In this document: positions 1 through 51,718 of the stretch, one piece after another
Numbering within the stretch: the first letter of the stretch is position 1
Layout: every line of letters begins with the position of its first letter
From: an uncultured Chloroflexus sp.
GTDB taxonomy: Bacteria > Chloroflexota > Chloroflexia > Chloroflexales > Chloroflexaceae
Assembly (NCBI RefSeq): GCF_937129525.1
Contig: NZ_CAKZNK010000019.1
Location: forward strand, 1 to 51,718
Direction: 5' to 3'
DNA: 51,718 nt
The notes under the pieces: generated by a model
Told to the model about the DNA's origin: nothing
The model's input: the letters and a program-made list of their open reading frames with translations, nothing else
Database searches by the model: none
Program-made: the position numbers and the translations under genes

Positions 1-13
1 TAGCCGGGGGTAG

Positions 14-34
14 GGGCGCAGCGGTGCTGCGCCC
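14..34. repeat. 9-bp perfect inverted repeat
   Basis: The arms gggcgcagc (14-22) and gctgcgccc (26-34) are perfectly complementary around a 3-base loop. The plus strand continues with ttctgttgttg, a weak U-rich tail, so it could end a transcript entering from the left edge of the window. It could equally be a dispersed palindromic repeat. Confidence 0.5.
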
Positions 35-60
35 TTCTGTTGTTGCTAGCGGGTAGCCGA

Positions 61-93
61 GAGGCGAGAGGCGATAGGTGATAGGTGATAGGT
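61..93. repeat. 7-bp tandem repeats, gaggcga and gataggt units
   Basis: Two copies of gaggcga (61-74) run into three perfect copies of gataggt (73-93), sharing two bases at the junction. The same family reappears 126 bp later at 219-253 as gataggc. A 7-bp unit would break a reading frame, and no coding sequence covers it. Confidence 0.8.
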
Positions 94-130
94 GGTCTCT
101 GCGGTCGCGGGCGTTCATCATCTTCCGCGA

Positions 131-159
131 GTAGGGGCGGGTTTCAAACCCACCCCTAC
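131..159. repeat. 29-bp near-perfect palindrome
   Basis: Arms gtaggggcgggttt (131-144) and aaacccacccctac (146-159) pair with one c/a mismatch around a single central base. It lacks a T tract on either side, so it does not look like an ordinary terminator. Similar GTAGGGGCGGGTTT palindromes are, from memory, dispersed in several bacterial genomes. A genome-wide copy count would settle this. Confidence 0.7.
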
Positions 160-218
160 AGACGTTTCCCCCCCTGCCTGGAGGGGCTGGTTGGTTGTGG
201 CGTGGTATGTCGCCAGGG

Positions 219-253
219 GATAGGCGATAGCTGATAGGCGATAGGCGATAACC
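219..253. repeat. Five 7-bp tandem repeats, gataggc family
   Basis: The units read gataggc, gatagct, gataggc, gataggc and gataacc, in perfect 7-bp register. They are related to the gataggt units at 73-93. The patch is non-coding, and slippage between units would make it length-variable between strains. Confidence 0.8.
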
Positions 254-348
254 AATCGTTTCTCTGCGCACTCTGCGACCTCTGCGGTAAATGAATAGGC
301 TACAGGCGAACAGGGAGATCTTCCGCTCGTTGGGAACGAGAACCCGAT

Positions 349-2082
349 TTACGCCGTCGCCATTGCTGCTTTCTGTTTCGCCTTCTCTTCCTCCACCAGC
401 ACGCGACGCAACACCTTGCCTACCAGCGTCTTTGGCAGCTCGGTGCGGAACTCGACCTCGCGCGGCACTTTATACGGCGCCAGATGTAGCTTGCAGAACT
501 CCTTGATCTCTTCAACGGTTGGCTGCTCGCCCGGCTTCGGCACAATAAATGCCTTCACCGTATCATCACCGCGCTGTGGGTGTGGAATGCCAACCACCAC
601 CGCCTCCATCACCTTTGGATGCATGAAGAGGACTTCCTCTACATCGCGCGGCAATACCTTCAAACCGCCAACGTTGATCATGTCCTTCTTACGATCGACA
701 ATGTAGAAGTAGCCATCTTTATCGACACGGGCAATATCGCCGGTGTGCAGCCATCCTTCACTGTCAATCGTTTGCGCCGTCTCCTCAGGCCGTTGCCAGT
801 ACCCCTTCATCACCTGCGGCCCGCGCACGCACAATTCACCGGTCGCATCGCTGCCAGGCTCAATCTCCCGGCCTGTATCGAGATCGATCACCTTGGCCTC
901 GGTATCAGGCAGCGGAATTCCGATGCTGCCGGCCCGTCGCTCGCCAAAAACCGGGTTGCAGTGCGTCACCGGGCTGGCCTCAGTCATGCCAAAACCTTCC
1001 ACCAGGCGACCGCCGGTAAGCTGACCGAACTTCTCCTGAACTTCCATCGGTAGCGGCGCCGATCCGCTAATACATGCCTTCACGCTGCGCAGATCGTATT
1101 CGTTGACCTTGGGATGATTGATAATCCCGATGTACATTACCGGCACGCCGGGGAAGAGCGTGCAGCGTTCGCGCTGAATCACATTCATCACATTGTCAAT
1201 CGGGCGCGGGCTGGGCACAATCACAATCTCGGCGCCGATGTGGATGCTGTACATCATGGCTACGGTCATCCCATAGACGTGGAAGAAGGGGATAGCCGCC
1301 ATCATCTTCTCGCCGCCGGGTTGCCCGCGGGTCAGCCATGCCGCAACCTGTACCGTATTGGCGATCAGGTTGCGATGGGTTAACATAGCAGCTTTCGGCA
1401 GGCCGGTCGTGCCACCGGTGTACTGGAACAGCGCCACATCATCGGGGCTAACGTTTACTTTGGGCGGCGTAGGACCATACTTCTCCAGCAGATGTTGGAA
1501 GAAGAAGATGTCCTGCTCGGGCATCACATCCACCCACTCTGGCGTCTTCTTCTGCGCGCTCTTCACCAGCAGGTTCGATGGGAAGCCGAGCGTATCGAAG
1601 ATATGCGCCACAATCACCCGCTTAACCGGAGTCTCGGCCCGCACCTCGCGCAGACGCGGCCAGAAGATGTTCAACAGCACAATCGTTTCGGCGCCCGAGT
1701 CGTGCAACTGATGCTGCAATTCGCGCCCGGTATAAGTGGGGTTGGTATTGACGACAATCGCGCCCAGTCGCATGCAGGCATAGAAGGTGATGATGTAGTG
1801 TGGTGAGTTAGGCAACATCACCGCTACCCGATCCCCCTTGCGCACGCCAAGCTGGTAAAGCGCCGTCGCCATCCGATCAACTTTTTCGTTCAACTGCCGG
1901 TACGTCATCTTGCCGCCGACGGTGAATCGTCCGCCTAGCAGGTAGCGCAAGACGAAATTAGTAGCTGTGTGGTCGGCGTAGGTCTTGGCACTGTTGTGCA
2001 GCATGTCGCTGAGCGTTATGTCCGGGTACGTCAGCGATGGCGGCACACCCGGTTCGTAGTACGACAACCAGACTTTGTCCAA
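349..2082 (-). CDS. Long-chain fatty acid-CoA ligase (AMP-forming), FadD-like
   Basis: A 577-residue protein that would activate fatty acids with ATP and CoA through an acyl-adenylate, at the cytoplasmic face of the membrane. The P-loop-like ATP/AMP motif YTGGTTGLPKAAMLTHRN lies near residue 225. The motif GFGMTEASP is near 365, GWLHTGDIARVDKDGYFYIVDRKKDMI near 450-475, and the C-terminal catalytic lysine region PKTLVGKVLRR near 555, so both domains are complete. The start is TTG, chosen because a full AGGAGG sits six bases upstream. No other lipid gene adjoins it. The exact chain-length preference cannot be read from sequence. Confidence 0.92.
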   Translation of the reverse strand: MDKVWLSYYEPGVPPSLTYPDITLSDMLHNSAKTYADHTATNFVLRYLLGGRFTVGGKMTYRQLNEKVDRMATALYQLGVRKGDRVAVMLPNSPHYIITFYACMRLGAIVVNTNPTYTGRELQHQLHDSGAETIVLLNIFWPRLREVRAETPVKRVIVAHIFDTLGFPSNLLVKSAQKKTPEWVDVMPEQDIFFFQHLLEKYGPTPPKVNVSPDDVALFQYTGGTTGLPKAAMLTHRNLIANTVQVAAWLTRGQPGGEKMMAAIPFFHVYGMTVAMMYSIHIGAEIVIVPSPRPIDNVMNVIQRERCTLFPGVPVMYIGIINHPKVNEYDLRSVKACISGSAPLPMEVQEKFGQLTGGRLVEGFGMTEASPVTHCNPVFGERRAGSIGIPLPDTEAKVIDLDTGREIEPGSDATGELCVRGPQVMKGYWQRPEETAQTIDSEGWLHTGDIARVDKDGYFYIVDRKKDMINVGGLKVLPRDVEEVLFMHPKVMEAVVVGIPHPQRGDDTVKAFIVPKPGEQPTVEEIKEFCKLHLAPYKVPREVEFRTELPKTLVGKVLRRVLVEEEKAKQKAAMATA

Positions 2083-2179
2083 TTTGCACCTCCTTGTGCG
2101 CTTAAGTGGGTCGGGAATAAGCGCCTGTACTGCTGCGCGGTGAAAGCAACTCCAACGCTCTCACCGCATCCAATCGTGA

Positions 2180-2350
2180 CTATACATCGTCGCGGAGCCA
2201 GCCCCGTTCGCGAGCAATGAATTTAATAGTGGCATCGTCCGGCGGATATAATCCGGCTGCCTGATAAGCGTAGGCGAGCAGCGCTGCGCCGCCAATCAGA
2301 CCAATAATCAGTCCAAGTAGAAAGGTGAAGACTCCGATCACCTGTTTCAT
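2180..2350 (-). CDS. Small single-pass membrane protein of unknown function, 56 aa
   Basis: A 56-residue open frame with its own ATG. It has a good Shine-Dalgarno (ggggagg seven bases upstream) and an extended -10 promoter about 45 bases further up. The protein begins MKQVIGVFTFLLGLIIGLIG, giving one hydrophobic helix at about residues 4-28. A short, charged tail follows with the segment AAGLYPPDDATIKFIARERG and ends WLRDDV. It lies between the acyl-CoA ligase (same strand, gap of about 97 bp) and the divergently transcribed aldolase. I do not recognise a family. The coding call rests on the start signals and the amphipathic layout, not on homology. Confidence 0.6.
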   Translation of the reverse strand: MKQVIGVFTFLLGLIIGLIGGAALLAYAYQAAGLYPPDDATIKFIARERGWLRDDV

Positions 2351-2399
2351 ATAACCTCCCCGTAACTATATCCCATATGCATTGGGGGAATACATATCG

Positions 2400-2408
2400 A
2401 TTGTACCA
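2400..2408 (-). promoter_or_regulatory. Extended -10 promoter for the 56-aa membrane protein
   Basis: On the minus strand this reads TGG followed by TACAAT, an extended -10 element. A weak CTTCCA lies at the -35 position with 17-bp spacing. Transcription would start about 43 bases before the ATG at 2350. It is back to back with the candidate aldolase promoter at 2438. Confidence 0.45.
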
Positions 2409-2437
2409 TATTTTACCGGTTCTGGAAGTGGATCGAG

Positions 2438-2443
2438 TATAAT
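2438..2443 (+). promoter_or_regulatory. -10 box TATAAT upstream of the aldolase gene
   Basis: A perfect TATAAT lies about 115 bases before the aldolase start. No good -35 box is found at the usual spacing, so an activator may be needed or the match may be fortuitous. It would give a leader of about 110 bases. Confidence 0.35.
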
Positions 2444-2558
2444 AAAGGTGTTGCCGCTCTGCTCCTTCCCAATACGTGTCCATATGTTATTCGTCCACTT
2501 ATTTTACCAGTCTTGTTTCACTGGTTGCTGCTCGATGATCTGAACAAGGAGTTGTCCA

Positions 2559-3599
2559 ATGGCTAAAGTGAAAATGACGCGGGGAAAGTTCAATGGCATC
2601 CAGGCTTGCGCTGATGCTAATGGTATTATTGCAGCCGCGGCAATGGATCAGCGCGGTTCGCTCAAGAAAGCAATTGCCAAAGCTCGTGGCGCTGATGCAA
2701 CCAACGAAGATCTGACCGCATTCAAGACGGCAGTAACCCGCATTTTGACTCGCTACGCCAGCGCGATTTTAATGGATCCAGAATATGGCCTGCCCGCTAT
2801 CGCTCAACGCGCTCCCGGTACCGGTGTGTTGCTCGCTTACGAGAAGACCGGTTATGATGCGTCGGTGCGCGGTCGTTTGCCCGATCTGCTCGATGTCTGG
2901 AGTGTGCGCAAGTTGAAAGAAGCCGGCGCTGATGCGATCAAGATTCTTCTCTACTACAATCCGTTTGACGATGCCGCTATCAATGACATCAAGCATGCCT
3001 TCATCGAGCGGATTGGCGCTGAGTGCGCGGCGAATGATATTCCCTTCTTCCTCGAACCGATTGCCTATGATGATACCGTCGGCGACGAGAAGAGCTTCGA
3101 ATTTGCGCTGGTCAAGCCCAGGTATGTGACCGCCTACATGGCCGAGTTTTCGAAGCCCCAGTACGGCGTCGATGTGCTCAAGGTTGAAGTGCCGGTCAAT
3201 GTCAAGTTTGTCGAGGGGATGCGGGTATTTAGCGGCCAGAAGGCGTATAGCCGCGAAGAAGCGAAAGAATTTTTCCGCCAGGCTGCCGATGCTGCTCGCA
3301 AGCCCTTCATCTACCTCAGCGCCGGTGTCTCTGATGAGGTCTTCCGCGAGACGCTCGAACTGGCCGCCGAGGCTGGTACACCGTTCGCCGGCGTGCTCTG
3401 TGGTCGCGCAACCTGGCAAGATGGTATTCCAGTCTACGCCCAGCACGGTCTGGCTGCGCTTGAGTCCTGGCTTGAAGATCGCGGTGTTGCCAATATTATG
3501 GCTCTGAATGAGACGCTGGCCAAGGGCGCAAAGCCGTGGTGGACGATTTACGGTGGTCTGGAGAATATCGAAATAGTTGACCTTCCGACGCTGAACTGA
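2559..3599 (+). CDS. Class I aldolase of the LacD (tagatose-1,6-bisphosphate aldolase) family
   Basis: A 346-residue TIM-barrel aldolase that would cleave tagatose- or fructose-1,6-bisphosphate to two triose phosphates through a lysine Schiff base. The N-terminal AAAMDQRGSL motif (about residues 27-35), ADAIKILLYYNP (about 124-135) and VLKVEVPVNV (206-215) are typical of the LacD family. Lys208 in the last motif is the probable Schiff-base lysine, close to Lys205 of streptococcal LacD. The ATG follows an AAGGAG. No lactose or tagatose pathway genes are nearby, so a role in glycolysis or gluconeogenesis as a fructose-bisphosphate aldolase is more likely. That is an inference. Confidence 0.88.
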   Translation: MAKVKMTRGKFNGIQACADANGIIAAAAMDQRGSLKKAIAKARGADATNEDLTAFKTAVTRILTRYASAILMDPEYGLPAIAQRAPGTGVLLAYEKTGYDASVRGRLPDLLDVWSVRKLKEAGADAIKILLYYNPFDDAAINDIKHAFIERIGAECAANDIPFFLEPIAYDDTVGDEKSFEFALVKPRYVTAYMAEFSKPQYGVDVLKVEVPVNVKFVEGMRVFSGQKAYSREEAKEFFRQAADAARKPFIYLSAGVSDEVFRETLELAAEAGTPFAGVLCGRATWQDGIPVYAQHGLAALESWLEDRGVANIMALNETLAKGAKPWWTIYGGLENIEIVDLPTLN

Positions 3600-3656
3600 T
3601 CGCGTTCGCTGCCGTTTACGCTCACGCCGAAATTGATCGCTTCCCTTCGTCTAACG

Positions 3657-3688
3657 GTTTCGCCCTCTCTCACACGAGAGGGCGAAAC
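3657..3688 (+). terminator. Strong hairpin after the aldolase gene
   Basis: Thirteen-base perfect arms, gtttcgccctctc (3657-3669) and gagagggcgaaac (3676-3688), flank a 6-base loop 57 bases after the stop codon. A proper U tract is missing (tgtcgggc follows). It may therefore terminate weakly or protect the 3' end. It lies between two converging transcripts. Confidence 0.5.
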
Positions 3689-3809
3689 TGTCGGGCTGTG
3701 CATGCTGATACCGGTTTCAGGCGCAATGATATTGCTGACAGCGATTGCTACGATTTCACCAAAACAAGAGACAGGCTGATAGCGTTCTGTTCGACACCCT
3801 CACACCGAA

Positions 3810-4061
3810 TCACATCCCCACAATTCCCATCCCGCCACGACCGGCGCGGCGCAATCGCTCAATGGTTGACCAGCGTGGCGCTACCGGCACTCGCACTGGT
3901 GGCAGGCCCTGCGCGATCAGGCGCATCGAGTCCCGCCAGCGTGCCGGTAATGCTCCCACTTCTGCCCCGCTCTGCGCAGACTCTTCGGCTAGAAGCAAGG
4001 TGATTGCCGCCACTGCTGCCGCTGCTTCTTCTTCAGTCGGCGAGCCAGTAATGATATGCAT
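3810..4061 (-). CDS. Small protein resembling acyl-CoA carboxylase epsilon subunits
   Basis: An 83-residue protein starting MHIITGSPTEEEAAAAVAAI, then an alanine-rich helix, a tryptophan (ARWRDSMRLI) and a basic tail. The pattern 'GxPTxEExAAxxAxI' followed by a linker and a conserved Trp resembles the small epsilon subunit of actinobacterial acyl-CoA carboxylases. No carboxylase gene is in the window, so the match is only suggestive. In Chloroflexus, acetyl- and propionyl-CoA carboxylases drive the 3-hydroxypropionate bi-cycle, which makes the idea worth testing. The start at 4061 is preferred over an upstream ATG at 4109 because AGAGG lies eight bases before it. The gene follows the GatD-like gene on the same strand. 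Confidence 0.5.
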   Translation of the reverse strand: MHIITGSPTEEEAAAAVAAITLLLAEESAQSGAEVGALPARWRDSMRLIAQGLPPVRVPVAPRWSTIERLRRAGRGGMGIVGM

Positions 4062-4111
4062 AGAACTGCCTCTCATCGTTGCGTCAATCTCGTTGTGAAA
4101 TGTGTTCATCT

Positions 4112-4852
4112 CTATCGCCGAACCAACCGCTGCACCATCACCCGCTGCGCTGTCAGTTCGCGTTCGGCGGGTAATGGCGGTACCTCAATCTGTGTTCCAT
4201 AACGTCGGCGCAAAGCCAGCTCAATCAGGTGATCGGTCAATTGCGGATTTTTCGGCAACAATGCGCCGTGCAGGTAGCAACCAAAGGTATTGCGATAGAT
4301 TGCGCCACCCCAGCCATCCTGACCGTTGTCGCCATAGCCGATCAATACTCTACCCAATGGCCTGACCCCTGCGCCGTGGAATGTGCGCCCGCTGTGATTT
4401 TCAAAGCCGACCAACCGCCATGGCCCTTGTCCGAGATCGACCTCGATCACGATGTTGCCGATCATGCGTTGCTTGCCGGCGATCGTATGCACATCGAGCG
4501 CACCCAGACCGGGTAATCGTTCGCCGGTATGGGTAAGAAAGTAGTGACCAAGCAACTGATAACCGCCGCAGATCGCCAGCACAACCAGATCGTCCTCGAT
4601 TGCAGCGCGCAGGGCCGGCCCCTGCCGTTCAATCAGGTCGGTGGTGATCAATGCCTGCCCACTATCCTGCCCGCCGCCAAAAAACGCCAGATCGACTGTC
4701 GTCCAGTCAATTGTATCACCGGGATTTACAGCGACGACTTCAAGCTCGATGCCTCGGCGCGCGCATCGCTGGCGTAATGCGATCACATTGCCGCGATCGC
4801 CATAGACATTCATATGGTCAGGATAGAGATGGGCTAACCGCAATGTGAACAT
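4112..4852 (-). CDS. gatD: GatD-like type 1 glutamine amidotransferase (CobB/CobQ-like)
   Basis: A 246-residue glutaminase domain. GatD partners MurT to amidate the D-glutamate of lipid II, making D-isoglutamine in peptidoglycan. The nucleophile elbow AICGGYQLLG places Cys95 and the later GCYLHG places His195. These positions agree closely with Cys94 and His189 of staphylococcal GatD. The family N-terminus LYPDHMNVYGDRGN is intact. The usual partner gene murT is not adjacent: proA lies 31 bp upstream and the small epsilon-like gene lies downstream. A CobQ-like role is the alternative, but the protein lacks the synthetase domain. Confidence 0.8.
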   Translation of the reverse strand: MFTLRLAHLYPDHMNVYGDRGNVIALRQRCARRGIELEVVAVNPGDTIDWTTVDLAFFGGGQDSGQALITTDLIERQGPALRAAIEDDLVVLAICGGYQLLGHYFLTHTGERLPGLGALDVHTIAGKQRMIGNIVIEVDLGQGPWRLVGFENHSGRTFHGAGVRPLGRVLIGYGDNGQDGWGGAIYRNTFGCYLHGALLPKNPQLTDHLIELALRRRYGTQIEVPPLPAERELTAQRVMVQRLVRR

Positions 4853-4883
4853 AAGCCTGTCAGGTGGTAGCGTCGCGCCGTTT

Positions 4884-6152
4884 TTACTTGCGCACCAGAT
4901 AATCGCCTTCGCCGATCCAGGTGTACGTTGTTAACTCTTGCAAACCCATTGGCCCGCGCGCATGTAACCGGTTTGTCGAGATCGCTACCTCGGCGCCTAG
5001 CCCAAACTGGCCGCCATCGTTGAAGCGTGTGCTGGCATTGACAAAGACTGCCGTGGCATCAACCTCGCGGGTAAAGCGGGCTGCGCTGGTCGGGTCGCCG
5101 GTCAGAATGGCTTCGGAGTGGCCACCGTATTGGGCGATGTGATCAAGCGCTTCGTCAATATCGCTAACCACCTTAATGGCGACAATCAATGCGAGAAACT
5201 CTTGGCCAAAATCGCTCGGATCAGCCGGTTTTAAGTTCCATGATTCGTGATCGGGCGTATCGGCCAGAATCGCTAGCGCTTCGAGATCGCAGCGCATCTC
5301 TACCCCGTGACGGGCAAGCGCCGCCGCGACCATCGGCAGGAAAGCAGGCGCTGCCGCGCGATGCACCAGCAATGTGTCGAGCGCATTGCATGCTCCCGGT
5401 CGCTGCACTTTGGCGTTGACGATCACCGGCACGGCGCGGGCAAAGTCGGCGCTCGGCTCGACATAAATATGACTGACCCCCATCCCGCCTACAATCACCG
5501 GCACGGTAGCATTCTCAACGCAGAAGCGGTGCAGACTGGCGCCGCCGCGCGGAATGATCATATCAACGTAGCGGTCAAGGCGCAGCAATTGCCGCACCAG
5601 CTCGCGGTCAGGATCGGTAATACTCTGGGCGGCAAAAGCGGGCAAGCCGGTCTGTTCCAGTGCAGTTGCAATCACTGTTGTCGTTGCCGCCACACTCCGG
5701 GCAATATCGCTGCCGCCGCGCAAAATGACCGCATTGCCGGCCTTCAGGCAGAGCGTGGCAATGTCGATCGTTACGTTCGGGCGCGCTTCATAAATCGCGC
5801 CGATCACGCCAATCGGCACCCGTCGCTTATACAGGCGCAATCCCGACGGCAATTCTCGTTGATCAAAGATCTCGCCAACCGGATCGGGCAGGTCTGCAAC
5901 TTTGCGGCAATCCTCGGCGATGGCGGCAAGCCGCGCTTCGGTCAAGAGCATCCGGTCAATGATCGCCGGTGGTGTACCGTTCCGTTCGGCATCGGCGACA
6001 TCGGCGGCATTGGCACTCAAAATGTCGCTCTGTCGGGCCAGCAAGCCATCGGCAATCGCATGCAGCGCCGCATTCTTCTGCTCAGTCGTCAATTTGGCCA
6101 GCGCCCGCGCCGCCGTCTTGGCGCGCCGGCCAATCGTTTCAAGATCGGTCAT
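4884..6152 (-). CDS. proA: Glutamate-5-semialdehyde dehydrogenase (gamma-glutamyl phosphate reductase)
   Basis: A 422-residue protein catalysing the NADPH-dependent reduction of gamma-glutamyl phosphate, the second step of proline synthesis. The catalytic cysteine is Cys255 in [14 protein letters not shown]. The nucleotide-binding segment [18 protein letters not shown] (116-133) and the C-terminal [17 protein letters not shown] are typical. The start at 6152 is chosen because GGGAGG precedes it. A longer frame to 6224 would add 24 unlikely residues. It overlaps the end of the small membrane gene upstream by 14 bases, so the two are translationally linked. No proB is adjacent. Confidence 0.94.
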
Positions 6153-6480
6153 CGCGAGAGCCTCCCTGATCGTATTCGTCGTAGCGGCGACGTTCAGACT
6201 CAAGATAACGACGGGCACGCTCAAAGCGGTCGTCGAGTTCGCCCTTCTGGTATGCCTGCCAGAGTAACCATACAGCAGCCAGCACTAGCCCGCCTCCGAT
6301 CACCATCAGCGGTAATAGCGCTGCGGCAAACACGTTTGAAGTGGCAATCACGACCATCGCTGCTGCGCCCAACGCAAAAGCGCGCCGCCGTCGTGAGCCG
6401 GGCGCGCTGCGCCGAAACTGCTCAATCAGCAGCGCGGCGATGACTATTGCCACAATTAGCCGAATGATGTCAGGACTCAT
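6139..6480 (-). CDS. Small two-helix membrane protein upstream of proA
   Basis: A 113-residue protein starting [20 protein letters not shown]. Hydrophobic stretches lie at about residues 5-18 and 33-70. The C-terminal tail is strongly charged, rich in Arg, Glu and Tyr (segment [19 protein letters not shown]). The hydrophobic part would cross the membrane two or three times with the tail in the cytoplasm. Its stop codon overlaps the proA start by 14 bases. The family is not recognised. An upstream ATG at 6513 is possible but has no better ribosome site. Confidence 0.65.
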
Positions 6481-6543
6481 ATTGTCGTTCCCGTGGTATG
6501 TTCCTGGCGGCATTGTACCACAGCTACGCCGGTTCGGTTTAGC

Positions 6544-7065
6544 TTAACGCGGTTGTTCAGGCACTGTGCGCCGAACAGCAATATCCCCGATCCTGAAAGC
6601 TGCCCAGATCAGCAGGCCAAAACTGACGTAGTTGATCGGAGTGCGCAGCGCGTTCAATTGATTCCAGGTGTCGCGGGCCTGCGTCCAATCGGCTGGCGGC
6701 GCTGTCGGATCCCATCCCAGTACGGCGTTGTTGATCGGCACATTCAGTACAATCGTAAAGACACCGACTCCGAAAAAGAAGAGGATCCATCCCAACGCAG
6801 TTAGCCGCCAATACAGAGTATGACGTTCACGCCAGAGTCGAACCAGCGGGTACAATGGCAGCCACATGGCCAGATTGGCCACCACTATCACGCCGGTCGG
6901 GAAAGCGTCGAGGGCGCGAATCAATCCCTGCTCGATCCGGGTGTATTCGCCAGCGTTCAGAGTCATCAGAGTGGGGATAACGCCTTGCTCGAAGGTGTAG
7001 AGCAGGCCGGCAAACAGCCCAATCGCGAACGTGAAGATAAGGTGAATGATACGAATGCTCAGCAT
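6544..7065 (-). CDS. Four-helix membrane protein, DUF1772 (anthrone oxygenase-like) family
   Basis: A 173-residue polytopic protein with about four hydrophobic segments. The features FAGLLYTFEQGVIPTL near the start and VFTIVLNVPINNAVLGWDP in the middle match the DUF1772 pattern, in which a conserved N-x-P-x-N-x-x-L follows the third helix. Some fungal members act in anthrone oxidation, but bacterial members are uncharacterised. The ATG at 7065 follows AGGAG. It lies 23 bp downstream of the next membrane gene on the same strand, so they are probably co-transcribed. Confidence 0.72.
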   Translation of the reverse strand: MLSIRIIHLIFTFAIGLFAGLLYTFEQGVIPTLMTLNAGEYTRIEQGLIRALDAFPTGVIVVANLAMWLPLYPLVRLWRERHTLYWRLTALGWILFFFGVGVFTIVLNVPINNAVLGWDPTAPPADWTQARDTWNQLNALRTPINYVSFGLLIWAAFRIGDIAVRRTVPEQPR

Positions 7066-7088
7066 ACGCTCTCCTGATCGTAATGCGT

Positions 7089-7568
7089 TCACCATAGCGG
7101 TGGCTCAAAGATTTTCAGCGCCAGAATGATGACTACCAGGATGCCCATCGCCATGCCAACCTGATTGGAACGGCGCGCCAAAGCCTGATATTCCGGATCG
7201 TCAGCGCCTTTCGCCGCCAGGGTGTTGATCTGGCGGTTGAGCAGCGGAGTGTAGACGCCATAGGCGATGCTCATGGCGATGAGGTAGAGCGCAATCGCTA
7301 CCCATAGAAACGGCGCAACACTCTTTCCCCATACGATCATTAACACCCCGGTGACGCCACCGATGAGATAACATGGGTTGGCTACGTAATCATCGATCCA
7401 TTTCACCCCGCGTAACGCAAAAGCGAGCTGCGTCGGATCGCGCGAGCCACGCATGATCCAGATCGCGTAGCTGGCGTTCAGGCCGACCGCCGTCATTGTG
7501 GTAAAGATGTGCAGGAAGACGAGGAGCGTGTATCCCAATGGATGCGCGCCGTCTGGTGGTGGGTGCAT
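7089..7568 (-). CDS. Polytopic membrane protein, DUF2269-like
   Basis: A 159-residue protein with four hydrophobic helices. LGYTLLVFLHIFTTMTAVGL opens the first, and the segment YVANPCYLIGGVTGVLMIVW resembles DUF2269 members. The C-terminal half carries ARRSNQVGMAMGILVVIILA. Translation starts at an ATG preceded by AGGAGG. It is the first gene of a two-gene unit with the DUF1772-like protein and is divergent from the AraC regulator at 7632, which may control it. No function is established for this family. Confidence 0.7.
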   Translation of the reverse strand: MHPPPDGAHPLGYTLLVFLHIFTTMTAVGLNASYAIWIMRGSRDPTQLAFALRGVKWIDDYVANPCYLIGGVTGVLMIVWGKSVAPFLWVAIALYLIAMSIAYGVYTPLLNRQINTLAAKGADDPEYQALARRSNQVGMAMGILVVIILALKIFEPPLW

Positions 7569-7631
7569 AGCTGTTCCTCCTTTGACGAGCAGACGATACG
7601 TTGACTATAATGGCAACCGTCTGGATGATCT

Positions 7632-8603
7632 ATGTTGATTCATCCGTTTTGCTTTGCCAATCGTCCACACTCTATGGATGCATTCACCTCCATTCTCGAC
7701 ACGCTGCGCCTCAAAAGCAGCGTGTACTGCCGTTCTGAGCTGGGTTCGCCGTGGGGTTTGCACTTCGCGCCGCGTTCGTGTGCGGTCTTTCATGTATTGC
7801 ACCGCGGTAATGGTTATGTGCGTCTGTCTCATGAAGAAGCGTTGCTGCCGTTGCGCGAAGGCGATGTGATCCTCTTGCCGGGAGGAGATGAGCATACGCT
7901 GCAAGAGACGCCAACGGCGCCGCTGTTCCGCAATATCGAGCTGGATCAATGGGGGGAATGCGCTTTGATGCGCTGGAGTGATCAACCAACGACTGTTGTA
8001 CTGTGCGGAACGTTCGCCCTTGAGCAACAAGTCCTGCTTCCGTTGTTGACGCAGTTGCCTCGTCTCGTGCATATTCCGCGTAGCGAAGCCGATTCGCTTA
8101 ACAGTGTGCTGGCGCTGATGGCTGCTGAAGCCGAGGCGTCACGGCCTGGCAAAGAGGTCATTCTGCGTCGGCTGGCCGACATTCTGTTCATTCAGATCAT
8201 TCAGCGTTGGGTGGCGCTACAAGGTGTCGAACGCTGCGGCTGGTTGGGCGCGCTGCACGATCCGCTGATTGGCAAAGCCTTGAGCCTGATCCACTCGCAT
8301 CCCCAACATCCCTGGACGGTTGCGGCGCTGGCGCAAGCCGTTGCCTGTTCGCGTTCGGCATTTGCCGCGCGTTTTGCCGCTCTGGTTGGCGAATCGCCAA
8401 TCGCCTACCTGAACCGCTGGCGCGCGCAGTTGGCTGTTCGTCTGCTGGCCGAGCAACCGCGCGCAAAGGTGAGCGACATTGCCGCGCAGGTTGGCTACGA
8501 TTCCGAAGCCGCTTTCAGCAAGGCGTTTAAGCGCCAGATTGGCGTCGCGCCGCGCGCGTATCGACTGTTAACCCAACAAGCCTATCCCAATCCAACAGCC
8601 TGA
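7632..8603 (+). CDS. AraC-family transcriptional regulator with N-terminal cupin domain
   Basis: A protein of up to 323 residues. The N-terminal half is a cupin-type sensor (YCRSELGSPWGLHFAP then FHVLHRGNGYVRL, and ILLPGGDEHTL). The C-terminal half is a double helix-turn-helix of the AraC type (WTVAALAQAVACSRSAFAARFAALVG and KVSDIAAQVGYDSEAAFSKAFKR). Family members usually begin close to the second Met, MDAFTSILD, at 7674, so the true start may be there. It is transcribed divergently from the two small membrane proteins at 6544-7568, its most likely targets. The ligand is unknown. Confidence 0.86.
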   Translation: MLIHPFCFANRPHSMDAFTSILDTLRLKSSVYCRSELGSPWGLHFAPRSCAVFHVLHRGNGYVRLSHEEALLPLREGDVILLPGGDEHTLQETPTAPLFRNIELDQWGECALMRWSDQPTTVVLCGTFALEQQVLLPLLTQLPRLVHIPRSEADSLNSVLALMAAEAEASRPGKEVILRRLADILFIQIIQRWVALQGVERCGWLGALHDPLIGKALSLIHSHPQHPWTVAALAQAVACSRSAFAARFAALVGESPIAYLNRWRAQLAVRLLAEQPRAKVSDIAAQVGYDSEAAFSKAFKRQIGVAPRAYRLLTQQAYPNPTA

Positions 8604-8739
8604 ATATCCGGCAGTGGTGGCGCTGTTTCGCCATCCTTCTGATCGGGGCGACGTAACCTGATCGGCTGATAACACGTGCCACGCAGCCAGTGTCGCGACC
8701 GGTATTGCTCACTTTCCTGCGCGCGATTGCTGCTACCTG

Positions 8740-8748
8740 TGGTACTAT
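8740..8748 (+). promoter_or_regulatory. Extended -10 promoter for the malic enzyme gene
   Basis: TGG followed by TACTAT forms an extended -10 element about 80 bases before the malic enzyme ATG. No clear -35 is seen. Transcription would begin near 8755, so the hairpin at 8768-8786 would fall at the very start of the mRNA. Confidence 0.45.
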
Positions 8749-8767
8749 ACAAAAATAAGGCAATGCT

Positions 8768-8792
8768 GCCCGTCATCGTGACGGGCATTTTT
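8768..8792 (+). terminator. Intrinsic terminator or leader attenuator before the malic enzyme gene
   Basis: Arms gcccgtca (8768-8775) and tgacgggc (8779-8786) form a perfect 8-bp stem with a 3-base loop, followed by attttt. It could simply end the AraC transcript. Because a promoter candidate lies just upstream of it, it could also act as a leader attenuator. Confidence 0.6.
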
Positions 8793-8825
8793 GTGCGTTT
8801 CATTCCAGAAAACGAGGTGAAGGGT

Positions 8826-10244
8826 ATGTCCGTTGGGGTGGCTTACACGCTGACCTTGCGCTGTCAGATCGAGAACCGGCCCGGTATGCTGGGCCGGCTC
8901 ACGACGCTGATCGGCGAGTTCGGCGGCGACATCGGCGCCATCGATATTGTCCGCGCCGAACGCAACATTCTGGTGCGTGACATCACTGTGCGCGTGCAAG
9001 ATGAACAACACGGTGAACAACTGGTAGCCGCGATCAACATGCTTCAGAACATCAAAGTGCTTCAGGTCAGCGACCGTGTATTCCTTACCCACCTTGGCGG
9101 CAAACTCGCCACTCAGAGCCGCGTCTCGCTCAAAACCCGCGATGATCTCTCGCTGGCGTACACGCCAGGTGTAGCTCGTGTCTGCCGCGCAATTGCCGAT
9201 GACCCCGAAAAGGTCTATTCGCTCACCTGGAAGGGTAATAGCGTGGCTGTCGTCAGCGATGGTTCGGCGATCCTCGGTCTGGGTAACCTCGGCCCCGAAG
9301 CGGCAATGCCGGTGATGGAGGGCAAAGCGATCCTGTTCAAAGAGCTGGCGAATATTGATGCGGTGCCGATCTGTCTGCGCTCGCAAGACCCTGATCTGAT
9401 TGTGCAAACCGTTGAGCAGATTGCTCCCAGCTTCGGTGGCATCAATCTCGAAGATATTGCCGCTCCTAACTGCTTTCTGGTTGAAGGTCGGCTCGAAGAG
9501 AGTCTCGATGTTCCGGTCATGCACGATGACCAGCATGGCACTGCTGTGGTAGTGTTGGCTGCCTTGCGCAATGCGCTTCGCCTCACCGGTAAAACGTTGT
9601 CCGATGTGCGGGTGGTTGTGAATGGCATCGGCGCTGCCGGTACCGCGATCATTCGCGCCCTGATCGAGGCCGGTGTGGGTGAGATTACGGCAGTTGATCG
9701 ATTTGGGATTCTGGTCGAAGGTGATCATGCCCGCCAGACCCCAATGCAGCGGATTATTGCTTCTCTGACTAACCGCGAACGCCGTCGCGGCGATCTGTCG
9801 GTTGCGTTACGAGGAGCTGATGTCTTTATCGGCGTTTCCAGAGGGAATATCCTAACGCCTGACCACGTGCGCGCAATGAGCGCCGATCCGATCATCTTCG
9901 CTCTGGCCAACCCCATTCCCGAAGGCGATCCCGATATGCTGCGTCAGTACGCTCGTGTGGTTGCGACCGGTCGCAGCGATCAGCCCAATCAGATCAACAA
10001 TGTGCTGAGCTTCCCCGGTATCTTCCGCGGTGCGCTTGATGTCAATGCGCGCAAGATAACTTCGGCGATGCGCCTCGCCGCCGCCGAAGCGCTGGCGCAA
10101 GTGATCCCTGAAGAAGAGATGAACGAGGATTACATTGTGCCCAGTGTGTTTAATCGCCAGGTCGTGCCGGCGATCGCCGCTGCTGTGGCGCGCGCTGCTA
10201 TTACCGATGGCGTAGCTCGGCGCGCTTACACGCCGGGTGATTGA
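8826..10244 (+). CDS. NAD(P)-dependent malic enzyme with N-terminal ACT domain
   Basis: A 472-residue protein for oxidative decarboxylation of malate to pyruvate. Residues about 1-80 form an ACT domain (TLRCQIENRPGMLGRLTTLI). The malic core follows, with SLAYTPGVARVCRAI containing the catalytic Tyr and KGNSVAVVSDGSAILGLGN. MHDDQHGTAVVVLAAL is the metal-binding region, and VVVNGIGAAGTAIIRALI is the nucleotide-binding loop. The start at 8826 is chosen because the ACT fold begins there and a GAGGTGA precedes it; the frame extends upstream without family similarity. The ACT domain suggests allosteric control by a small molecule, which is inference. No transporter or pathway partner adjoins it. 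Confidence 0.92.
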   Translation: MSVGVAYTLTLRCQIENRPGMLGRLTTLIGEFGGDIGAIDIVRAERNILVRDITVRVQDEQHGEQLVAAINMLQNIKVLQVSDRVFLTHLGGKLATQSRVSLKTRDDLSLAYTPGVARVCRAIADDPEKVYSLTWKGNSVAVVSDGSAILGLGNLGPEAAMPVMEGKAILFKELANIDAVPICLRSQDPDLIVQTVEQIAPSFGGINLEDIAAPNCFLVEGRLEESLDVPVMHDDQHGTAVVVLAALRNALRLTGKTLSDVRVVVNGIGAAGTAIIRALIEAGVGEITAVDRFGILVEGDHARQTPMQRIIASLTNRERRRGDLSVALRGADVFIGVSRGNILTPDHVRAMSADPIIFALANPIPEGDPDMLRQYARVVATGRSDQPNQINNVLSFPGIFRGALDVNARKITSAMRLAAAEALAQVIPEEEMNEDYIVPSVFNRQVVPAIAAAVARAAITDGVARRAYTPGD

Positions 10245-10281
10245 GCGCAGTAGCGAGGCGGATAACGACGCTTCGCTCCAG

Positions 10282-10324
10282 GATGCCGAAACGCCACCTC
10301 ACCCCGATCGCGCGTTTCGGCATC
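10282..10324. terminator. 12-bp inverted repeat between converging genes
   Basis: Arms gatgccgaaacg (10282-10293) and cgtttcggcatc (10313-10324) are perfectly complementary across a 19-base loop. The distal arm overlaps the stop codon of the protease gene on the minus strand. There is no T tract, so it may be a bidirectional termination or RNA-stability element. Confidence 0.5.
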
Positions 10325-11147
10325 ACCGATTCTGCGTCAACCATACCCGCCATTCGGCTTCGAGTGTTGCCAGCTCAACACCGTATATGCCGTAGTAATC
10401 GGCGCTCCCCGCAACGCCATTTCCGCTCTGATAGAGCCGGTCAAATGCGTCACGTCCATACTGACTCAAGAGGTATTCTACAAAACTGGCCCACTGATAG
10501 TAGAGGGTATTCATTTCGGCGGCGGATCGTCCCAAATGGTTGGCAACTAGCGGCATCGGCGCTTGCCCGCCGAGAAAGGCGTGAAAGTCAGGCGAGCGAC
10601 CGAGCCAGTACATTCCCGCACCCCAGGTTGCCCAGCCTTCGAGCAGAATCGGGTCACTCTGAAGATGGGCATCACCATAGTAATCGTGGGCGAGCTGGTG
10701 AACAAATTCGTGCGCGAGAATATTCACAGCGCGGGCCGCTGGAATGTCCGCGCATGTAAAGACCTGCGCTTCGCGTCGGCTGGTATAGGCTGCCCCGTGC
10801 AGGGCACAGTTCGGTTCAGCCTGAATTGTTACGGTAATCGGCCCGGTTGGCGCAGTTGCCGTGCGCGCGCTGACGTAGGCCAGCGCAGCGTACAGTTCGG
10901 CGGTGATGGCCTGGTCGCTTGTGCCCGGGGGCAGCGCGTTTGCTGCGACGATAACCTGTAGTGTCGCCGCGCTCACCGGCATCATCGTTGCCCTGAGGCT
11001 CTGCGGCTGCTCAACATTGCCGATACTGGCAACGATTGGCGAAATGTACGGTTCAGATTGGTTGACCCGATGGAAAGCAATCGCGCCGGCTATGATGATC
11101 AAAACGGTTGCGATCAGCCACCAGTGTCTCTTGTGCGGTAGCGCCAT
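10323..11147 (-). CDS. Membrane-anchored zinc metalloprotease-like protein
   Basis: A 274-residue protein with an N-terminal signal anchor (HWWLIATVLIIIAGAIAF, about residues 8-25), so the rest lies outside the cytoplasm. The motif ILAHEFVHQLAHDYYGD contains the HExxH zinc site and is followed by LEGWATWGAGMYW, where the Glu is the likely third ligand of a gluzincin fold. A basic N-terminus precedes the anchor. The start at 11147 follows an AAAGG. A neighbouring gene on the same strand, at 11275, encodes a larger secreted protease with a similar HEFxHxxH site. Substrate unknown. Confidence 0.72.
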   Translation of the reverse strand: MALPHKRHWWLIATVLIIIAGAIAFHRVNQSEPYISPIVASIGNVEQPQSLRATMMPVSAATLQVIVAANALPPGTSDQAITAELYAALAYVSARTATAPTGPITVTIQAEPNCALHGAAYTSRREAQVFTCADIPAARAVNILAHEFVHQLAHDYYGDAHLQSDPILLEGWATWGAGMYWLGRSPDFHAFLGGQAPMPLVANHLGRSAAEMNTLYYQWASFVEYLLSQYGRDAFDRLYQSGNGVAGSADYYGIYGVELATLEAEWRVWLTQNR

Positions 11148-11274
11148 AGAGTGGCCTTTGCCCTGATCGCGGTGATGGCAGGTCGCTACTGACGTTCGTG
11201 CCAATGATAGATTGCCGTTGACGGTTCAAACGGTTGTCGCCAGCGCTTACGCAATCTCTGGCATCTCTCTAACT

Positions 11275-13278
11275 CTACTCACTGATCACTTCATACTGCG
11301 CGCGCTCGCTGGTATGCGGAGTCACGGCAATGACTACCAGGATGCCACGCTCTCCGTTGTTGAGTGTGGCCGTTGCCAACCCGTCGCTATCGGTGGTTAA
11401 CGCCTCTACGGTTATCTGTCCGTTGGCTGCCGCGCGCACCAGGCGCAATTCCCATTGTTGTGGAAGATCGCCATCGATCCGCGCGAACCCTATCGCTTCC
11501 CAATCGCCGGGGCCGTCTTCAACATCGTCGCGAAAGCCGATCTCAGGAATTGCGATGTTGTCGATCATGATACCCGGCGCATGCACACCCTGATCGTTGA
11601 TCGACCAGAAACGCAAGAGGATCTCGCGTCCGGCAAAGGGAGTGAGATCCATCTGCTCGGTCACCCAGCGCCCTCGCAAACCATCCTCTACATTCGCCTC
11701 CGGTCGTCCTGAAACACCGGTCAGACCGTGCCCGTAATTCACCCCCTGCGGATCGTAGTCTGTCGTCCACATACCGGGCAATGTCTCCCAGGTCTGACCC
11801 TTGTCCGTGGAAACGGTGACAAAGGCGTAGTCGTAGTCGTCTTCAATTTCAAACCACATATCAAAGGTCAGCGTTGCTGCGCTTACAGCGCGCAGATCGA
11901 CCTTGCGCGTGAGCATTGCTACGCTATCATCACTCCGGTTGCTCCACCAGGCATAGCGACCACGCGGCATTTGTCCGGCAATGCGCGTTGTTGTATCGCC
12001 GCGAAAGGTCACCGCGCGCGTGTTGCGTGGCAGTTCCAGATAATCTACCCCGAACTGGATGATGTCATCACTGTAACGACTGTCAATCGGAGTGGGTCGT
12101 ATTTTTCGTGGCAACAGGTTGCTCAGTTCAGTGCCGGTATCGTAGGTGTAACGCCCATCGCCGACTCGCGGGTCATTGATCAGATTGGCGACAGCCCAAT
12201 CAGCCATAATCTGGCGAAAATGGGTAATGTCGGGCCGGGTGCGCGCAGTCAGCGCGACAAATGCCTCGAGATTATGGCCGGCATTAGCCTGAATCAGGGG
12301 GCGCAACTGATCGCGACCGGCATACTGCGCATAGATATAGCGCATAAACAGGTGAGCTGCTCCGTAATGTACGCCTGACTGACCGGGCGCGAAGCCCCAT
12401 CCGGTGAGCTGGATGTCAGGATTGCGCAGGTAAAGCGGAATGAAACCTTCACTCTGGAAGCCATTGAGGTCTTCGGCTAACTGCGACATGCCTTCATTCA
12501 ACCAGAGCGCGCTACCCGGCTGCTCATTCTGGTGGATCATGTGCTGGAATTCGTGGGCCAGCACGTCAAGGTAGGTATCGCTATCAAACGGCATCAATTC
12601 GATGTTCATAAAGAACATCTCGCGCTCGTTGCTGTAACGATTGATCTGTCGGGGTAGCGAGTCGCTGGAGGAATAGTAGCCTAAGATTTGGCGGCTGCGC
12701 TCAACCGCATTGAGGATGGTAATGCGGTTGTCACCATCAACACCGGGTTGCGCTTCGCTGCCGAAGATCTCGCGAGTGCGCGGATAGATCTCTTGCTCAA
12801 AGGTTTGGGCAGCGCGTTCGAGCGCCCGCTGGTCGTAAGGCACACCCGTTTCCACGTACATCAGCACAATCGGCCCGACGTAGCGCAGCTCAGCAGTAAT
12901 TTCATATTGGGTATCGTCGCTAAAGTCGGTCACGAAAAAGGTGCGTCGTTCACCCACCTGCACATCGAGTGGCTCGCTGCGTGCTATGTAGGGGCATGCG
13001 TCTGGCGCCGAACGACAGGCGCCGAGCTGGCGGGCCAGTTCAACCTGATCGCGCGGCAATCTGGCAGCAGCGTCGATCAGGGCAATTTCGTCAACACTGC
13101 CGATCGGTTCCGGTATCACGGTCGCTACCGGAGTTGGTGGGGCCGGCGGCGCATCGGTTGAGCCGGTAATCGGTGTTCTGGAAGGCTTGTCAGGCGTCGG
13201 TTCAGCCGGCGGCATGCAGCCTGTCAAAACGGTCAGCACAGCGATGATTGTGATCAGGGAATGAAGTGCGCGTTTCAT
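11275..13278 (-). CDS. Lipoprotein zinc metalloprotease, immune inhibitor A-like
   Basis: A 667-residue secreted protein. The N-terminus has a lipoprotein signal with lipobox LTGC (Cys21) and then a Pro/Thr-rich linker. The catalytic part contains LDVLAHEFQHMIHQNEQPGS followed by WLNEGMSQLAEDLNG, the HExxH plus downstream Glu of gluzincin proteases. The C-terminal half resembles the immune inhibitor A tail (MWFEIEDDYDYAFVTVSTDK and GREILLRFWSINDQG), a MAM-like beta-sandwich. The ATG follows AAGGATA. It would work at the cell surface on proteins; whether for nutrition or defence cannot be told. Confidence 0.82.
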   Translation of the reverse strand: MKRALHSLITIIAVLTVLTGCMPPAEPTPDKPSRTPITGSTDAPPAPPTPVATVIPEPIGSVDEIALIDAAARLPRDQVELARQLGACRSAPDACPYIARSEPLDVQVGERRTFFVTDFSDDTQYEITAELRYVGPIVLMYVETGVPYDQRALERAAQTFEQEIYPRTREIFGSEAQPGVDGDNRITILNAVERSRQILGYYSSSDSLPRQINRYSNEREMFFMNIELMPFDSDTYLDVLAHEFQHMIHQNEQPGSALWLNEGMSQLAEDLNGFQSEGFIPLYLRNPDIQLTGWGFAPGQSGVHYGAAHLFMRYIYAQYAGRDQLRPLIQANAGHNLEAFVALTARTRPDITHFRQIMADWAVANLINDPRVGDGRYTYDTGTELSNLLPRKIRPTPIDSRYSDDIIQFGVDYLELPRNTRAVTFRGDTTTRIAGQMPRGRYAWWSNRSDDSVAMLTRKVDLRAVSAATLTFDMWFEIEDDYDYAFVTVSTDKGQTWETLPGMWTTDYDPQGVNYGHGLTGVSGRPEANVEDGLRGRWVTEQMDLTPFAGREILLRFWSINDQGVHAPGIMIDNIAIPEIGFRDDVEDGPGDWEAIGFARIDGDLPQQWELRLVRAAANGQITVEALTTDSDGLATATLNNGERGILVVIAVTPHTSERAQYEVISE

Positions 13279-13340
13279 TATCCTTACGCCTTTGCGCTAT
13301 CCGCCAAACGCCGTCATGCCTTCCCCTGCATTGTACCGCA

Positions 13341-13370
13341 AAAAGAGCGCCACTCGCCATCGAGTGACGC
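13341..13370 (-). terminator. Intrinsic terminator after htpX
   Basis: On the minus strand a 10-bp stem (arms 13347-13356 and 13361-13370, one G-U pair, 4-base loop) is followed by CTCTTTT. The plus strand also continues into an A/T-rich run (ccataaaaaa). It closes the htpX transcript 56 bp after its stop. Confidence 0.7.
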
Positions 13371-13425
13371 CCATAAAAAAGGGGGGAAGGGGATAATCTA
13401 TGTCAACGCGCTGCGGGCATGGCTG

Positions 13426-14316
13426 TTACGCGGCGATGGCAGTGTTCCCACTACGATTGGCCATCGCGCGCAGGCGCGAGATTCGCTTGTGCGTCTCCGG
13501 GTGGGTGCGGAACAGGCTGGCCAGGCCACCCAATACCGGATTGATAATGTACAGGTGTGCAGTTGCCGGACGCGCCTCTTCCATCGGCATCCGCCCCGCT
13601 GCCCACTCCAGCTTCTCAAGCGCGCTGGCAAGTGGCAACGGATTACCCAGAATTTGAGCGCCGCCAGCGTCAGCCATATATTCACGCGAGCGCGAGATCG
13701 CCATCTGAATGATCAGTGCCATGATCGGCGCCAGCATCGCCGTAAGCACGCCGCCAACCATCCCGGCGAGGCCACCATCCTCCTCATCACTACCTCCCAG
13801 TCCGGCAAAGATCATACCCCACATCACCATGTCGGCCAACATCCCAATCGCGCCAGCGATGGTAGCCGCAATTGATGAAATGAGGGTGTCACGATGCTTG
13901 ATATGCGCCAGCTCGTGCGCAATCACCCCGGCCAACTCCTCGCGCGTCAGCAGGCGAGCAATGCCGGTTGTCACCGCGACAGCGCCATGCTCCGGATCGC
14001 GACCGGTAGCGAACGCATTCGGTGCATCGGTGTCGATAATGTAAACGCGCGGCTTTGGAATGCCGGCCCGTCGCGATAGCTCTTCAACCATCGTGTGCAG
14101 TTCAGGCGCTTCGTCAGGCGATACTTCTTGTGCGCCACTCATCTTGAGCGCCAAGGTGTCAGAAAACCACCACGCGCCCATATTCATAATGATGGCCAGA
14201 ACGAAGGCGATGATCATACCGATCTGACCGCCAACTGCGCCACCGATCACGATAAACAGACCGGTGAGCAATCCGAGCAGGCCGACTGTCTTCAAGCTGT
14301 TTATGAATATCGTCAT
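13426..14316 (-). CDS. htpX: HtpX-type membrane zinc metalloprotease
   Basis: A 296-residue integral membrane protease of the M48 family that degrades misfolded membrane proteins. Two N-terminal helices (about residues 8-50) precede the active site VIAHELAHIKHRD (His134, Glu135, His138). Two further hydrophobic segments follow (residues about 145-195). The third ligand Glu is in SREYMADAGGAQI. The start at 14316 is supported by GGAGGAGA. A longer frame reaching 14598 has no ribosome site and no family match. A good promoter lies upstream at 14375-14403. Confidence 0.93.
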   Translation of the reverse strand: MTIFINSLKTVGLLGLLTGLFIVIGGAVGGQIGMIIAFVLAIIMNMGAWWFSDTLALKMSGAQEVSPDEAPELHTMVEELSRRAGIPKPRVYIIDTDAPNAFATGRDPEHGAVAVTTGIARLLTREELAGVIAHELAHIKHRDTLISSIAATIAGAIGMLADMVMWGMIFAGLGGSDEEDGGLAGMVGGVLTAMLAPIMALIIQMAISRSREYMADAGGAQILGNPLPLASALEKLEWAAGRMPMEEARPATAHLYIINPVLGGLASLFRTHPETHKRISRLRAMANRSGNTAIAA

Positions 14317-14374
14317 GTGGTCTCCTCCACAGCATGAACAGAGGCTTAATGCGTATTGTTGTAATTGCACTATC

Positions 14375-14403
14375 AGTATAGCGAAGCGGGTGGAGGTAGC
14401 CAA
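14375..14403 (-). promoter_or_regulatory. Sigma-70-type promoter for htpX
   Basis: On the minus strand TTGGCT (14398-14403) and TATACT (14375-14380) are separated by exactly 17 bp. The expected start of transcription is about 50 bases before the htpX ATG. Confidence 0.6.
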
Positions 14404-14757
14404 GGGGTTGCCTTTCCCGTTGGAGTGGGAAGAAGTTCCCGTTCGGATGGCGCGCATGGTCTCTGCGCAGCCGCCGAGAGGATGCTGCCGGTAGCGAGTG
14501 GGTTGCGTCGAGCAGGAGCCGCAGATGGTACCCTTAGTCCGGCTAGTGCCGCGCCCTATCACCAGCGTGATCGGTTCATTCGATGGCAGATTGGGCAATG
14601 CGCGATTGCTATCGGGGTTTTTGGCTTGGGTTGACTGGCTACGCTCTGATCACCCCGACGCGCCTGATCGCGACGTAAAGCGGAGTCTAAACCCTGACAG
14701 GCTGGTGTACCTGTCAGGGTTGTGTTACCACCATTGACCGGCACGATAACGTTACCG
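14404..14757. other. Intergenic stretch between htpX and the dioxygenase-like gene
   Basis: No gene could be supported here. The only clear structure is the 12-bp hairpin at 14690-14721, listed separately. The open frames in this stretch lack ribosome sites and read as low-complexity translations. Confidence 0.5.
14690..14721. terminator. 12-bp perfect hairpin, terminator-like or dispersed repeat
   Basis: Arms aaccctgacagg (14690-14701) and cctgtcagggtt (14710-14721) surround an 8-base loop. On the minus strand it follows the end of the dioxygenase-like gene by about 36 bases. The palindrome 'accctgacagg' is, from memory, a commonly dispersed type in several phyla, so it may be a repeat serving as terminator. 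Confidence 0.55.
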
Positions 14758-15708
14758 CTACAACGGTTTCAATCCAGCCTCAATCTCAGCTCGATATGGT
14801 TCAAGGAAAGGTGGCAATGCTAGCCGCTCACCCAAGGCATCAAACGGCTCATCGACCGCAAATCCTGGCTCATCGGTTGCCAGCTCAAAGAGGATGCCGT
14901 TCGGTTCACGGAAGTAGATGCTGCGAAAGTAGTAACGGTCAACAATCCCGCTGTTGGGGATGCGTAACTCGCGCAACCGCCGTGCCCACGCCTCGTGTTC
15001 AGCAAAGGTTGGCACGCGGAAGGCTACATGATGGACTCCGCCGGCGCCTGGCTGAGCCGGCGGTAACTGCGGTTGCCCGATCACGTGTACCTCGGCTGCC
15101 GGCCCGCCTTCGCCCATCGTGTAGACGTACACCGTGTCACCGGGATAATCGGGATGCACATAGCTCCGCTGCAATTGCATGCCGAGCGCCATGCGGAGCA
15201 CGGCATCGGTCGGACCGGGTCGGGCTACGCTCAACATCACCGGCCCTAACCCGCGAATCTGGTGTTCGGCAGGCACCGGACTGTATTGCCACGGCACAAA
15301 TTCGCCGGCGCCACCATCATCGATCAGGGTCAGCCGTTGCCCTTCCGGGTCTTCAAAATCCAGCGCCAGCCGGCCATCGCGTTCGTTCACCTCGCCAACT
15401 ACAATGTTCGCTGCGCGGAGTCGTTCGGCCCACCATTCCAGGCTGGCTCTTCCATGAACCCGCAGCATTGCGCGAATGATGCTATGCGTACCGCGCCGTT
15501 CGGGTGGCACTGGCCAATCAAAGAAGGTCAGGTCGCTACCGGGTGTGCCGACGCCGTCAGCGTAGAAGAGATGGTAGGCGCTGGTATCGTCTTGATTTAC
15601 AGTGCGCTTAACCAGTCTCATGCCGAGCACGCGGGTGTAGAAATCGTAGTTACGGCGAATGTCGGCTGAGATGGCTGTAACGTGGTGAATACCGGTCAGA
15701 GAGAGCAT
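14758..15708 (-). CDS. Ring-cleaving dioxygenase-like vicinal-oxygen-chelate protein (MhqO/MhqA type)
   Basis: A 316-residue protein with two tandem glyoxalase folds. [20 protein letters not shown] opens the first, and [19 protein letters not shown] opens the second. [14 protein letters not shown] supplies the C-terminal metal-binding Glu. His8, the second-module His and that Glu would bind the metal. Relatives act on hydroquinones and catechols and are often induced by quinone stress. The start at 15708 follows AAGGAAT. It lies 61 bp downstream of a response regulator on the same strand, with a perfect 13-bp palindrome in between. The substrate is not determined. Confidence 0.85.
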
Positions 15709-15724
15709 GATACATTCCTTCGCC

Positions 15725-15753
15725 GCCATCGCACCATTGCATGGTGCGATGGC
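15725..15753. promoter_or_regulatory. 13-bp perfect palindrome upstream of the dioxygenase-like gene
   Basis: Arms gccatcgcaccat (15725-15737) and atggtgcgatggc (15741-15753) flank a 3-base spacer, ending 17 bases before the dioxygenase ATG. There is no T tract on the minus strand. An operator or an RNA hairpin controlling the downstream gene is therefore as likely as a terminator. Confidence 0.5.
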
Positions 15754-15769
15754 ATGATTGTCCTGGTCA

Positions 15770-16429
15770 TCAACGGAGTTCCGGAGGCGGCACCAGCCCG
15801 CGCTGTACGGCGACAATCGCCGCCTGAGTGCGGTTACTAACGCCGAGCTTCTGAAAGATCTCACTCAAACGGTTGCCGACCGTCTTCTCGGCTAGACTGA
15901 GCTTGAGGGCAATAGCGCGATTATCATCACCCTGAGCAACAAGAGCGAGAATATCGCGTTCACGTGGCGTCAGCACTTCATTCAGTGACGGCGCATTATC
16001 ATTCCGGCGCAGCAGATCAAGCACTCGCGCGGCGGCGCTGCCGGCCAGCGCTGCTTCACCGCGGTAAACCACGTGAATGGCTTCGATCAGCTCAGTCGCA
16101 TCGGCATCCTTCAGCAGATAGGCGTTAGCGCCGGCCCGCAGGGCCTCGAGCACTGTCTGTTCGTCGCGGTGCATCGTCAACACGACGCAGCGCGTGTTAG
16201 GGCTGACCTGCCCGATCTGACGCGCGGCCTCAATGCCGGTCATCACCGGCATTGACACGTCGAGCAGGGCGATGTCAGGTTGAGTGGCCTTGGCCGCTTC
16301 AACCGCAGCCGCGCCATCGCGCACTTCGGCGACGACCTGGAAGCCGCCTTTGCGTTCGAGGATTTCTCGTAACCCTTGCCGGAACATTGTATGGTCATCA
16401 GCGATAAGGATCGTTATCGCATTGTTCAT
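15770..16429 (-). CDS. NarL/FixJ-type response regulator
   Basis: A 219-residue two-domain regulator. The receiver domain (residues about 5-120) has acidic Asp11-Asp12, the phospho-acceptor Asp57 in [10 protein letters not shown] and Lys in [11 protein letters not shown]. The LuxR-type helix-turn-helix spans about residues 150-215 ([23 protein letters not shown] and [20 protein letters not shown]). The ATG at 16429 is preceded by GGAGG. No histidine kinase is adjacent, so its partner must be elsewhere. The downstream dioxygenase-like gene may be a target, which is an inference from position only. Confidence 0.9.
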
Positions 16430-16669
16430 AATGCCTCCAACCTGCATGCACAGGTTTATCTGAACAAAGTATCTGTCATGCATCTTACCATGGAAGCTTC
16501 ATCAAATGCCAAAAGCCGGCGCGTCCGGCAGGGTGATGGCGCGCTGGCGAACGGGGCAATCTGTTGTGCGCATCAACGTGGGCGTGGGAAACGGATCAGG
16601 TCTGCGTTTTCTCGCTCAGTTGCGTTGTTGGCGAAGAAGCTGTGACCAGTGCCGGCTCTCTGTGCCGTC

Positions 16670-18130
16670 TCACTCCGTTTCTAAAATCCCTTCCAGCCGT
16701 GATGGTTGCGGCGCTGCCTGCGTCTGCCGACCAAAATTGTCGCGGCGGAAGACGATGTTGCCGGCAGCCATAGTCAGCATTACCTGTCCCTTCAGCCGCT
16801 GGCCGCGCAGCGGCGTGTTCTTCCCCAGTGACACGAAATGTTCCGGTTCGACCACCCAACTGCGTTCGGGATCGAAGATCACAATATCGGCAGTCGCGCC
16901 CGGGCGCAGGTTAGCAGGTGAACGGTTCAAGACCTGCGCTGGCCCCTCAGTTAGTTTTGCAATCAGGTTAACAATATCCATCTCACCTCGATGAACGAGG
17001 GTAAGGGTCAATGCCAGCGCCGTCTCAAGCCCGCTAATGCCGGGTGGCGCGATGCCATATTCGCACTCGCGATCAACCAGCGCCTGAGGGGCGTGGTCAA
17101 CCGCAATGGCGTCGATCACCCCATCGCGCAACCCTTCAACCAGCGCCTCAATATGTTCGACACTGCGCAATGGTGGCTCGACCCGCGTACAACTGTCGTA
17201 AGGCGGGAGCAAAGCCGGATTGAGCCACGACGGCAGACTCAGATCAGGATGCGCTCCAGGTCGGCTGGTTTCAATCTCGTTCCGCTCTTCCAGCCAGCCT
17301 AGCAGCCAGCGGTCGGTCAGGGTAAGGTGATGAGGTGTTACTTCCGCTGTTACCCGTGCGCCGCGCGCGCGCGCGGCGCGGATGAGCGCCACGCTGCCGG
17401 CAGTGCTGACCCGGCTAATATGCAGGTGAGCGCCGGTTGCTTCGGCCAGGGCAATGTCGCGGGCAACGATTGCTTCTTCGGCGGCAGCAGGGATTCCAGG
17501 CAATCCCAGGCGGGTACTGACCGCGCCTTCGTGGGCAACCCCTCCGGCAGCCAGTTGTGGATCCTGACAACTAACCATCACCGGCAGCCCCAGCGCGGCA
17601 GCATAGGCCAGCGCGTTGCGCATCAACCCCGCGTCGGCGATTGTTCGTCCGCCATCACTGAAGGCAATGCAACCCGCTTCAGCCAGTTCGCGCATCTCGC
17701 TCAGCACGCGCCCTTCGTTGCCCAGCGTCAGCGCGCCGATCAGATCGATCCGCACCTTGCCGAAACGGTCGGCCAGTTCACGTAATTGGCGAACTGTGGC
17801 GGCATTGTCTGGAGTTGGGCGAGTGGTAGGCCGCGCGCAGAGTGTGGTAAATCCGCCAATGGCAGCGGCAGCGCTGGCGCTGGCAATCGTCTCTTTGTGC
17901 TCTTCTCCGGGCTGGCGCAGATGGGTATGCAAGTCGGTAAATCCCGGCGCAACGACGCAACCGCGCGCGTTGATCACTTCCACATCTGGACCCGGCGGCT
18001 CTCGTTCGCTGTGCAGGTCGGCGAGGTCGTATAATCGTTCGACTTTGCCATTGGTAACCAGAATATCGCCAATGGTAGCTACCCGGTTGGCCGGATCGAT
18101 AATGGTGCCATTTTTGATGAGATATCGCAT
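16670..18130 (-). CDS. pyrC: Dihydroorotase, type I, with a substituted metal ligand
   Basis: A 486-residue amidohydrolase that would cyclise carbamoyl-aspartate in pyrimidine synthesis. Seen motifs are DLHTHLRQPGEEHKET (His68, His70, Arg72), AFSDGG (Asp159), LHISRVST (His237) and AIAVDHAPQ (Asp345). The usual HCED motif reads SCQD (Ser187), so a normally conserved metal-binding His is absent. About 25 extra residues lie between HHLTLTDR and YDSCTRVEPPLR, making it longer than the usual 420-430. It starts at an ATG after GGGAGG, 11 bp downstream of pyrB. It may be active with a single metal or be a structural partner of PyrB. Confidence 0.85.
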   Translation of the reverse strand: MRYLIKNGTIIDPANRVATIGDILVTNGKVERLYDLADLHSEREPPGPDVEVINARGCVVAPGFTDLHTHLRQPGEEHKETIASASAAAAIGGFTTLCARPTTRPTPDNAATVRQLRELADRFGKVRIDLIGALTLGNEGRVLSEMRELAEAGCIAFSDGGRTIADAGLMRNALAYAAALGLPVMVSCQDPQLAAGGVAHEGAVSTRLGLPGIPAAAEEAIVARDIALAEATGAHLHISRVSTAGSVALIRAARARGARVTAEVTPHHLTLTDRWLLGWLEERNEIETSRPGAHPDLSLPSWLNPALLPPYDSCTRVEPPLRSVEHIEALVEGLRDGVIDAIAVDHAPQALVDRECEYGIAPPGISGLETALALTLTLVHRGEMDIVNLIAKLTEGPAQVLNRSPANLRPGATADIVIFDPERSWVVEPEHFVSLGKNTPLRGQRLKGQVMLTMAAGNIVFRRDNFGRQTQAAPQPSRLEGILETE

Positions 18131-18141
18131 CGGAACCTCCC

Positions 18142-19687
<1,546 letters not shown>

Positions 19688-19729
19688 TCAGGCCGGGTTG
19701 AATTCAGATTCATCGAATGACTCCTTCAC

Positions 19730-19743
19730 AGCCTCACGGGACT
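19730..19743 (-). promoter_or_regulatory. PyrR-binding RNA motif in the pyr leader
   Basis: The minus-strand sequence AGTCCCGTGAGGCT fits every position of the known PyrR-binding loop consensus ARUCCNGNGAGGYU. It is framed by ACAG and CTGT, and then by CCTT and AAGG with an internal bulge, giving the expected anti-antiterminator hairpin. It lies between the promoter (19761-19789) and the terminator (19642-19675). Confidence 0.85.
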
Positions 19744-19760
19744 GTATTAAAGGTGTCGTG

Positions 19761-19789
19761 ATCGTATCACATCCCCAACTACCCGTCAA
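19761..19789 (-). promoter_or_regulatory. Promoter of the pyrRBC operon
   Basis: On the minus strand TTGACG (19784-19789) and TACGAT (19761-19766) are spaced by exactly 17 bp, with a TGA just before the -10 giving an extended element. A transcript would start near 19754 and carry the PyrR motif within its first 30 bases. Confidence 0.75.
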
Positions 19790-20113
19790 TGTCAATCCTG
19801 CTCGTCGCGTGTGCCATCTCTGCTGATCGCTATGCCTGACGGTTGCACATTTCACATCAATCCGGGTTCAGGGGTTCTTTCAGATTGGCTGCTGCGATGC
19901 CTGGCCCTGTCTCTGCCTGATCGTGTTCCCTCACGACAGCCGGGAATTGCGACTGACCGGCTTCCAATCGCGCGATGCCATCCTTGCCAGCTTGCAATTC
20001 CCGTCAGACTGCGTAATCTCTTTGTCGCGCAACAAATAATGGCGAAACATGGTACCATACGTTCAAGTGAGACTCAACTGCGCGCCGTAAGGCGCTTCGC
20101 CGGAGATATAGTT

Positions 20114-21253
20114 ATGCCGCGAGTCCTGATTTTGCATGCATCGGTCGGCACCGGTCACAAACGTGCTGCCGAAGCACTGGCTGCCGCCTTCAGTCGTCGC
20201 CAACCCGGCGAAGTTCGGGTGGAAGACGTGCTTGACCATACGTCGCGCCTGTTTCGTCTCGCCTATGCTCGTTCCTACCTCGAACTGACCGATCGGGCGC
20301 CGCTGGTGTGGGGCTATTTCTACACGCAGACCAACGCCGATCCGAACCTGGCTGAGATTACCAACAACATTCGCAAGCTGGTCGAAAGTATTGGCACCAA
20401 CGGCCTGAAAGAGGTGTTGCGCGCTTTCCAGCCCGAAGTGATCATCTGCACCCACTTCTTGCCGATGGAGTTGCTGGTCGGCTATAAGCGCAGCGCTCGT
20501 CTGACCGAGCCAATCTATTGTGTGATTACCGATTATGCCGCCCATACCTTCTGGACGTATACCGAAATTGATGGCTATTTCGTTGGCGATGAGCAAACGC
20601 GCGCGCAACTGATCGAACGGGGAATTAGCCCCCAACAGATTGTGGTGAGTGGCATTCCCATCGATCCCGCTCTCGCCCAGCCCAACGATTGTCGCCAGGC
20701 TCGTATCCGCCGCGATCTACCCCTGCAAGGCACCGTTATTACCCTGTTTGGCGGTGGCGTGGATGATGACCACGTGCGCCAGATTGTCAGCGGCTTGATG
20801 CAAAGTCCGCTGAAAGCGACCCTGGTCGTTGTCGCCGGTCGGAATACAACCCTGGTTGAGACGTTGAGCGATTTTATCTCAACTCCGAATATTGATCTGC
20901 GGGTTCTGGGTTTTATCGATTATGTTGATGACCTGATTACGGCGAGTGATCTGGTGATCACCAAGGCCGGCGGTCTGATCGTCAGCGAGGTGCTGGCTCG
21001 CGGCACCCCGATGATTATCATCGACCCGATCCCTGGTCACGAAGAGTGGAATGCCGATTACGTCGTTAGTACCGGCAGTGGCATTCAGTTGCGGATGTGT
21101 GAGTCGACCCCGCGCGCAGTGTTGAACCTGCTCAATCATCCCACTATGCTGAGCGAGATGCGCAAGTGTGCCCAGGCGGCGGCGCGACCAAGGGCAGCGC
21201 TCGATATTGCCGAAAAGGTGATCGCCGATCTCGAACGGCACCGCTACGATTGA
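20114..21253 (+). CDS. MGDG-synthase-type glycosyltransferase (GT28), first of a tandem pair
   Basis: A 379-residue peripheral membrane enzyme that would transfer a hexose from a UDP-sugar to diacylglycerol. The N-terminal lipid-acceptor domain opens with ILHASVGTGHKRAAEAL, and THFLPMELLVGYK lies near residue 120. The C-terminal donor domain holds LVITKAGGLIVSEVLARGTP and DPIPGHEEWNADYV (about 295-330). The ATG at 20114 has GGAGA upstream; the frame continues further up without similarity. It is followed after 7 bp by a second, divergent member. Phototrophic Chloroflexi contain MGDG and DGDG, so the pair may add the two sugars in turn, which is an inference. Confidence 0.87.
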   Translation: MPRVLILHASVGTGHKRAAEALAAAFSRRQPGEVRVEDVLDHTSRLFRLAYARSYLELTDRAPLVWGYFYTQTNADPNLAEITNNIRKLVESIGTNGLKEVLRAFQPEVIICTHFLPMELLVGYKRSARLTEPIYCVITDYAAHTFWTYTEIDGYFVGDEQTRAQLIERGISPQQIVVSGIPIDPALAQPNDCRQARIRRDLPLQGTVITLFGGGVDDDHVRQIVSGLMQSPLKATLVVVAGRNTTLVETLSDFISTPNIDLRVLGFIDYVDDLITASDLVITKAGGLIVSEVLARGTPMIIIDPIPGHEEWNADYVVSTGSGIQLRMCESTPRAVLNLLNHPTMLSEMRKCAQAAARPRAALDIAEKVIADLERHRYD

Positions 21254-21260
21254 CAATCTT

Positions 21261-22412
21261 ATGAATCGACAACCGATCGATGTCCTGTTTGCTATTTCAG
21301 ATACCGGCGGCGGTCACCGCAGCGCAGCCGTCGCCATCAGCGCGGCGCTCGAACAGATGTCAGGTGACGCAATCAGTTGGGCTATCGAAGATATTTTGCG
21401 CGCCACTAATGTGCCCGGCGTGCGCAGCGCCCCTGGTCTGTATGATCAGCTTTCGACCCGCTGGCTGAAGTTGTATAACTTCTCGTTTCAGTTGACCAAT
21501 TCCGGCTCTACCGTGAGTTTTCTCTCGCGCGTGGTCTATCTGATCGCTCGCCAGAATCTTGAACGCTTGCTGGCTGAACGCCAACCGCGCCTGGTCGTGG
21601 TGACCCATCCACTGGTTCATCGCCTGGTCTGCGCGGCCCGGCGACGGCGCCGTAATGCTTTTGGCGTGGTGACGGTTGTGACCGATCTCGTGACACTCCA
21701 CGCCTCCTGGAGTTATCCCGGTGTCGATCTCGCCCTGACGCCAACCGATGAGGCTTATCGTCTGATGCACAAACGTGGCATGAAGCCGAGTCAGTTGCAG
21801 CGTTGCGGCTTTCCCGTACATCCGAAGTTTGCCGCCGAGAACCGCGATGCGGTCACTGTTCGCCGCGCGCTGGGGTTTGACCCCGATCGCTTTACCGTCC
21901 TGTTGACCGCCGGCGGTGTCGGATCGGGTCGCCTCGGTGAGCTGGTGCAGGCGCTCGAGCAACAACTACCCGATAAGCAGTTGCTGGTCGTAACGGGCAA
22001 GAATCGGGCTTTGTTCGAGGAATTGCAACGCGGGCCGCGCTCGTCCTATACCCATCTGTTTGGGTTTGTCAATAATATGGAAGAGCTGATGGCTGCCAGC
22101 GATGTGGTGGTGACCAAAGCCGGCCCCGGTACGTTGATGGAAGCCCTGGTGATGCGCAAGCCGGTGATCGTGACCGAAGCAGTTGGGATCCAGGAACACG
22201 GCAATATTGACTTTGTGCTGAATTACGAGCTGGGATTCTTTTGCCCGACGACCGAGCGTATCGTCGCGGCGATTGGTAGTCTCGAAGACCCGGCGCGCTA
22301 TGCAGCCACTGTCGAGCGCCTGAAGCATGCAGTTCCCCGCGATGGCGCAATGCAAATTGCTCGCGTTATCCATCAGCGCCTGGCGTTGCAGTCGCAGCGT
22401 CGTCATGGGTAG
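21261..22412 (+). CDS. MGDG-synthase-type glycosyltransferase (GT28), second of a tandem pair
   Basis: A 383-residue enzyme of the same family as its upstream neighbour but clearly divergent. ISDTGGGHRSAAVAIS marks the acceptor domain and VVTHPLVHRLV the mid-domain loop. VVVTKAGPGTLMEALVMRKP with EAVGIQEHGNIDFVLNYE forms the donor-sugar pocket. The start lies only 7 bp after the previous stop, so the two form one transcript. The different donor-site sequence (AGPGTLMEA against AGGLIVSEV) suggests a different sugar or acceptor. It could act on MGDG to make DGDG or make another glycolipid. Confidence 0.86.
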   Translation: MNRQPIDVLFAISDTGGGHRSAAVAISAALEQMSGDAISWAIEDILRATNVPGVRSAPGLYDQLSTRWLKLYNFSFQLTNSGSTVSFLSRVVYLIARQNLERLLAERQPRLVVVTHPLVHRLVCAARRRRRNAFGVVTVVTDLVTLHASWSYPGVDLALTPTDEAYRLMHKRGMKPSQLQRCGFPVHPKFAAENRDAVTVRRALGFDPDRFTVLLTAGGVGSGRLGELVQALEQQLPDKQLLVVTGKNRALFEELQRGPRSSYTHLFGFVNNMEELMAASDVVVTKAGPGTLMEALVMRKPVIVTEAVGIQEHGNIDFVLNYELGFFCPTTERIVAAIGSLEDPARYAATVERLKHAVPRDGAMQIARVIHQRLALQSQRRHG

Positions 22413-22557
22413 CGAGCGATCGGCAATTGCGTGTTGCTGTGGCGACGCGCTGGCACAATTGTGATGCCGATCCCACCGGATGATCGCGGGTGATGCCCGG
22501 TGCCATCAGCCTGGCAATACCCGGCGCGCGCTGACGACTGCTCCATTGCGGATCGTT

Positions 22558-23499
22558 TCACTCTGCGCCGCTTCCTGCCTGGCGCAACAGCCGGCTTAAC
22601 AGCTCTTGTACCAGCGTCTGCCCCCGTAGTTGTCGGCGCCAGTGTTCGGGAATCCCGCTCAATCCGTAGCGAATCCCGGCGATGCCACCTGCAACACAGG
22701 CCGTGGTATCGGTATCGTGGCCAAGCGCAATGGCTACCCGCACAGCGCGCGCGTAATCGGCGCTTTGTTGAACGGCCCACCGCGCCGAGCGGAGCGTATC
22801 GACGACGTAGCCCTTGCCCTCTCCTGGTGACAGATCGTCTGGACGAATGTGGCGCTCAAGTTCTATTCTGGCCTGCCCGTCGCCGTAGATTTCACGCAAG
22901 CGGTTGGTGGCTCGCTCCCAGGCTGCCGGATCGCCGGCCAGCTCATAGCGCGCCCACAAGCAATACAAGGCGCAACAGACCTGCGCTCGCAGGTGACCAT
23001 GTGTCGGCAACGATTGCATATGCGCGTCGGCTACCAGTTCGTGATCACTACCGATATGCCATAACGCCAGCGGGAGCACTCGCATAAGCGAACCGTTCCC
23101 GTTATCATATTCGCCAGCCGGCCCGGAACGATTGGGGGGAATGCCGCTCTGCAACGCATGAATGGCTTTGACTGTCTGAATGCCGGCATCGAATACCACG
23201 CCATCGGGTGTGTACGCGCATTGCTCGTACCAGGACCGAATCTTGAGCGCAAAATCGTTCAGATCGAGCCGATCACACGCCAGCAACGAATCAAGCAGGG
23301 CGAGCGCCAATGCGCCATCATCCGACCAGGTGCCCGGCGGCACACCGGGGTGACTGCGCTGGAAGCCGACCGGCGGCTCCATGTCGATCTGGGCCAATGG
23401 TGGCAGCTCTGTGGGGGAATGAAATTCATACGGCACGCCAAGCGCGTCGCCGATGAGTAATCCGAATAGTCCGCCGGCAATGCGTTCGGATCGCTCCAT
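22558..23499 (-). CDS. ADP-ribosylglycohydrolase family protein
   Basis: A 313-residue all-helical hydrolase of the DraG/ARH family, which removes ADP-ribose from proteins or cleaves related N- or O-glycosidic bonds using two Mg ions. The metal motifs GTWSDDGALALALLDSLL near residue 58 and ALGHDTDTTACVAGGIAGI near 253 are both present. YDNGNGSLMRVLPLALW lies near 130. The ATG is preceded by GAGGAG. No nitrogenase or DraT gene is in the window, so a nitrogenase-specific role is unsupported. It is monocistronic between the glycosyltransferases and the haem genes. Confidence 0.87.
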   Translation of the reverse strand: MERSERIAGGLFGLLIGDALGVPYEFHSPTELPPLAQIDMEPPVGFQRSHPGVPPGTWSDDGALALALLDSLLACDRLDLNDFALKIRSWYEQCAYTPDGVVFDAGIQTVKAIHALQSGIPPNRSGPAGEYDNGNGSLMRVLPLALWHIGSDHELVADAHMQSLPTHGHLRAQVCCALYCLWARYELAGDPAAWERATNRLREIYGDGQARIELERHIRPDDLSPGEGKGYVVDTLRSARWAVQQSADYARAVRVAIALGHDTDTTACVAGGIAGIRYGLSGIPEHWRRQLRGQTLVQELLSRLLRQAGSGAE

Positions 23500-23574
23500 G
23501 GTGTGCTCCTCGTTTCATGACGGTGCCTATGATCTGTGCTCATTGTATCGAGTCCGGCAGATATTTGCACCAAC

Positions 23575-23604
23575 AAAAAAAGGGCGGGTACTCAACCCGC
23601 CCTT
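23575..23604 (-). terminator. Intrinsic terminator after the haem oxidase gene
   Basis: On the minus strand a 10-bp perfect stem (arms 23580-23589 and 23595-23604, 5-base loop) is followed by seven T residues. It closes the hemY transcript about 20 bases after its stop. Confidence 0.88.
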
Positions 23605-23625
23605 GCGTCTGAGCAGCACTGTTAT

Positions 23626-25050
23626 CTACCCCAGGGCCTGCTCCAGCGTACCGGTCGTTGTTCCCTGAGCGTCCAGCGCAGCCGCGATTCGTTCGCCAGC
23701 TTGCGCGCCGCTGGCCCAGGTCTTTGGCACGCCGACACCACCGCGATAGCTGCCGGTCAATTGCAGGGTTGGCCAGCGTTGTTCCAGCCGTTCGAGCGCC
23801 GCAATCCGCTCGCGATGACCGAAGGTGTATTGCGGAATGGCGTAACGCCAGCGTGTCACATGGGTGAGCAGCGGTTGTCCGCTGATCCCAAGCACCTGCT
23901 GGTTGTCGCGAATCGCCGCTTCGATCAGGGCCTCTTCGCTCTGTTCGGCCAGTTCGGGTCGAATAGCTCCGCCGACCAGCGTGATCGTCAGTGCCCGGTC
24001 GGTGGGTGCGACGTGGGGGAACAGGCTCGAAGCCCACAGAATGCCAAGGAAGTGTCGCCGCTCGCTCGACGGCGCCAGCACGCCAAACCCGTTCAATTCG
24101 CGCGAGAGTTGATCGCGGCGGAAGCCAAGGTGAACGACGGCCACCGGCGCATACGGAATGGCGCGCAACGCCCCGGCTGCCGTCGCATCGAGTGTCTCGA
24201 TCAGATCGGCAGCGGCGTAGGCCGGCGTGGCAATAATCACACTGCGCGCCGTTACCGTTTCGAGTTCACCAGTGCCATCGATGGTTACCTCCCAGGAGTT
24301 GTTGCGATAGCGCAACCCCACCGCTCGCCGTCCCGTCCAGACATTGTTTGCCCCCAACGCGCGGGCCAATGCCCGCGGCCATTCGGCCAGACCATCGCGG
24401 AAGCTAAAGGTGCGACTCCGCATCTTCGGCTCGCTCACGGCAGGCTTCGGTCTGGGCGCGCTCAACATGCCGCGCGCGATGCTGCCGCTGCGTTGCGCCG
24501 CTTCCCATAGGGATGGAAAGACCGCCGCAACCGATAATTGATTCGGGTCGCCAGCATACACACCGGCCACAAAGGGATCAAGCAGGCGCGCCGTCGCTTC
24601 GGGTCCGATCCGGCGGCTAAAGAAAGCAGCCACACTCTCTTCAGTGCCGGTTGCGGCATGTGGCGCAACCGGTTCGGCCAGCGCCCGCAGCTTGCCGCGC
24701 CACGAGAGCAGGCGGGTCGTTACCAGCCCAATCGGCGACGTGGGAATCTCAATCGGTTGGCCATTGATCAGAATGAAGCGTCGCTTGCCACAGCGCGCGG
24801 CTGGCGTGATGCGCTCGCGCAACCCCAGATCGATCAATTCATTCCAGAGTCGGGTGTCTTTTGTGCCCAGGGTATTCGGCCCACAGTCGAGCGTAAATCC
24901 ATCCTGCGTTTTGATGCTATGGATGACTCCCCCTACGCGATTGGCCGCTTCGATGACCAGCACGCGATAGCCCCGCTTATGCAGGGTATACGCTGCCGCC
25001 AATCCGCCAATGCCGCCGCCGATCACGACACTGTCATAGCCTGGCATCAT
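23626..25050 (-). CDS. hemY: Protoporphyrinogen oxidase, HemY/HemG flavoprotein
   Basis: A 474-residue FAD enzyme that oxidises protoporphyrinogen IX, or coproporphyrinogen III in the Gram-positive-type pathway. The dinucleotide motif VVIGGGIGGLAAAYTLHKRG is at residues 8-27. EAANRVGGVIHSI follows, and the C-terminal QLTGSYRGGVGVPKTWASG holds the FAD-closing glycine-rich segment. The start is one of two adjacent ATGs behind GGCGGAG. It lies downstream of hemN on the same strand with a 196-bp gap. Family members often use oxygen, in contrast to HemN. Substrate specificity is not clear. Confidence 0.9.
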   Translation of the reverse strand: MMPGYDSVVIGGGIGGLAAAYTLHKRGYRVLVIEAANRVGGVIHSIKTQDGFTLDCGPNTLGTKDTRLWNELIDLGLRERITPAARCGKRRFILINGQPIEIPTSPIGLVTTRLLSWRGKLRALAEPVAPHAATGTEESVAAFFSRRIGPEATARLLDPFVAGVYAGDPNQLSVAAVFPSLWEAAQRSGSIARGMLSAPRPKPAVSEPKMRSRTFSFRDGLAEWPRALARALGANNVWTGRRAVGLRYRNNSWEVTIDGTGELETVTARSVIIATPAYAAADLIETLDATAAGALRAIPYAPVAVVHLGFRRDQLSRELNGFGVLAPSSERRHFLGILWASSLFPHVAPTDRALTITLVGGAIRPELAEQSEEALIEAAIRDNQQVLGISGQPLLTHVTRWRYAIPQYTFGHRERIAALERLEQRWPTLQLTGSYRGGVGVPKTWASGAQAGERIAAALDAQGTTTGTLEQALG

Positions 25051-25246
25051 ACTCCGCCTCTCTTCTTGCTGATCGGTAACGCACCGTATTCACCAGATTG
25101 TTTGCCGGTCTCCCTTTAGCAGGAGTTGACCGCGCCGAAAGCGGTGTTCTGCCCATTCGCGCGCCTGACCAACCTCCTCGGCCCTTCCCTGGCAGGTGAA
25201 GTTGGTGGCAAGCGCATTCAACGCGCTCTGGTTGGGTTTGCTCTTA
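25051..25246 (-). other. Gap between hemN and hemY with a possible very small frame
   Basis: This 196-bp spacer carries a minus-strand open frame ending at 25090, with the segment AEEVGQAREWAEHRFRRGQL and good third-position GC. It has no ATG/GTG start with a ribosome site outside the hemN tail and no recognised family. It is unclear whether it is a short gene, a decayed one or chance. Confidence 0.2.
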
Positions 25247-26620
25247 TCATACCGTACTTGAAAAGAGTGGCCGCTCGCTGGCCTGTTGTAAATAGCGATC
25301 AAGCTCCATCGCCAGATTGCGGATGAAAAACCGTCCTCGTTCTGTCACCCTTAACCGGCGCGGCTCCACTTCGACCAGGCCATCGTCGGCATAGGCGGCA
25401 ATCCGTTCGATCTCGCTGGCGAACACGTCGCCAAGACGTTGACCATCAGGCGGCAGCGACAGATCGAAGGGTACCTCAAGATTGCACATCAGATGCATAA
25501 TCGCCTTGCGCCGCCGAATGTCGTCATCGCTCAGCCGCATCCCGCGCGTAATCGGCAACTGGCCGGCGTCAATCGCGCGCTGGTAATGGCCCAAATGCGA
25601 GTCATTTTGCGCATAGCGACCGGCCATGTCACCGATGGCGCTCATGCCGAAGCCGATCTGATGCGGCGCCGGCAAGACCGTATAGCCCATAAAGTTGCGT
25701 TGCAGCCGCCGCTCACGCGCCGCTATTGCCAGTTCGTCATCGGCCAGGGCAAAGTGATCCATCCCGATCCATTCGTAGCCGACTGCCGTCAAGGTGTCAA
25801 TAGCTTGCCGGAAGAGTTGAAACTTTTCATAGCCGGTTGGCAACTGGCGGGCATCAACCCGCTTCTGATTGGGCCGGGCCTGTGGCAGATGGGCATAGCT
25901 GAAACAGGCAATCCGGTCGGGCCGCAGATCGATCATCGCCTGCAAAGTGGCGGCAAAGCTGGCCGGAGTCTGGTACGGCAGGCCGTAGACCAGATCAATG
26001 TTGATGCTGGTAAAACCGGCATCACGCGCTGCTGTAACCACCGTCTCAGTCTGACTCAACGGCTGGATACGGCCAATTGCGATCTGCACCTCCTCGGCAA
26101 TGTCCTGCACGCCAAAGCTGATCCGGTTGAAACCCAGTTCGCGGAAGAGAAAGACCTGCTCGCGACTGCCGATCCGTGGATCAACCTCCAGCGCCACTTC
26201 TGCCTCAGGATCGATGGTAAAAGCAGCCCGCAACATGCCCATTAAACGCCGTGTCTGCGCCTCATCGAGAAAGTTAGGGGTGCCTCCACCCCAATGGAGT
26301 TGCGTGACACGCCGTCCGCGGTTCAACACCGCAGTGACCATTGCCAGTTCGCGCTCGATCCGGTCAAGGTAGTGGTCAACTACGTCGGCCCGTTTGGTCG
26401 AAGTCGCGTTGCAACCACAATAGGCGCAGCGTTCGGCGCAAAAAGGCAAATGAACGTAGACGCTGATCGGGTCGTCGGTAGCGGCGACATCGCGCAGCGC
26501 ATCCAGATAGTCTGCGGCGGTAAAACTGGCACTCCAATGCGGTACGGTGGGGTAACTGGTGTAGCGTGGGCCAGGACGGTTGTAACGATCAATCGTTGCG
26601 TGGCTGATCTCGATAGTCAT
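25247..26620 (-). CDS. hemN: Oxygen-independent coproporphyrinogen III oxidase
   Basis: A 457-residue radical-SAM enzyme that decarboxylates coproporphyrinogen III to protoporphyrinogen IX without oxygen. The four-cysteine motif LPFCAERCAYCGCNATSTKR is that of true HemN enzymes, not of the haem chaperone HemW. N-terminal RYNRPGPRYTSYPTVPHW is the HemN arm. HWGGGTPNFLDEAQ is present, and QRNFMGYTVLPAPHQIGFGMSAI forms the substrate side. The start at 26620 follows AGAGGGG. It is consistent with (bacterio)chlorophyll and haem synthesis under anoxic light. The leader has a hairpin and a possible promoter. Confidence 0.95.
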   Translation of the reverse strand: MTIEISHATIDRYNRPGPRYTSYPTVPHWSASFTAADYLDALRDVAATDDPISVYVHLPFCAERCAYCGCNATSTKRADVVDHYLDRIERELAMVTAVLNRGRRVTQLHWGGGTPNFLDEAQTRRLMGMLRAAFTIDPEAEVALEVDPRIGSREQVFLFRELGFNRISFGVQDIAEEVQIAIGRIQPLSQTETVVTAARDAGFTSINIDLVYGLPYQTPASFAATLQAMIDLRPDRIACFSYAHLPQARPNQKRVDARQLPTGYEKFQLFRQAIDTLTAVGYEWIGMDHFALADDELAIAARERRLQRNFMGYTVLPAPHQIGFGMSAIGDMAGRYAQNDSHLGHYQRAIDAGQLPITRGMRLSDDDIRRRKAIMHLMCNLEVPFDLSLPPDGQRLGDVFASEIERIAAYADDGLVEVEPRRLRVTERGRFFIRNLAMELDRYLQQASERPLFSSTV

Positions 26621-26645
26621 AGCAACCCCTCTTGGCGGCGGATGG

Positions 26646-26668
26646 CGTAGTTTGGTTTTCAAACTACG
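26646..26668 (-). promoter_or_regulatory. Hairpin in the hemN leader
   Basis: A 9-bp perfect stem (26646-26654 with 26660-26668, 5-base loop) ends about 25 bases before the hemN ATG, just upstream of its ribosome site. It could be a stability or control element. It has no T tract and is not a classical terminator. Confidence 0.4.
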
Positions 26669-26724
26669 GAAAGAACGAAAAACCTTAACCCCATGATGTG
26701 CCAAAAAGTGCATGATCAACTCTG

Positions 26725-26733
26725 ATTGTAGCA
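26725..26733 (-). promoter_or_regulatory. Extended -10 promoter for hemN
   Basis: On the minus strand TGC followed by TACAAT forms an extended -10 element about 105 bases before the hemN start. No good -35 is seen. The site is in an AT-rich stretch, as expected for a promoter. Confidence 0.45.
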
Positions 26734-26981
26734 TGATAGTCAATTGTTTGATTATTCGAGCAATTAGTTCGTAGCGGATGGGAAAAGCCATTTTTCCGTA
26801 TAAGAATGCGATGGTTTGCCGCGCAAGCGGCTGAATTCGTTGCGAAAGCGCAATCTTAAATGAGTGTTTTTCTCGCGAATGAAGCTGGTCTCTGGTGCTT
26901 GATCACATCGCCTTGCGATCTCATGCTATACTGTAGTGCTGCATTCCCGGGCAGCGAACCAGATGATGTACGGTGATTTCC

Positions 26982-27299
26982 ATGAATCGTTCTCGACATC
27001 GACCGATCCGGTTGAGTGCCTTGCGCTGTATCGCTTACGAAATCTCGCTCAATGGCTGGCGTATTCTCCGCCGCACCGTCAATGATTTTAGCCTCTGGCG
27101 ATTAATCGAATATCCCTGGGCAGCGAAAGCCCTCGATGTCCGTCGCGGCGATCTGGTTGTCGATATTGGTTCAGGCACCTCCTCGTTTCCCTATATGTTG
27201 CGTGAAGATCGATGTTATCAAATTTGTTATCGTGTATTATCATGGGAACAAAATCCGTTCCAGATGCGTCTCTCGTTCGAGAGACTTATTTCAGGTTGA
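26982..27299 (+). pseudogene. Truncated class I SAM-dependent methyltransferase
   Basis: About 105 residues remain. The N-terminus (LRCIAYEISLNGWRIL, then LWRLIEYPWAAKALDVRRGD) leads into the SAM-binding motif I, LVVDIGSGTSSFPYMLRED. After this the frame runs into CYQICYRVLSWEQNPFQMRL, which has no methyltransferase character, and stops. Base composition drops at the same point (near 27200), and the next gene begins 3 bp after the stop. The rest of the methyltransferase fold, normally 100-200 residues more, is missing. The likely cause is a deletion or recombination joining an unrelated AT-richer segment. Confidence 0.65.
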
Positions 27300-27302
27300 C
27301 TT

Positions 27303-28565
27303 ATGCGAGTTTTGTATATATTGCCGCGCTATGACCGCACGGCGATAGCCAATCAAATACATACTGAAATAATTTACACTTGGCGCTCGTTTGGCATCGA
27401 GGCAGAAATATTAAGCTTCTCGTCTCAATACCGCTCGCCATTACGAAGCGTTGAAGACGGAGTCGTAGTCCATCGCTGGCCTTCTAGTGGTTCCTTGCCA
27501 AAGCGAATTGCCAACCGATTGCTGTACGCTCTTTTCCCATACCCATTTCTGTTCAGTCTCATCGAAGGAATGCATCGATTGTTGACTGCTGTAGCACCTT
27601 TCGATCTTTGCCATGTGGAAACTGCATTTCCTTTAGGGTGGGCAGCCGTACTTGCTGGACGTCACATGCCTCCGTTGGCGATAACCCTGCCTGGTGCTGA
27701 TGTGATGTCTGAACCGAAATTCGACTACGGGTATGCTCGCTTCCGTTCCGTTCGCGTAATTTTGCCAAAGGTCTTTCAACAGGCGTTAGTTATCAGAGCC
27801 GACTCACCAATGATTCGAGATCGTGCTATTCATCTTGGCGCACCCGCTTTTAAGGTAAAAGCTATTCCGTATAACATCACTAACAGTAGTTTGCCACCGC
27901 CTGACGTGCCAATAGACTCCTTTCGATCTCACTGTCGAGAAATGGTTGTCAAACGGCATCAACTTACGCCTGACCAACCAATTGTCATTAGCCTGAATCG
28001 ACTACACCCTTTCAAAGGAATAGTATATCTTGTCGAGGCCTTGCCGACTGTGCGCGCCGCAGGTTTGAGGCCACAAGTCTTAATCATTGGTCCCAATCGT
28101 GTTACTCCCACTTTTGGTGATTACGCGGCATTCCTTCGCCGACGGGCTGTAGAGTTAGGCGTGGCCGATCAGGTAATGTTGATCGGTGCCATTCCGCAAG
28201 AAGAGGCGATAAAGTATCTTGCAGCGGCTGATGTGGCTGTTGTTCCCTCTGTTGCTGAGGCTTTCAGTCGAGTGGTTATTGAAGCCTGCGCGGTAGGTAC
28301 ACCGCCTGTGGTTACAAGTACTACCGGTGCCAGTGTATACGTTGCAGCAGCCCAAGCTGGAATTGTTGTTGAGCCGTGTTCCGGTCAAGCAATTGGTGAG
28401 GCAATTATACGCCTTCTCCGTGATTCTGCGACCTGGCAGACATTTAGTGCGCACGGAGTGATGCTAGCGCCAAAATTTACGTCGACTCAAGTCGCTACCG
28501 AATTGGCGCATCTGTACTATGCAGCATTGCGCGGAGATTATAAGTCTGATTCAGTCTTGTTTTAG
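27303..28565 (+). CDS. GT4-family glycosyltransferase
   Basis: A 420-residue GT-B transferase. The N-terminal half (MRVLYILPRYDRTAIANQIH) is the acceptor domain. The C-terminal half has ISLNRLHPFKGIVYLVEAL and VPSVAEAFSRVVIEACAVGT, the E-x7-E nucleotide-sugar motif, near residues 320-335. Such enzymes build exopolysaccharide or glycosylate surface proteins. It starts 3 bp after the truncated methyltransferase frame. It is the first gene of the AT-richer block, with codon use unlike the genes on either side. Sugar and acceptor are unknown. No flippase or polymerase gene is nearby. Confidence 0.84.
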   Translation: MRVLYILPRYDRTAIANQIHTEIIYTWRSFGIEAEILSFSSQYRSPLRSVEDGVVVHRWPSSGSLPKRIANRLLYALFPYPFLFSLIEGMHRLLTAVAPFDLCHVETAFPLGWAAVLAGRHMPPLAITLPGADVMSEPKFDYGYARFRSVRVILPKVFQQALVIRADSPMIRDRAIHLGAPAFKVKAIPYNITNSSLPPPDVPIDSFRSHCREMVVKRHQLTPDQPIVISLNRLHPFKGIVYLVEALPTVRAAGLRPQVLIIGPNRVTPTFGDYAAFLRRRAVELGVADQVMLIGAIPQEEAIKYLAAADVAVVPSVAEAFSRVVIEACAVGTPPVVTSTTGASVYVAAAQAGIVVEPCSGQAIGEAIIRLLRDSATWQTFSAHGVMLAPKFTSTQVATELAHLYYAALRGDYKSDSVLF

Positions 28566-28624
28566 TCTTAGTAACGTTCTTGCTTCGTTGGATCAGTAAC
28601 CGTCAGTTAGTCCAGGAGGTCTTC

Positions 28625-29395
28625 ATGGCTCGTCGAACGAAACTAATGCCACTGCTAGCAGTTATGGTTGCGGGAATTGCTTTATTCGCTGCGCTTGTTT
28701 TGATATTACGCCCAGGTCAAGCAAAGGAAAGTGGGCCACTTCTACAATATCCTCCTGAACAGCCAGCACCCACGATTGGTCCTAATCCTACGCTTCCGGC
28801 TGGCTTAGCATCTGGACCGCTATTTGTAGCTGATTTCACTACTGCTGAAAGCTTAAGTGATTGGCAACTAGTCGAGCTAGATTTTACCATGCCCGGTGAG
28901 AATGCTAATTGGGTGATTGACAATGGCCGATTACGGCAAGATTTTACCGGTGAGTTACGGAGTAGTCTGCTGCATGAAGTGGCAGCACTTGCGCCTGGTG
29001 TGTATTCCAACGGTGTTGTGCGAGTCAGCTTCTACGATGAAGCAAACGGTGTTGTGGGTCTCATTGCTCATTATCAGGGGGAGCCTGGCTACGAATCTAG
29101 CTATTACCGATTGCGTTTGCTGAAAAACGAATACGAGGCAACTCCGAAGTACAGGCTCGATAAGGTGGTTGAAGGGGTTGTCTTCGAGCTGGGTACCGTC
29201 GAAGGACCAGGATTTGTGCCGCAGCAATGGAACGTTATTGAACTCGAATTTCGTAATGGCACGTTATTAGCCCGTTTAAACGGGAAACTTCTGATGCATG
29301 CAACCGATACCGAACCTCTGCCGGCTGGTAAAGTAGGAGTTTATACTCTTGCAATCGGTGGTATTTTCTTCGATGATTTCATCGTTGGTCAGTGA
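28625..29395 (+). CDS. Membrane-anchored LamG-like beta-sandwich protein
   Basis: A 256-residue protein. MARRTKLMPLLAVMVAGIAL starts an N-terminal anchor (hydrophobic to about residue 30), followed by a Pro-rich linker (PEQPAPTIGPNPTLPAG). The rest, FVADFTTAESLSDWQLVELD to GIFFDDFIVGQ, has the pattern of concanavalin-like laminin-G/DUF1080 sandwiches: 'D-x-W', 'YYRLRL', 'LEFRNGTLLARLNGK' and a final 'FDDF'. These folds bind carbohydrate or other ligands outside the cell. AGGAGG precedes the ATG. It sits between a GT4 transferase and a propeller-like protein. Function not established. Confidence 0.6.
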   Translation: MARRTKLMPLLAVMVAGIALFAALVLILRPGQAKESGPLLQYPPEQPAPTIGPNPTLPAGLASGPLFVADFTTAESLSDWQLVELDFTMPGENANWVIDNGRLRQDFTGELRSSLLHEVAALAPGVYSNGVVRVSFYDEANGVVGLIAHYQGEPGYESSYYRLRLLKNEYEATPKYRLDKVVEGVVFELGTVEGPGFVPQQWNVIELEFRNGTLLARLNGKLLMHATDTEPLPAGKVGVYTLAIGGIFFDDFIVGQ

Positions 29396-29460
29396 TAGTT
29401 TGGTCCTATTCTTTCGCTTGACAGTGACGATCATTGTTTCTGCATTGGGAGATTGATCAT

Positions 29461-31797
29461 ATGGTCGCAATTCGCACATTACGCTACCTCCTGGTTATCT
29501 GTATCATCGGGTTTATTGCCACGCTGTTTCCGTTTCTTTCTCATGCTCAGGAACCACCAACCGCTCTGGTGCGTGACATCAGTAATATAGGTGCCAGTAA
29601 TGCAAAATATCCGCAATTGGCAGTAAATGACAGAGGAGTTTATATCAGTGCAGTTGATGAAATATCTGCCAGTAACGACGGCAAGGCGAAGCTCTGGATC
29701 AAAGGTGAGGAGGACGAAGCTTTTCAAAGTCCTTTGGTGTTGGGAAGTGTAACACGTGGTACCATCCATGATCATGTCCAAACTTCAGTAACGACAGCAC
29801 CTACTGGCGAAGTATACGTGATGTGGATTGATCAGGTGGCTAAAACTATTAAATTACGCCGCCGTGAACCAGATGGTAGCTGGAATCCTGTTGTCTTCGA
29901 GGTTATGCGTGGTCATAACTTTGCAGCAGAGCCAGCGCTCGCAGTGCGGCGTACTGATGGACAAATTGTGGCGGCTTGGCGAGAAGCCGCGTTGGGGAGA
30001 ATTAACTATACGTACTCGAATAACCGTGGACTGACCTGGGCACCCGTTCGTGAGATCTCTACACCCGCCTATAAGATGCAGCAGACAGCAATGGCTGCAG
30101 GACCAAATGGTGAAATAGTGTTGCTGTTTATTCGTGATAATCCGCGACCGATTCACGTGATGGCTACATTCTGGAGTGGAACTGTCTTCGGTCCTCCACG
30201 CGATATCAATAGTGATCCGTCGCAAATTTCACAAGCGTATGGTGATGCCAGCGCTACCTTTACGCCCGAGCCCGCACCGAATACTAGGATTGTGATTGGA
30301 TACCGTCATGTTGACGAAGGTATCTTCCTTATTGAGAAACCGGTATCTGAGTTCAGTGCGCCATGGAATCCCGTGCTTTTGGCTAGCGGTAAAGGTGATA
30401 GCCGTGTCTCCGTTGACTACGATCAGAATAGCAATCTGCACGTTTCATGGATTCGCTCGAATATTCCTGGAAATCGGCGCACAAATCAAATACACTACAC
30501 GATGAAACCAGCAGGTCGAAATGCATTCCTGCCGATTGCTACTGCCTCGCAAGTCTGGCGAGTGTTCAGTGCGTTTGGCAAAGCCAGGGAGGGTCTATAC
30601 CCTTACATGCATGTAGCCTATGAGATCTTTACAGGAGAATCACAAATCCCCATACTCGGTTACGCGCAATTTCGCGGCCCGAGACCTGCTCGGTTTAGTT
30701 CCCCGCCAGTGATTGAGGATGATACGATTATAGTTGGTGGTGATGGAAGAACGACGATAAATGTCAAGTTCCCTAACCTGACTTCATCCTTTCTACCCGA
30801 TCAGGTGCGCTGGCGCTGGGGCGCGCCGCCGACCGACACCGAAACCGATTCCGACGGCTGGGTACCCTTCGCTCCCTCACTCTCCGTGCCTATCCCGGAA
30901 GCGATGCGTACCGATGCCGGTTGCGTTGAACGCACACTGTATACTCAGTTGCGTAATGTGAGTAACAATTTCACCGATCAGGTATATTCTGATACGGTGA
31001 TTTTGGATCTGGGTGTTAATGTGACTGTTATCATGGGGAACCCCTTTTCACGAATCAAGACGTCACCGTTTACCGGTGCTTCACTGATCGATATGCTTGC
31101 AGAAGGGGGAGCAAGTGATGGTCACCCTGATTATAGCCGGGAGAGATTTATTTTCACTGAAATCCGCGATGCTGGCGATTGCAGTGGTTTACGTAGCTTC
31201 AGACTAGCGCCCAATACTACGTCACTTGGTCCTTACCCCTTATACGAGATTAGGGGCGGTCGATTCGCAAATATCATAGCATACCCCCATATGATACCCG
31301 AAGGCCCTATGCCAGTAGCTATTCAGATACGTGATGCAATGAATAATTCAGTTATCATATCGCGTACCTTCATATACGATAGGACAGCGCCGGTTTTAAA
31401 CAGCGGGAATCTGCAAGCGCAATCGATCAGTGACGCGGCGAAGATGATCGTAAGCCTGCAATTTACCGATCTCTCCGTCACTGACAATCTCTACCCCGAT
31501 CGCGGGTTCTGGGGAGTCTGGCTGGCGAACAGTCGCGCGGCCAGGACGAATCCGGCTACCGATCCGCAATTGGTCTGGACACCGGTCGAGGCGCCGGGAG
31601 AGGGCAATAGCTTTACCGTCATTTGGAGTCTCGCTACCGGTCTACCCGAAGATCAATTGACGCCGGGCACATACTACATCTACGCTCGCGTGCTCGATGG
31701 CGCCGGCAATCCCAGCGCGACGGTTTTGCCGGTAGCCGAAATCTCGATCGATGAGGTCACCTTCCCGCAGATGTTTTTGCCGATCATCAATCGATAA
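29461..31797 (+). CDS. Large secreted protein with sialidase-like propeller and C-terminal FLPIINR tail
   Basis: A 778-residue protein with a signal peptide (ICIIGFIATLFPFLSHAQ, cleavage after Ala-Gln likely). The N-terminal half has repeated propeller-type blades, e.g. SNNRGLTWAPVREIS resembling the Asp-box of sialidases and DYDQNSNLHVSWIRS. The middle contains WRWGAPPTDTETDSDGWVPF with Cys-containing motifs. The C-terminal part has an Ig-like segment (FTDLSVTDNLYPDRGFWGVW), and the protein ends TFPQMFLPIINR. The final hydrophobic-LP-hydrophobic-Arg tail recurs, from memory, on many Chloroflexota exported proteins. GC content changes twice inside the gene. Catalytic sialidase residues were not identified, so a binding role is possible. 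The start at 29461 is an ATG; a TTG nine codons upstream is less likely. Confidence 0.66.
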   Translation: MVAIRTLRYLLVICIIGFIATLFPFLSHAQEPPTALVRDISNIGASNAKYPQLAVNDRGVYISAVDEISASNDGKAKLWIKGEEDEAFQSPLVLGSVTRGTIHDHVQTSVTTAPTGEVYVMWIDQVAKTIKLRRREPDGSWNPVVFEVMRGHNFAAEPALAVRRTDGQIVAAWREAALGRINYTYSNNRGLTWAPVREISTPAYKMQQTAMAAGPNGEIVLLFIRDNPRPIHVMATFWSGTVFGPPRDINSDPSQISQAYGDASATFTPEPAPNTRIVIGYRHVDEGIFLIEKPVSEFSAPWNPVLLASGKGDSRVSVDYDQNSNLHVSWIRSNIPGNRRTNQIHYTMKPAGRNAFLPIATASQVWRVFSAFGKAREGLYPYMHVAYEIFTGESQIPILGYAQFRGPRPARFSSPPVIEDDTIIVGGDGRTTINVKFPNLTSSFLPDQVRWRWGAPPTDTETDSDGWVPFAPSLSVPIPEAMRTDAGCVERTLYTQLRNVSNNFTDQVYSDTVILDLGVNVTVIMGNPFSRIKTSPFTGASLIDMLAEGGASDGHPDYSRERFIFTEIRDAGDCSGLRSFRLAPNTTSLGPYPLYEIRGGRFANIIAYPHMIPEGPMPVAIQIRDAMNNSVIISRTFIYDRTAPVLNSGNLQAQSISDAAKMIVSLQFTDLSVTDNLYPDRGFWGVWLANSRAARTNPATDPQLVWTPVEAPGEGNSFTVIWSLATGLPEDQLTPGTYYIYARVLDGAGNPSATVLPVAEISIDEVTFPQMFLPIINR

Positions 31798-32024
31798 ACG
31801 GCGTGGCCCCTTCTTGATCTGCGCCACCGGGATAACAGCCGATCCAACCACGGCTTTCATTCCGGTGGCGATTTGTTGCCTGAGCGATGCGCAATGTCGA
31901 TGGCGATTCGTCATACAATAACGAAGCATCTGCGCGCAATCGCGGTCAGGCTTTTTGGGAAGTGGTTTGCCTGAACCGGTTGTCTGCTCAGGCGAGTAAC
32001 CATTGCTAATCGTTGAGGAATGCT

Positions 32025-33524
32025 ATGTCCTCATTCACTGTCAGTGTGAAACATGAGATGTATGAACGGATTCGGAGCTTCCTGGCCGGGCGTGAATTCG
32101 GGCCACTGCTCATCACGCTGGTCTTTGCGGCCCTCTTGCCGCTCAGCCTGCCGCGCATTGCGCTCAGCGATGAAGTGCAATATTACGCCTATTTGCGCTC
32201 GCTCTATTTCGATCACGATCTCGATTTCTACAACGAATATCAGCATTTTGCTGCGCTTGGCCTGCGCAACAACGATCCGGCAATCTTCAATGCGCTGTTG
32301 CGTCCCGATGCGGCCAATCCCAACCCGGTTACCGGCAAGTTGCGCAATGTCGCCCCGGTTGGTTCGGCGCTGCTCTGGGCGCCTGGTTTTGCGCTCGCCG
32401 ATCTGTGGGTGCAGGTAGCCAATGCCAACGGGGCAACCATTCCACGCGATGGCTATAGCCAGCCCTACATCACAGCGGTATGCATGATGTCGGCTTTGTA
32501 TAGCTTGCTGGGTCTGCTGCTGACCTATCGGTTAGCGCGGATCTATGCCGGCCAGGTTCCGGCCCTGGTGGCAACCCTCGCAATCTTCCTGGCGACACCG
32601 CTGGTCTTCTACACCTATCTGGCGATGGCCTGGTCGCACGCAAACGGCTTCTTCCTGTTTGCTCTGTTTCTTACCATCTGGTTGCGTGGGCGCGAGGGAA
32701 ATATCGCTCAGAGCGATGGTCGGCGTCACCCGAGTGTCTGGCTGGCGCTGGGTGTGGTGGCCGGGTTGATGGTTATGACCCGCGAGCAGTTGGGCTTGCT
32801 GTTGCTGATTCCGGCGCTGGAGGCGCTGGCCGCGTATACCGGCGCGTTACGTCGCCGTCAATGGACAGTGGCGCGCGATTTGCTGATCGGTCACGCCGTG
32901 TTTCTCGGCGTCTTTGCGCTGGCGCTCACCCCACAACTGGTAGCGTACTGGGTGCTGAACGGTCGGATCGGGCCTTCAACCACCGTTGGCAGTAAACTGG
33001 CGGTAGTGAATCTGGGACCGCTGCCGGTGCTGATCAGTCCGCGTTTCTTCGATACCCTCATCAATCCGGCGCACGGCGCGTTTTTCTGGAGTCCCATCCT
33101 GGTAGTGGCGCTGTGCGGTCTCCTCTTCCTGTTTCGGCGCGATGGCCCCCTGGCACTCTTGTTGCTGGTCGGTTTTCTCGGTCAGGTTTACATCAACGGC
33201 GCGTTCGGCACGACATGGCATCTCAGCGGCTCGTTCGGCTTTCGCCGCCTGATTGAGGGTACACCCATCTTTGTCCTTGGGCTGGCGATGTTGCTGGCGT
33301 GGCTGCAACCGCGGGTTGGTTGGAAGCCGCTCGTCATCGGCGCAGCGCTCTTTGTAGCCTGGAATATCGGCCTGATTGCGCAATGGACGTTTGTCAGGCC
33401 AGAGTTGCGCAAGGGGCTGATTTGGGAGGATATGCTCTACTATCAGCTTCAGGTGCCGTTACAGGTGTTAAGCCGGTTGGGGGATATTCTCTTCAATCGT
33501 TGCCGCCTGACCATCAATTGTTGA
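32025..33524 (+). CDS. Polytopic membrane protein, GT39/ArnT-like glycosyltransferase
   Basis: A 499-residue integral membrane protein with about ten hydrophobic helices. After the first helix (FGPLLITLVFAALLPLSLP), the loop IALSDEVQYYAYLRSLYFDH carries the Asp-Glu typical of lipid-linked sugar transferases of the GT39/PMT fold, facing outside. GAFFWSPILVVALCGLL and the segment HLSGSFGFRRLIEGTPIFVL lie in later loops. Such enzymes move a sugar from a polyprenyl-phosphate donor to a lipid or protein. The ATG follows TTGAGGAA. It stands in normal-GC DNA after the AT-richer block. Donor and acceptor are unknown. Confidence 0.65.
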   Translation: MSSFTVSVKHEMYERIRSFLAGREFGPLLITLVFAALLPLSLPRIALSDEVQYYAYLRSLYFDHDLDFYNEYQHFAALGLRNNDPAIFNALLRPDAANPNPVTGKLRNVAPVGSALLWAPGFALADLWVQVANANGATIPRDGYSQPYITAVCMMSALYSLLGLLLTYRLARIYAGQVPALVATLAIFLATPLVFYTYLAMAWSHANGFFLFALFLTIWLRGREGNIAQSDGRRHPSVWLALGVVAGLMVMTREQLGLLLLIPALEALAAYTGALRRRQWTVARDLLIGHAVFLGVFALALTPQLVAYWVLNGRIGPSTTVGSKLAVVNLGPLPVLISPRFFDTLINPAHGAFFWSPILVVALCGLLFLFRRDGPLALLLLVGFLGQVYINGAFGTTWHLSGSFGFRRLIEGTPIFVLGLAMLLAWLQPRVGWKPLVIGAALFVAWNIGLIAQWTFVRPELRKGLIWEDMLYYQLQVPLQVLSRLGDILFNRCRLTINC

Positions 33525-33538
33525 TGGCGTGTGGCGAT

Positions 33539-33568
33539 GGCGCTACTGTGCGCGCGCACAGCAGCGCC
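33539..33568. terminator. 15-base inverted repeat between converging genes
   Basis: Arms ggcgctactgtgcgc (33539-33553) and gcgcacagcagcgcc (33554-33568) pair with one mismatch and no spacer, so the innermost bases form the loop. It follows the GT39-like stop by 15 bases and precedes the phosphatase stop on the other strand. It is a likely bidirectional terminator lacking a T tract. Confidence 0.5.
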
Positions 33569-33573
33569 GGTCG

Positions 33574-34215
33574 CTAGAGGGCATGCTGCTGTTCGCGAGT
33601 CGTAGCCAGTTGCCCGAGGTGACAGGCCTCGCTTAGGCTGACCAGATAAGGCAAATCGTCACCATACTCGATCACGCTAATACTGGCGTTGGTCACCCAA
33701 ATCCGATTAATTCGATCCATATTCATACCGAGCGCATCAGCCACCAGAATCTTGACAATCACATCGTGCGTGCTGATCAACACCGTCTGATTGGCGTGCT
33801 CGACGCAGATGCGCTCGCGAAAATCAAGCACCCGCTTGAGCACATTCGAAAAGCTCTCGCCACCCGGCATCTGCGAGCGGGTCGGATGTTTCCGCCATTC
33901 GCGCAACCCATCGGCGTAGCGTTCCATAATCTCGTGCAGGTATTTGCCCTCCCATTCGCCATGGTTGATCTCAAGCAGCGCGTCATCATAGATGATTTCC
34001 AGGCCGGGGTGATACGCCACAATCGCTTGCGCAGTATGGGCTGCTCGCTGTAGCCGGCTGCTGTAGACAACATCAATCTTCTCGTGGCGCAGGCGCTCAG
34101 CCAGAGCCGCCGCCTGTTTGCGCCCCAGTTCTGACAGGGGAGCGTCTTGCTGGCCTTGATAGCGGTTAATCCGATTCCATTCACTCTCGCCGTGGCGCAC
34201 AATAATCAGTCGCAT
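33574..34215 (-). CDS. Histidine phosphatase (phosphoglycerate mutase-like)
   Basis: A 213-residue member of the histidine phosphatase superfamily. The phospho-histidine motif IIVRHGESEWNRINRYQGQ has the RHG at residues 7-9. YSSRLQRAAHTAQAI supplies the phosphate-pocket Arg, LLEINHGEWEGKY the acid, and LISTHDVIVKIL the second His. Many such proteins act on phosphoglycerate, alpha-ribazole phosphate or other phosphoesters; the sequence does not settle which. A small AAGGG precedes the ATG. It is divergent from the DgkA-like gene with a 109-bp gap. Confidence 0.88.
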   Translation of the reverse strand: MRLIIVRHGESEWNRINRYQGQQDAPLSELGRKQAAALAERLRHEKIDVVYSSRLQRAAHTAQAIVAYHPGLEIIYDDALLEINHGEWEGKYLHEIMERYADGLREWRKHPTRSQMPGGESFSNVLKRVLDFRERICVEHANQTVLISTHDVIVKILVADALGMNMDRINRIWVTNASISVIEYGDDLPYLVSLSEACHLGQLATTREQQHAL

Positions 34216-34324
34216 AGTTTCGATACCCTTGACGCAGATCAGGCTGTTGTTGCAGCGTCATTATAGCCGAGATGGTATCATTCGCGGTGTGTAACCGGTA
34301 TGACCCTAAACAGGAACAACCGCT

Positions 34325-34717
34325 ATGGCGGAGCCGATTGATCGCAGTACCCGGCGTTTTTTTGTTGCGTTTCGTTACGCATTCGCCGGGATTGGCCATC
34401 TTGTTCGCTCCCAGCGCAACTTCCAGATCCATCTGTTGATCGGGGCCATTGCCATTGCGCTTGGAGTGGCATTGCAGATTACCCGTTGGGAATGGATTGC
34501 TCTGAGTCTGACCATTACGCTCGTGTTGGCGGCTGAGGGGGTAAATACCGCCATCGAGGCGACAGTTGATCTCGTTACCCGCGAGTATCAGCCGCTGGCG
34601 CGCGTCGCCAAAGATGTGGCTGCCGGCACGGTCTTGCTCTGCGCGTTGGGTGCGATAGTGGTGGGGGTGTTGATCTTTGGCCCGCGCCTGTGGCTGTTAT
34701 GGCAAATGTTGACATAA
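34325..34717 (+). CDS. dgkA: DgkA-type lipid kinase (diacylglycerol or undecaprenol kinase)
   Basis: A 130-residue small membrane kinase with three helices. RYAFAGIGHLVRSQRNFQIH leads into the first, and the signature LAAEGVNTAIEATVDLVTREY (about residues 76-96) carries the Glu and Asn used for ATP-Mg binding. Gram-positive-type DgkA homologues phosphorylate undecaprenol for cell-wall lipid recycling, while the proteobacterial form uses diacylglycerol. The usual ENxNTAIE reads EGVNTAIE here. The ATG follows AGGA. The protein probably acts at the cytoplasmic membrane. The substrate remains open. Confidence 0.88.
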   Translation: MAEPIDRSTRRFFVAFRYAFAGIGHLVRSQRNFQIHLLIGAIAIALGVALQITRWEWIALSLTITLVLAAEGVNTAIEATVDLVTREYQPLARVAKDVAAGTVLLCALGAIVVGVLIFGPRLWLLWQMLT

Positions 34718-34846
34718 ACATCTATCATTAAGAGCGCGCTCTGAGTGGGATGATATTTGAGAAGATAATCACGACAGTGGCGCGGATACGGTATACTGAA
34801 ATAGCAGAGTATGGCCGCTGTCAGCGGTTAGACGGACAGGCATCGT

Positions 34847-36520
34847 ATGTGGCCACTCGTTCGGCAGGCGCGTTATCTGGGGCGTTACCGTGAAATCGCG
34901 CAGGTCCTGGTGCATCACGGGTTCGGCTATCTGGTCGATCAGCTCGGTTTGACTTCTCTGTTGTCTTTGCCACGTCGGTTGATCATGCGCGCGCCGGCAC
35001 CACCGCCGCCGGGCAATGCGGCCCGGCTCCGCGAGGCGCTGGTCGAGCTTGGCCCTACCTTCGTCAAGCTTGGCCAGGCCCTGAGCACGCGGCCTGATCT
35101 GCTGCCGGTCGATGTTGTGACCGAACTGAGCAAGCTGCAAGATACGGTGCCACCCTTCCCCGGCGAGCAGGCGGTAAAGCTGATCGAAACTGCCTTTGGT
35201 CAGCCGATCAACCGGTTGTTCAGTGCATTCGAACGCGAACCGTTTGCCGCCGCCTCGCTGGGGCAGGTGCATGCGGCGGTCTTGCCCGACGGCACGCCGG
35301 TTGTGGTGAAGGTGCAACGGCCCGACATCGCCAGCCGCATTCAGACCGATCTGGCCATTCTGGCCGATCTGGCAGCGTTAGCGCAAGAGCGGATAACGGT
35401 GGCGGCGCAGTATAACCTGACCGAAATTGTTTGGGAGTTTAGCGCCACCCTGCGCGCCGAGCTTGACTACGTGCGCGAGGGTCGCAACGCCGAACGCTTT
35501 CGTCAGATGTTTTGCGCCAATCCGCACATCTACATTCCCCGCGTCTACTGGGAATACACCGATAGCCGCGTGCTCACAACTGAGCGAATATTCGGCATCA
35601 AGTTAAACGACATGCCGGCGCTCCGCGCCGCTGGCGTTGATCTCTCGCGCCTTGCCCGCGCCAGCGTTGATATTACGCTAGAAGAGATCTTTACGCATGG
35701 CTTCTTTCACAGCGATCCCCATCCGGGCAACTTTTTCGTCATCGATGGCGCGGTATTGGGCGTGGTCGATTTCGGTCAGGTCGGTATCCTCGATCAGACC
35801 ACCATGCAAGGGTTGCTCTGGATGATGGGATCCCTGATCAATTACGACAGCCATGGGTTACTGCGCGCGCTAGAGCGGTTAGGTGTGATTACGCGCCGGG
35901 CGGCGACGCTCGCGCTCCGGCGCGATCTGGAACGTTTCGTTGAAGGTTTCGTTGACCGTCAATTGGGCCAGATCTCGGCGCGCGAAACCTTTGACGGATT
36001 GACGGCGCTTTTACGCCGTCATCGGCTGATAATTCCCGGCCCGCTGGCCACACTACTGAAAACGATTGTGATGATGGAAGGGTTGGGAATGCAGCTCGAT
36101 CCCACTCTTGATGTCTTCAGCGCGGCGCGCCCTTACATTCAGCGCGCGTTGCAAGAACAGTTCACGCCGGCTGCGTTAGGAGCGCAGGCATTGACCAGCG
36201 GACGCGAGTTGGGGGAACTGGCCCTGGAAATTCCTGAGCAGTTGAACCAGAGTTTGCAACGCCTCAACGAGGGCGAATTGCGCCTGCAAACCCGCGAACT
36301 GGAGTTGCGGCGTGTGGCGATGGCGTTGATCGGCGCGGCTAATCGATTGGCGCTGGCGCTGGTTGTGGCGGCGTTCATCCTCGGCGTGGCGGCGCTGGTG
36401 ATTGCGATGCGGGCCTTTGAATGGTATAGCCTGTTGCCCTGGACGCTCTTATTTGTCGGGATCGGCGGCGTTGTGACCGGCGGCATCTTGCTGACCCTGG
36501 CGCTATTGCGCCGCGAATAG
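34847..36520 (+). CDS. ABC1/AarF/UbiB-family atypical kinase
   Basis: A 557-residue protein with the ABC1 kinase-like domain. The family KxGQ motif is in TFVKLGQALSTRPDLLP (about residue 75). ASLGQVHAAVLPDGTPVVVK supplies the Ala-rich loop and the ATP-site Lys. ELDYVREGRNAERF, HSDPHPGNFFVIDG and GVVDFGQVG (the DFG-like magnesium site) complete the core. Two C-terminal hydrophobic helices (about 505-550) anchor it. Members support quinone synthesis or stability and lipid homeostasis. Chloroflexus uses menaquinone, so a ubiquinone role is excluded. It stands alone, 129 bp after the DgkA-like gene. Confidence 0.9.
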   Translation: MWPLVRQARYLGRYREIAQVLVHHGFGYLVDQLGLTSLLSLPRRLIMRAPAPPPPGNAARLREALVELGPTFVKLGQALSTRPDLLPVDVVTELSKLQDTVPPFPGEQAVKLIETAFGQPINRLFSAFEREPFAAASLGQVHAAVLPDGTPVVVKVQRPDIASRIQTDLAILADLAALAQERITVAAQYNLTEIVWEFSATLRAELDYVREGRNAERFRQMFCANPHIYIPRVYWEYTDSRVLTTERIFGIKLNDMPALRAAGVDLSRLARASVDITLEEIFTHGFFHSDPHPGNFFVIDGAVLGVVDFGQVGILDQTTMQGLLWMMGSLINYDSHGLLRALERLGVITRRAATLALRRDLERFVEGFVDRQLGQISARETFDGLTALLRRHRLIIPGPLATLLKTIVMMEGLGMQLDPTLDVFSAARPYIQRALQEQFTPAALGAQALTSGRELGELALEIPEQLNQSLQRLNEGELRLQTRELELRRVAMALIGAANRLALALVVAAFILGVAALVIAMRAFEWYSLLPWTLLFVGIGGVVTGGILLTLALLRRE

Positions 36521-36540
36521 CGCCAGTGGTCTGCCTGTCG

Positions 36541-37161
36541 CTATCCCTGCAATAACCGATTAACTGTTGCCACGATCAAGCGCCGTTCAACCGCTTTGAT
36601 GCGTTCGTGCAACGTTTCAACCGTATCATCGGGCAAAATCGGCACTTCGGCGCGGGCCAGAATCGGGCCATCATCAACTCGCGGCGTCACCCGATGGATC
36701 GTGCAACCGGTTACCGGGAGGCCAAGGCGCAGCGCATCGGCTACCACGTGAGCGCCGCGCAAGGCCGGTATCACAATCCCACTGCTGGTCGTCACCGTAT
36801 CACCGCCATCGTTCGGCAAGAGTGCCGGGTGCTGGTTAATCACTCGATCAGGAAATCGCTCGAGAAACCGGGCCGAGAGCACGCGCATAAAGCCGGCCAG
36901 CACAATCAGGTCAGGTTCAAAAGCCGCAATCACGCCGGCCAGGCGTTCTTCCCACTGCTGGCGCAACGGGCCACGAGGGGTGGCCAACGGCACATATGCG
37001 GCGGCAATGCCGGCGTTGAGTGCGCGTTGCAATCCGTAGGCCTGCGCGCGGTCGCTCACCACGAGGGTTACTTCGCCGGCCAGCTCGCCGGCAGCCTGCG
37101 CATCGAGCAGCGCCTGCAAGTTGCTGCCGCTGCCACTCAACAACACCGCAATAGCTGGCAC
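36541..37161 (-). CDS. purN: Phosphoribosylglycinamide formyltransferase with a loop insertion
   Basis: A 206-residue enzyme transferring formyl from 10-formyl-tetrahydrofolate to GAR in purine synthesis. The phosphate loop VLLSGSGSNLQALLD is at residues 6-20. Catalytic Asn109 and His111 are in VINQHPALLP, and the acid is Asp164 in RVDDGPILAR. Between HPALLP and GAHVV stand about 16 residues more than in the E. coli enzyme (segment NDGGDTVTTSSGIVIPALRG). The start is GTG, behind AGGAG. It begins 3 bp after the purD stop, so the two are translationally coupled. Confidence 0.92.
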   Translation of the reverse strand: MPAIAVLLSGSGSNLQALLDAQAAGELAGEVTLVVSDRAQAYGLQRALNAGIAAAYVPLATPRGPLRQQWEERLAGVIAAFEPDLIVLAGFMRVLSARFLERFPDRVINQHPALLPNDGGDTVTTSSGIVIPALRGAHVVADALRLGLPVTGCTIHRVTPRVDDGPILARAEVPILPDDTVETLHERIKAVERRLIVATVNRLLQG

Positions 37162-37164
37162 AGC

Positions 37165-38409
37165 CTACTCCTGACCGATGTCGCGGCGGAAGTGTTTGCC
37201 TTCAAACCGGATCTGATCGGCAGCGGCATAAGCGCGCTCGCGCGCCTGGCGCAGGCTCGAACCAAGCCCGGTTACGCCTAACACTCTTCCGCCAGCCGTG
37301 CAAAGCCCGTTGGGGCCGATGGCCGTGCCGGCGTGGAAAACGAGCACCTGATCCTCATCAAGCGCCTCGACGCCGCGGATCAGATCGCCCTTTCGCGGAC
37401 GACCAGGGTAGCCGGCAGCGCACAAGACCACGCATACCGCGTACCCTTTGCGCCGGCGGAGCATATCCGGCTTAAGCTGACCGGTGGCGCAGGCGTACAG
37501 CGCGCCGAGAAAGTCGCCTTCGAGCAGCGGCAAGACGGTCTGCGCTTCCGGATCACCGAAGCGGGCATTGAACTCCAGCACTTTTGGCCCGTCGGCAGTC
37601 AAAATGATGCCGGCATAGAGCAGCCCCCGGAAGGGTGTGCCGCGATTGGCCAGTTCATTAACGACCGGTTGCATACAGCGGTTAACGATCTCGTCGAGCA
37701 GGGCCGGCGTCACCTCGTCAACCGGCGCGATCACGCCCATACCACCGGTATTCGGGCCGCGGTCGCCCTCTTCCAGGCGCTTGTGGTCACGCGCCGGCGG
37801 CAGCGGCCAGAGTCGCTCGCCGTCACAGAGCGCCTGCACCGACACTTCTCGCCCATACAGACGCTCTTCGAGCAAGAGGCGATGGCCGGCAGGGATGGCG
37901 CTCAATCTGGCAATGGCGTCGAGCGTTTCTTCCAGCGTCTCGGCCACAATCACACCCTTCCCCAATGCCAGGCCATCAGCCTTTACCACCCAGGCCTTGC
38001 CGCTGGCGCGGGCAAAATCAGCCGCTGCTTGCGCCGAGTCAAAGACGTGACTTTGGGCAGTTGGCACGCCAGTAGCAGCCATGATCTCTTTGGCAAATGA
38101 CTTACTGCTCTCGATCCGGGCTGCCGCTGCGGTGGGGCCAAACGCGGGGATGCCGGCAGCCTGAAACGCATCGACAATACCATCGGCCAGCGGATTGTCG
38201 GGACCGACAACGAGCAGGTCAATCCGCTCGTGGCGCGCCAGATCGATCAAGGCCGGGTGATCGTTCAGGGGAAAAGGAACATTTTGCCCATAACGACCGG
38301 TGCCAGGATTGCCGGGAATGGTGAGAAGTCTGGTAAAGTCAGGTGAGCGAGCGATTTTCCAGGCCAGCGCGTGCTCACGTCCGCCGGAACCAATTAGAAG
38401 TACATTCAT
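37165..38409 (-). CDS. purD: Phosphoribosylamine-glycine ligase (GAR synthetase)
   Basis: A 414-residue ATP-grasp enzyme for the second step of purine synthesis. The N-terminal NVLLIGSGGREHALAWKIAR and the phosphoribosylamine-site LLVVGPDNPLADGIVDAF are complete. The ATP-grasp segments VKADGLALGKGVIVAET and FNARFGDPEAQTVLPLLEGD hold the metal and ATP residues. It precedes purN, with a 3-bp gap. This pairing of purD and purN is seen in several phyla. The next gene upstream is divergent, so this ATG is the head of the operon. Confidence 0.95.
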   Translation of the reverse strand: MNVLLIGSGGREHALAWKIARSPDFTRLLTIPGNPGTGRYGQNVPFPLNDHPALIDLARHERIDLLVVGPDNPLADGIVDAFQAAGIPAFGPTAAAARIESSKSFAKEIMAATGVPTAQSHVFDSAQAAADFARASGKAWVVKADGLALGKGVIVAETLEETLDAIARLSAIPAGHRLLLEERLYGREVSVQALCDGERLWPLPPARDHKRLEEGDRGPNTGGMGVIAPVDEVTPALLDEIVNRCMQPVVNELANRGTPFRGLLYAGIILTADGPKVLEFNARFGDPEAQTVLPLLEGDFLGALYACATGQLKPDMLRRRKGYAVCVVLCAAGYPGRPRKGDLIRGVEALDEDQVLVFHAGTAIGPNGLCTAGGRVLGVTGLGSSLRQARERAYAAADQIRFEGKHFRRDIGQE

Positions 38410-38504
38410 AGGATTTGGTCACTGCCATCGGGCATCTTATCTTATTCAGCGGCTTCAAGTATAGCATGGTTAGAGAGATTATTAAACAACGAGTGAGGGA
38501 TAAA

Positions 38505-38960
38505 GTGTCGATTTCCATTGTGTTGCCGACGGCGATTGCCGGTACACCAGCTTTGCAGCAGAAGGGAACCTACCTCTTACACTTCCGGTTAGCCCATCCC
38601 TTGCGCCAGATTGTGGTCGGGCGACTGGGACGTTTTGACCTGGCTGCCGGGCACTACTACTACGTGGGCAGCGCCTTTGGCGCTGGCGGATTGGCCGCGC
38701 GCCTGCGGCGACATCTTGCGGTCGAGAAACGTCAGCGCTGGCATATCGATTATCTGCGCCCCTACCTCGATTTGCAAACGATCTGGGTAGCCATCGATCA
38801 CAATCGGCGCGAGTGTCGCTGGTGTCGCAAGATAGCTGCGCAGCCGGAGTTCAGTCGTCCTATTGCCGGCTTTGGCGCTTCTGACACCGGCTGCGGTGGT
38901 CATCTGTTTTACACGGTGACTGCCATTGCCGGTATAACCGAACTTCTGGCTCAGGCGTAA
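38505..38960 (+). CDS. DUF123 GIY-YIG nuclease-related protein
   Basis: A 151-residue protein. QQKGTYLLHFRLAHPL opens the fold. HYYYVGSAFGAGGLAARLRR is the GIY-YIG-like segment with Tyr, Gly and Arg, and RWHIDYLRPYLDL plus the C-terminal GFGASDTGCGGHLFY are typical of DUF123. These proteins are related to GIY-YIG nucleases and sometimes fused to endonuclease III, suggesting DNA repair, but function is unproved. The GTG at 38505 is chosen because GAGGGA lies seven bases upstream; an ATG at 38466 is an alternative. It is divergent from purD. Confidence 0.75.
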   Translation: MSISIVLPTAIAGTPALQQKGTYLLHFRLAHPLRQIVVGRLGRFDLAAGHYYYVGSAFGAGGLAARLRRHLAVEKRQRWHIDYLRPYLDLQTIWVAIDHNRRECRWCRKIAAQPEFSRPIAGFGASDTGCGGHLFYTVTAIAGITELLAQA

Positions 38961-38989
38961 GTCCAGATAGCAAGGAAGGTTATTCGGGT

Positions 38990-39074
38990 GACCCGCTCCC
39001 CGCTGTAGCCCCTTTGAGCAAGGGGAATACGCGCCGAGCGCAGAGCGCGGCTGTGCCGTCGCCGGCAGGCGCGC
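38990..39074. repeat. 85-bp direct repeat, copy 1
   Basis: Identical to 39089-39173 except for one base (c against t in ccccgctg/ccccgttg). Both copies contain the inverted element cccctttgagcaagggg and the segment gccgagcgcagagcgcggc. The 14-bp spacer between the copies also carries a gagcgcagagc unit. The region is non-coding and lies just after the DUF123 gene. Confidence 0.92.
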
Positions 39075-39088
39075 CCTGAGCGCAGAGC

Positions 39089-39173
39089 GACCCGCTCCCC
39101 GTTGTAGCCCCTTTGAGCAAGGGGAATACGCGCCGAGCGCAGAGCGCGGCTGTGCCGTCGCCGGCAGGCGCGC
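39089..39173. repeat. 85-bp direct repeat, copy 2
   Basis: Second copy of the 85-bp unit, 99 bp in phase with the first and with one mismatch. It ends 21 bp before the hairpin that closes the act operon. Each copy can fold into two short hairpins. No transposase or target-site duplication was recognised. Confidence 0.92.
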
Positions 39174-39194
39174 ATTGGAGGAAAAGATAACAAA

Positions 39195-39220
39195 TCGGGC
39201 GGAGGGATACCTCCGCCCGA
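39195..39220 (-). terminator. Intrinsic terminator of the act operon
   Basis: An 11-bp perfect GC-rich stem (39195-39205 with 39210-39220, 4-base loop) lies 21 bases after the actG stop. On the minus strand it is followed by TTTGTTATCTTTTCC, a U-rich tail. Confidence 0.82.
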
Positions 39221-39241
39221 CACCAGACTACCTGGAACTGC

Positions 39242-39565
39242 CTACTGACGCACCGGTAGACCGCGTTCGACAATCAGATCCATCGCCCGGTCGATGGGGA
39301 TATGAACCTTGCCTTCCATTGTATAACCGTAGTTACTGAGCAATTTGCGGGCTTCTTTTACATAGCTTTGTTGATAGGTATTACCGGTGACCGGCGCCGG
39401 TTGCGGCGTAAAGGGGAGTCGTCCGGCCAGCAATACCACCAGACTGAGCATGATGAAGACCACCAGACCAGCGATCATCAGGCGACTCAGTGGCGGTTCA
39501 GACGCAGTTCGTCTAACCGGTGATGCAGTATATCGCGGAGCAGCGTAATTCGGGCGATAGCTCAT
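39242..39565 (-). CDS. actG: Alternative complex III subunit ActG
   Basis: A 107-residue protein with one helix (RLMIAGLVVFIMLSLVVLLA, about residues 28-47). The N-terminus is Arg/Pro-rich, and the soluble tail contains QSYVKEARKLLSNYGYTMEG. It is the last gene of the act cluster, 18 bp after actF, and matches ActG in position, size and single-helix layout. ActG is a small subunit at the edge of the menaquinol-oxidising complex with no cofactor of its own. The start follows GAGGAGAGA. The call rests on synteny more than on sequence similarity. Confidence 0.85.
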   Translation of the reverse strand: MSYRPNYAAPRYTASPVRRTASEPPLSRLMIAGLVVFIMLSLVVLLAGRLPFTPQPAPVTGNTYQQSYVKEARKLLSNYGYTMEGKVHIPIDRAMDLIVERGLPVRQ

Positions 39566-39583
39566 AATTGTCTCTCCTCGGCG

Positions 39584-40819
39584 TTAGTGATGACCGCTGT
39601 TTTGCAACTGTTCCATATTGGGATCGCGCAGCGGCAGCAGTGGCGCTTGCTGAACATTGGCGGCAAAGAGGGCCAGCACCAGCCCGATCAAGCCAATCGG
39701 CGCGGCCACGTCGGTAATGGTGATGTCCCACAGATGTTCGCGGAACTCAGGCAGCACGATCCAGGCCATATCAACAAAGCGCATGAAGACGATCCAGCCG
39801 GCAATAGTGGCCAGTGTGGTGAGATTGCGCTTGGTGCCGCGGAAGAGCAAGACGAAGAAGGGCAGGGCGAAGGCGAAGAGCATCAGCGCCAGCGCCACAA
39901 AGACCCAACCGTGCTGAGTGCGGTGTACATACCAGGGTGTAAACTCGGCCACATCGCCCGACCAAATAATCACCAGTTGGCCGTATGACATATACGTCCA
40001 CAGCACGGTGAAGGCGAACATCAGCTTGCCAATGTCGTGGATGGGCTTCACCGACACATATTCACGGAAGAGCGCAGCATCGCGAACGCGACTCATCATC
40101 AGGGCCAGGAAGGCCAGGGTCATCAGGCCGGCGTTCGCCATATAGTGGGCGCCGTAGATGGTCGAGAACCAATGCGGATCGAGTGACATCGCCACATCGA
40201 ACGAGAAGAAGGTAACGGTAATGACAAACAGGGCTACTCCGATCCCGCTCAGTCGCCGCATCCGGCGAGCCAGCACCTTCGGATCGCCACCGGCGTCCTG
40301 CTGGCGCGACCAGGCGCGCAGCGTGTAGGCCAGGATCGTCCAGATGACGAAGAAAATGGCGATGCGGGCCGTCACCCAGATTGGGCTGAGCCATGGCACC
40401 TTGTGGGCAATAATCGGATCGAACTCGGCGCCGCCCGGAGTTACCACTTCCGGATTCGCCCACTCGTACAAGGGGTGTTCGAGACCGAGCGTCTTGTAGG
40501 TGTCAAAATAACCTAGCGCGATGGGGATAAAGAGCAACCCCATAATTGGCAGGATCGCCGCGCCAGCTTCCAGCATCCGCCGCACCGTAACACCCCAGGC
40601 GCCACCGGTCAGATGCTGCACCATCAGAAAACCGAGGCAGCCGAGCGGGATGGTCATTGCCACATAGTAGCCGTAGATATACGACTCGAAGAACGAAGTC
40701 GGGTTAAGAAAATAGCCGGCAGCCAGTACGCCGATGCCGAGCACGGCAGCGGTCAGACCGAGCACCTGCACCTGCCCGAGCTGCGGGATACGAGTTTGGG
40801 AAAGACTTGTCGTCGCCAT
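39584..40819 (-). CDS. actF: Alternative complex III subunit ActF (NrfD-like)
   Basis: A 411-residue polytopic protein of the NrfD/PsrC family with about ten helices, paired with ActC in the quinol-oxidising core. Visible helices include VQVLGLTAAVLGIGVLAAGY, GLLFIPIALGYFD and MRFVDMAWIVLPEFREH. The loop PEVVTPGGAEFDPIIAHKVP is typical of the family. It lies 20 bp downstream of actE and 18 bp upstream of actG. In published structures the ActF helices parallel those of ActC. Whether a second quinol site exists in ActF is uncertain. Confidence 0.94.
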   Translation of the reverse strand: MATTSLSQTRIPQLGQVQVLGLTAAVLGIGVLAAGYFLNPTSFFESYIYGYYVAMTIPLGCLGFLMVQHLTGGAWGVTVRRMLEAGAAILPIMGLLFIPIALGYFDTYKTLGLEHPLYEWANPEVVTPGGAEFDPIIAHKVPWLSPIWVTARIAIFFVIWTILAYTLRAWSRQQDAGGDPKVLARRMRRLSGIGVALFVITVTFFSFDVAMSLDPHWFSTIYGAHYMANAGLMTLAFLALMMSRVRDAALFREYVSVKPIHDIGKLMFAFTVLWTYMSYGQLVIIWSGDVAEFTPWYVHRTQHGWVFVALALMLFAFALPFFVLLFRGTKRNLTTLATIAGWIVFMRFVDMAWIVLPEFREHLWDITITDVAAPIGLIGLVLALFAANVQQAPLLPLRDPNMEQLQNSGHH

Positions 40820-40839
40820 GGTATCGTCAACCTTCCAGC

Positions 40840-41457
40840 CTAGTTACCCAGCCGCGCGCGTTCGGCGGGAGGAACATCTTCAATGGTTGCATTCTGGCTC
40901 AACTGCAAAGCCCGAATGTATGCGGCGATTGCCCAGCGATCTTCTGGCGTAATGCGCGATGCATAGCCATACATCGACTGATAACCGCCATTTTCAGGAT
41001 CGCCACGGTATACGCCATTGGTAATGATAACGAAGAAATGGCTGAGCGGCGCTTCACGCAGACGCTGCTGATGGAAATTTGCCGGCACAATGCCACCACG
41101 CTCGGCAACCATGCTGGCGCCGTACCCTGATTCGCCGTGGCACACCGCGCAATAAATGTTGTACTTGAGCTGGCCGCGAAGGAGTAACTCTTTTGTCACC
41201 GGGAAGGGCATGGCATCCACTTCCTGACCATCGATCAAGCCGGTGTAAAGAAACTCATCAGTCTTCACCACTTCGTAAGGGGTCGTGCCCGGCACATTGG
41301 GGCGCGACGAACGACCATCGGCGAAGAAGCTGCTCGGCTCGTAAGTGGTGTACTTTTGCTGGTCGTACATGTCCTGATGGCAGGCAGTAAGCAGCAACAC
41401 CAACAGGCCGACCCAACCAAAGCGAATCATGCGCGATGTTAAGCGAGGCGTCTGCAT
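40840..41457 (-). CDS. actE: Alternative complex III subunit ActE, monohaem cytochrome c lipoprotein
   Basis: A 205-residue protein. A lipoprotein signal peptide ends at Cys26 in LLVLLLTACHQDM. One haem site CAVCHG (Cys103, Cys106, His107) is present, and a downstream Met (GGYQSMYGYASRI) is the probable axial ligand. It passes electrons from the complex towards a soluble acceptor such as auracyanin. It lies 9 bp downstream of actD and 20 bp upstream of actF, so it is part of the operon. An internal Met10 is an alternative start with no change to the signal. Confidence 0.95.
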   Translation of the reverse strand: MQTPRLTSRMIRFGWVGLLVLLLTACHQDMYDQQKYTTYEPSSFFADGRSSRPNVPGTTPYEVVKTDEFLYTGLIDGQEVDAMPFPVTKELLLRGQLKYNIYCAVCHGESGYGASMVAERGGIVPANFHQQRLREAPLSHFFVIITNGVYRGDPENGGYQSMYGYASRITPEDRWAIAAYIRALQLSQNATIEDVPPAERARLGN

Positions 41458-41466
41458 GGGCTTCCC

Positions 41467-42006
41467 TCAGTACGCGACTTCAGAGACCTGCATCGGATTG
41501 AGTGAGCGCAGGAACTGCGAAGTGCGCGAACGATCGAACAGCGGATCCGTTGACTCAATACACAGGAAGAAGGCGTCTTGCGACGCATACTGGAACCGTG
41601 GCGCATTGAAGACCGGGTGATATGGCGCCGGCAGGCCATTGAGCACAATCATCCCGATCGCCGACGCAAACGAGGCAAGGAGAATCCCGCTCTCGAAGGT
41701 AATCGGGATCATCGCCGGCCAGTTGGTAATATCGAGTGGACGACCACCGATGTTCAGCGGGTAATCGACCAGATTGCCGATGTATTGCAAGATAAACCCG
41801 GTTGCGGCCCCGATCAGGCCGAAGAGCAGTACCAGTCGCGGCACGCCGGTATCGCCGTGGGCAATCTCTTCGATCACCTCTTCGATCGGGAAGGGCGAAA
41901 ACGCATCCATTTTGGTATAGCCAGCCGCTTTGGCCTTGCGGGTCGCCTCAATCAAGGCTTCTGGCGTTGGAAATTCAGCTATCACGCCATAAATATCGTT
42001 GCGCAT
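41467..42006 (-). CDS. actD: Alternative complex III subunit ActD (DUF3341)
   Basis: A 179-residue protein with an N-terminal soluble part (YGVIAEFPTPEALIEATRKA, then MDAFSPFPIEEVIEEI) and two central helices (LLFGLIGAATGFILQYI and IPITFESGILLASFASAIGM). This is the DUF3341 layout seen in ActD. It binds the cytoplasmic side of the membrane core and has no cofactor. It lies 12 bp downstream of actC and 9 bp upstream of actE. Length and order agree with the Chloroflexus gene. Confidence 0.93.
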   Translation of the reverse strand: MRNDIYGVIAEFPTPEALIEATRKAKAAGYTKMDAFSPFPIEEVIEEIAHGDTGVPRLVLLFGLIGAATGFILQYIGNLVDYPLNIGGRPLDITNWPAMIPITFESGILLASFASAIGMIVLNGLPAPYHPVFNAPRFQYASQDAFFLCIESTDPLFDRSRTSQFLRSLNPMQVSEVAY

Positions 42007-42018
42007 CGTTATTCTCCT

Positions 42019-43479
42019 CTAGTCTGCCGTCGCTGCGCCGTGGGCCGCGCTGTGATCATGTCCATGCCCATGCGCGCCATGCTCTGCCCGCCGCTTCGCC
42101 TTCTCTGTTTCCTGATGGAGGAAGAGCCGCATCTCGAAGATGTTGATCATCGGCAAGACGCGGATGAAGAGGAAGAGCAGCGTGAAGAAGAGACCAAAGG
42201 TGCCGATATAGAGCGACCAGTCCCAAATAGTCGGGATATAAATATCCCACGACGAGGGTAAGAAGTCGCGTTCGAGCGAGATCACGATGATCACGTAGCG
42301 TTCAAGCCACATACCAACGCTTACGATCAGCGAGATGATCAGCAGAGCCGGAATATTCTGCCGCACCTTCTTAAACCAGAGGGGCTGAATCGCGACCGCA
42401 TTGCAGAAGAGCAGACCCCAATAGGCCCACGAGCTTGGCCCGAACATACGATTATAGAGGAGGTACTCTTCGTACTCATTGCCGCTGTAGAGCGAGGCAA
42501 AGACCTCCATGAAGTAGCCGTATACCACAACCATGCCGGTGGCCAGCATCACTTTAGCCATCACGTCGAGATGATGGATGGTGATATAGCTTTCGAACCC
42601 GTAGAAGGTGCGCACCGGGATCATCAGCAAGAGTACCATCGCGAATCCGGCAAACACAGCACCGGCCACGAAGTAGGGCGGGAAGACCGTTACCTGCCAG
42701 CCCGGAACCTGCGAGATGGCGAAGTCGAGCGAGATGATCGAGTGAACCGACACGACCAGCGGCGTCGAGAGACCGGCCAGCAAGATCGAGGCCATCTCGT
42801 AGCGATGCCAGTGGCGGGCCGAGCCGCGCCAGCCGAGGGCTGCGATACCGTACAGGCGCTTGACCCAGATATTCTTGGCCCGGTCGCGGAGTGTGGCGAA
42901 GTCGGGGATCAGACCCACCAGCCAGAAGATCAGTGACACAGTGGCGTAGGTCGAGATTGCGAACACGTCCCACGCCAGTGCGCTGCGGAACTGTGGCCAC
43001 ATCCCGTGGGTGTTGGGGTAAGGAATCAGCCAGTAAAACAGCCACGGACGACCGAGGTGCAGGATCGGGTAGAGACCGGCGCAGGCCACGGCAAACAGCG
43101 TCATTGCCTCTGCGAAGCGGTTGATCGAGTTGCGCCAGCCCTGATTCAACAGCAACAAGATTGCCGAGATCAGCGTTCCGGCGTGACCGATACCGATCCA
43201 CCACACGAAGTTGATGATGTCCATGCCCCAGCCGACCGGGATGTTAATACCCCAGATACCAACGCCGCGGATGAACAGCCATGTCACCGATACAAAAAAG
43301 ATCATGAGCATGAAGAACGCCACGCTGAAGCCGGCCAACCAGCCTTTAGGAGTCTTCAGCGGCGGCGTCAACGGAACATCGCCGATCTTAGCAGTGATCG
43401 ACGAGAAGGTTTCACCCGGCAGCAAATAGGCTTCGCCATCATCGTGGGGCCGGGTTCGGAGTGGTTGCGCCTGTGCCAT
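42019..43479 (-). CDS. actC: Alternative complex III subunit ActC (NrfD-like quinol-site subunit)
   Basis: A 486-residue NrfD/PsrC-type membrane protein with about ten helices. LINQGWRNSINRFAEAMTLF and HGMWPQFRSALAWDVFAIS are family loops. WWIGIGHAGTLISAILLLL is the helix bearing the quinol-site His. The His-rich C-terminus (AEHGAHGHGHDHSAAHG) may bind metal. It pairs with the Fe-S subunit ActB and carries the menaquinol oxidation site in the solved complex. It lies only 2 bp after actB, which suggests translational coupling. Confidence 0.95.
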   Translation of the reverse strand: MAQAQPLRTRPHDDGEAYLLPGETFSSITAKIGDVPLTPPLKTPKGWLAGFSVAFFMLMIFFVSVTWLFIRGVGIWGINIPVGWGMDIINFVWWIGIGHAGTLISAILLLLNQGWRNSINRFAEAMTLFAVACAGLYPILHLGRPWLFYWLIPYPNTHGMWPQFRSALAWDVFAISTYATVSLIFWLVGLIPDFATLRDRAKNIWVKRLYGIAALGWRGSARHWHRYEMASILLAGLSTPLVVSVHSIISLDFAISQVPGWQVTVFPPYFVAGAVFAGFAMVLLLMIPVRTFYGFESYITIHHLDVMAKVMLATGMVVVYGYFMEVFASLYSGNEYEEYLLYNRMFGPSSWAYWGLLFCNAVAIQPLWFKKVRQNIPALLIISLIVSVGMWLERYVIIVISLERDFLPSSWDIYIPTIWDWSLYIGTFGLFFTLLFLFIRVLPMINIFEMRLFLHQETEKAKRRAEHGAHGHGHDHSAAHGAATAD

Positions 43480-43481
43480 TG

Positions 43482-46400
43482 CTAGCCTTCCACCTTTTCT
43501 AGATCCTCAGACGGATTGCGGACCCGGGCCAGATATGTGGTGCGTGGTACGGTGTTCAGGAAGCCGAGCAGGCCGTAGTTGTGACCTTCTGCTTTCCATT
43601 TGGCGACGCGGCTGTTAGGATCATTGATGTCACCAAAGACAATTGCGCCGGTCGGACATGCCTGCTCACAGGCTGTCTGTATGGCGCCATCGCTAATGAC
43701 ATATGATGCCTGGCCAGCCTGCACTGCTGCCCGTTTGGCCGCAATGCGCGCGCCGCTGATTCGCTGCACGCAGTAGGTGCACTTCTCCATCACACCTCGG
43801 ATGCGCACCGTCACATCTGGGTTGAACGCGAGCTTGAAGGTCTCGGTTGTCGTATCGCTGTATTGCAGGAAGTTAAACCGCCGCACCTTGTAGGGGCAGT
43901 TGTTCGAGCAATACTTCGTGCCGACACAGCGATTATACACCATGTTGTTGAGGCCTTCGTAGTCGTGTACAGTGGCCGCAACCGGGCACACAACCTCGCA
44001 GGGCGCTTTCTCGCACTGCATACAGTTGACAGGCATCATGTAGATGGCAGGATTGTCAAGGTCTTCGCCAGCGAAGTAGCGGTCGATCCGGATCCAGTGC
44101 ATCTCGCGACCACGCGAAACCTGGTCTTTGCCGACCACCGCGATGTTATTTTCGGCCTGACAGGCAACGACACAGGCATTGCAGCCGATACAGGCATTCA
44201 GATTGATCGTCATGCCCCAGGCATTGCGACCGGTGTAATCATCTCCCGGTTGCAACGAGATGTACCCGGGCGATTCACGACCGTATTCCTCTTTGTACAC
44301 CTCTTTGGCGATATATTTCGGGTCTTCCTTAAACTTCTTAAACTCGCCGACCCGATAAATATCGCGCCCCTCAATCGTCCAGTGGTCTTGCGTGCTGACC
44401 AGCAGGTAGGTGCGCCCGGTGTTGGTTACTCTGGCTCCTGCGCCAAACCAGGGGCTATCGCTGGTGCGGATCGGATACACATCGATCCCAACGCCGTTAC
44501 CTACCCGTCCGGCATTGGTACGACCGTATCCCAGATTGAGAGTGATCGAGTCTTCGGCGTGACCGGGCAGCAACCAGACCGGCATTTCAACCACACCGCC
44601 TCGATACTCGATCCGGGCAATAGTACCATTAACCTTTGAGAGCTGTTCGAGGTAGCGCTGGCGCTCACGGTCATCTTCTTCGCTGCCAATCAGTCGGTCG
44701 GCGCTAAAGGGAAGGCCCAGCAACTTGATCGCTGTGCGCGGACTCATCAGGGCTGCGTTGTCCCACACCAGCTTGGTGAGCGGTCTCGGCAGCTCTTGCA
44801 GCCAACCATTATTTGCATAGAACCCATCGAAAACTGATGGATCTGGCCGGAAAACGATTTCAACACCCTCACCGGGCTGAGGGATGGCTGCCGCCCGAAT
44901 TGCCGCTTCGTTCAGTGTCGGGCGGATGACTGGCGCAGTCGTATCGGCAATCACGCCGGTTGCGAGCGCAATCTCCCAACCGGTTTTTCCGATTCGCTCT
45001 TCCCAATAGCCGCGCACTAAATCGTAGCTATCGGCGTCGGGCTGGCCGAGCATTGCTGCCAGTAGCTCGTTAGCCGTCTTGCCGCCGTAGAGTGGCTCGA
45101 TCAAGGGCTGAACGATGCTGGCGGTGCCGTCGAACGCGCGCGCGTCACCCCAACTCTCGAGCGGATGGGCCTGCGGAATATGCCAGGTAGCCCGAACAGA
45201 AGTCTCATCGACAAACTGGCTCAGGTGGATCGTGAGCGGAACGGTTGCCATCCGGTCGGCGAAGCGTAAATCGCCGGGCGCGTTATAGACCGGGTTGCCG
45301 CCGATCATAATCAGCGTTTCAACTCGACCGGCAGCGATCTCGCTCACCAGCGCTACCAGATCGTTGGTCTGATTGGTTGGGCGCGCTTCCACCGGCTCGT
45401 GGTAAAAGACCGTCTTGCCGACGTTATCCAGTTCAGCATTGATCAGATGGGCCAGCGCATGCACGATGGGCGGCTGCTGATCGCCGGCAACTACAACGCA
45501 ACGGCCGCGGTGCTCTTCGAGGTCTTTGACAATCGCCTTCAAGAACTCTTCCGCTTTGCCGCCGAGTGATGCTGGCGCGCCACCAATGCCCAATTCGTGG
45601 GCTAGCGCGCCGGTAAAGGCAGCGATTGCATCGGCTCGCAGCGCCAGCCGGTGGTCGGCAGCCGTGCCGGTAGTCGAAGGACTGGCCTCGACGACGTAGA
45701 GCCGGTTCATCTCGCTGCTTCCCTTGCGCACCTTGCGACCTTCGGCAAACGCGCGCGCATAGGCGGCAAAGCCGGGGCCAGGAGCGAGGAAATCGGCATC
45801 AAGGCTGACAATGACCAGCGCTGCTGACAGATCATAGCGTGTGGTCACGTCGCGACCGAACGCAAGGCGCGCGCCTTCGACGACATTATCGCGATTCACC
45901 GGCTCGTACTGATACCAGCGCGCTTGCGGGTAGGCTTGCAAAAACTGCTCGATTTGCGCTGCCAGCGACGGCGAGGTAACGGTTGTAGTCAGCAGACGGA
46001 CGCCGGCGCCCTGATTGGCCTGAGCAGCAGTCAAAGCATTGGTCAACGTTGCAGTAAAATCGGCCCATGTGCTGGCTACTCTCTGACGCAACACGGTCGT
46101 TGAGCGATCAGGGTCGTACATCGTCAGTACTTCGGCCTGGGCAAACAGGTCGGTAGCGCCAAGGCTGGCCGGATGGCGCGGGTTACCCTCGACCTTGGTT
46201 GGTCGCCCTTCGTTTGATCGCACCAGCACGCCAGCGCCATAGCCGCCAAGCGTCAGGGTAGAGGCGAAAAACTGCGGCACGCCGGGCACGCGGCCTTCAG
46301 GCTGGCGATCAAACGGCGCGATGTACTGGCGCGGCTGATAGGTACAGGCAGTCACACCCGCCAGTGCCAGCGACGCTCCCATCAGCTTGAGGAATGTGCG

Positions 46401-46571
46401 CCGGCTTATCCCATCGCCCAGTTCGCTCGCGCCGCGCGGAAATTCGCGCTCCACCAGTTCACGGAACGCCGGCGAGTCGGCCAATTGATCAAGCGAACGC
46501 CAGAACTGCGGTCCGCGCGCGTCGCGCAACTGAGCGCGAATGGCTTCGAGGTCATGTTGCTGCTGTGTCAT
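43482..46571 (-). CDS. actB: Alternative complex III subunit ActB, Tat-exported Fe-S protein
   Basis: A 1029-residue fusion of a molybdopterin-oxidoreductase-like part (cofactor-free in known ActB) and a C-terminal ferredoxin-like part. The twin-arginine signal ISRRTFLKLMGASLALAG (Arg57-Arg58) and lipobox Cys76 in GVTACTYQ suggest Tat export and lipid anchoring. The Fe-S motifs are CIGCNACVVACQAENNI, CMQCEKAPCEVVCPV, CVGTKYCSNNCPYKVRRFN and CTYCVQRI with CEQACPTGAI, normally three [4Fe-4S] and one [3Fe-4S]. It sits on the outside next to ActC and feeds electrons to the haems of ActA. It follows actA after 83 bp. Confidence 0.96.
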   Translation of the reverse strand: MTQQQHDLEAIRAQLRDARGPQFWRSLDQLADSPAFRELVEREFPRGASELGDGISRRTFLKLMGASLALAGVTACTYQPRQYIAPFDRQPEGRVPGVPQFFASTLTLGGYGAGVLVRSNEGRPTKVEGNPRHPASLGATDLFAQAEVLTMYDPDRSTTVLRQRVASTWADFTATLTNALTAAQANQGAGVRLLTTTVTSPSLAAQIEQFLQAYPQARWYQYEPVNRDNVVEGARLAFGRDVTTRYDLSAALVIVSLDADFLAPGPGFAAYARAFAEGRKVRKGSSEMNRLYVVEASPSTTGTAADHRLALRADAIAAFTGALAHELGIGGAPASLGGKAEEFLKAIVKDLEEHRGRCVVVAGDQQPPIVHALAHLINAELDNVGKTVFYHEPVEARPTNQTNDLVALVSEIAAGRVETLIMIGGNPVYNAPGDLRFADRMATVPLTIHLSQFVDETSVRATWHIPQAHPLESWGDARAFDGTASIVQPLIEPLYGGKTANELLAAMLGQPDADSYDLVRGYWEERIGKTGWEIALATGVIADTTAPVIRPTLNEAAIRAAAIPQPGEGVEIVFRPDPSVFDGFYANNGWLQELPRPLTKLVWDNAALMSPRTAIKLLGLPFSADRLIGSEEDDRERQRYLEQLSKVNGTIARIEYRGGVVEMPVWLLPGHAEDSITLNLGYGRTNAGRVGNGVGIDVYPIRTSDSPWFGAGARVTNTGRTYLLVSTQDHWTIEGRDIYRVGEFKKFKEDPKYIAKEVYKEEYGRESPGYISLQPGDDYTGRNAWGMTINLNACIGCNACVVACQAENNIAVVGKDQVSRGREMHWIRIDRYFAGEDLDNPAIYMMPVNCMQCEKAPCEVVCPVAATVHDYEGLNNMVYNRCVGTKYCSNNCPYKVRRFNFLQYSDTTTETFKLAFNPDVTVRIRGVMEKCTYCVQRISGARIAAKRAAVQAGQASYVISDGAIQTACEQACPTGAIVFGDINDPNSRVAKWKAEGHNYGLLGFLNTVPRTTYLARVRNPSEDLEKVEG

Positions 46572-46620
46572 GGTTGTTTACCACTACCGTTACTAACGAA
46601 ATCCAGCGGGCACATCAGGC

Positions 46621-46642
46621 GTGTTGTCTGACAAGGCAACAC
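46621..46642 (-). promoter_or_regulatory. Small hairpin in the actA-actB spacer
   Basis: An 8-bp stem with one G-U pair (46621-46628 with 46635-46642, 6-base loop) lies in the only long gap (83 bp) of the act operon. It may influence mRNA processing or the ActA:ActB ratio. It has no U tract. Confidence 0.3.
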
Positions 46643-46654
46643 ACAGGGCGATTT

Positions 46655-47314
46655 CTAACGATGGCACACATAGCAGTTGGTCAACTGGTCTGGCGGCATG
46701 ATGCCGTATTCCACCACGAGCTGGCGCCCGATCTCCAACTGATTAGGCGGTGGCACGTAATCCATGTTGTATACCTCTTCGCGAGGTCGCACATACAGTT
46801 CGGGGTTACGGTGACAGTTGAGACACCAGCCCATGTAGAGTGCCTGCTGTTGCCAGACCACCGGCATATTGTTCACCTGCCCGTGGCAGGTCGAACATCC
46901 GATGCCTTTGTTGACGTGAATCGAGTGGTTGAAGTAGACAAAATTGGGCAAGTCATACACTTTGACCCACTCAATCGGCTTACCCGTCGCGTAACTCTCG
47001 CGAACCTTCTCTAGCAGGGGGCTGTAGGTCTTGATCTGCGAGTGGCAGGTCATACAGGTTTCGGTTGCCGGGATGTTGGCAAAGTAGGACTGGTCAACCG
47101 AGGTATGACAGTAGCGGCAATCGATACCGACGATGTTGACGTGCAGTTGATGACTGAATGCAACCGGCTGCTCAATAGCTATATTCACCTGCCGGAAGTA
47201 GTTGGAGCGGAAATAGACGCCAAGAATGAGGATTCCTTCGACGACGAGCAAGACGAGCGCGAAGATGCTCAGACGGGCAAGAAGGTTGGCGTTGCGGGGA
47301 AAAATCTGTGCCAT
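46655..47314 (-). CDS. actA: Alternative complex III subunit ActA, pentahaem cytochrome c
   Basis: A 219-residue protein with an N-terminal anchor (LSIFALVLLVVEGILILGVY, about residues 15-34). Five CxxCH haem sites are present: Cys66-His70, Cys87-His91, Cys140-His144, Cys164-His168 and Cys214-His218, the last at the C-terminus (CYVCHR). The haem array carries electrons from ActB towards ActE. It is the first gene of the operon, behind a strong promoter. Additional His residues (QLHVN, FNHSIH) are probable axial ligands. Confidence 0.96.
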   Translation of the reverse strand: MAQIFPRNANLLARLSIFALVLLVVEGILILGVYFRSNYFRQVNIAIEQPVAFSHQLHVNIVGIDCRYCHTSVDQSYFANIPATETCMTCHSQIKTYSPLLEKVRESYATGKPIEWVKVYDLPNFVYFNHSIHVNKGIGCSTCHGQVNNMPVVWQQQALYMGWCLNCHRNPELYVRPREEVYNMDYVPPPNQLEIGRQLVVEYGIMPPDQLTNCYVCHR

Positions 47315-47365
47315 GCTGCATTACCCTGTTCAGGAATCGATCTGCACGGTGTCAGTCTAGACGGT

Positions 47366-47394
47366 ATTATAGAACCGTTTTGCTTTTGCGTCAA
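47366..47394 (-). promoter_or_regulatory. Near-consensus sigma-70 promoter of the act operon
   Basis: On the minus strand TTGACG (47389-47394) and a perfect TATAAT (47366-47371) are spaced by exactly 17 bp. The start point would be near 47359, giving a leader of about 45 bases before actA. It is the strongest promoter match seen in the window. Confidence 0.8.
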
Positions 47395-47658
47395 ATACCT
47401 GGGCGCGATTATACCTGTTTGTCTCAGTATGAAGCCGAAAACGCGATTTCTACAACGTGGTTTAAGTGGAAGGTTTTTGCATATTGTGCATTATCTGAAC
47501 TGACAATGCGTCTTTTTTCCTCCGGAGTTGTCTGGCCTTGTTGGTTAGTCTCTATATATAGTACCACAATTTTTTGTGCAAACATTCGACAATTATGTGA
47601 CAAATAGTGCAATTATAGCGAACCTGCCTGCACTCGTGATGGGGTTACGGCGATGATG

Positions 47659-47667
47659 TGTTATAGT
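47659..47667 (+). promoter_or_regulatory. Extended -10 promoter for ychF
   Basis: TGT followed by TATAGT forms an extended -10 element about 40 bases before the ychF ATG. There is no good -35. Transcription would start about 30 bases before the ATG. Confidence 0.5.
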
Positions 47668-47703
47668 GAAAGACAACGATGAACAGTGCCGAGGGAAACA
47701 GGC

Positions 47704-48786
47704 ATGAAGATAGCTATCATTGGCTTGCCAAACAGTGGAAAAACAACCGTCTTTAATGCATTGACGCGCGGTCACGCCGAAACGGCGGCCTATTCATCCG
47801 GGCAACTGGAACCGAACATCGCGACGGTAAAGGTTCCCGATCCGCGTCTTGAAGTGCTGGCGCAGATGTTTAAGCCGCGCAAGGTGACCTGCGCCGACGT
47901 GCAATATGTTGATATTGGCGGCCTGAGCGGGAGCGGTCGGGCCGGCGGCGGTTTGCCACCTGTGTTGCTCAACTATATTGCTTCGGCTGATGCGCTCTTG
48001 CACGTGGTGCGCGCCTTTGATGATCCGGCAGTGCCACACCCAAACGGTTCGGTCGATCCACGGCGCGATATTGCCGCCGTGGATCTCGAACTGGCGTTTT
48101 CCGATCTGGGGATTATCGAGCGCCGGCTAAACCGGCTCAATGCCGAAATTCCGAAATTGCCGACCAAAGAGAAGGAGCTGCGCAGCGCCGAGCGTGATCT
48201 GTTGCAGCGATTGCGAGAAGCGCTAGAGGCCGAAACGCCGATCCGCGCGCTCGGCCTGACCGATGATGAGGCGCGCATGATCCGCGGCTATCAGTTTCTG
48301 ACCGCCAAGCCGTTGCTGATTGCCTTGAATATTGGTGAAGAGGCGCTGGCGAATCCGCCCCAGATTGATTATCCTCACCCACAGAGCGCAGTGGTGTCGT
48401 TGTGCGGCAAGATCGAAGCCGAGCTGGCCCAGCTTGATGATGCCGAGGCTAGAGTGTTTATGGACGATCTTGGCATCGCGTCGCCGGCGCGCGAACGGGT
48501 GATCGCGCTGAGTTATGAACTCCTGGGTTTGATCAGCTTCTTAACAGCCGGTCATGACGAAGTGCGGGCCTGGCCGATCCCGCGAGGGACGCCGGCGGTT
48601 GAAGCGGCAGGCACTATTCATTCTGATATTCAGCGCGGGTTTATTCGGGCCGAAATTGTGGCGTACAACGATCTGATTGCCGCCGGTAGTATGCACGAGG
48701 CCAAAAAGGCCGGCCTGGTGCGCATGGAAGGGAAGCAGTATATTGTGCAAGATGGTGACATCTGCCACTTCCTCTTCAATGTCTGA
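47704..48786 (+). CDS. ychF: YchF-type redox-regulated ATPase
   Basis: A 360-residue Obg-family P-loop protein that prefers ATP to GTP and is linked to ribosomes and oxidative stress. The P-loop IIGLPNSGKTTVFNALT is at about residues 5-21. The G3-like segment is YVDIGGLSGSGRAGGGLPPV. LLIALNIGEE takes the place of NKxD, as usual for YchF. The TGS domain is at the end (IHSDIQRGFIRAEIVAYNDL to GDICHFLFNV). The start at 47704 is chosen because the canonical MKIAIIG begins there and GAGGG precedes it. Its last 8 bases overlap the next gene. Confidence 0.92.
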   Translation: MKIAIIGLPNSGKTTVFNALTRGHAETAAYSSGQLEPNIATVKVPDPRLEVLAQMFKPRKVTCADVQYVDIGGLSGSGRAGGGLPPVLLNYIASADALLHVVRAFDDPAVPHPNGSVDPRRDIAAVDLELAFSDLGIIERRLNRLNAEIPKLPTKEKELRSAERDLLQRLREALEAETPIRALGLTDDEARMIRGYQFLTAKPLLIALNIGEEALANPPQIDYPHPQSAVVSLCGKIEAELAQLDDAEARVFMDDLGIASPARERVIALSYELLGLISFLTAGHDEVRAWPIPRGTPAVEAAGTIHSDIQRGFIRAEIVAYNDLIAAGSMHEAKKAGLVRMEGKQYIVQDGDICHFLFNV

Positions 48787-50146
48787 GCGGTTGTTGACCG
48801 CGTCGCTGCGCCGTTCCGCTGGCGGTCGGGCGTTGGCTGGCGTGATGGCGGCGGCGCTGGCAGCGGCTGATCCGGCGCAGGCTACGGCGGCAGCGTTACG
48901 CCGCGAGGGCGACTGGCTGATTGTCGGTGATCGCCGCTACGATCTGCGCGCATTCGAGCGGGCCTGGCTGGTAGGGGCCGGCAAGGCTGGCGCGGCGATG
49001 ACTGCCGCAGCCGTAGCCGCGCTGGTTGACCGGTTGAGTGGTGGCGTGGTGGTCGTGAAGGATGACGGCGCGCCGTTGCCGGATGTGGCCGGTGTCTCGC
49101 TGTTGCGCGCTGCCCATCCCACTCCCGATGAGCGTAGCGTAGTGGCAGGTCAACGCATCGCGACGCTTCTGGCACAGGCTGGCGCGCGCGATCTGGTGAT
49201 CGGCCTGATCTCTGGTGGTGGTTCGGCGCTGCTCAATCTGCCGGTACCCGGAGTGACGCTGGCCGATATTCAGGCCCTGACAACGGCGCTGCTCGCCTGC
49301 GGTGCGCCGATCGGAGCGATCAATACATTGCGCAAGCATCTCGATCAGCTTAAGGGTGGTGGTCTGGCTCGCCTGGCAGCGCCGGCCACGCTCGTTACCC
49401 TGATCCTTTCGGACGTGGTTGGCAGTCCGCTTGATGTTATCGCCTCTGGCCCGACGGTGGCCGATCCAACGACCTTTGCCGATGCGATAGCCACGCTCGA
49501 TCAGTATGGTTTGCGCGCCCAATGTCCACCGGCAATTGTGGCGTATCTTGAGGCGGGAGCGAGGGGTGAGCGGCCAGAGACTCCTAAGCCGGGCGATCAG
49601 GCACTGGCTGCCGTGCAGAATGTGTTGATCGGCAGTAATGCGCAGGCGGCGCAGGCGGCGCTGGCCGCGGCGCGCGCTGCCGGTTTCAATGCCCTGCTGT
49701 TGACCACCTATCTGGAAGGCGAGGCCCGTGAGGTTGGGCGCGTGCTGGCCGGGATCGCGCGCGAGATGGCGACGACAGGGCAGCCGTTGGCGCCGCCAGC
49801 ATGTCTGATCGCTGGCGGAGAAACGACGGTGACGCTCCGCGGAACAGGACGGGGTGGACGAAATCAGGAACTGGCGCTCAGCGCGGCGCTGGCGCTCGAT
49901 GGCCTGAATGGGGTATTGGTGGCGGCGCTGGCGACCGATGGCGGCGACGGCCCTACTGATGCTGCCGGCGCGGTTGCCACCGGCGATACGGTAGCGCGCG
50001 CGCACGCATTGGGGTACGAGCCGCGCGACTATCTTCAGCGCAACGATTCGTATACGTTGTTTGCATCGCTTGATGACTTACTGTTGCCCGGCCCAACCGG
50101 CACGAATGTGAATGATCTGGTCTTTGTGCTGGTGGAAGCAACCTGA
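48779..50146 (+). CDS. Glycerate 2-kinase (MOFRL/GckA-type)
   Basis: A 455-residue kinase that phosphorylates D-glycerate to 2-phosphoglycerate with ATP. The N-terminal Rossmann-like domain shows ERAWLVGAGKAGAAMTAAAV and VIGLISGGGSALLNLPVPG. The C-terminal MOFRL domain shows RGTGRGGRNQELALSAALAL and ATDGGDGPTDAAGAVATGD, which includes the metal and substrate residues. The start at 48779 overlaps ychF by 8 bases, so translation is coupled. It links glyoxylate or serine breakdown to glycolysis. It is very GC-rich and Ala-rich. Confidence 0.9.
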   Translation: MSERLLTASLRRSAGGRALAGVMAAALAAADPAQATAAALRREGDWLIVGDRRYDLRAFERAWLVGAGKAGAAMTAAAVAALVDRLSGGVVVVKDDGAPLPDVAGVSLLRAAHPTPDERSVVAGQRIATLLAQAGARDLVIGLISGGGSALLNLPVPGVTLADIQALTTALLACGAPIGAINTLRKHLDQLKGGGLARLAAPATLVTLILSDVVGSPLDVIASGPTVADPTTFADAIATLDQYGLRAQCPPAIVAYLEAGARGERPETPKPGDQALAAVQNVLIGSNAQAAQAALAAARAAGFNALLLTTYLEGEAREVGRVLAGIAREMATTGQPLAPPACLIAGGETTVTLRGTGRGGRNQELALSAALALDGLNGVLVAALATDGGDGPTDAAGAVATGDTVARAHALGYEPRDYLQRNDSYTLFASLDDLLLPGPTGTNVNDLVFVLVEAT

Positions 50147-50209
50147 AGCTGCCTGACATGACGTGTATGCACTGCACTGGCAGCGCGCGCAGGCTGGTCA
50201 TCTCGATGA

Positions 50210-50998
50210 TCAGGTATCGACGCTACCGGCAAGTCTTGCTCTGGCTTCCCGAAGCAATTTAAGATCACTTTCTGTATGTAGTGGCGGTTCCTGGTTCACT
50301 GTCTGCAGGCAATAATCCCACCATTGCGTGGCATAGTCAGTATATCCTTCCAGATGTTGCACAACGGCCTGCCAGTCTTTGTTTTTCCTGGCAATTTTGG
50401 CTCTGGCGCTGGCTATCTTGCGCAGCTCGTCTAATACAGCCGGCGATGGGTAAGCTTTCAGCAGCAGCTCCTCTGCCTTCTCAAGATTCCCATTCTTGCG
50501 GAGTTGTCGCACATATTTGAGCTCGTCGTCGCCCAGAGCTATTCGCTCTGGCGAGGTAGCGGAAATATTCAGGCGACGCCCTCTGATGCGTTCGGCCTCA
50601 ATAAGAAAGGCGGTCGGATCTCTTCCTTCACTCGATGCCAGTCCGGCCATTTCTCGATAAACTTGCTCGAGCATGTGAGCATCGCGCGCAGAACGACGGA
50701 CAAGCTGATTCAGAATCCGCCACAAAGTATCAGTAACGCTGGCTTGACTACCGAACTGCTTACTAAGCTCACTCATGTATATATCAAAATCTTTTCGCGC
50801 AATACCAAAGATTTCAAGGCGGGCTAACCAGTCAATAATCATAGCCTCATCATGCGTAACCAGCGCTCCATTGCGCGCGAAAATGAATTTGCCACAATGA
50901 GGGCATGCCTGTTTGCGAATTGGTTTGGTTGGTAGTTTCTGGTCGCAATTTGGGCACGTTGGCTGCCGCTGGAGGAATTTCAGGATGAATTTCATCAT
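50210..50998 (-). CDS. Zinc-ribbon protein of unknown function
   Basis: A 262-residue soluble protein. MMKFILKFLQRQPTCPNCDQ gives CxxC at Cys15/Cys18, and QACPHCGKFIFARNG gives a second at Cys32/Cys35, so one zinc ribbon. The rest is helical and charged, with an acidic start (DEAMIIDWLARLEIFGIARK) and a repeat-like C-terminal region (LRKNGNLEKAEELLLKAYPS) suggestive of TPR-type helices. The ATG at 50998 is preferred, but no good ribosome site is seen. Upstream TTG codons extend the frame to 51079. It is not recognised as a family. Confidence 0.6.
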   Translation of the reverse strand: MMKFILKFLQRQPTCPNCDQKLPTKPIRKQACPHCGKFIFARNGALVTHDEAMIIDWLARLEIFGIARKDFDIYMSELSKQFGSQASVTDTLWRILNQLVRRSARDAHMLEQVYREMAGLASSEGRDPTAFLIEAERIRGRRLNISATSPERIALGDDELKYVRQLRKNGNLEKAEELLLKAYPSPAVLDELRKIASARAKIARKNKDWQAVVQHLEGYTDYATQWWDYCLQTVNQEPPLHTESDLKLLREARARLAGSVDT

Positions 50999-51138
50999 AT
51001 CATCATAATTGTTGCGGCTCGCTCTAGGATTATGGCGTGTTACATAGACACAAACATGCGCAATCTTGGAAGTGGTCAATAACGTGAGAGTGTCATCTGC
51101 GAATCCGATCCGCTTCTCACACGTTGATTGCCTTGGCG

Positions 51139-51177
51139 ACCGATGGTGTCAATGGCTTTACCAATGCCACCATCGGT
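51139..51177 (-). terminator. 10-bp inverted repeat downstream of the methyltransferase gene
   Basis: Arms accgatggtg (51139-51148) and caccatcggt (51168-51177) are perfect with a 19-base loop. It lies 58 bases after the methyltransferase stop. No U tract is present, so termination is uncertain. Confidence 0.3.
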
Positions 51178-51235
51178 TACTGTTAGCAGTGCGATGCGCG
51201 CGTTCGGATATGAGCCGCGCGATGGTTGGCGACTG

Positions 51236-51718
51236 TCATGGCTTGCGCGCGGCGATTTTCACGCTGGCAACCTTCCCTTGCAGTTGTGTTGCCCACTGCC
51301 GGGCAAAGTCATCATCCGAACCGTTGCCCTCACCGCTCTCTCCTTCCAGGGATTTGGAACCGATCAGCGTCGCAATTTGTGCCGCGTCGTAGATGATGTG
51401 GTCTGTGATTTCCACATCAACCAGCCCAACCTGCTGTAAGCCTTCCAGATAGGCCTGCGCTGACACTGCTCCGGCCAGACACGACGAATAGAGTCGGCGA
51501 TGGCTGGCGATCTCGGCGGGTAGATCCTCGGCGACAATGTCTGCAATCAACATTCGGCCACCGGGTTTAAGCACCCGGGCTATTTCGGCGAAGACCTTTG
51601 GTTTTTCCGGCGAAAGGTTGATAACGCAGTTTGAGATGATCCAGTCGATGCTTGCGTCAGCGACCGGCAGCTCTTCGATCAGTCCCTTGCGCACCTCAAC
51701 ATTGGTCAAACCGGCAGC
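51236..51718 (-). CDS. ArsM-like SAM-dependent methyltransferase (partial)
   Basis: Only the C-terminal 160 residues are in the window; the 5' end runs off the right edge, so the true start is unseen. The segment IISNCVINLSPEKPKVFAEI and the following ARVLKPGGRMLIADIVAED resemble arsenite methyltransferases. YSSCLAGAVSAQAYLEGLQQ places a Cys next to Ala-Gly-Ala, as in ArsM, which uses three or four conserved cysteines to bind As(III). The Cys in SNCVIN is a second one. Other cysteines would lie in the missing part. A general class I methyltransferase is possible. Confidence 0.75.
   Translation of the reverse strand, partial: AAGLTNVEVRKGLIEELPVADASIDWIISNCVINLSPEKPKVFAEIARVLKPGGRMLIADIVAEDLPAEIASHRRLYSSCLAGAVSAQAYLEGLQQVGLVDVEITDHIIYDAAQIATLIGSKSLEGESGEGNGSDDDFARQWATQLQGKVASVKIAARKP

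Follow-up and report, generated by a model that had tools for sequence, protein, structure and literature searches.

Results

The window analysed here is the whole of contig C19 (51,718 nucleotides), one of the 157 contigs of a draft assembly of an uncultured Chloroflexus. The locus of interest is bordered on the left by a radical-SAM gene of the HemN kind (25247–26791, minus strand, with Radical_SAM and HemN_C domains), a conserved neighbour for which a DNA match was found beside the locus in 7/7 congeners. It is followed on the plus strand by a truncated methyltransferase ORF (26982–27299 as called, 105 amino acids from an ATG, with an alternative GTG start at 26973), by the gene of a GT4-family glycosyltransferase (27303–28565) and by two genes for proteins of 271 and 787 amino acids (28580–29395 and 29434–31797), which gave weak matches, below the Pfam cut-off, to 3-keto-disaccharide hydrolase and BNR_2, respectively. 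The succession of hemN, methyltransferase, GT4, 271-aa and 787-aa genes is the resident order of the genus, and the intact methyltransferase gene which a first-pass annotation of this DNA had predicted for the same position lies between hemN and the GT4 gene in six of the seven congeners. In the seventh, G004, neither a match to the methyltransferase nor a remnant of it was found; there hemN is 368 bp from the GT4 gene, whose GC3 is 0.56, and this genome indicates that the methyltransferase can be lost without an AT-rich block.

What remains of the methyltransferase gene in the window is its 5′ part. The retained codons 1–70 (26982–27191, plus strand) carry what we take to be SAM motif I, and residues 1–77 or 1–78 of the stub show 79–88% amino acid identity to the full-length proteins of the six congeners. 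The full-length methyltransferase of relatives is about 280 amino acids long, with open frames of 286–357 amino acids in the six congeners. The stub was matched in 28 of the 41 genomes searched, the window's own counted, and all 27 matches outside that genome fell within open frames of at least 236 amino acids. The first-pass annotation had left room for a short protein shared with relatives; no such protein was found in the 41 genomes. The stub of 105 residues matched no Pfam and no NCBIfam model; the full-length methyltransferase of congener G007 matched Methyltransf_11 (PF08241) at residues 60–159 (1e-12). Instead of the complete Methyltransf_11 domain of a class I SAM-dependent methyltransferase, the stub holds about a tenth of it, and for this reason enzyme function cannot be expected. 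That a resident methyltransferase was destroyed at the junction, as first proposed, is borne out by the truncation at 27191/27192, and the GT4 gene does begin 3 bp past the stop of the stub.

The break can be placed to the base by comparison with another contig of the same assembly, C93. The two are identical through 27191, the end of codon 70, and diverge from 27192. G+C is 0.543 in 26982–27191, 0.378 in 27192–27302 and 0.470 in 27303–27502, and this sharp step inside the gene, from 0.54 to 0.38, agrees with the earlier remark that the sequence turns AT-rich where the methyltransferase character ends. The boundary of base composition is confirmed, with a refinement: the step within the gene is sharp, but the intergenic DNA ahead of the methyltransferase (26792–26981) is also low in G+C, only 0.49, with similar values (0.44–0.58) in six congeners. 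GC3 of the three genes past the junction is 0.43 (GT4), 0.41 (271-aa) and 0.49 (787-aa); of the 32 other long ORFs retained from the window, 31 have values of 0.61–0.78 and one has 0.49. This last ORF (50210–51079), the sole other long one in the window with low GC3, adjoins the right end of the contig. The left junction first proposed for this place can be kept: a divergent segment rich in AT starts at 27191/27192.

Contig C93 is 4377 bases long and its 5′ end is identical to 77 bases of the window (27115–27191, plus strand), which form the branch point of two assembly paths. Past these bases comes the remainder of a methyltransferase gene that is intact but for the end of the contig, then a GT4 gene, a gene for a protein of 270 amino acids and the greater part of a 787-type gene. 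The part from GT4 to the 787-type gene has about 65% DNA identity to window positions 27302–30916, so that identity along this flank changes abruptly from 77/77 to this level. GC3 on C93 is 0.71 for GT4, 0.81 for the counterpart of the 271-aa gene and 0.67 for the 787-type gene, which is partial. When the ends of the window, of C93 and of 60 further contigs out of 155 (some covered for their first 20 kb only) were compared, overlaps of exactly 77 bases occurred eight times, the remaining overlaps being of 37–65 bases and one of 193; this shows 77 to be the overlap (k) used by the assembler. Does C93 then come from the same organism? The window and C93 differ at 0 of the 77 bases, whereas six congeners differ from the window at 10–17 of them and the closest two of the six are 5 apart, and C93 is therefore very likely of the same species. 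The 5′ end of C93 coincides with the branch and there is no sequence of its own leftward. On the right it stops inside the 787-aa-type gene, where its match to the window is only 37 exact bases, not 77, and no other contig carrying this right end was found in the assembly. As C93 does not rejoin the window by 77 bases on this side, the bubble is open at this locus; its left junction is exact.

The assembly has another place with two paths. Contig C69 joins both C97 and C142 by exact 77-base overlaps, and both of these join C13, which makes a closed two-path bubble. Such a bubble usually means that the reads came from two haplotypes. On C142 (7.1 kb) the products include two DNA methylases and a XamI-type restriction endonuclease; on C97 (6.0 kb) three ORFs were tested and gave a methyltransferase, an alpha/beta hydrolase and a domain for aminoacyl-tRNA editing. 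The restriction system is in one haplotype (C142) and absent from the other (C97). No tRNA genes were found in C97, C142 or C93.

The 111 bases between the left junction and the GT4 gene fall into two parts. The first, an AT-rich filler of 52 bases (27192–27243, plus strand), contains at most a weak echo of the methyltransferase in its first 23 bases: a left-anchored DNA alignment to the methyltransferase was reached by 2 of 200 shuffles, which, with the site chosen after viewing, is a weak hint. We also considered the tail as an out-of-frame methyltransferase remnant (IDVIKFVI against IDVVVLEL) and rejected it; the protein alignment scores in the three frames were 30, 19 and 21, and the score of 30 was that of the in-frame stub. 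The second part holds a locus-specific element upstream of GT4, GGGAACAAA-N14-CGTCT (27244–27271, plus strand), which lies inside the truncated ORF and is read through, so that part of the odd C-terminus of the stub is translated control sequence. In 8 of the 9 GT4 upstream regions compared (window, C93 and seven congeners, the exception being G004 with a degenerate form), GGAACAA and CGTC[AT] recur at a constant distance, 27 bases overall, and the element ends 31–39 bases ahead of the GT4 start. The strict GGGAACAAA-N14-CGTCT pattern occurs five times in eight genus genomes, at most once in each and always before this GT4 gene, and its backwards control not at all; G001, G006 and C93 each miss it by one fixed base. 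Two conserved boxes at a fixed spacing, GGAAC and CGTC, resemble a promoter of an ECF sigma factor, and the element may be a promoter of this type.

The element was recognised by local alignment and pattern only. Aligned locally to the seven methyltransferase-to-GT4 stretches, the 111-base tail fell on the GT4-upstream element in six; the scores were reached by 2 (C93), 1 (G001), 61 (G002), 18 (G003), 2 (G005), 37 (G006) and 0 (G007) of 200 shuffles. Searched by BLAST against 13 genomes, the tail did not bring up the element in congeners; its best outside match, in a genome of a distant kind, covered 23 bases (E 0.025). At the end of the element there is a short inverted repeat, TCTCTCG-TT-CGAGAGA (27269–27284), which was not seen by eye in the other GT4 upstream stretches.

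The GT4 gene of the window is a divergent AT-rich allele. Its protein has both the Glycos_transf_1 domain (PF00534, 3e-31) and the N-terminal Glyco_trans_4-like domain (PF13579, 2.7e-13), and solved structures 6kih and 3c4q are related to it by sequence. Identity to the GT4 gene of C93 is 80, 87 and 35% at the three codon positions, which suggests that both alleles code for a working protein and are probably under purifying selection. In a tree of 21 rows (16 of 36 named loci, the window, C93 and three congeners) the two pair at 100/99 support, with branches of 0.40 for the window and 0.12 for C93. No relative closer to the window GT4 than C93 (72%) was found in 41 relatives, 400 genomes drawn from the phylum and the 36 named loci, the last of these sets possibly lacking the genome of the window itself.

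The 271-aa gene is likewise an AT-rich allele; in its tree the window row was not placed with C93, and joint placement was not rejected (p-AU 0.18). The tree of the 787-aa protein did not decide whether window and C93 pair. The C-terminus of this protein (31774–31797) reads FLPIINR, and two relatives at one locus of G007 (L027) end in VPVVSR and VPLVSR; the FLPIINR end is reminiscent of a Chloroflexi C-terminal sorting motif, and a motif scan of the window found no other end like it. The 271-aa and 787-aa genes are a tandem pair that is present twice in four of the seven congeners (G007, G003, G006 and G004; loci L027, L030, L031 and L032); in the other three the compared contig ends before any second pair could show. 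The two 271-aa copies are 86–98% identical within a genome and mostly 65–85% between genomes, a pattern which suggests concerted evolution. Each of the two versions of the locus in the window's genome shows one pair, and a search with the 787-aa protein matched only C19 and C93 there.

How far does the AT-rich segment reach? The 787-aa gene is AT-rich and divergent except for an island and its 3′ end. Identity to C93 jumps at about 30798 and is near-complete up to the end of C93 at 30916; this native-like island (30798–30916, plus strand) shows one substitution and has 15 bases fewer in the window. Past 30916 the window is again low in G+C and in similarity to congeners, and both return to native level at an approximate right edge (31444–31489, plus strand), across which the 787-aa ORF runs unbroken into native sequence. 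The single clean right end at 31400 that the first-pass annotation had drawn has to be given up for a mosaic edge. No transposase or integrase gene was found in the block, the ORFs of which are resident orthologues, and no convincing repeats of at least 14 nt frame 27192 and ~31,490; one 17-nt repeat pair of 88% (27038 and 31737) is of the kind expected by chance.

Discussion

We consider it probable that homologous recombination has put an AT-rich allele in place of the resident segment, that the methyltransferase was lost and that the haplotype of C93 coexists with the new one. The replaced segment would extend from methyltransferase codon 71 to ~31,490, and its place would have been taken by a related donor's divergent and AT-rich version of the same genes. 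The methyltransferase would have lost its final three quarters at the left joint or soon after, and past the joint the GT4 gene would have kept its own upstream element. The other haplotype, represented by C93, would retain the intact methyltransferase and a GT4 gene of normal composition in the sequenced population. It was originally left open whether the segment had been replaced or inserted; because the block consists of resident orthologues in resident order and keeps the GT4 upstream element, replacement of alleles fits and insertion of new genes does not.

Several steps of this reading are indirect. We infer that C19 and C93 represent alternative alleles at a single site and do not lie side by side in the same chromosome; most likely two haplotypes coexist and the AT-rich one was assembled in the window. 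It is the window block that appears to be the import, because of its low GC3 (0.41–0.49) and the loss of a gene. A step from 0/77 mismatches to ~65% identity, with 35% at GT4 third positions, is not to be expected from drift in place; recombination is the likely route, and a mosaic segment would be expected for exchange between partly similar alleles. Our searches identified no donor. As no closer relative was found in the 41 or the 400 genomes, the donor was probably an unsampled near relative. The pairing of the two GT4 genes would mean either that the donor was very near this lineage or that one gene is a duplicate of the other, and in this respect it counts against replacement, as do the missing donor, the open right side of the bubble at C93 and the failure of BLAST to bring up the upstream element in congeners. 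A role in surface glycans is suggested by the GT4 family and by neighbours that look exported; the product would then be a surface glycan that has lost a methylation.

Could both versions instead lie in one chromosome through duplication of the methyltransferase-GT4-271-787 unit, with C93 as the copy that stayed normal and the window copy turned AT-rich by drift and shorn of most of its methyltransferase? The GT4 tree, with its firm pairing and long window branch, is what such a duplication would give, four of the seven congeners already carry the 271/787 pair twice in tandem, and the native-like island at 30798–30916 could be gene conversion between copies. We nevertheless regard it as unlikely: C93 starts exactly at the branch with nothing leftward, as for a second exit of one flank, two paths occur elsewhere in the assembly as well, and the 271-aa proteins of window and C93 are not placed together, although their joint placement was not rejected. 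Still less probable is an error of assembly that joined an AT-rich block from another organism. A draft of 157 contigs built with a 77-base k, in which composition and identity change abruptly at one base, invites such a suspicion, but the block has the same orthologues in the same order, together with an upstream element found genus-wide before this GT4 only, and its 787-aa ORF is unbroken over the right edge into native sequence. Moreover, a path in a de Bruijn assembly requires reads that span the joint. A simple internal deletion of the methyltransferase in a resident strain, which would make the AT-rich genes long-standing residents that evolve fast, seems to us very improbable. Congener G004, with no methyltransferase and hemN close to GT4, and the weak echo of the methyltransferase past the joint (2/200 shuffles) would accord with it, but it leaves unexplained why C93 is identical over 77 bases and then differs by 35% in the next genes.

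The proposed replacement of the resident segment by recombination has parallels in better known systems. Alleles of surface polysaccharides, for example the O-antigen, are exchanged by recombination in conserved flanks. The O-antigen of Bordetella is, judging by the title of the report, an example of such exchange (PMC3849452). The locus described here is like these systems in its conserved flanks, in a divergent segment of low G+C with a glycosyltransferase gene and in having more than one allele per species. It is unlike them in that the segment is small, the gene content equal and the methyltransferase cut at the joint, and its surface role is surmised from the genes. G004 resembles the window in having kept GT4 without the methyltransferase, but there the gene is cleanly absent from the genome, with 368 bp left, and the GT4 gene is of normal composition. 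Among the papers listed by the literature searches, no title or displayed abstract dealt with this locus. The process itself is ordinary; here both versions of the locus are visible in one draft assembly.

The methyltransferase is present in six congeners and on C93, cut in the window and absent from G004. Perhaps, then, the cell surface is switched time and again at this site in the genus, the methyltransferase being kept or lost along with the exchange of GT4 alleles, and the polymorphism persists within a population, for instance under phage pressure on a methylated glycan; we offer this as a speculation that is more likely wrong than right by a wide measure. What can be said is that a probable surface-glycan locus is seen with and without its methyltransferase in one assembly. 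The window contig is one haplotype only, and annotation of C19 alone would wrongly deny the species this methyltransferase. The locus also offers a testable promoter-like element of its own, and the same assembly has another polymorphic place, one that involves a restriction system.
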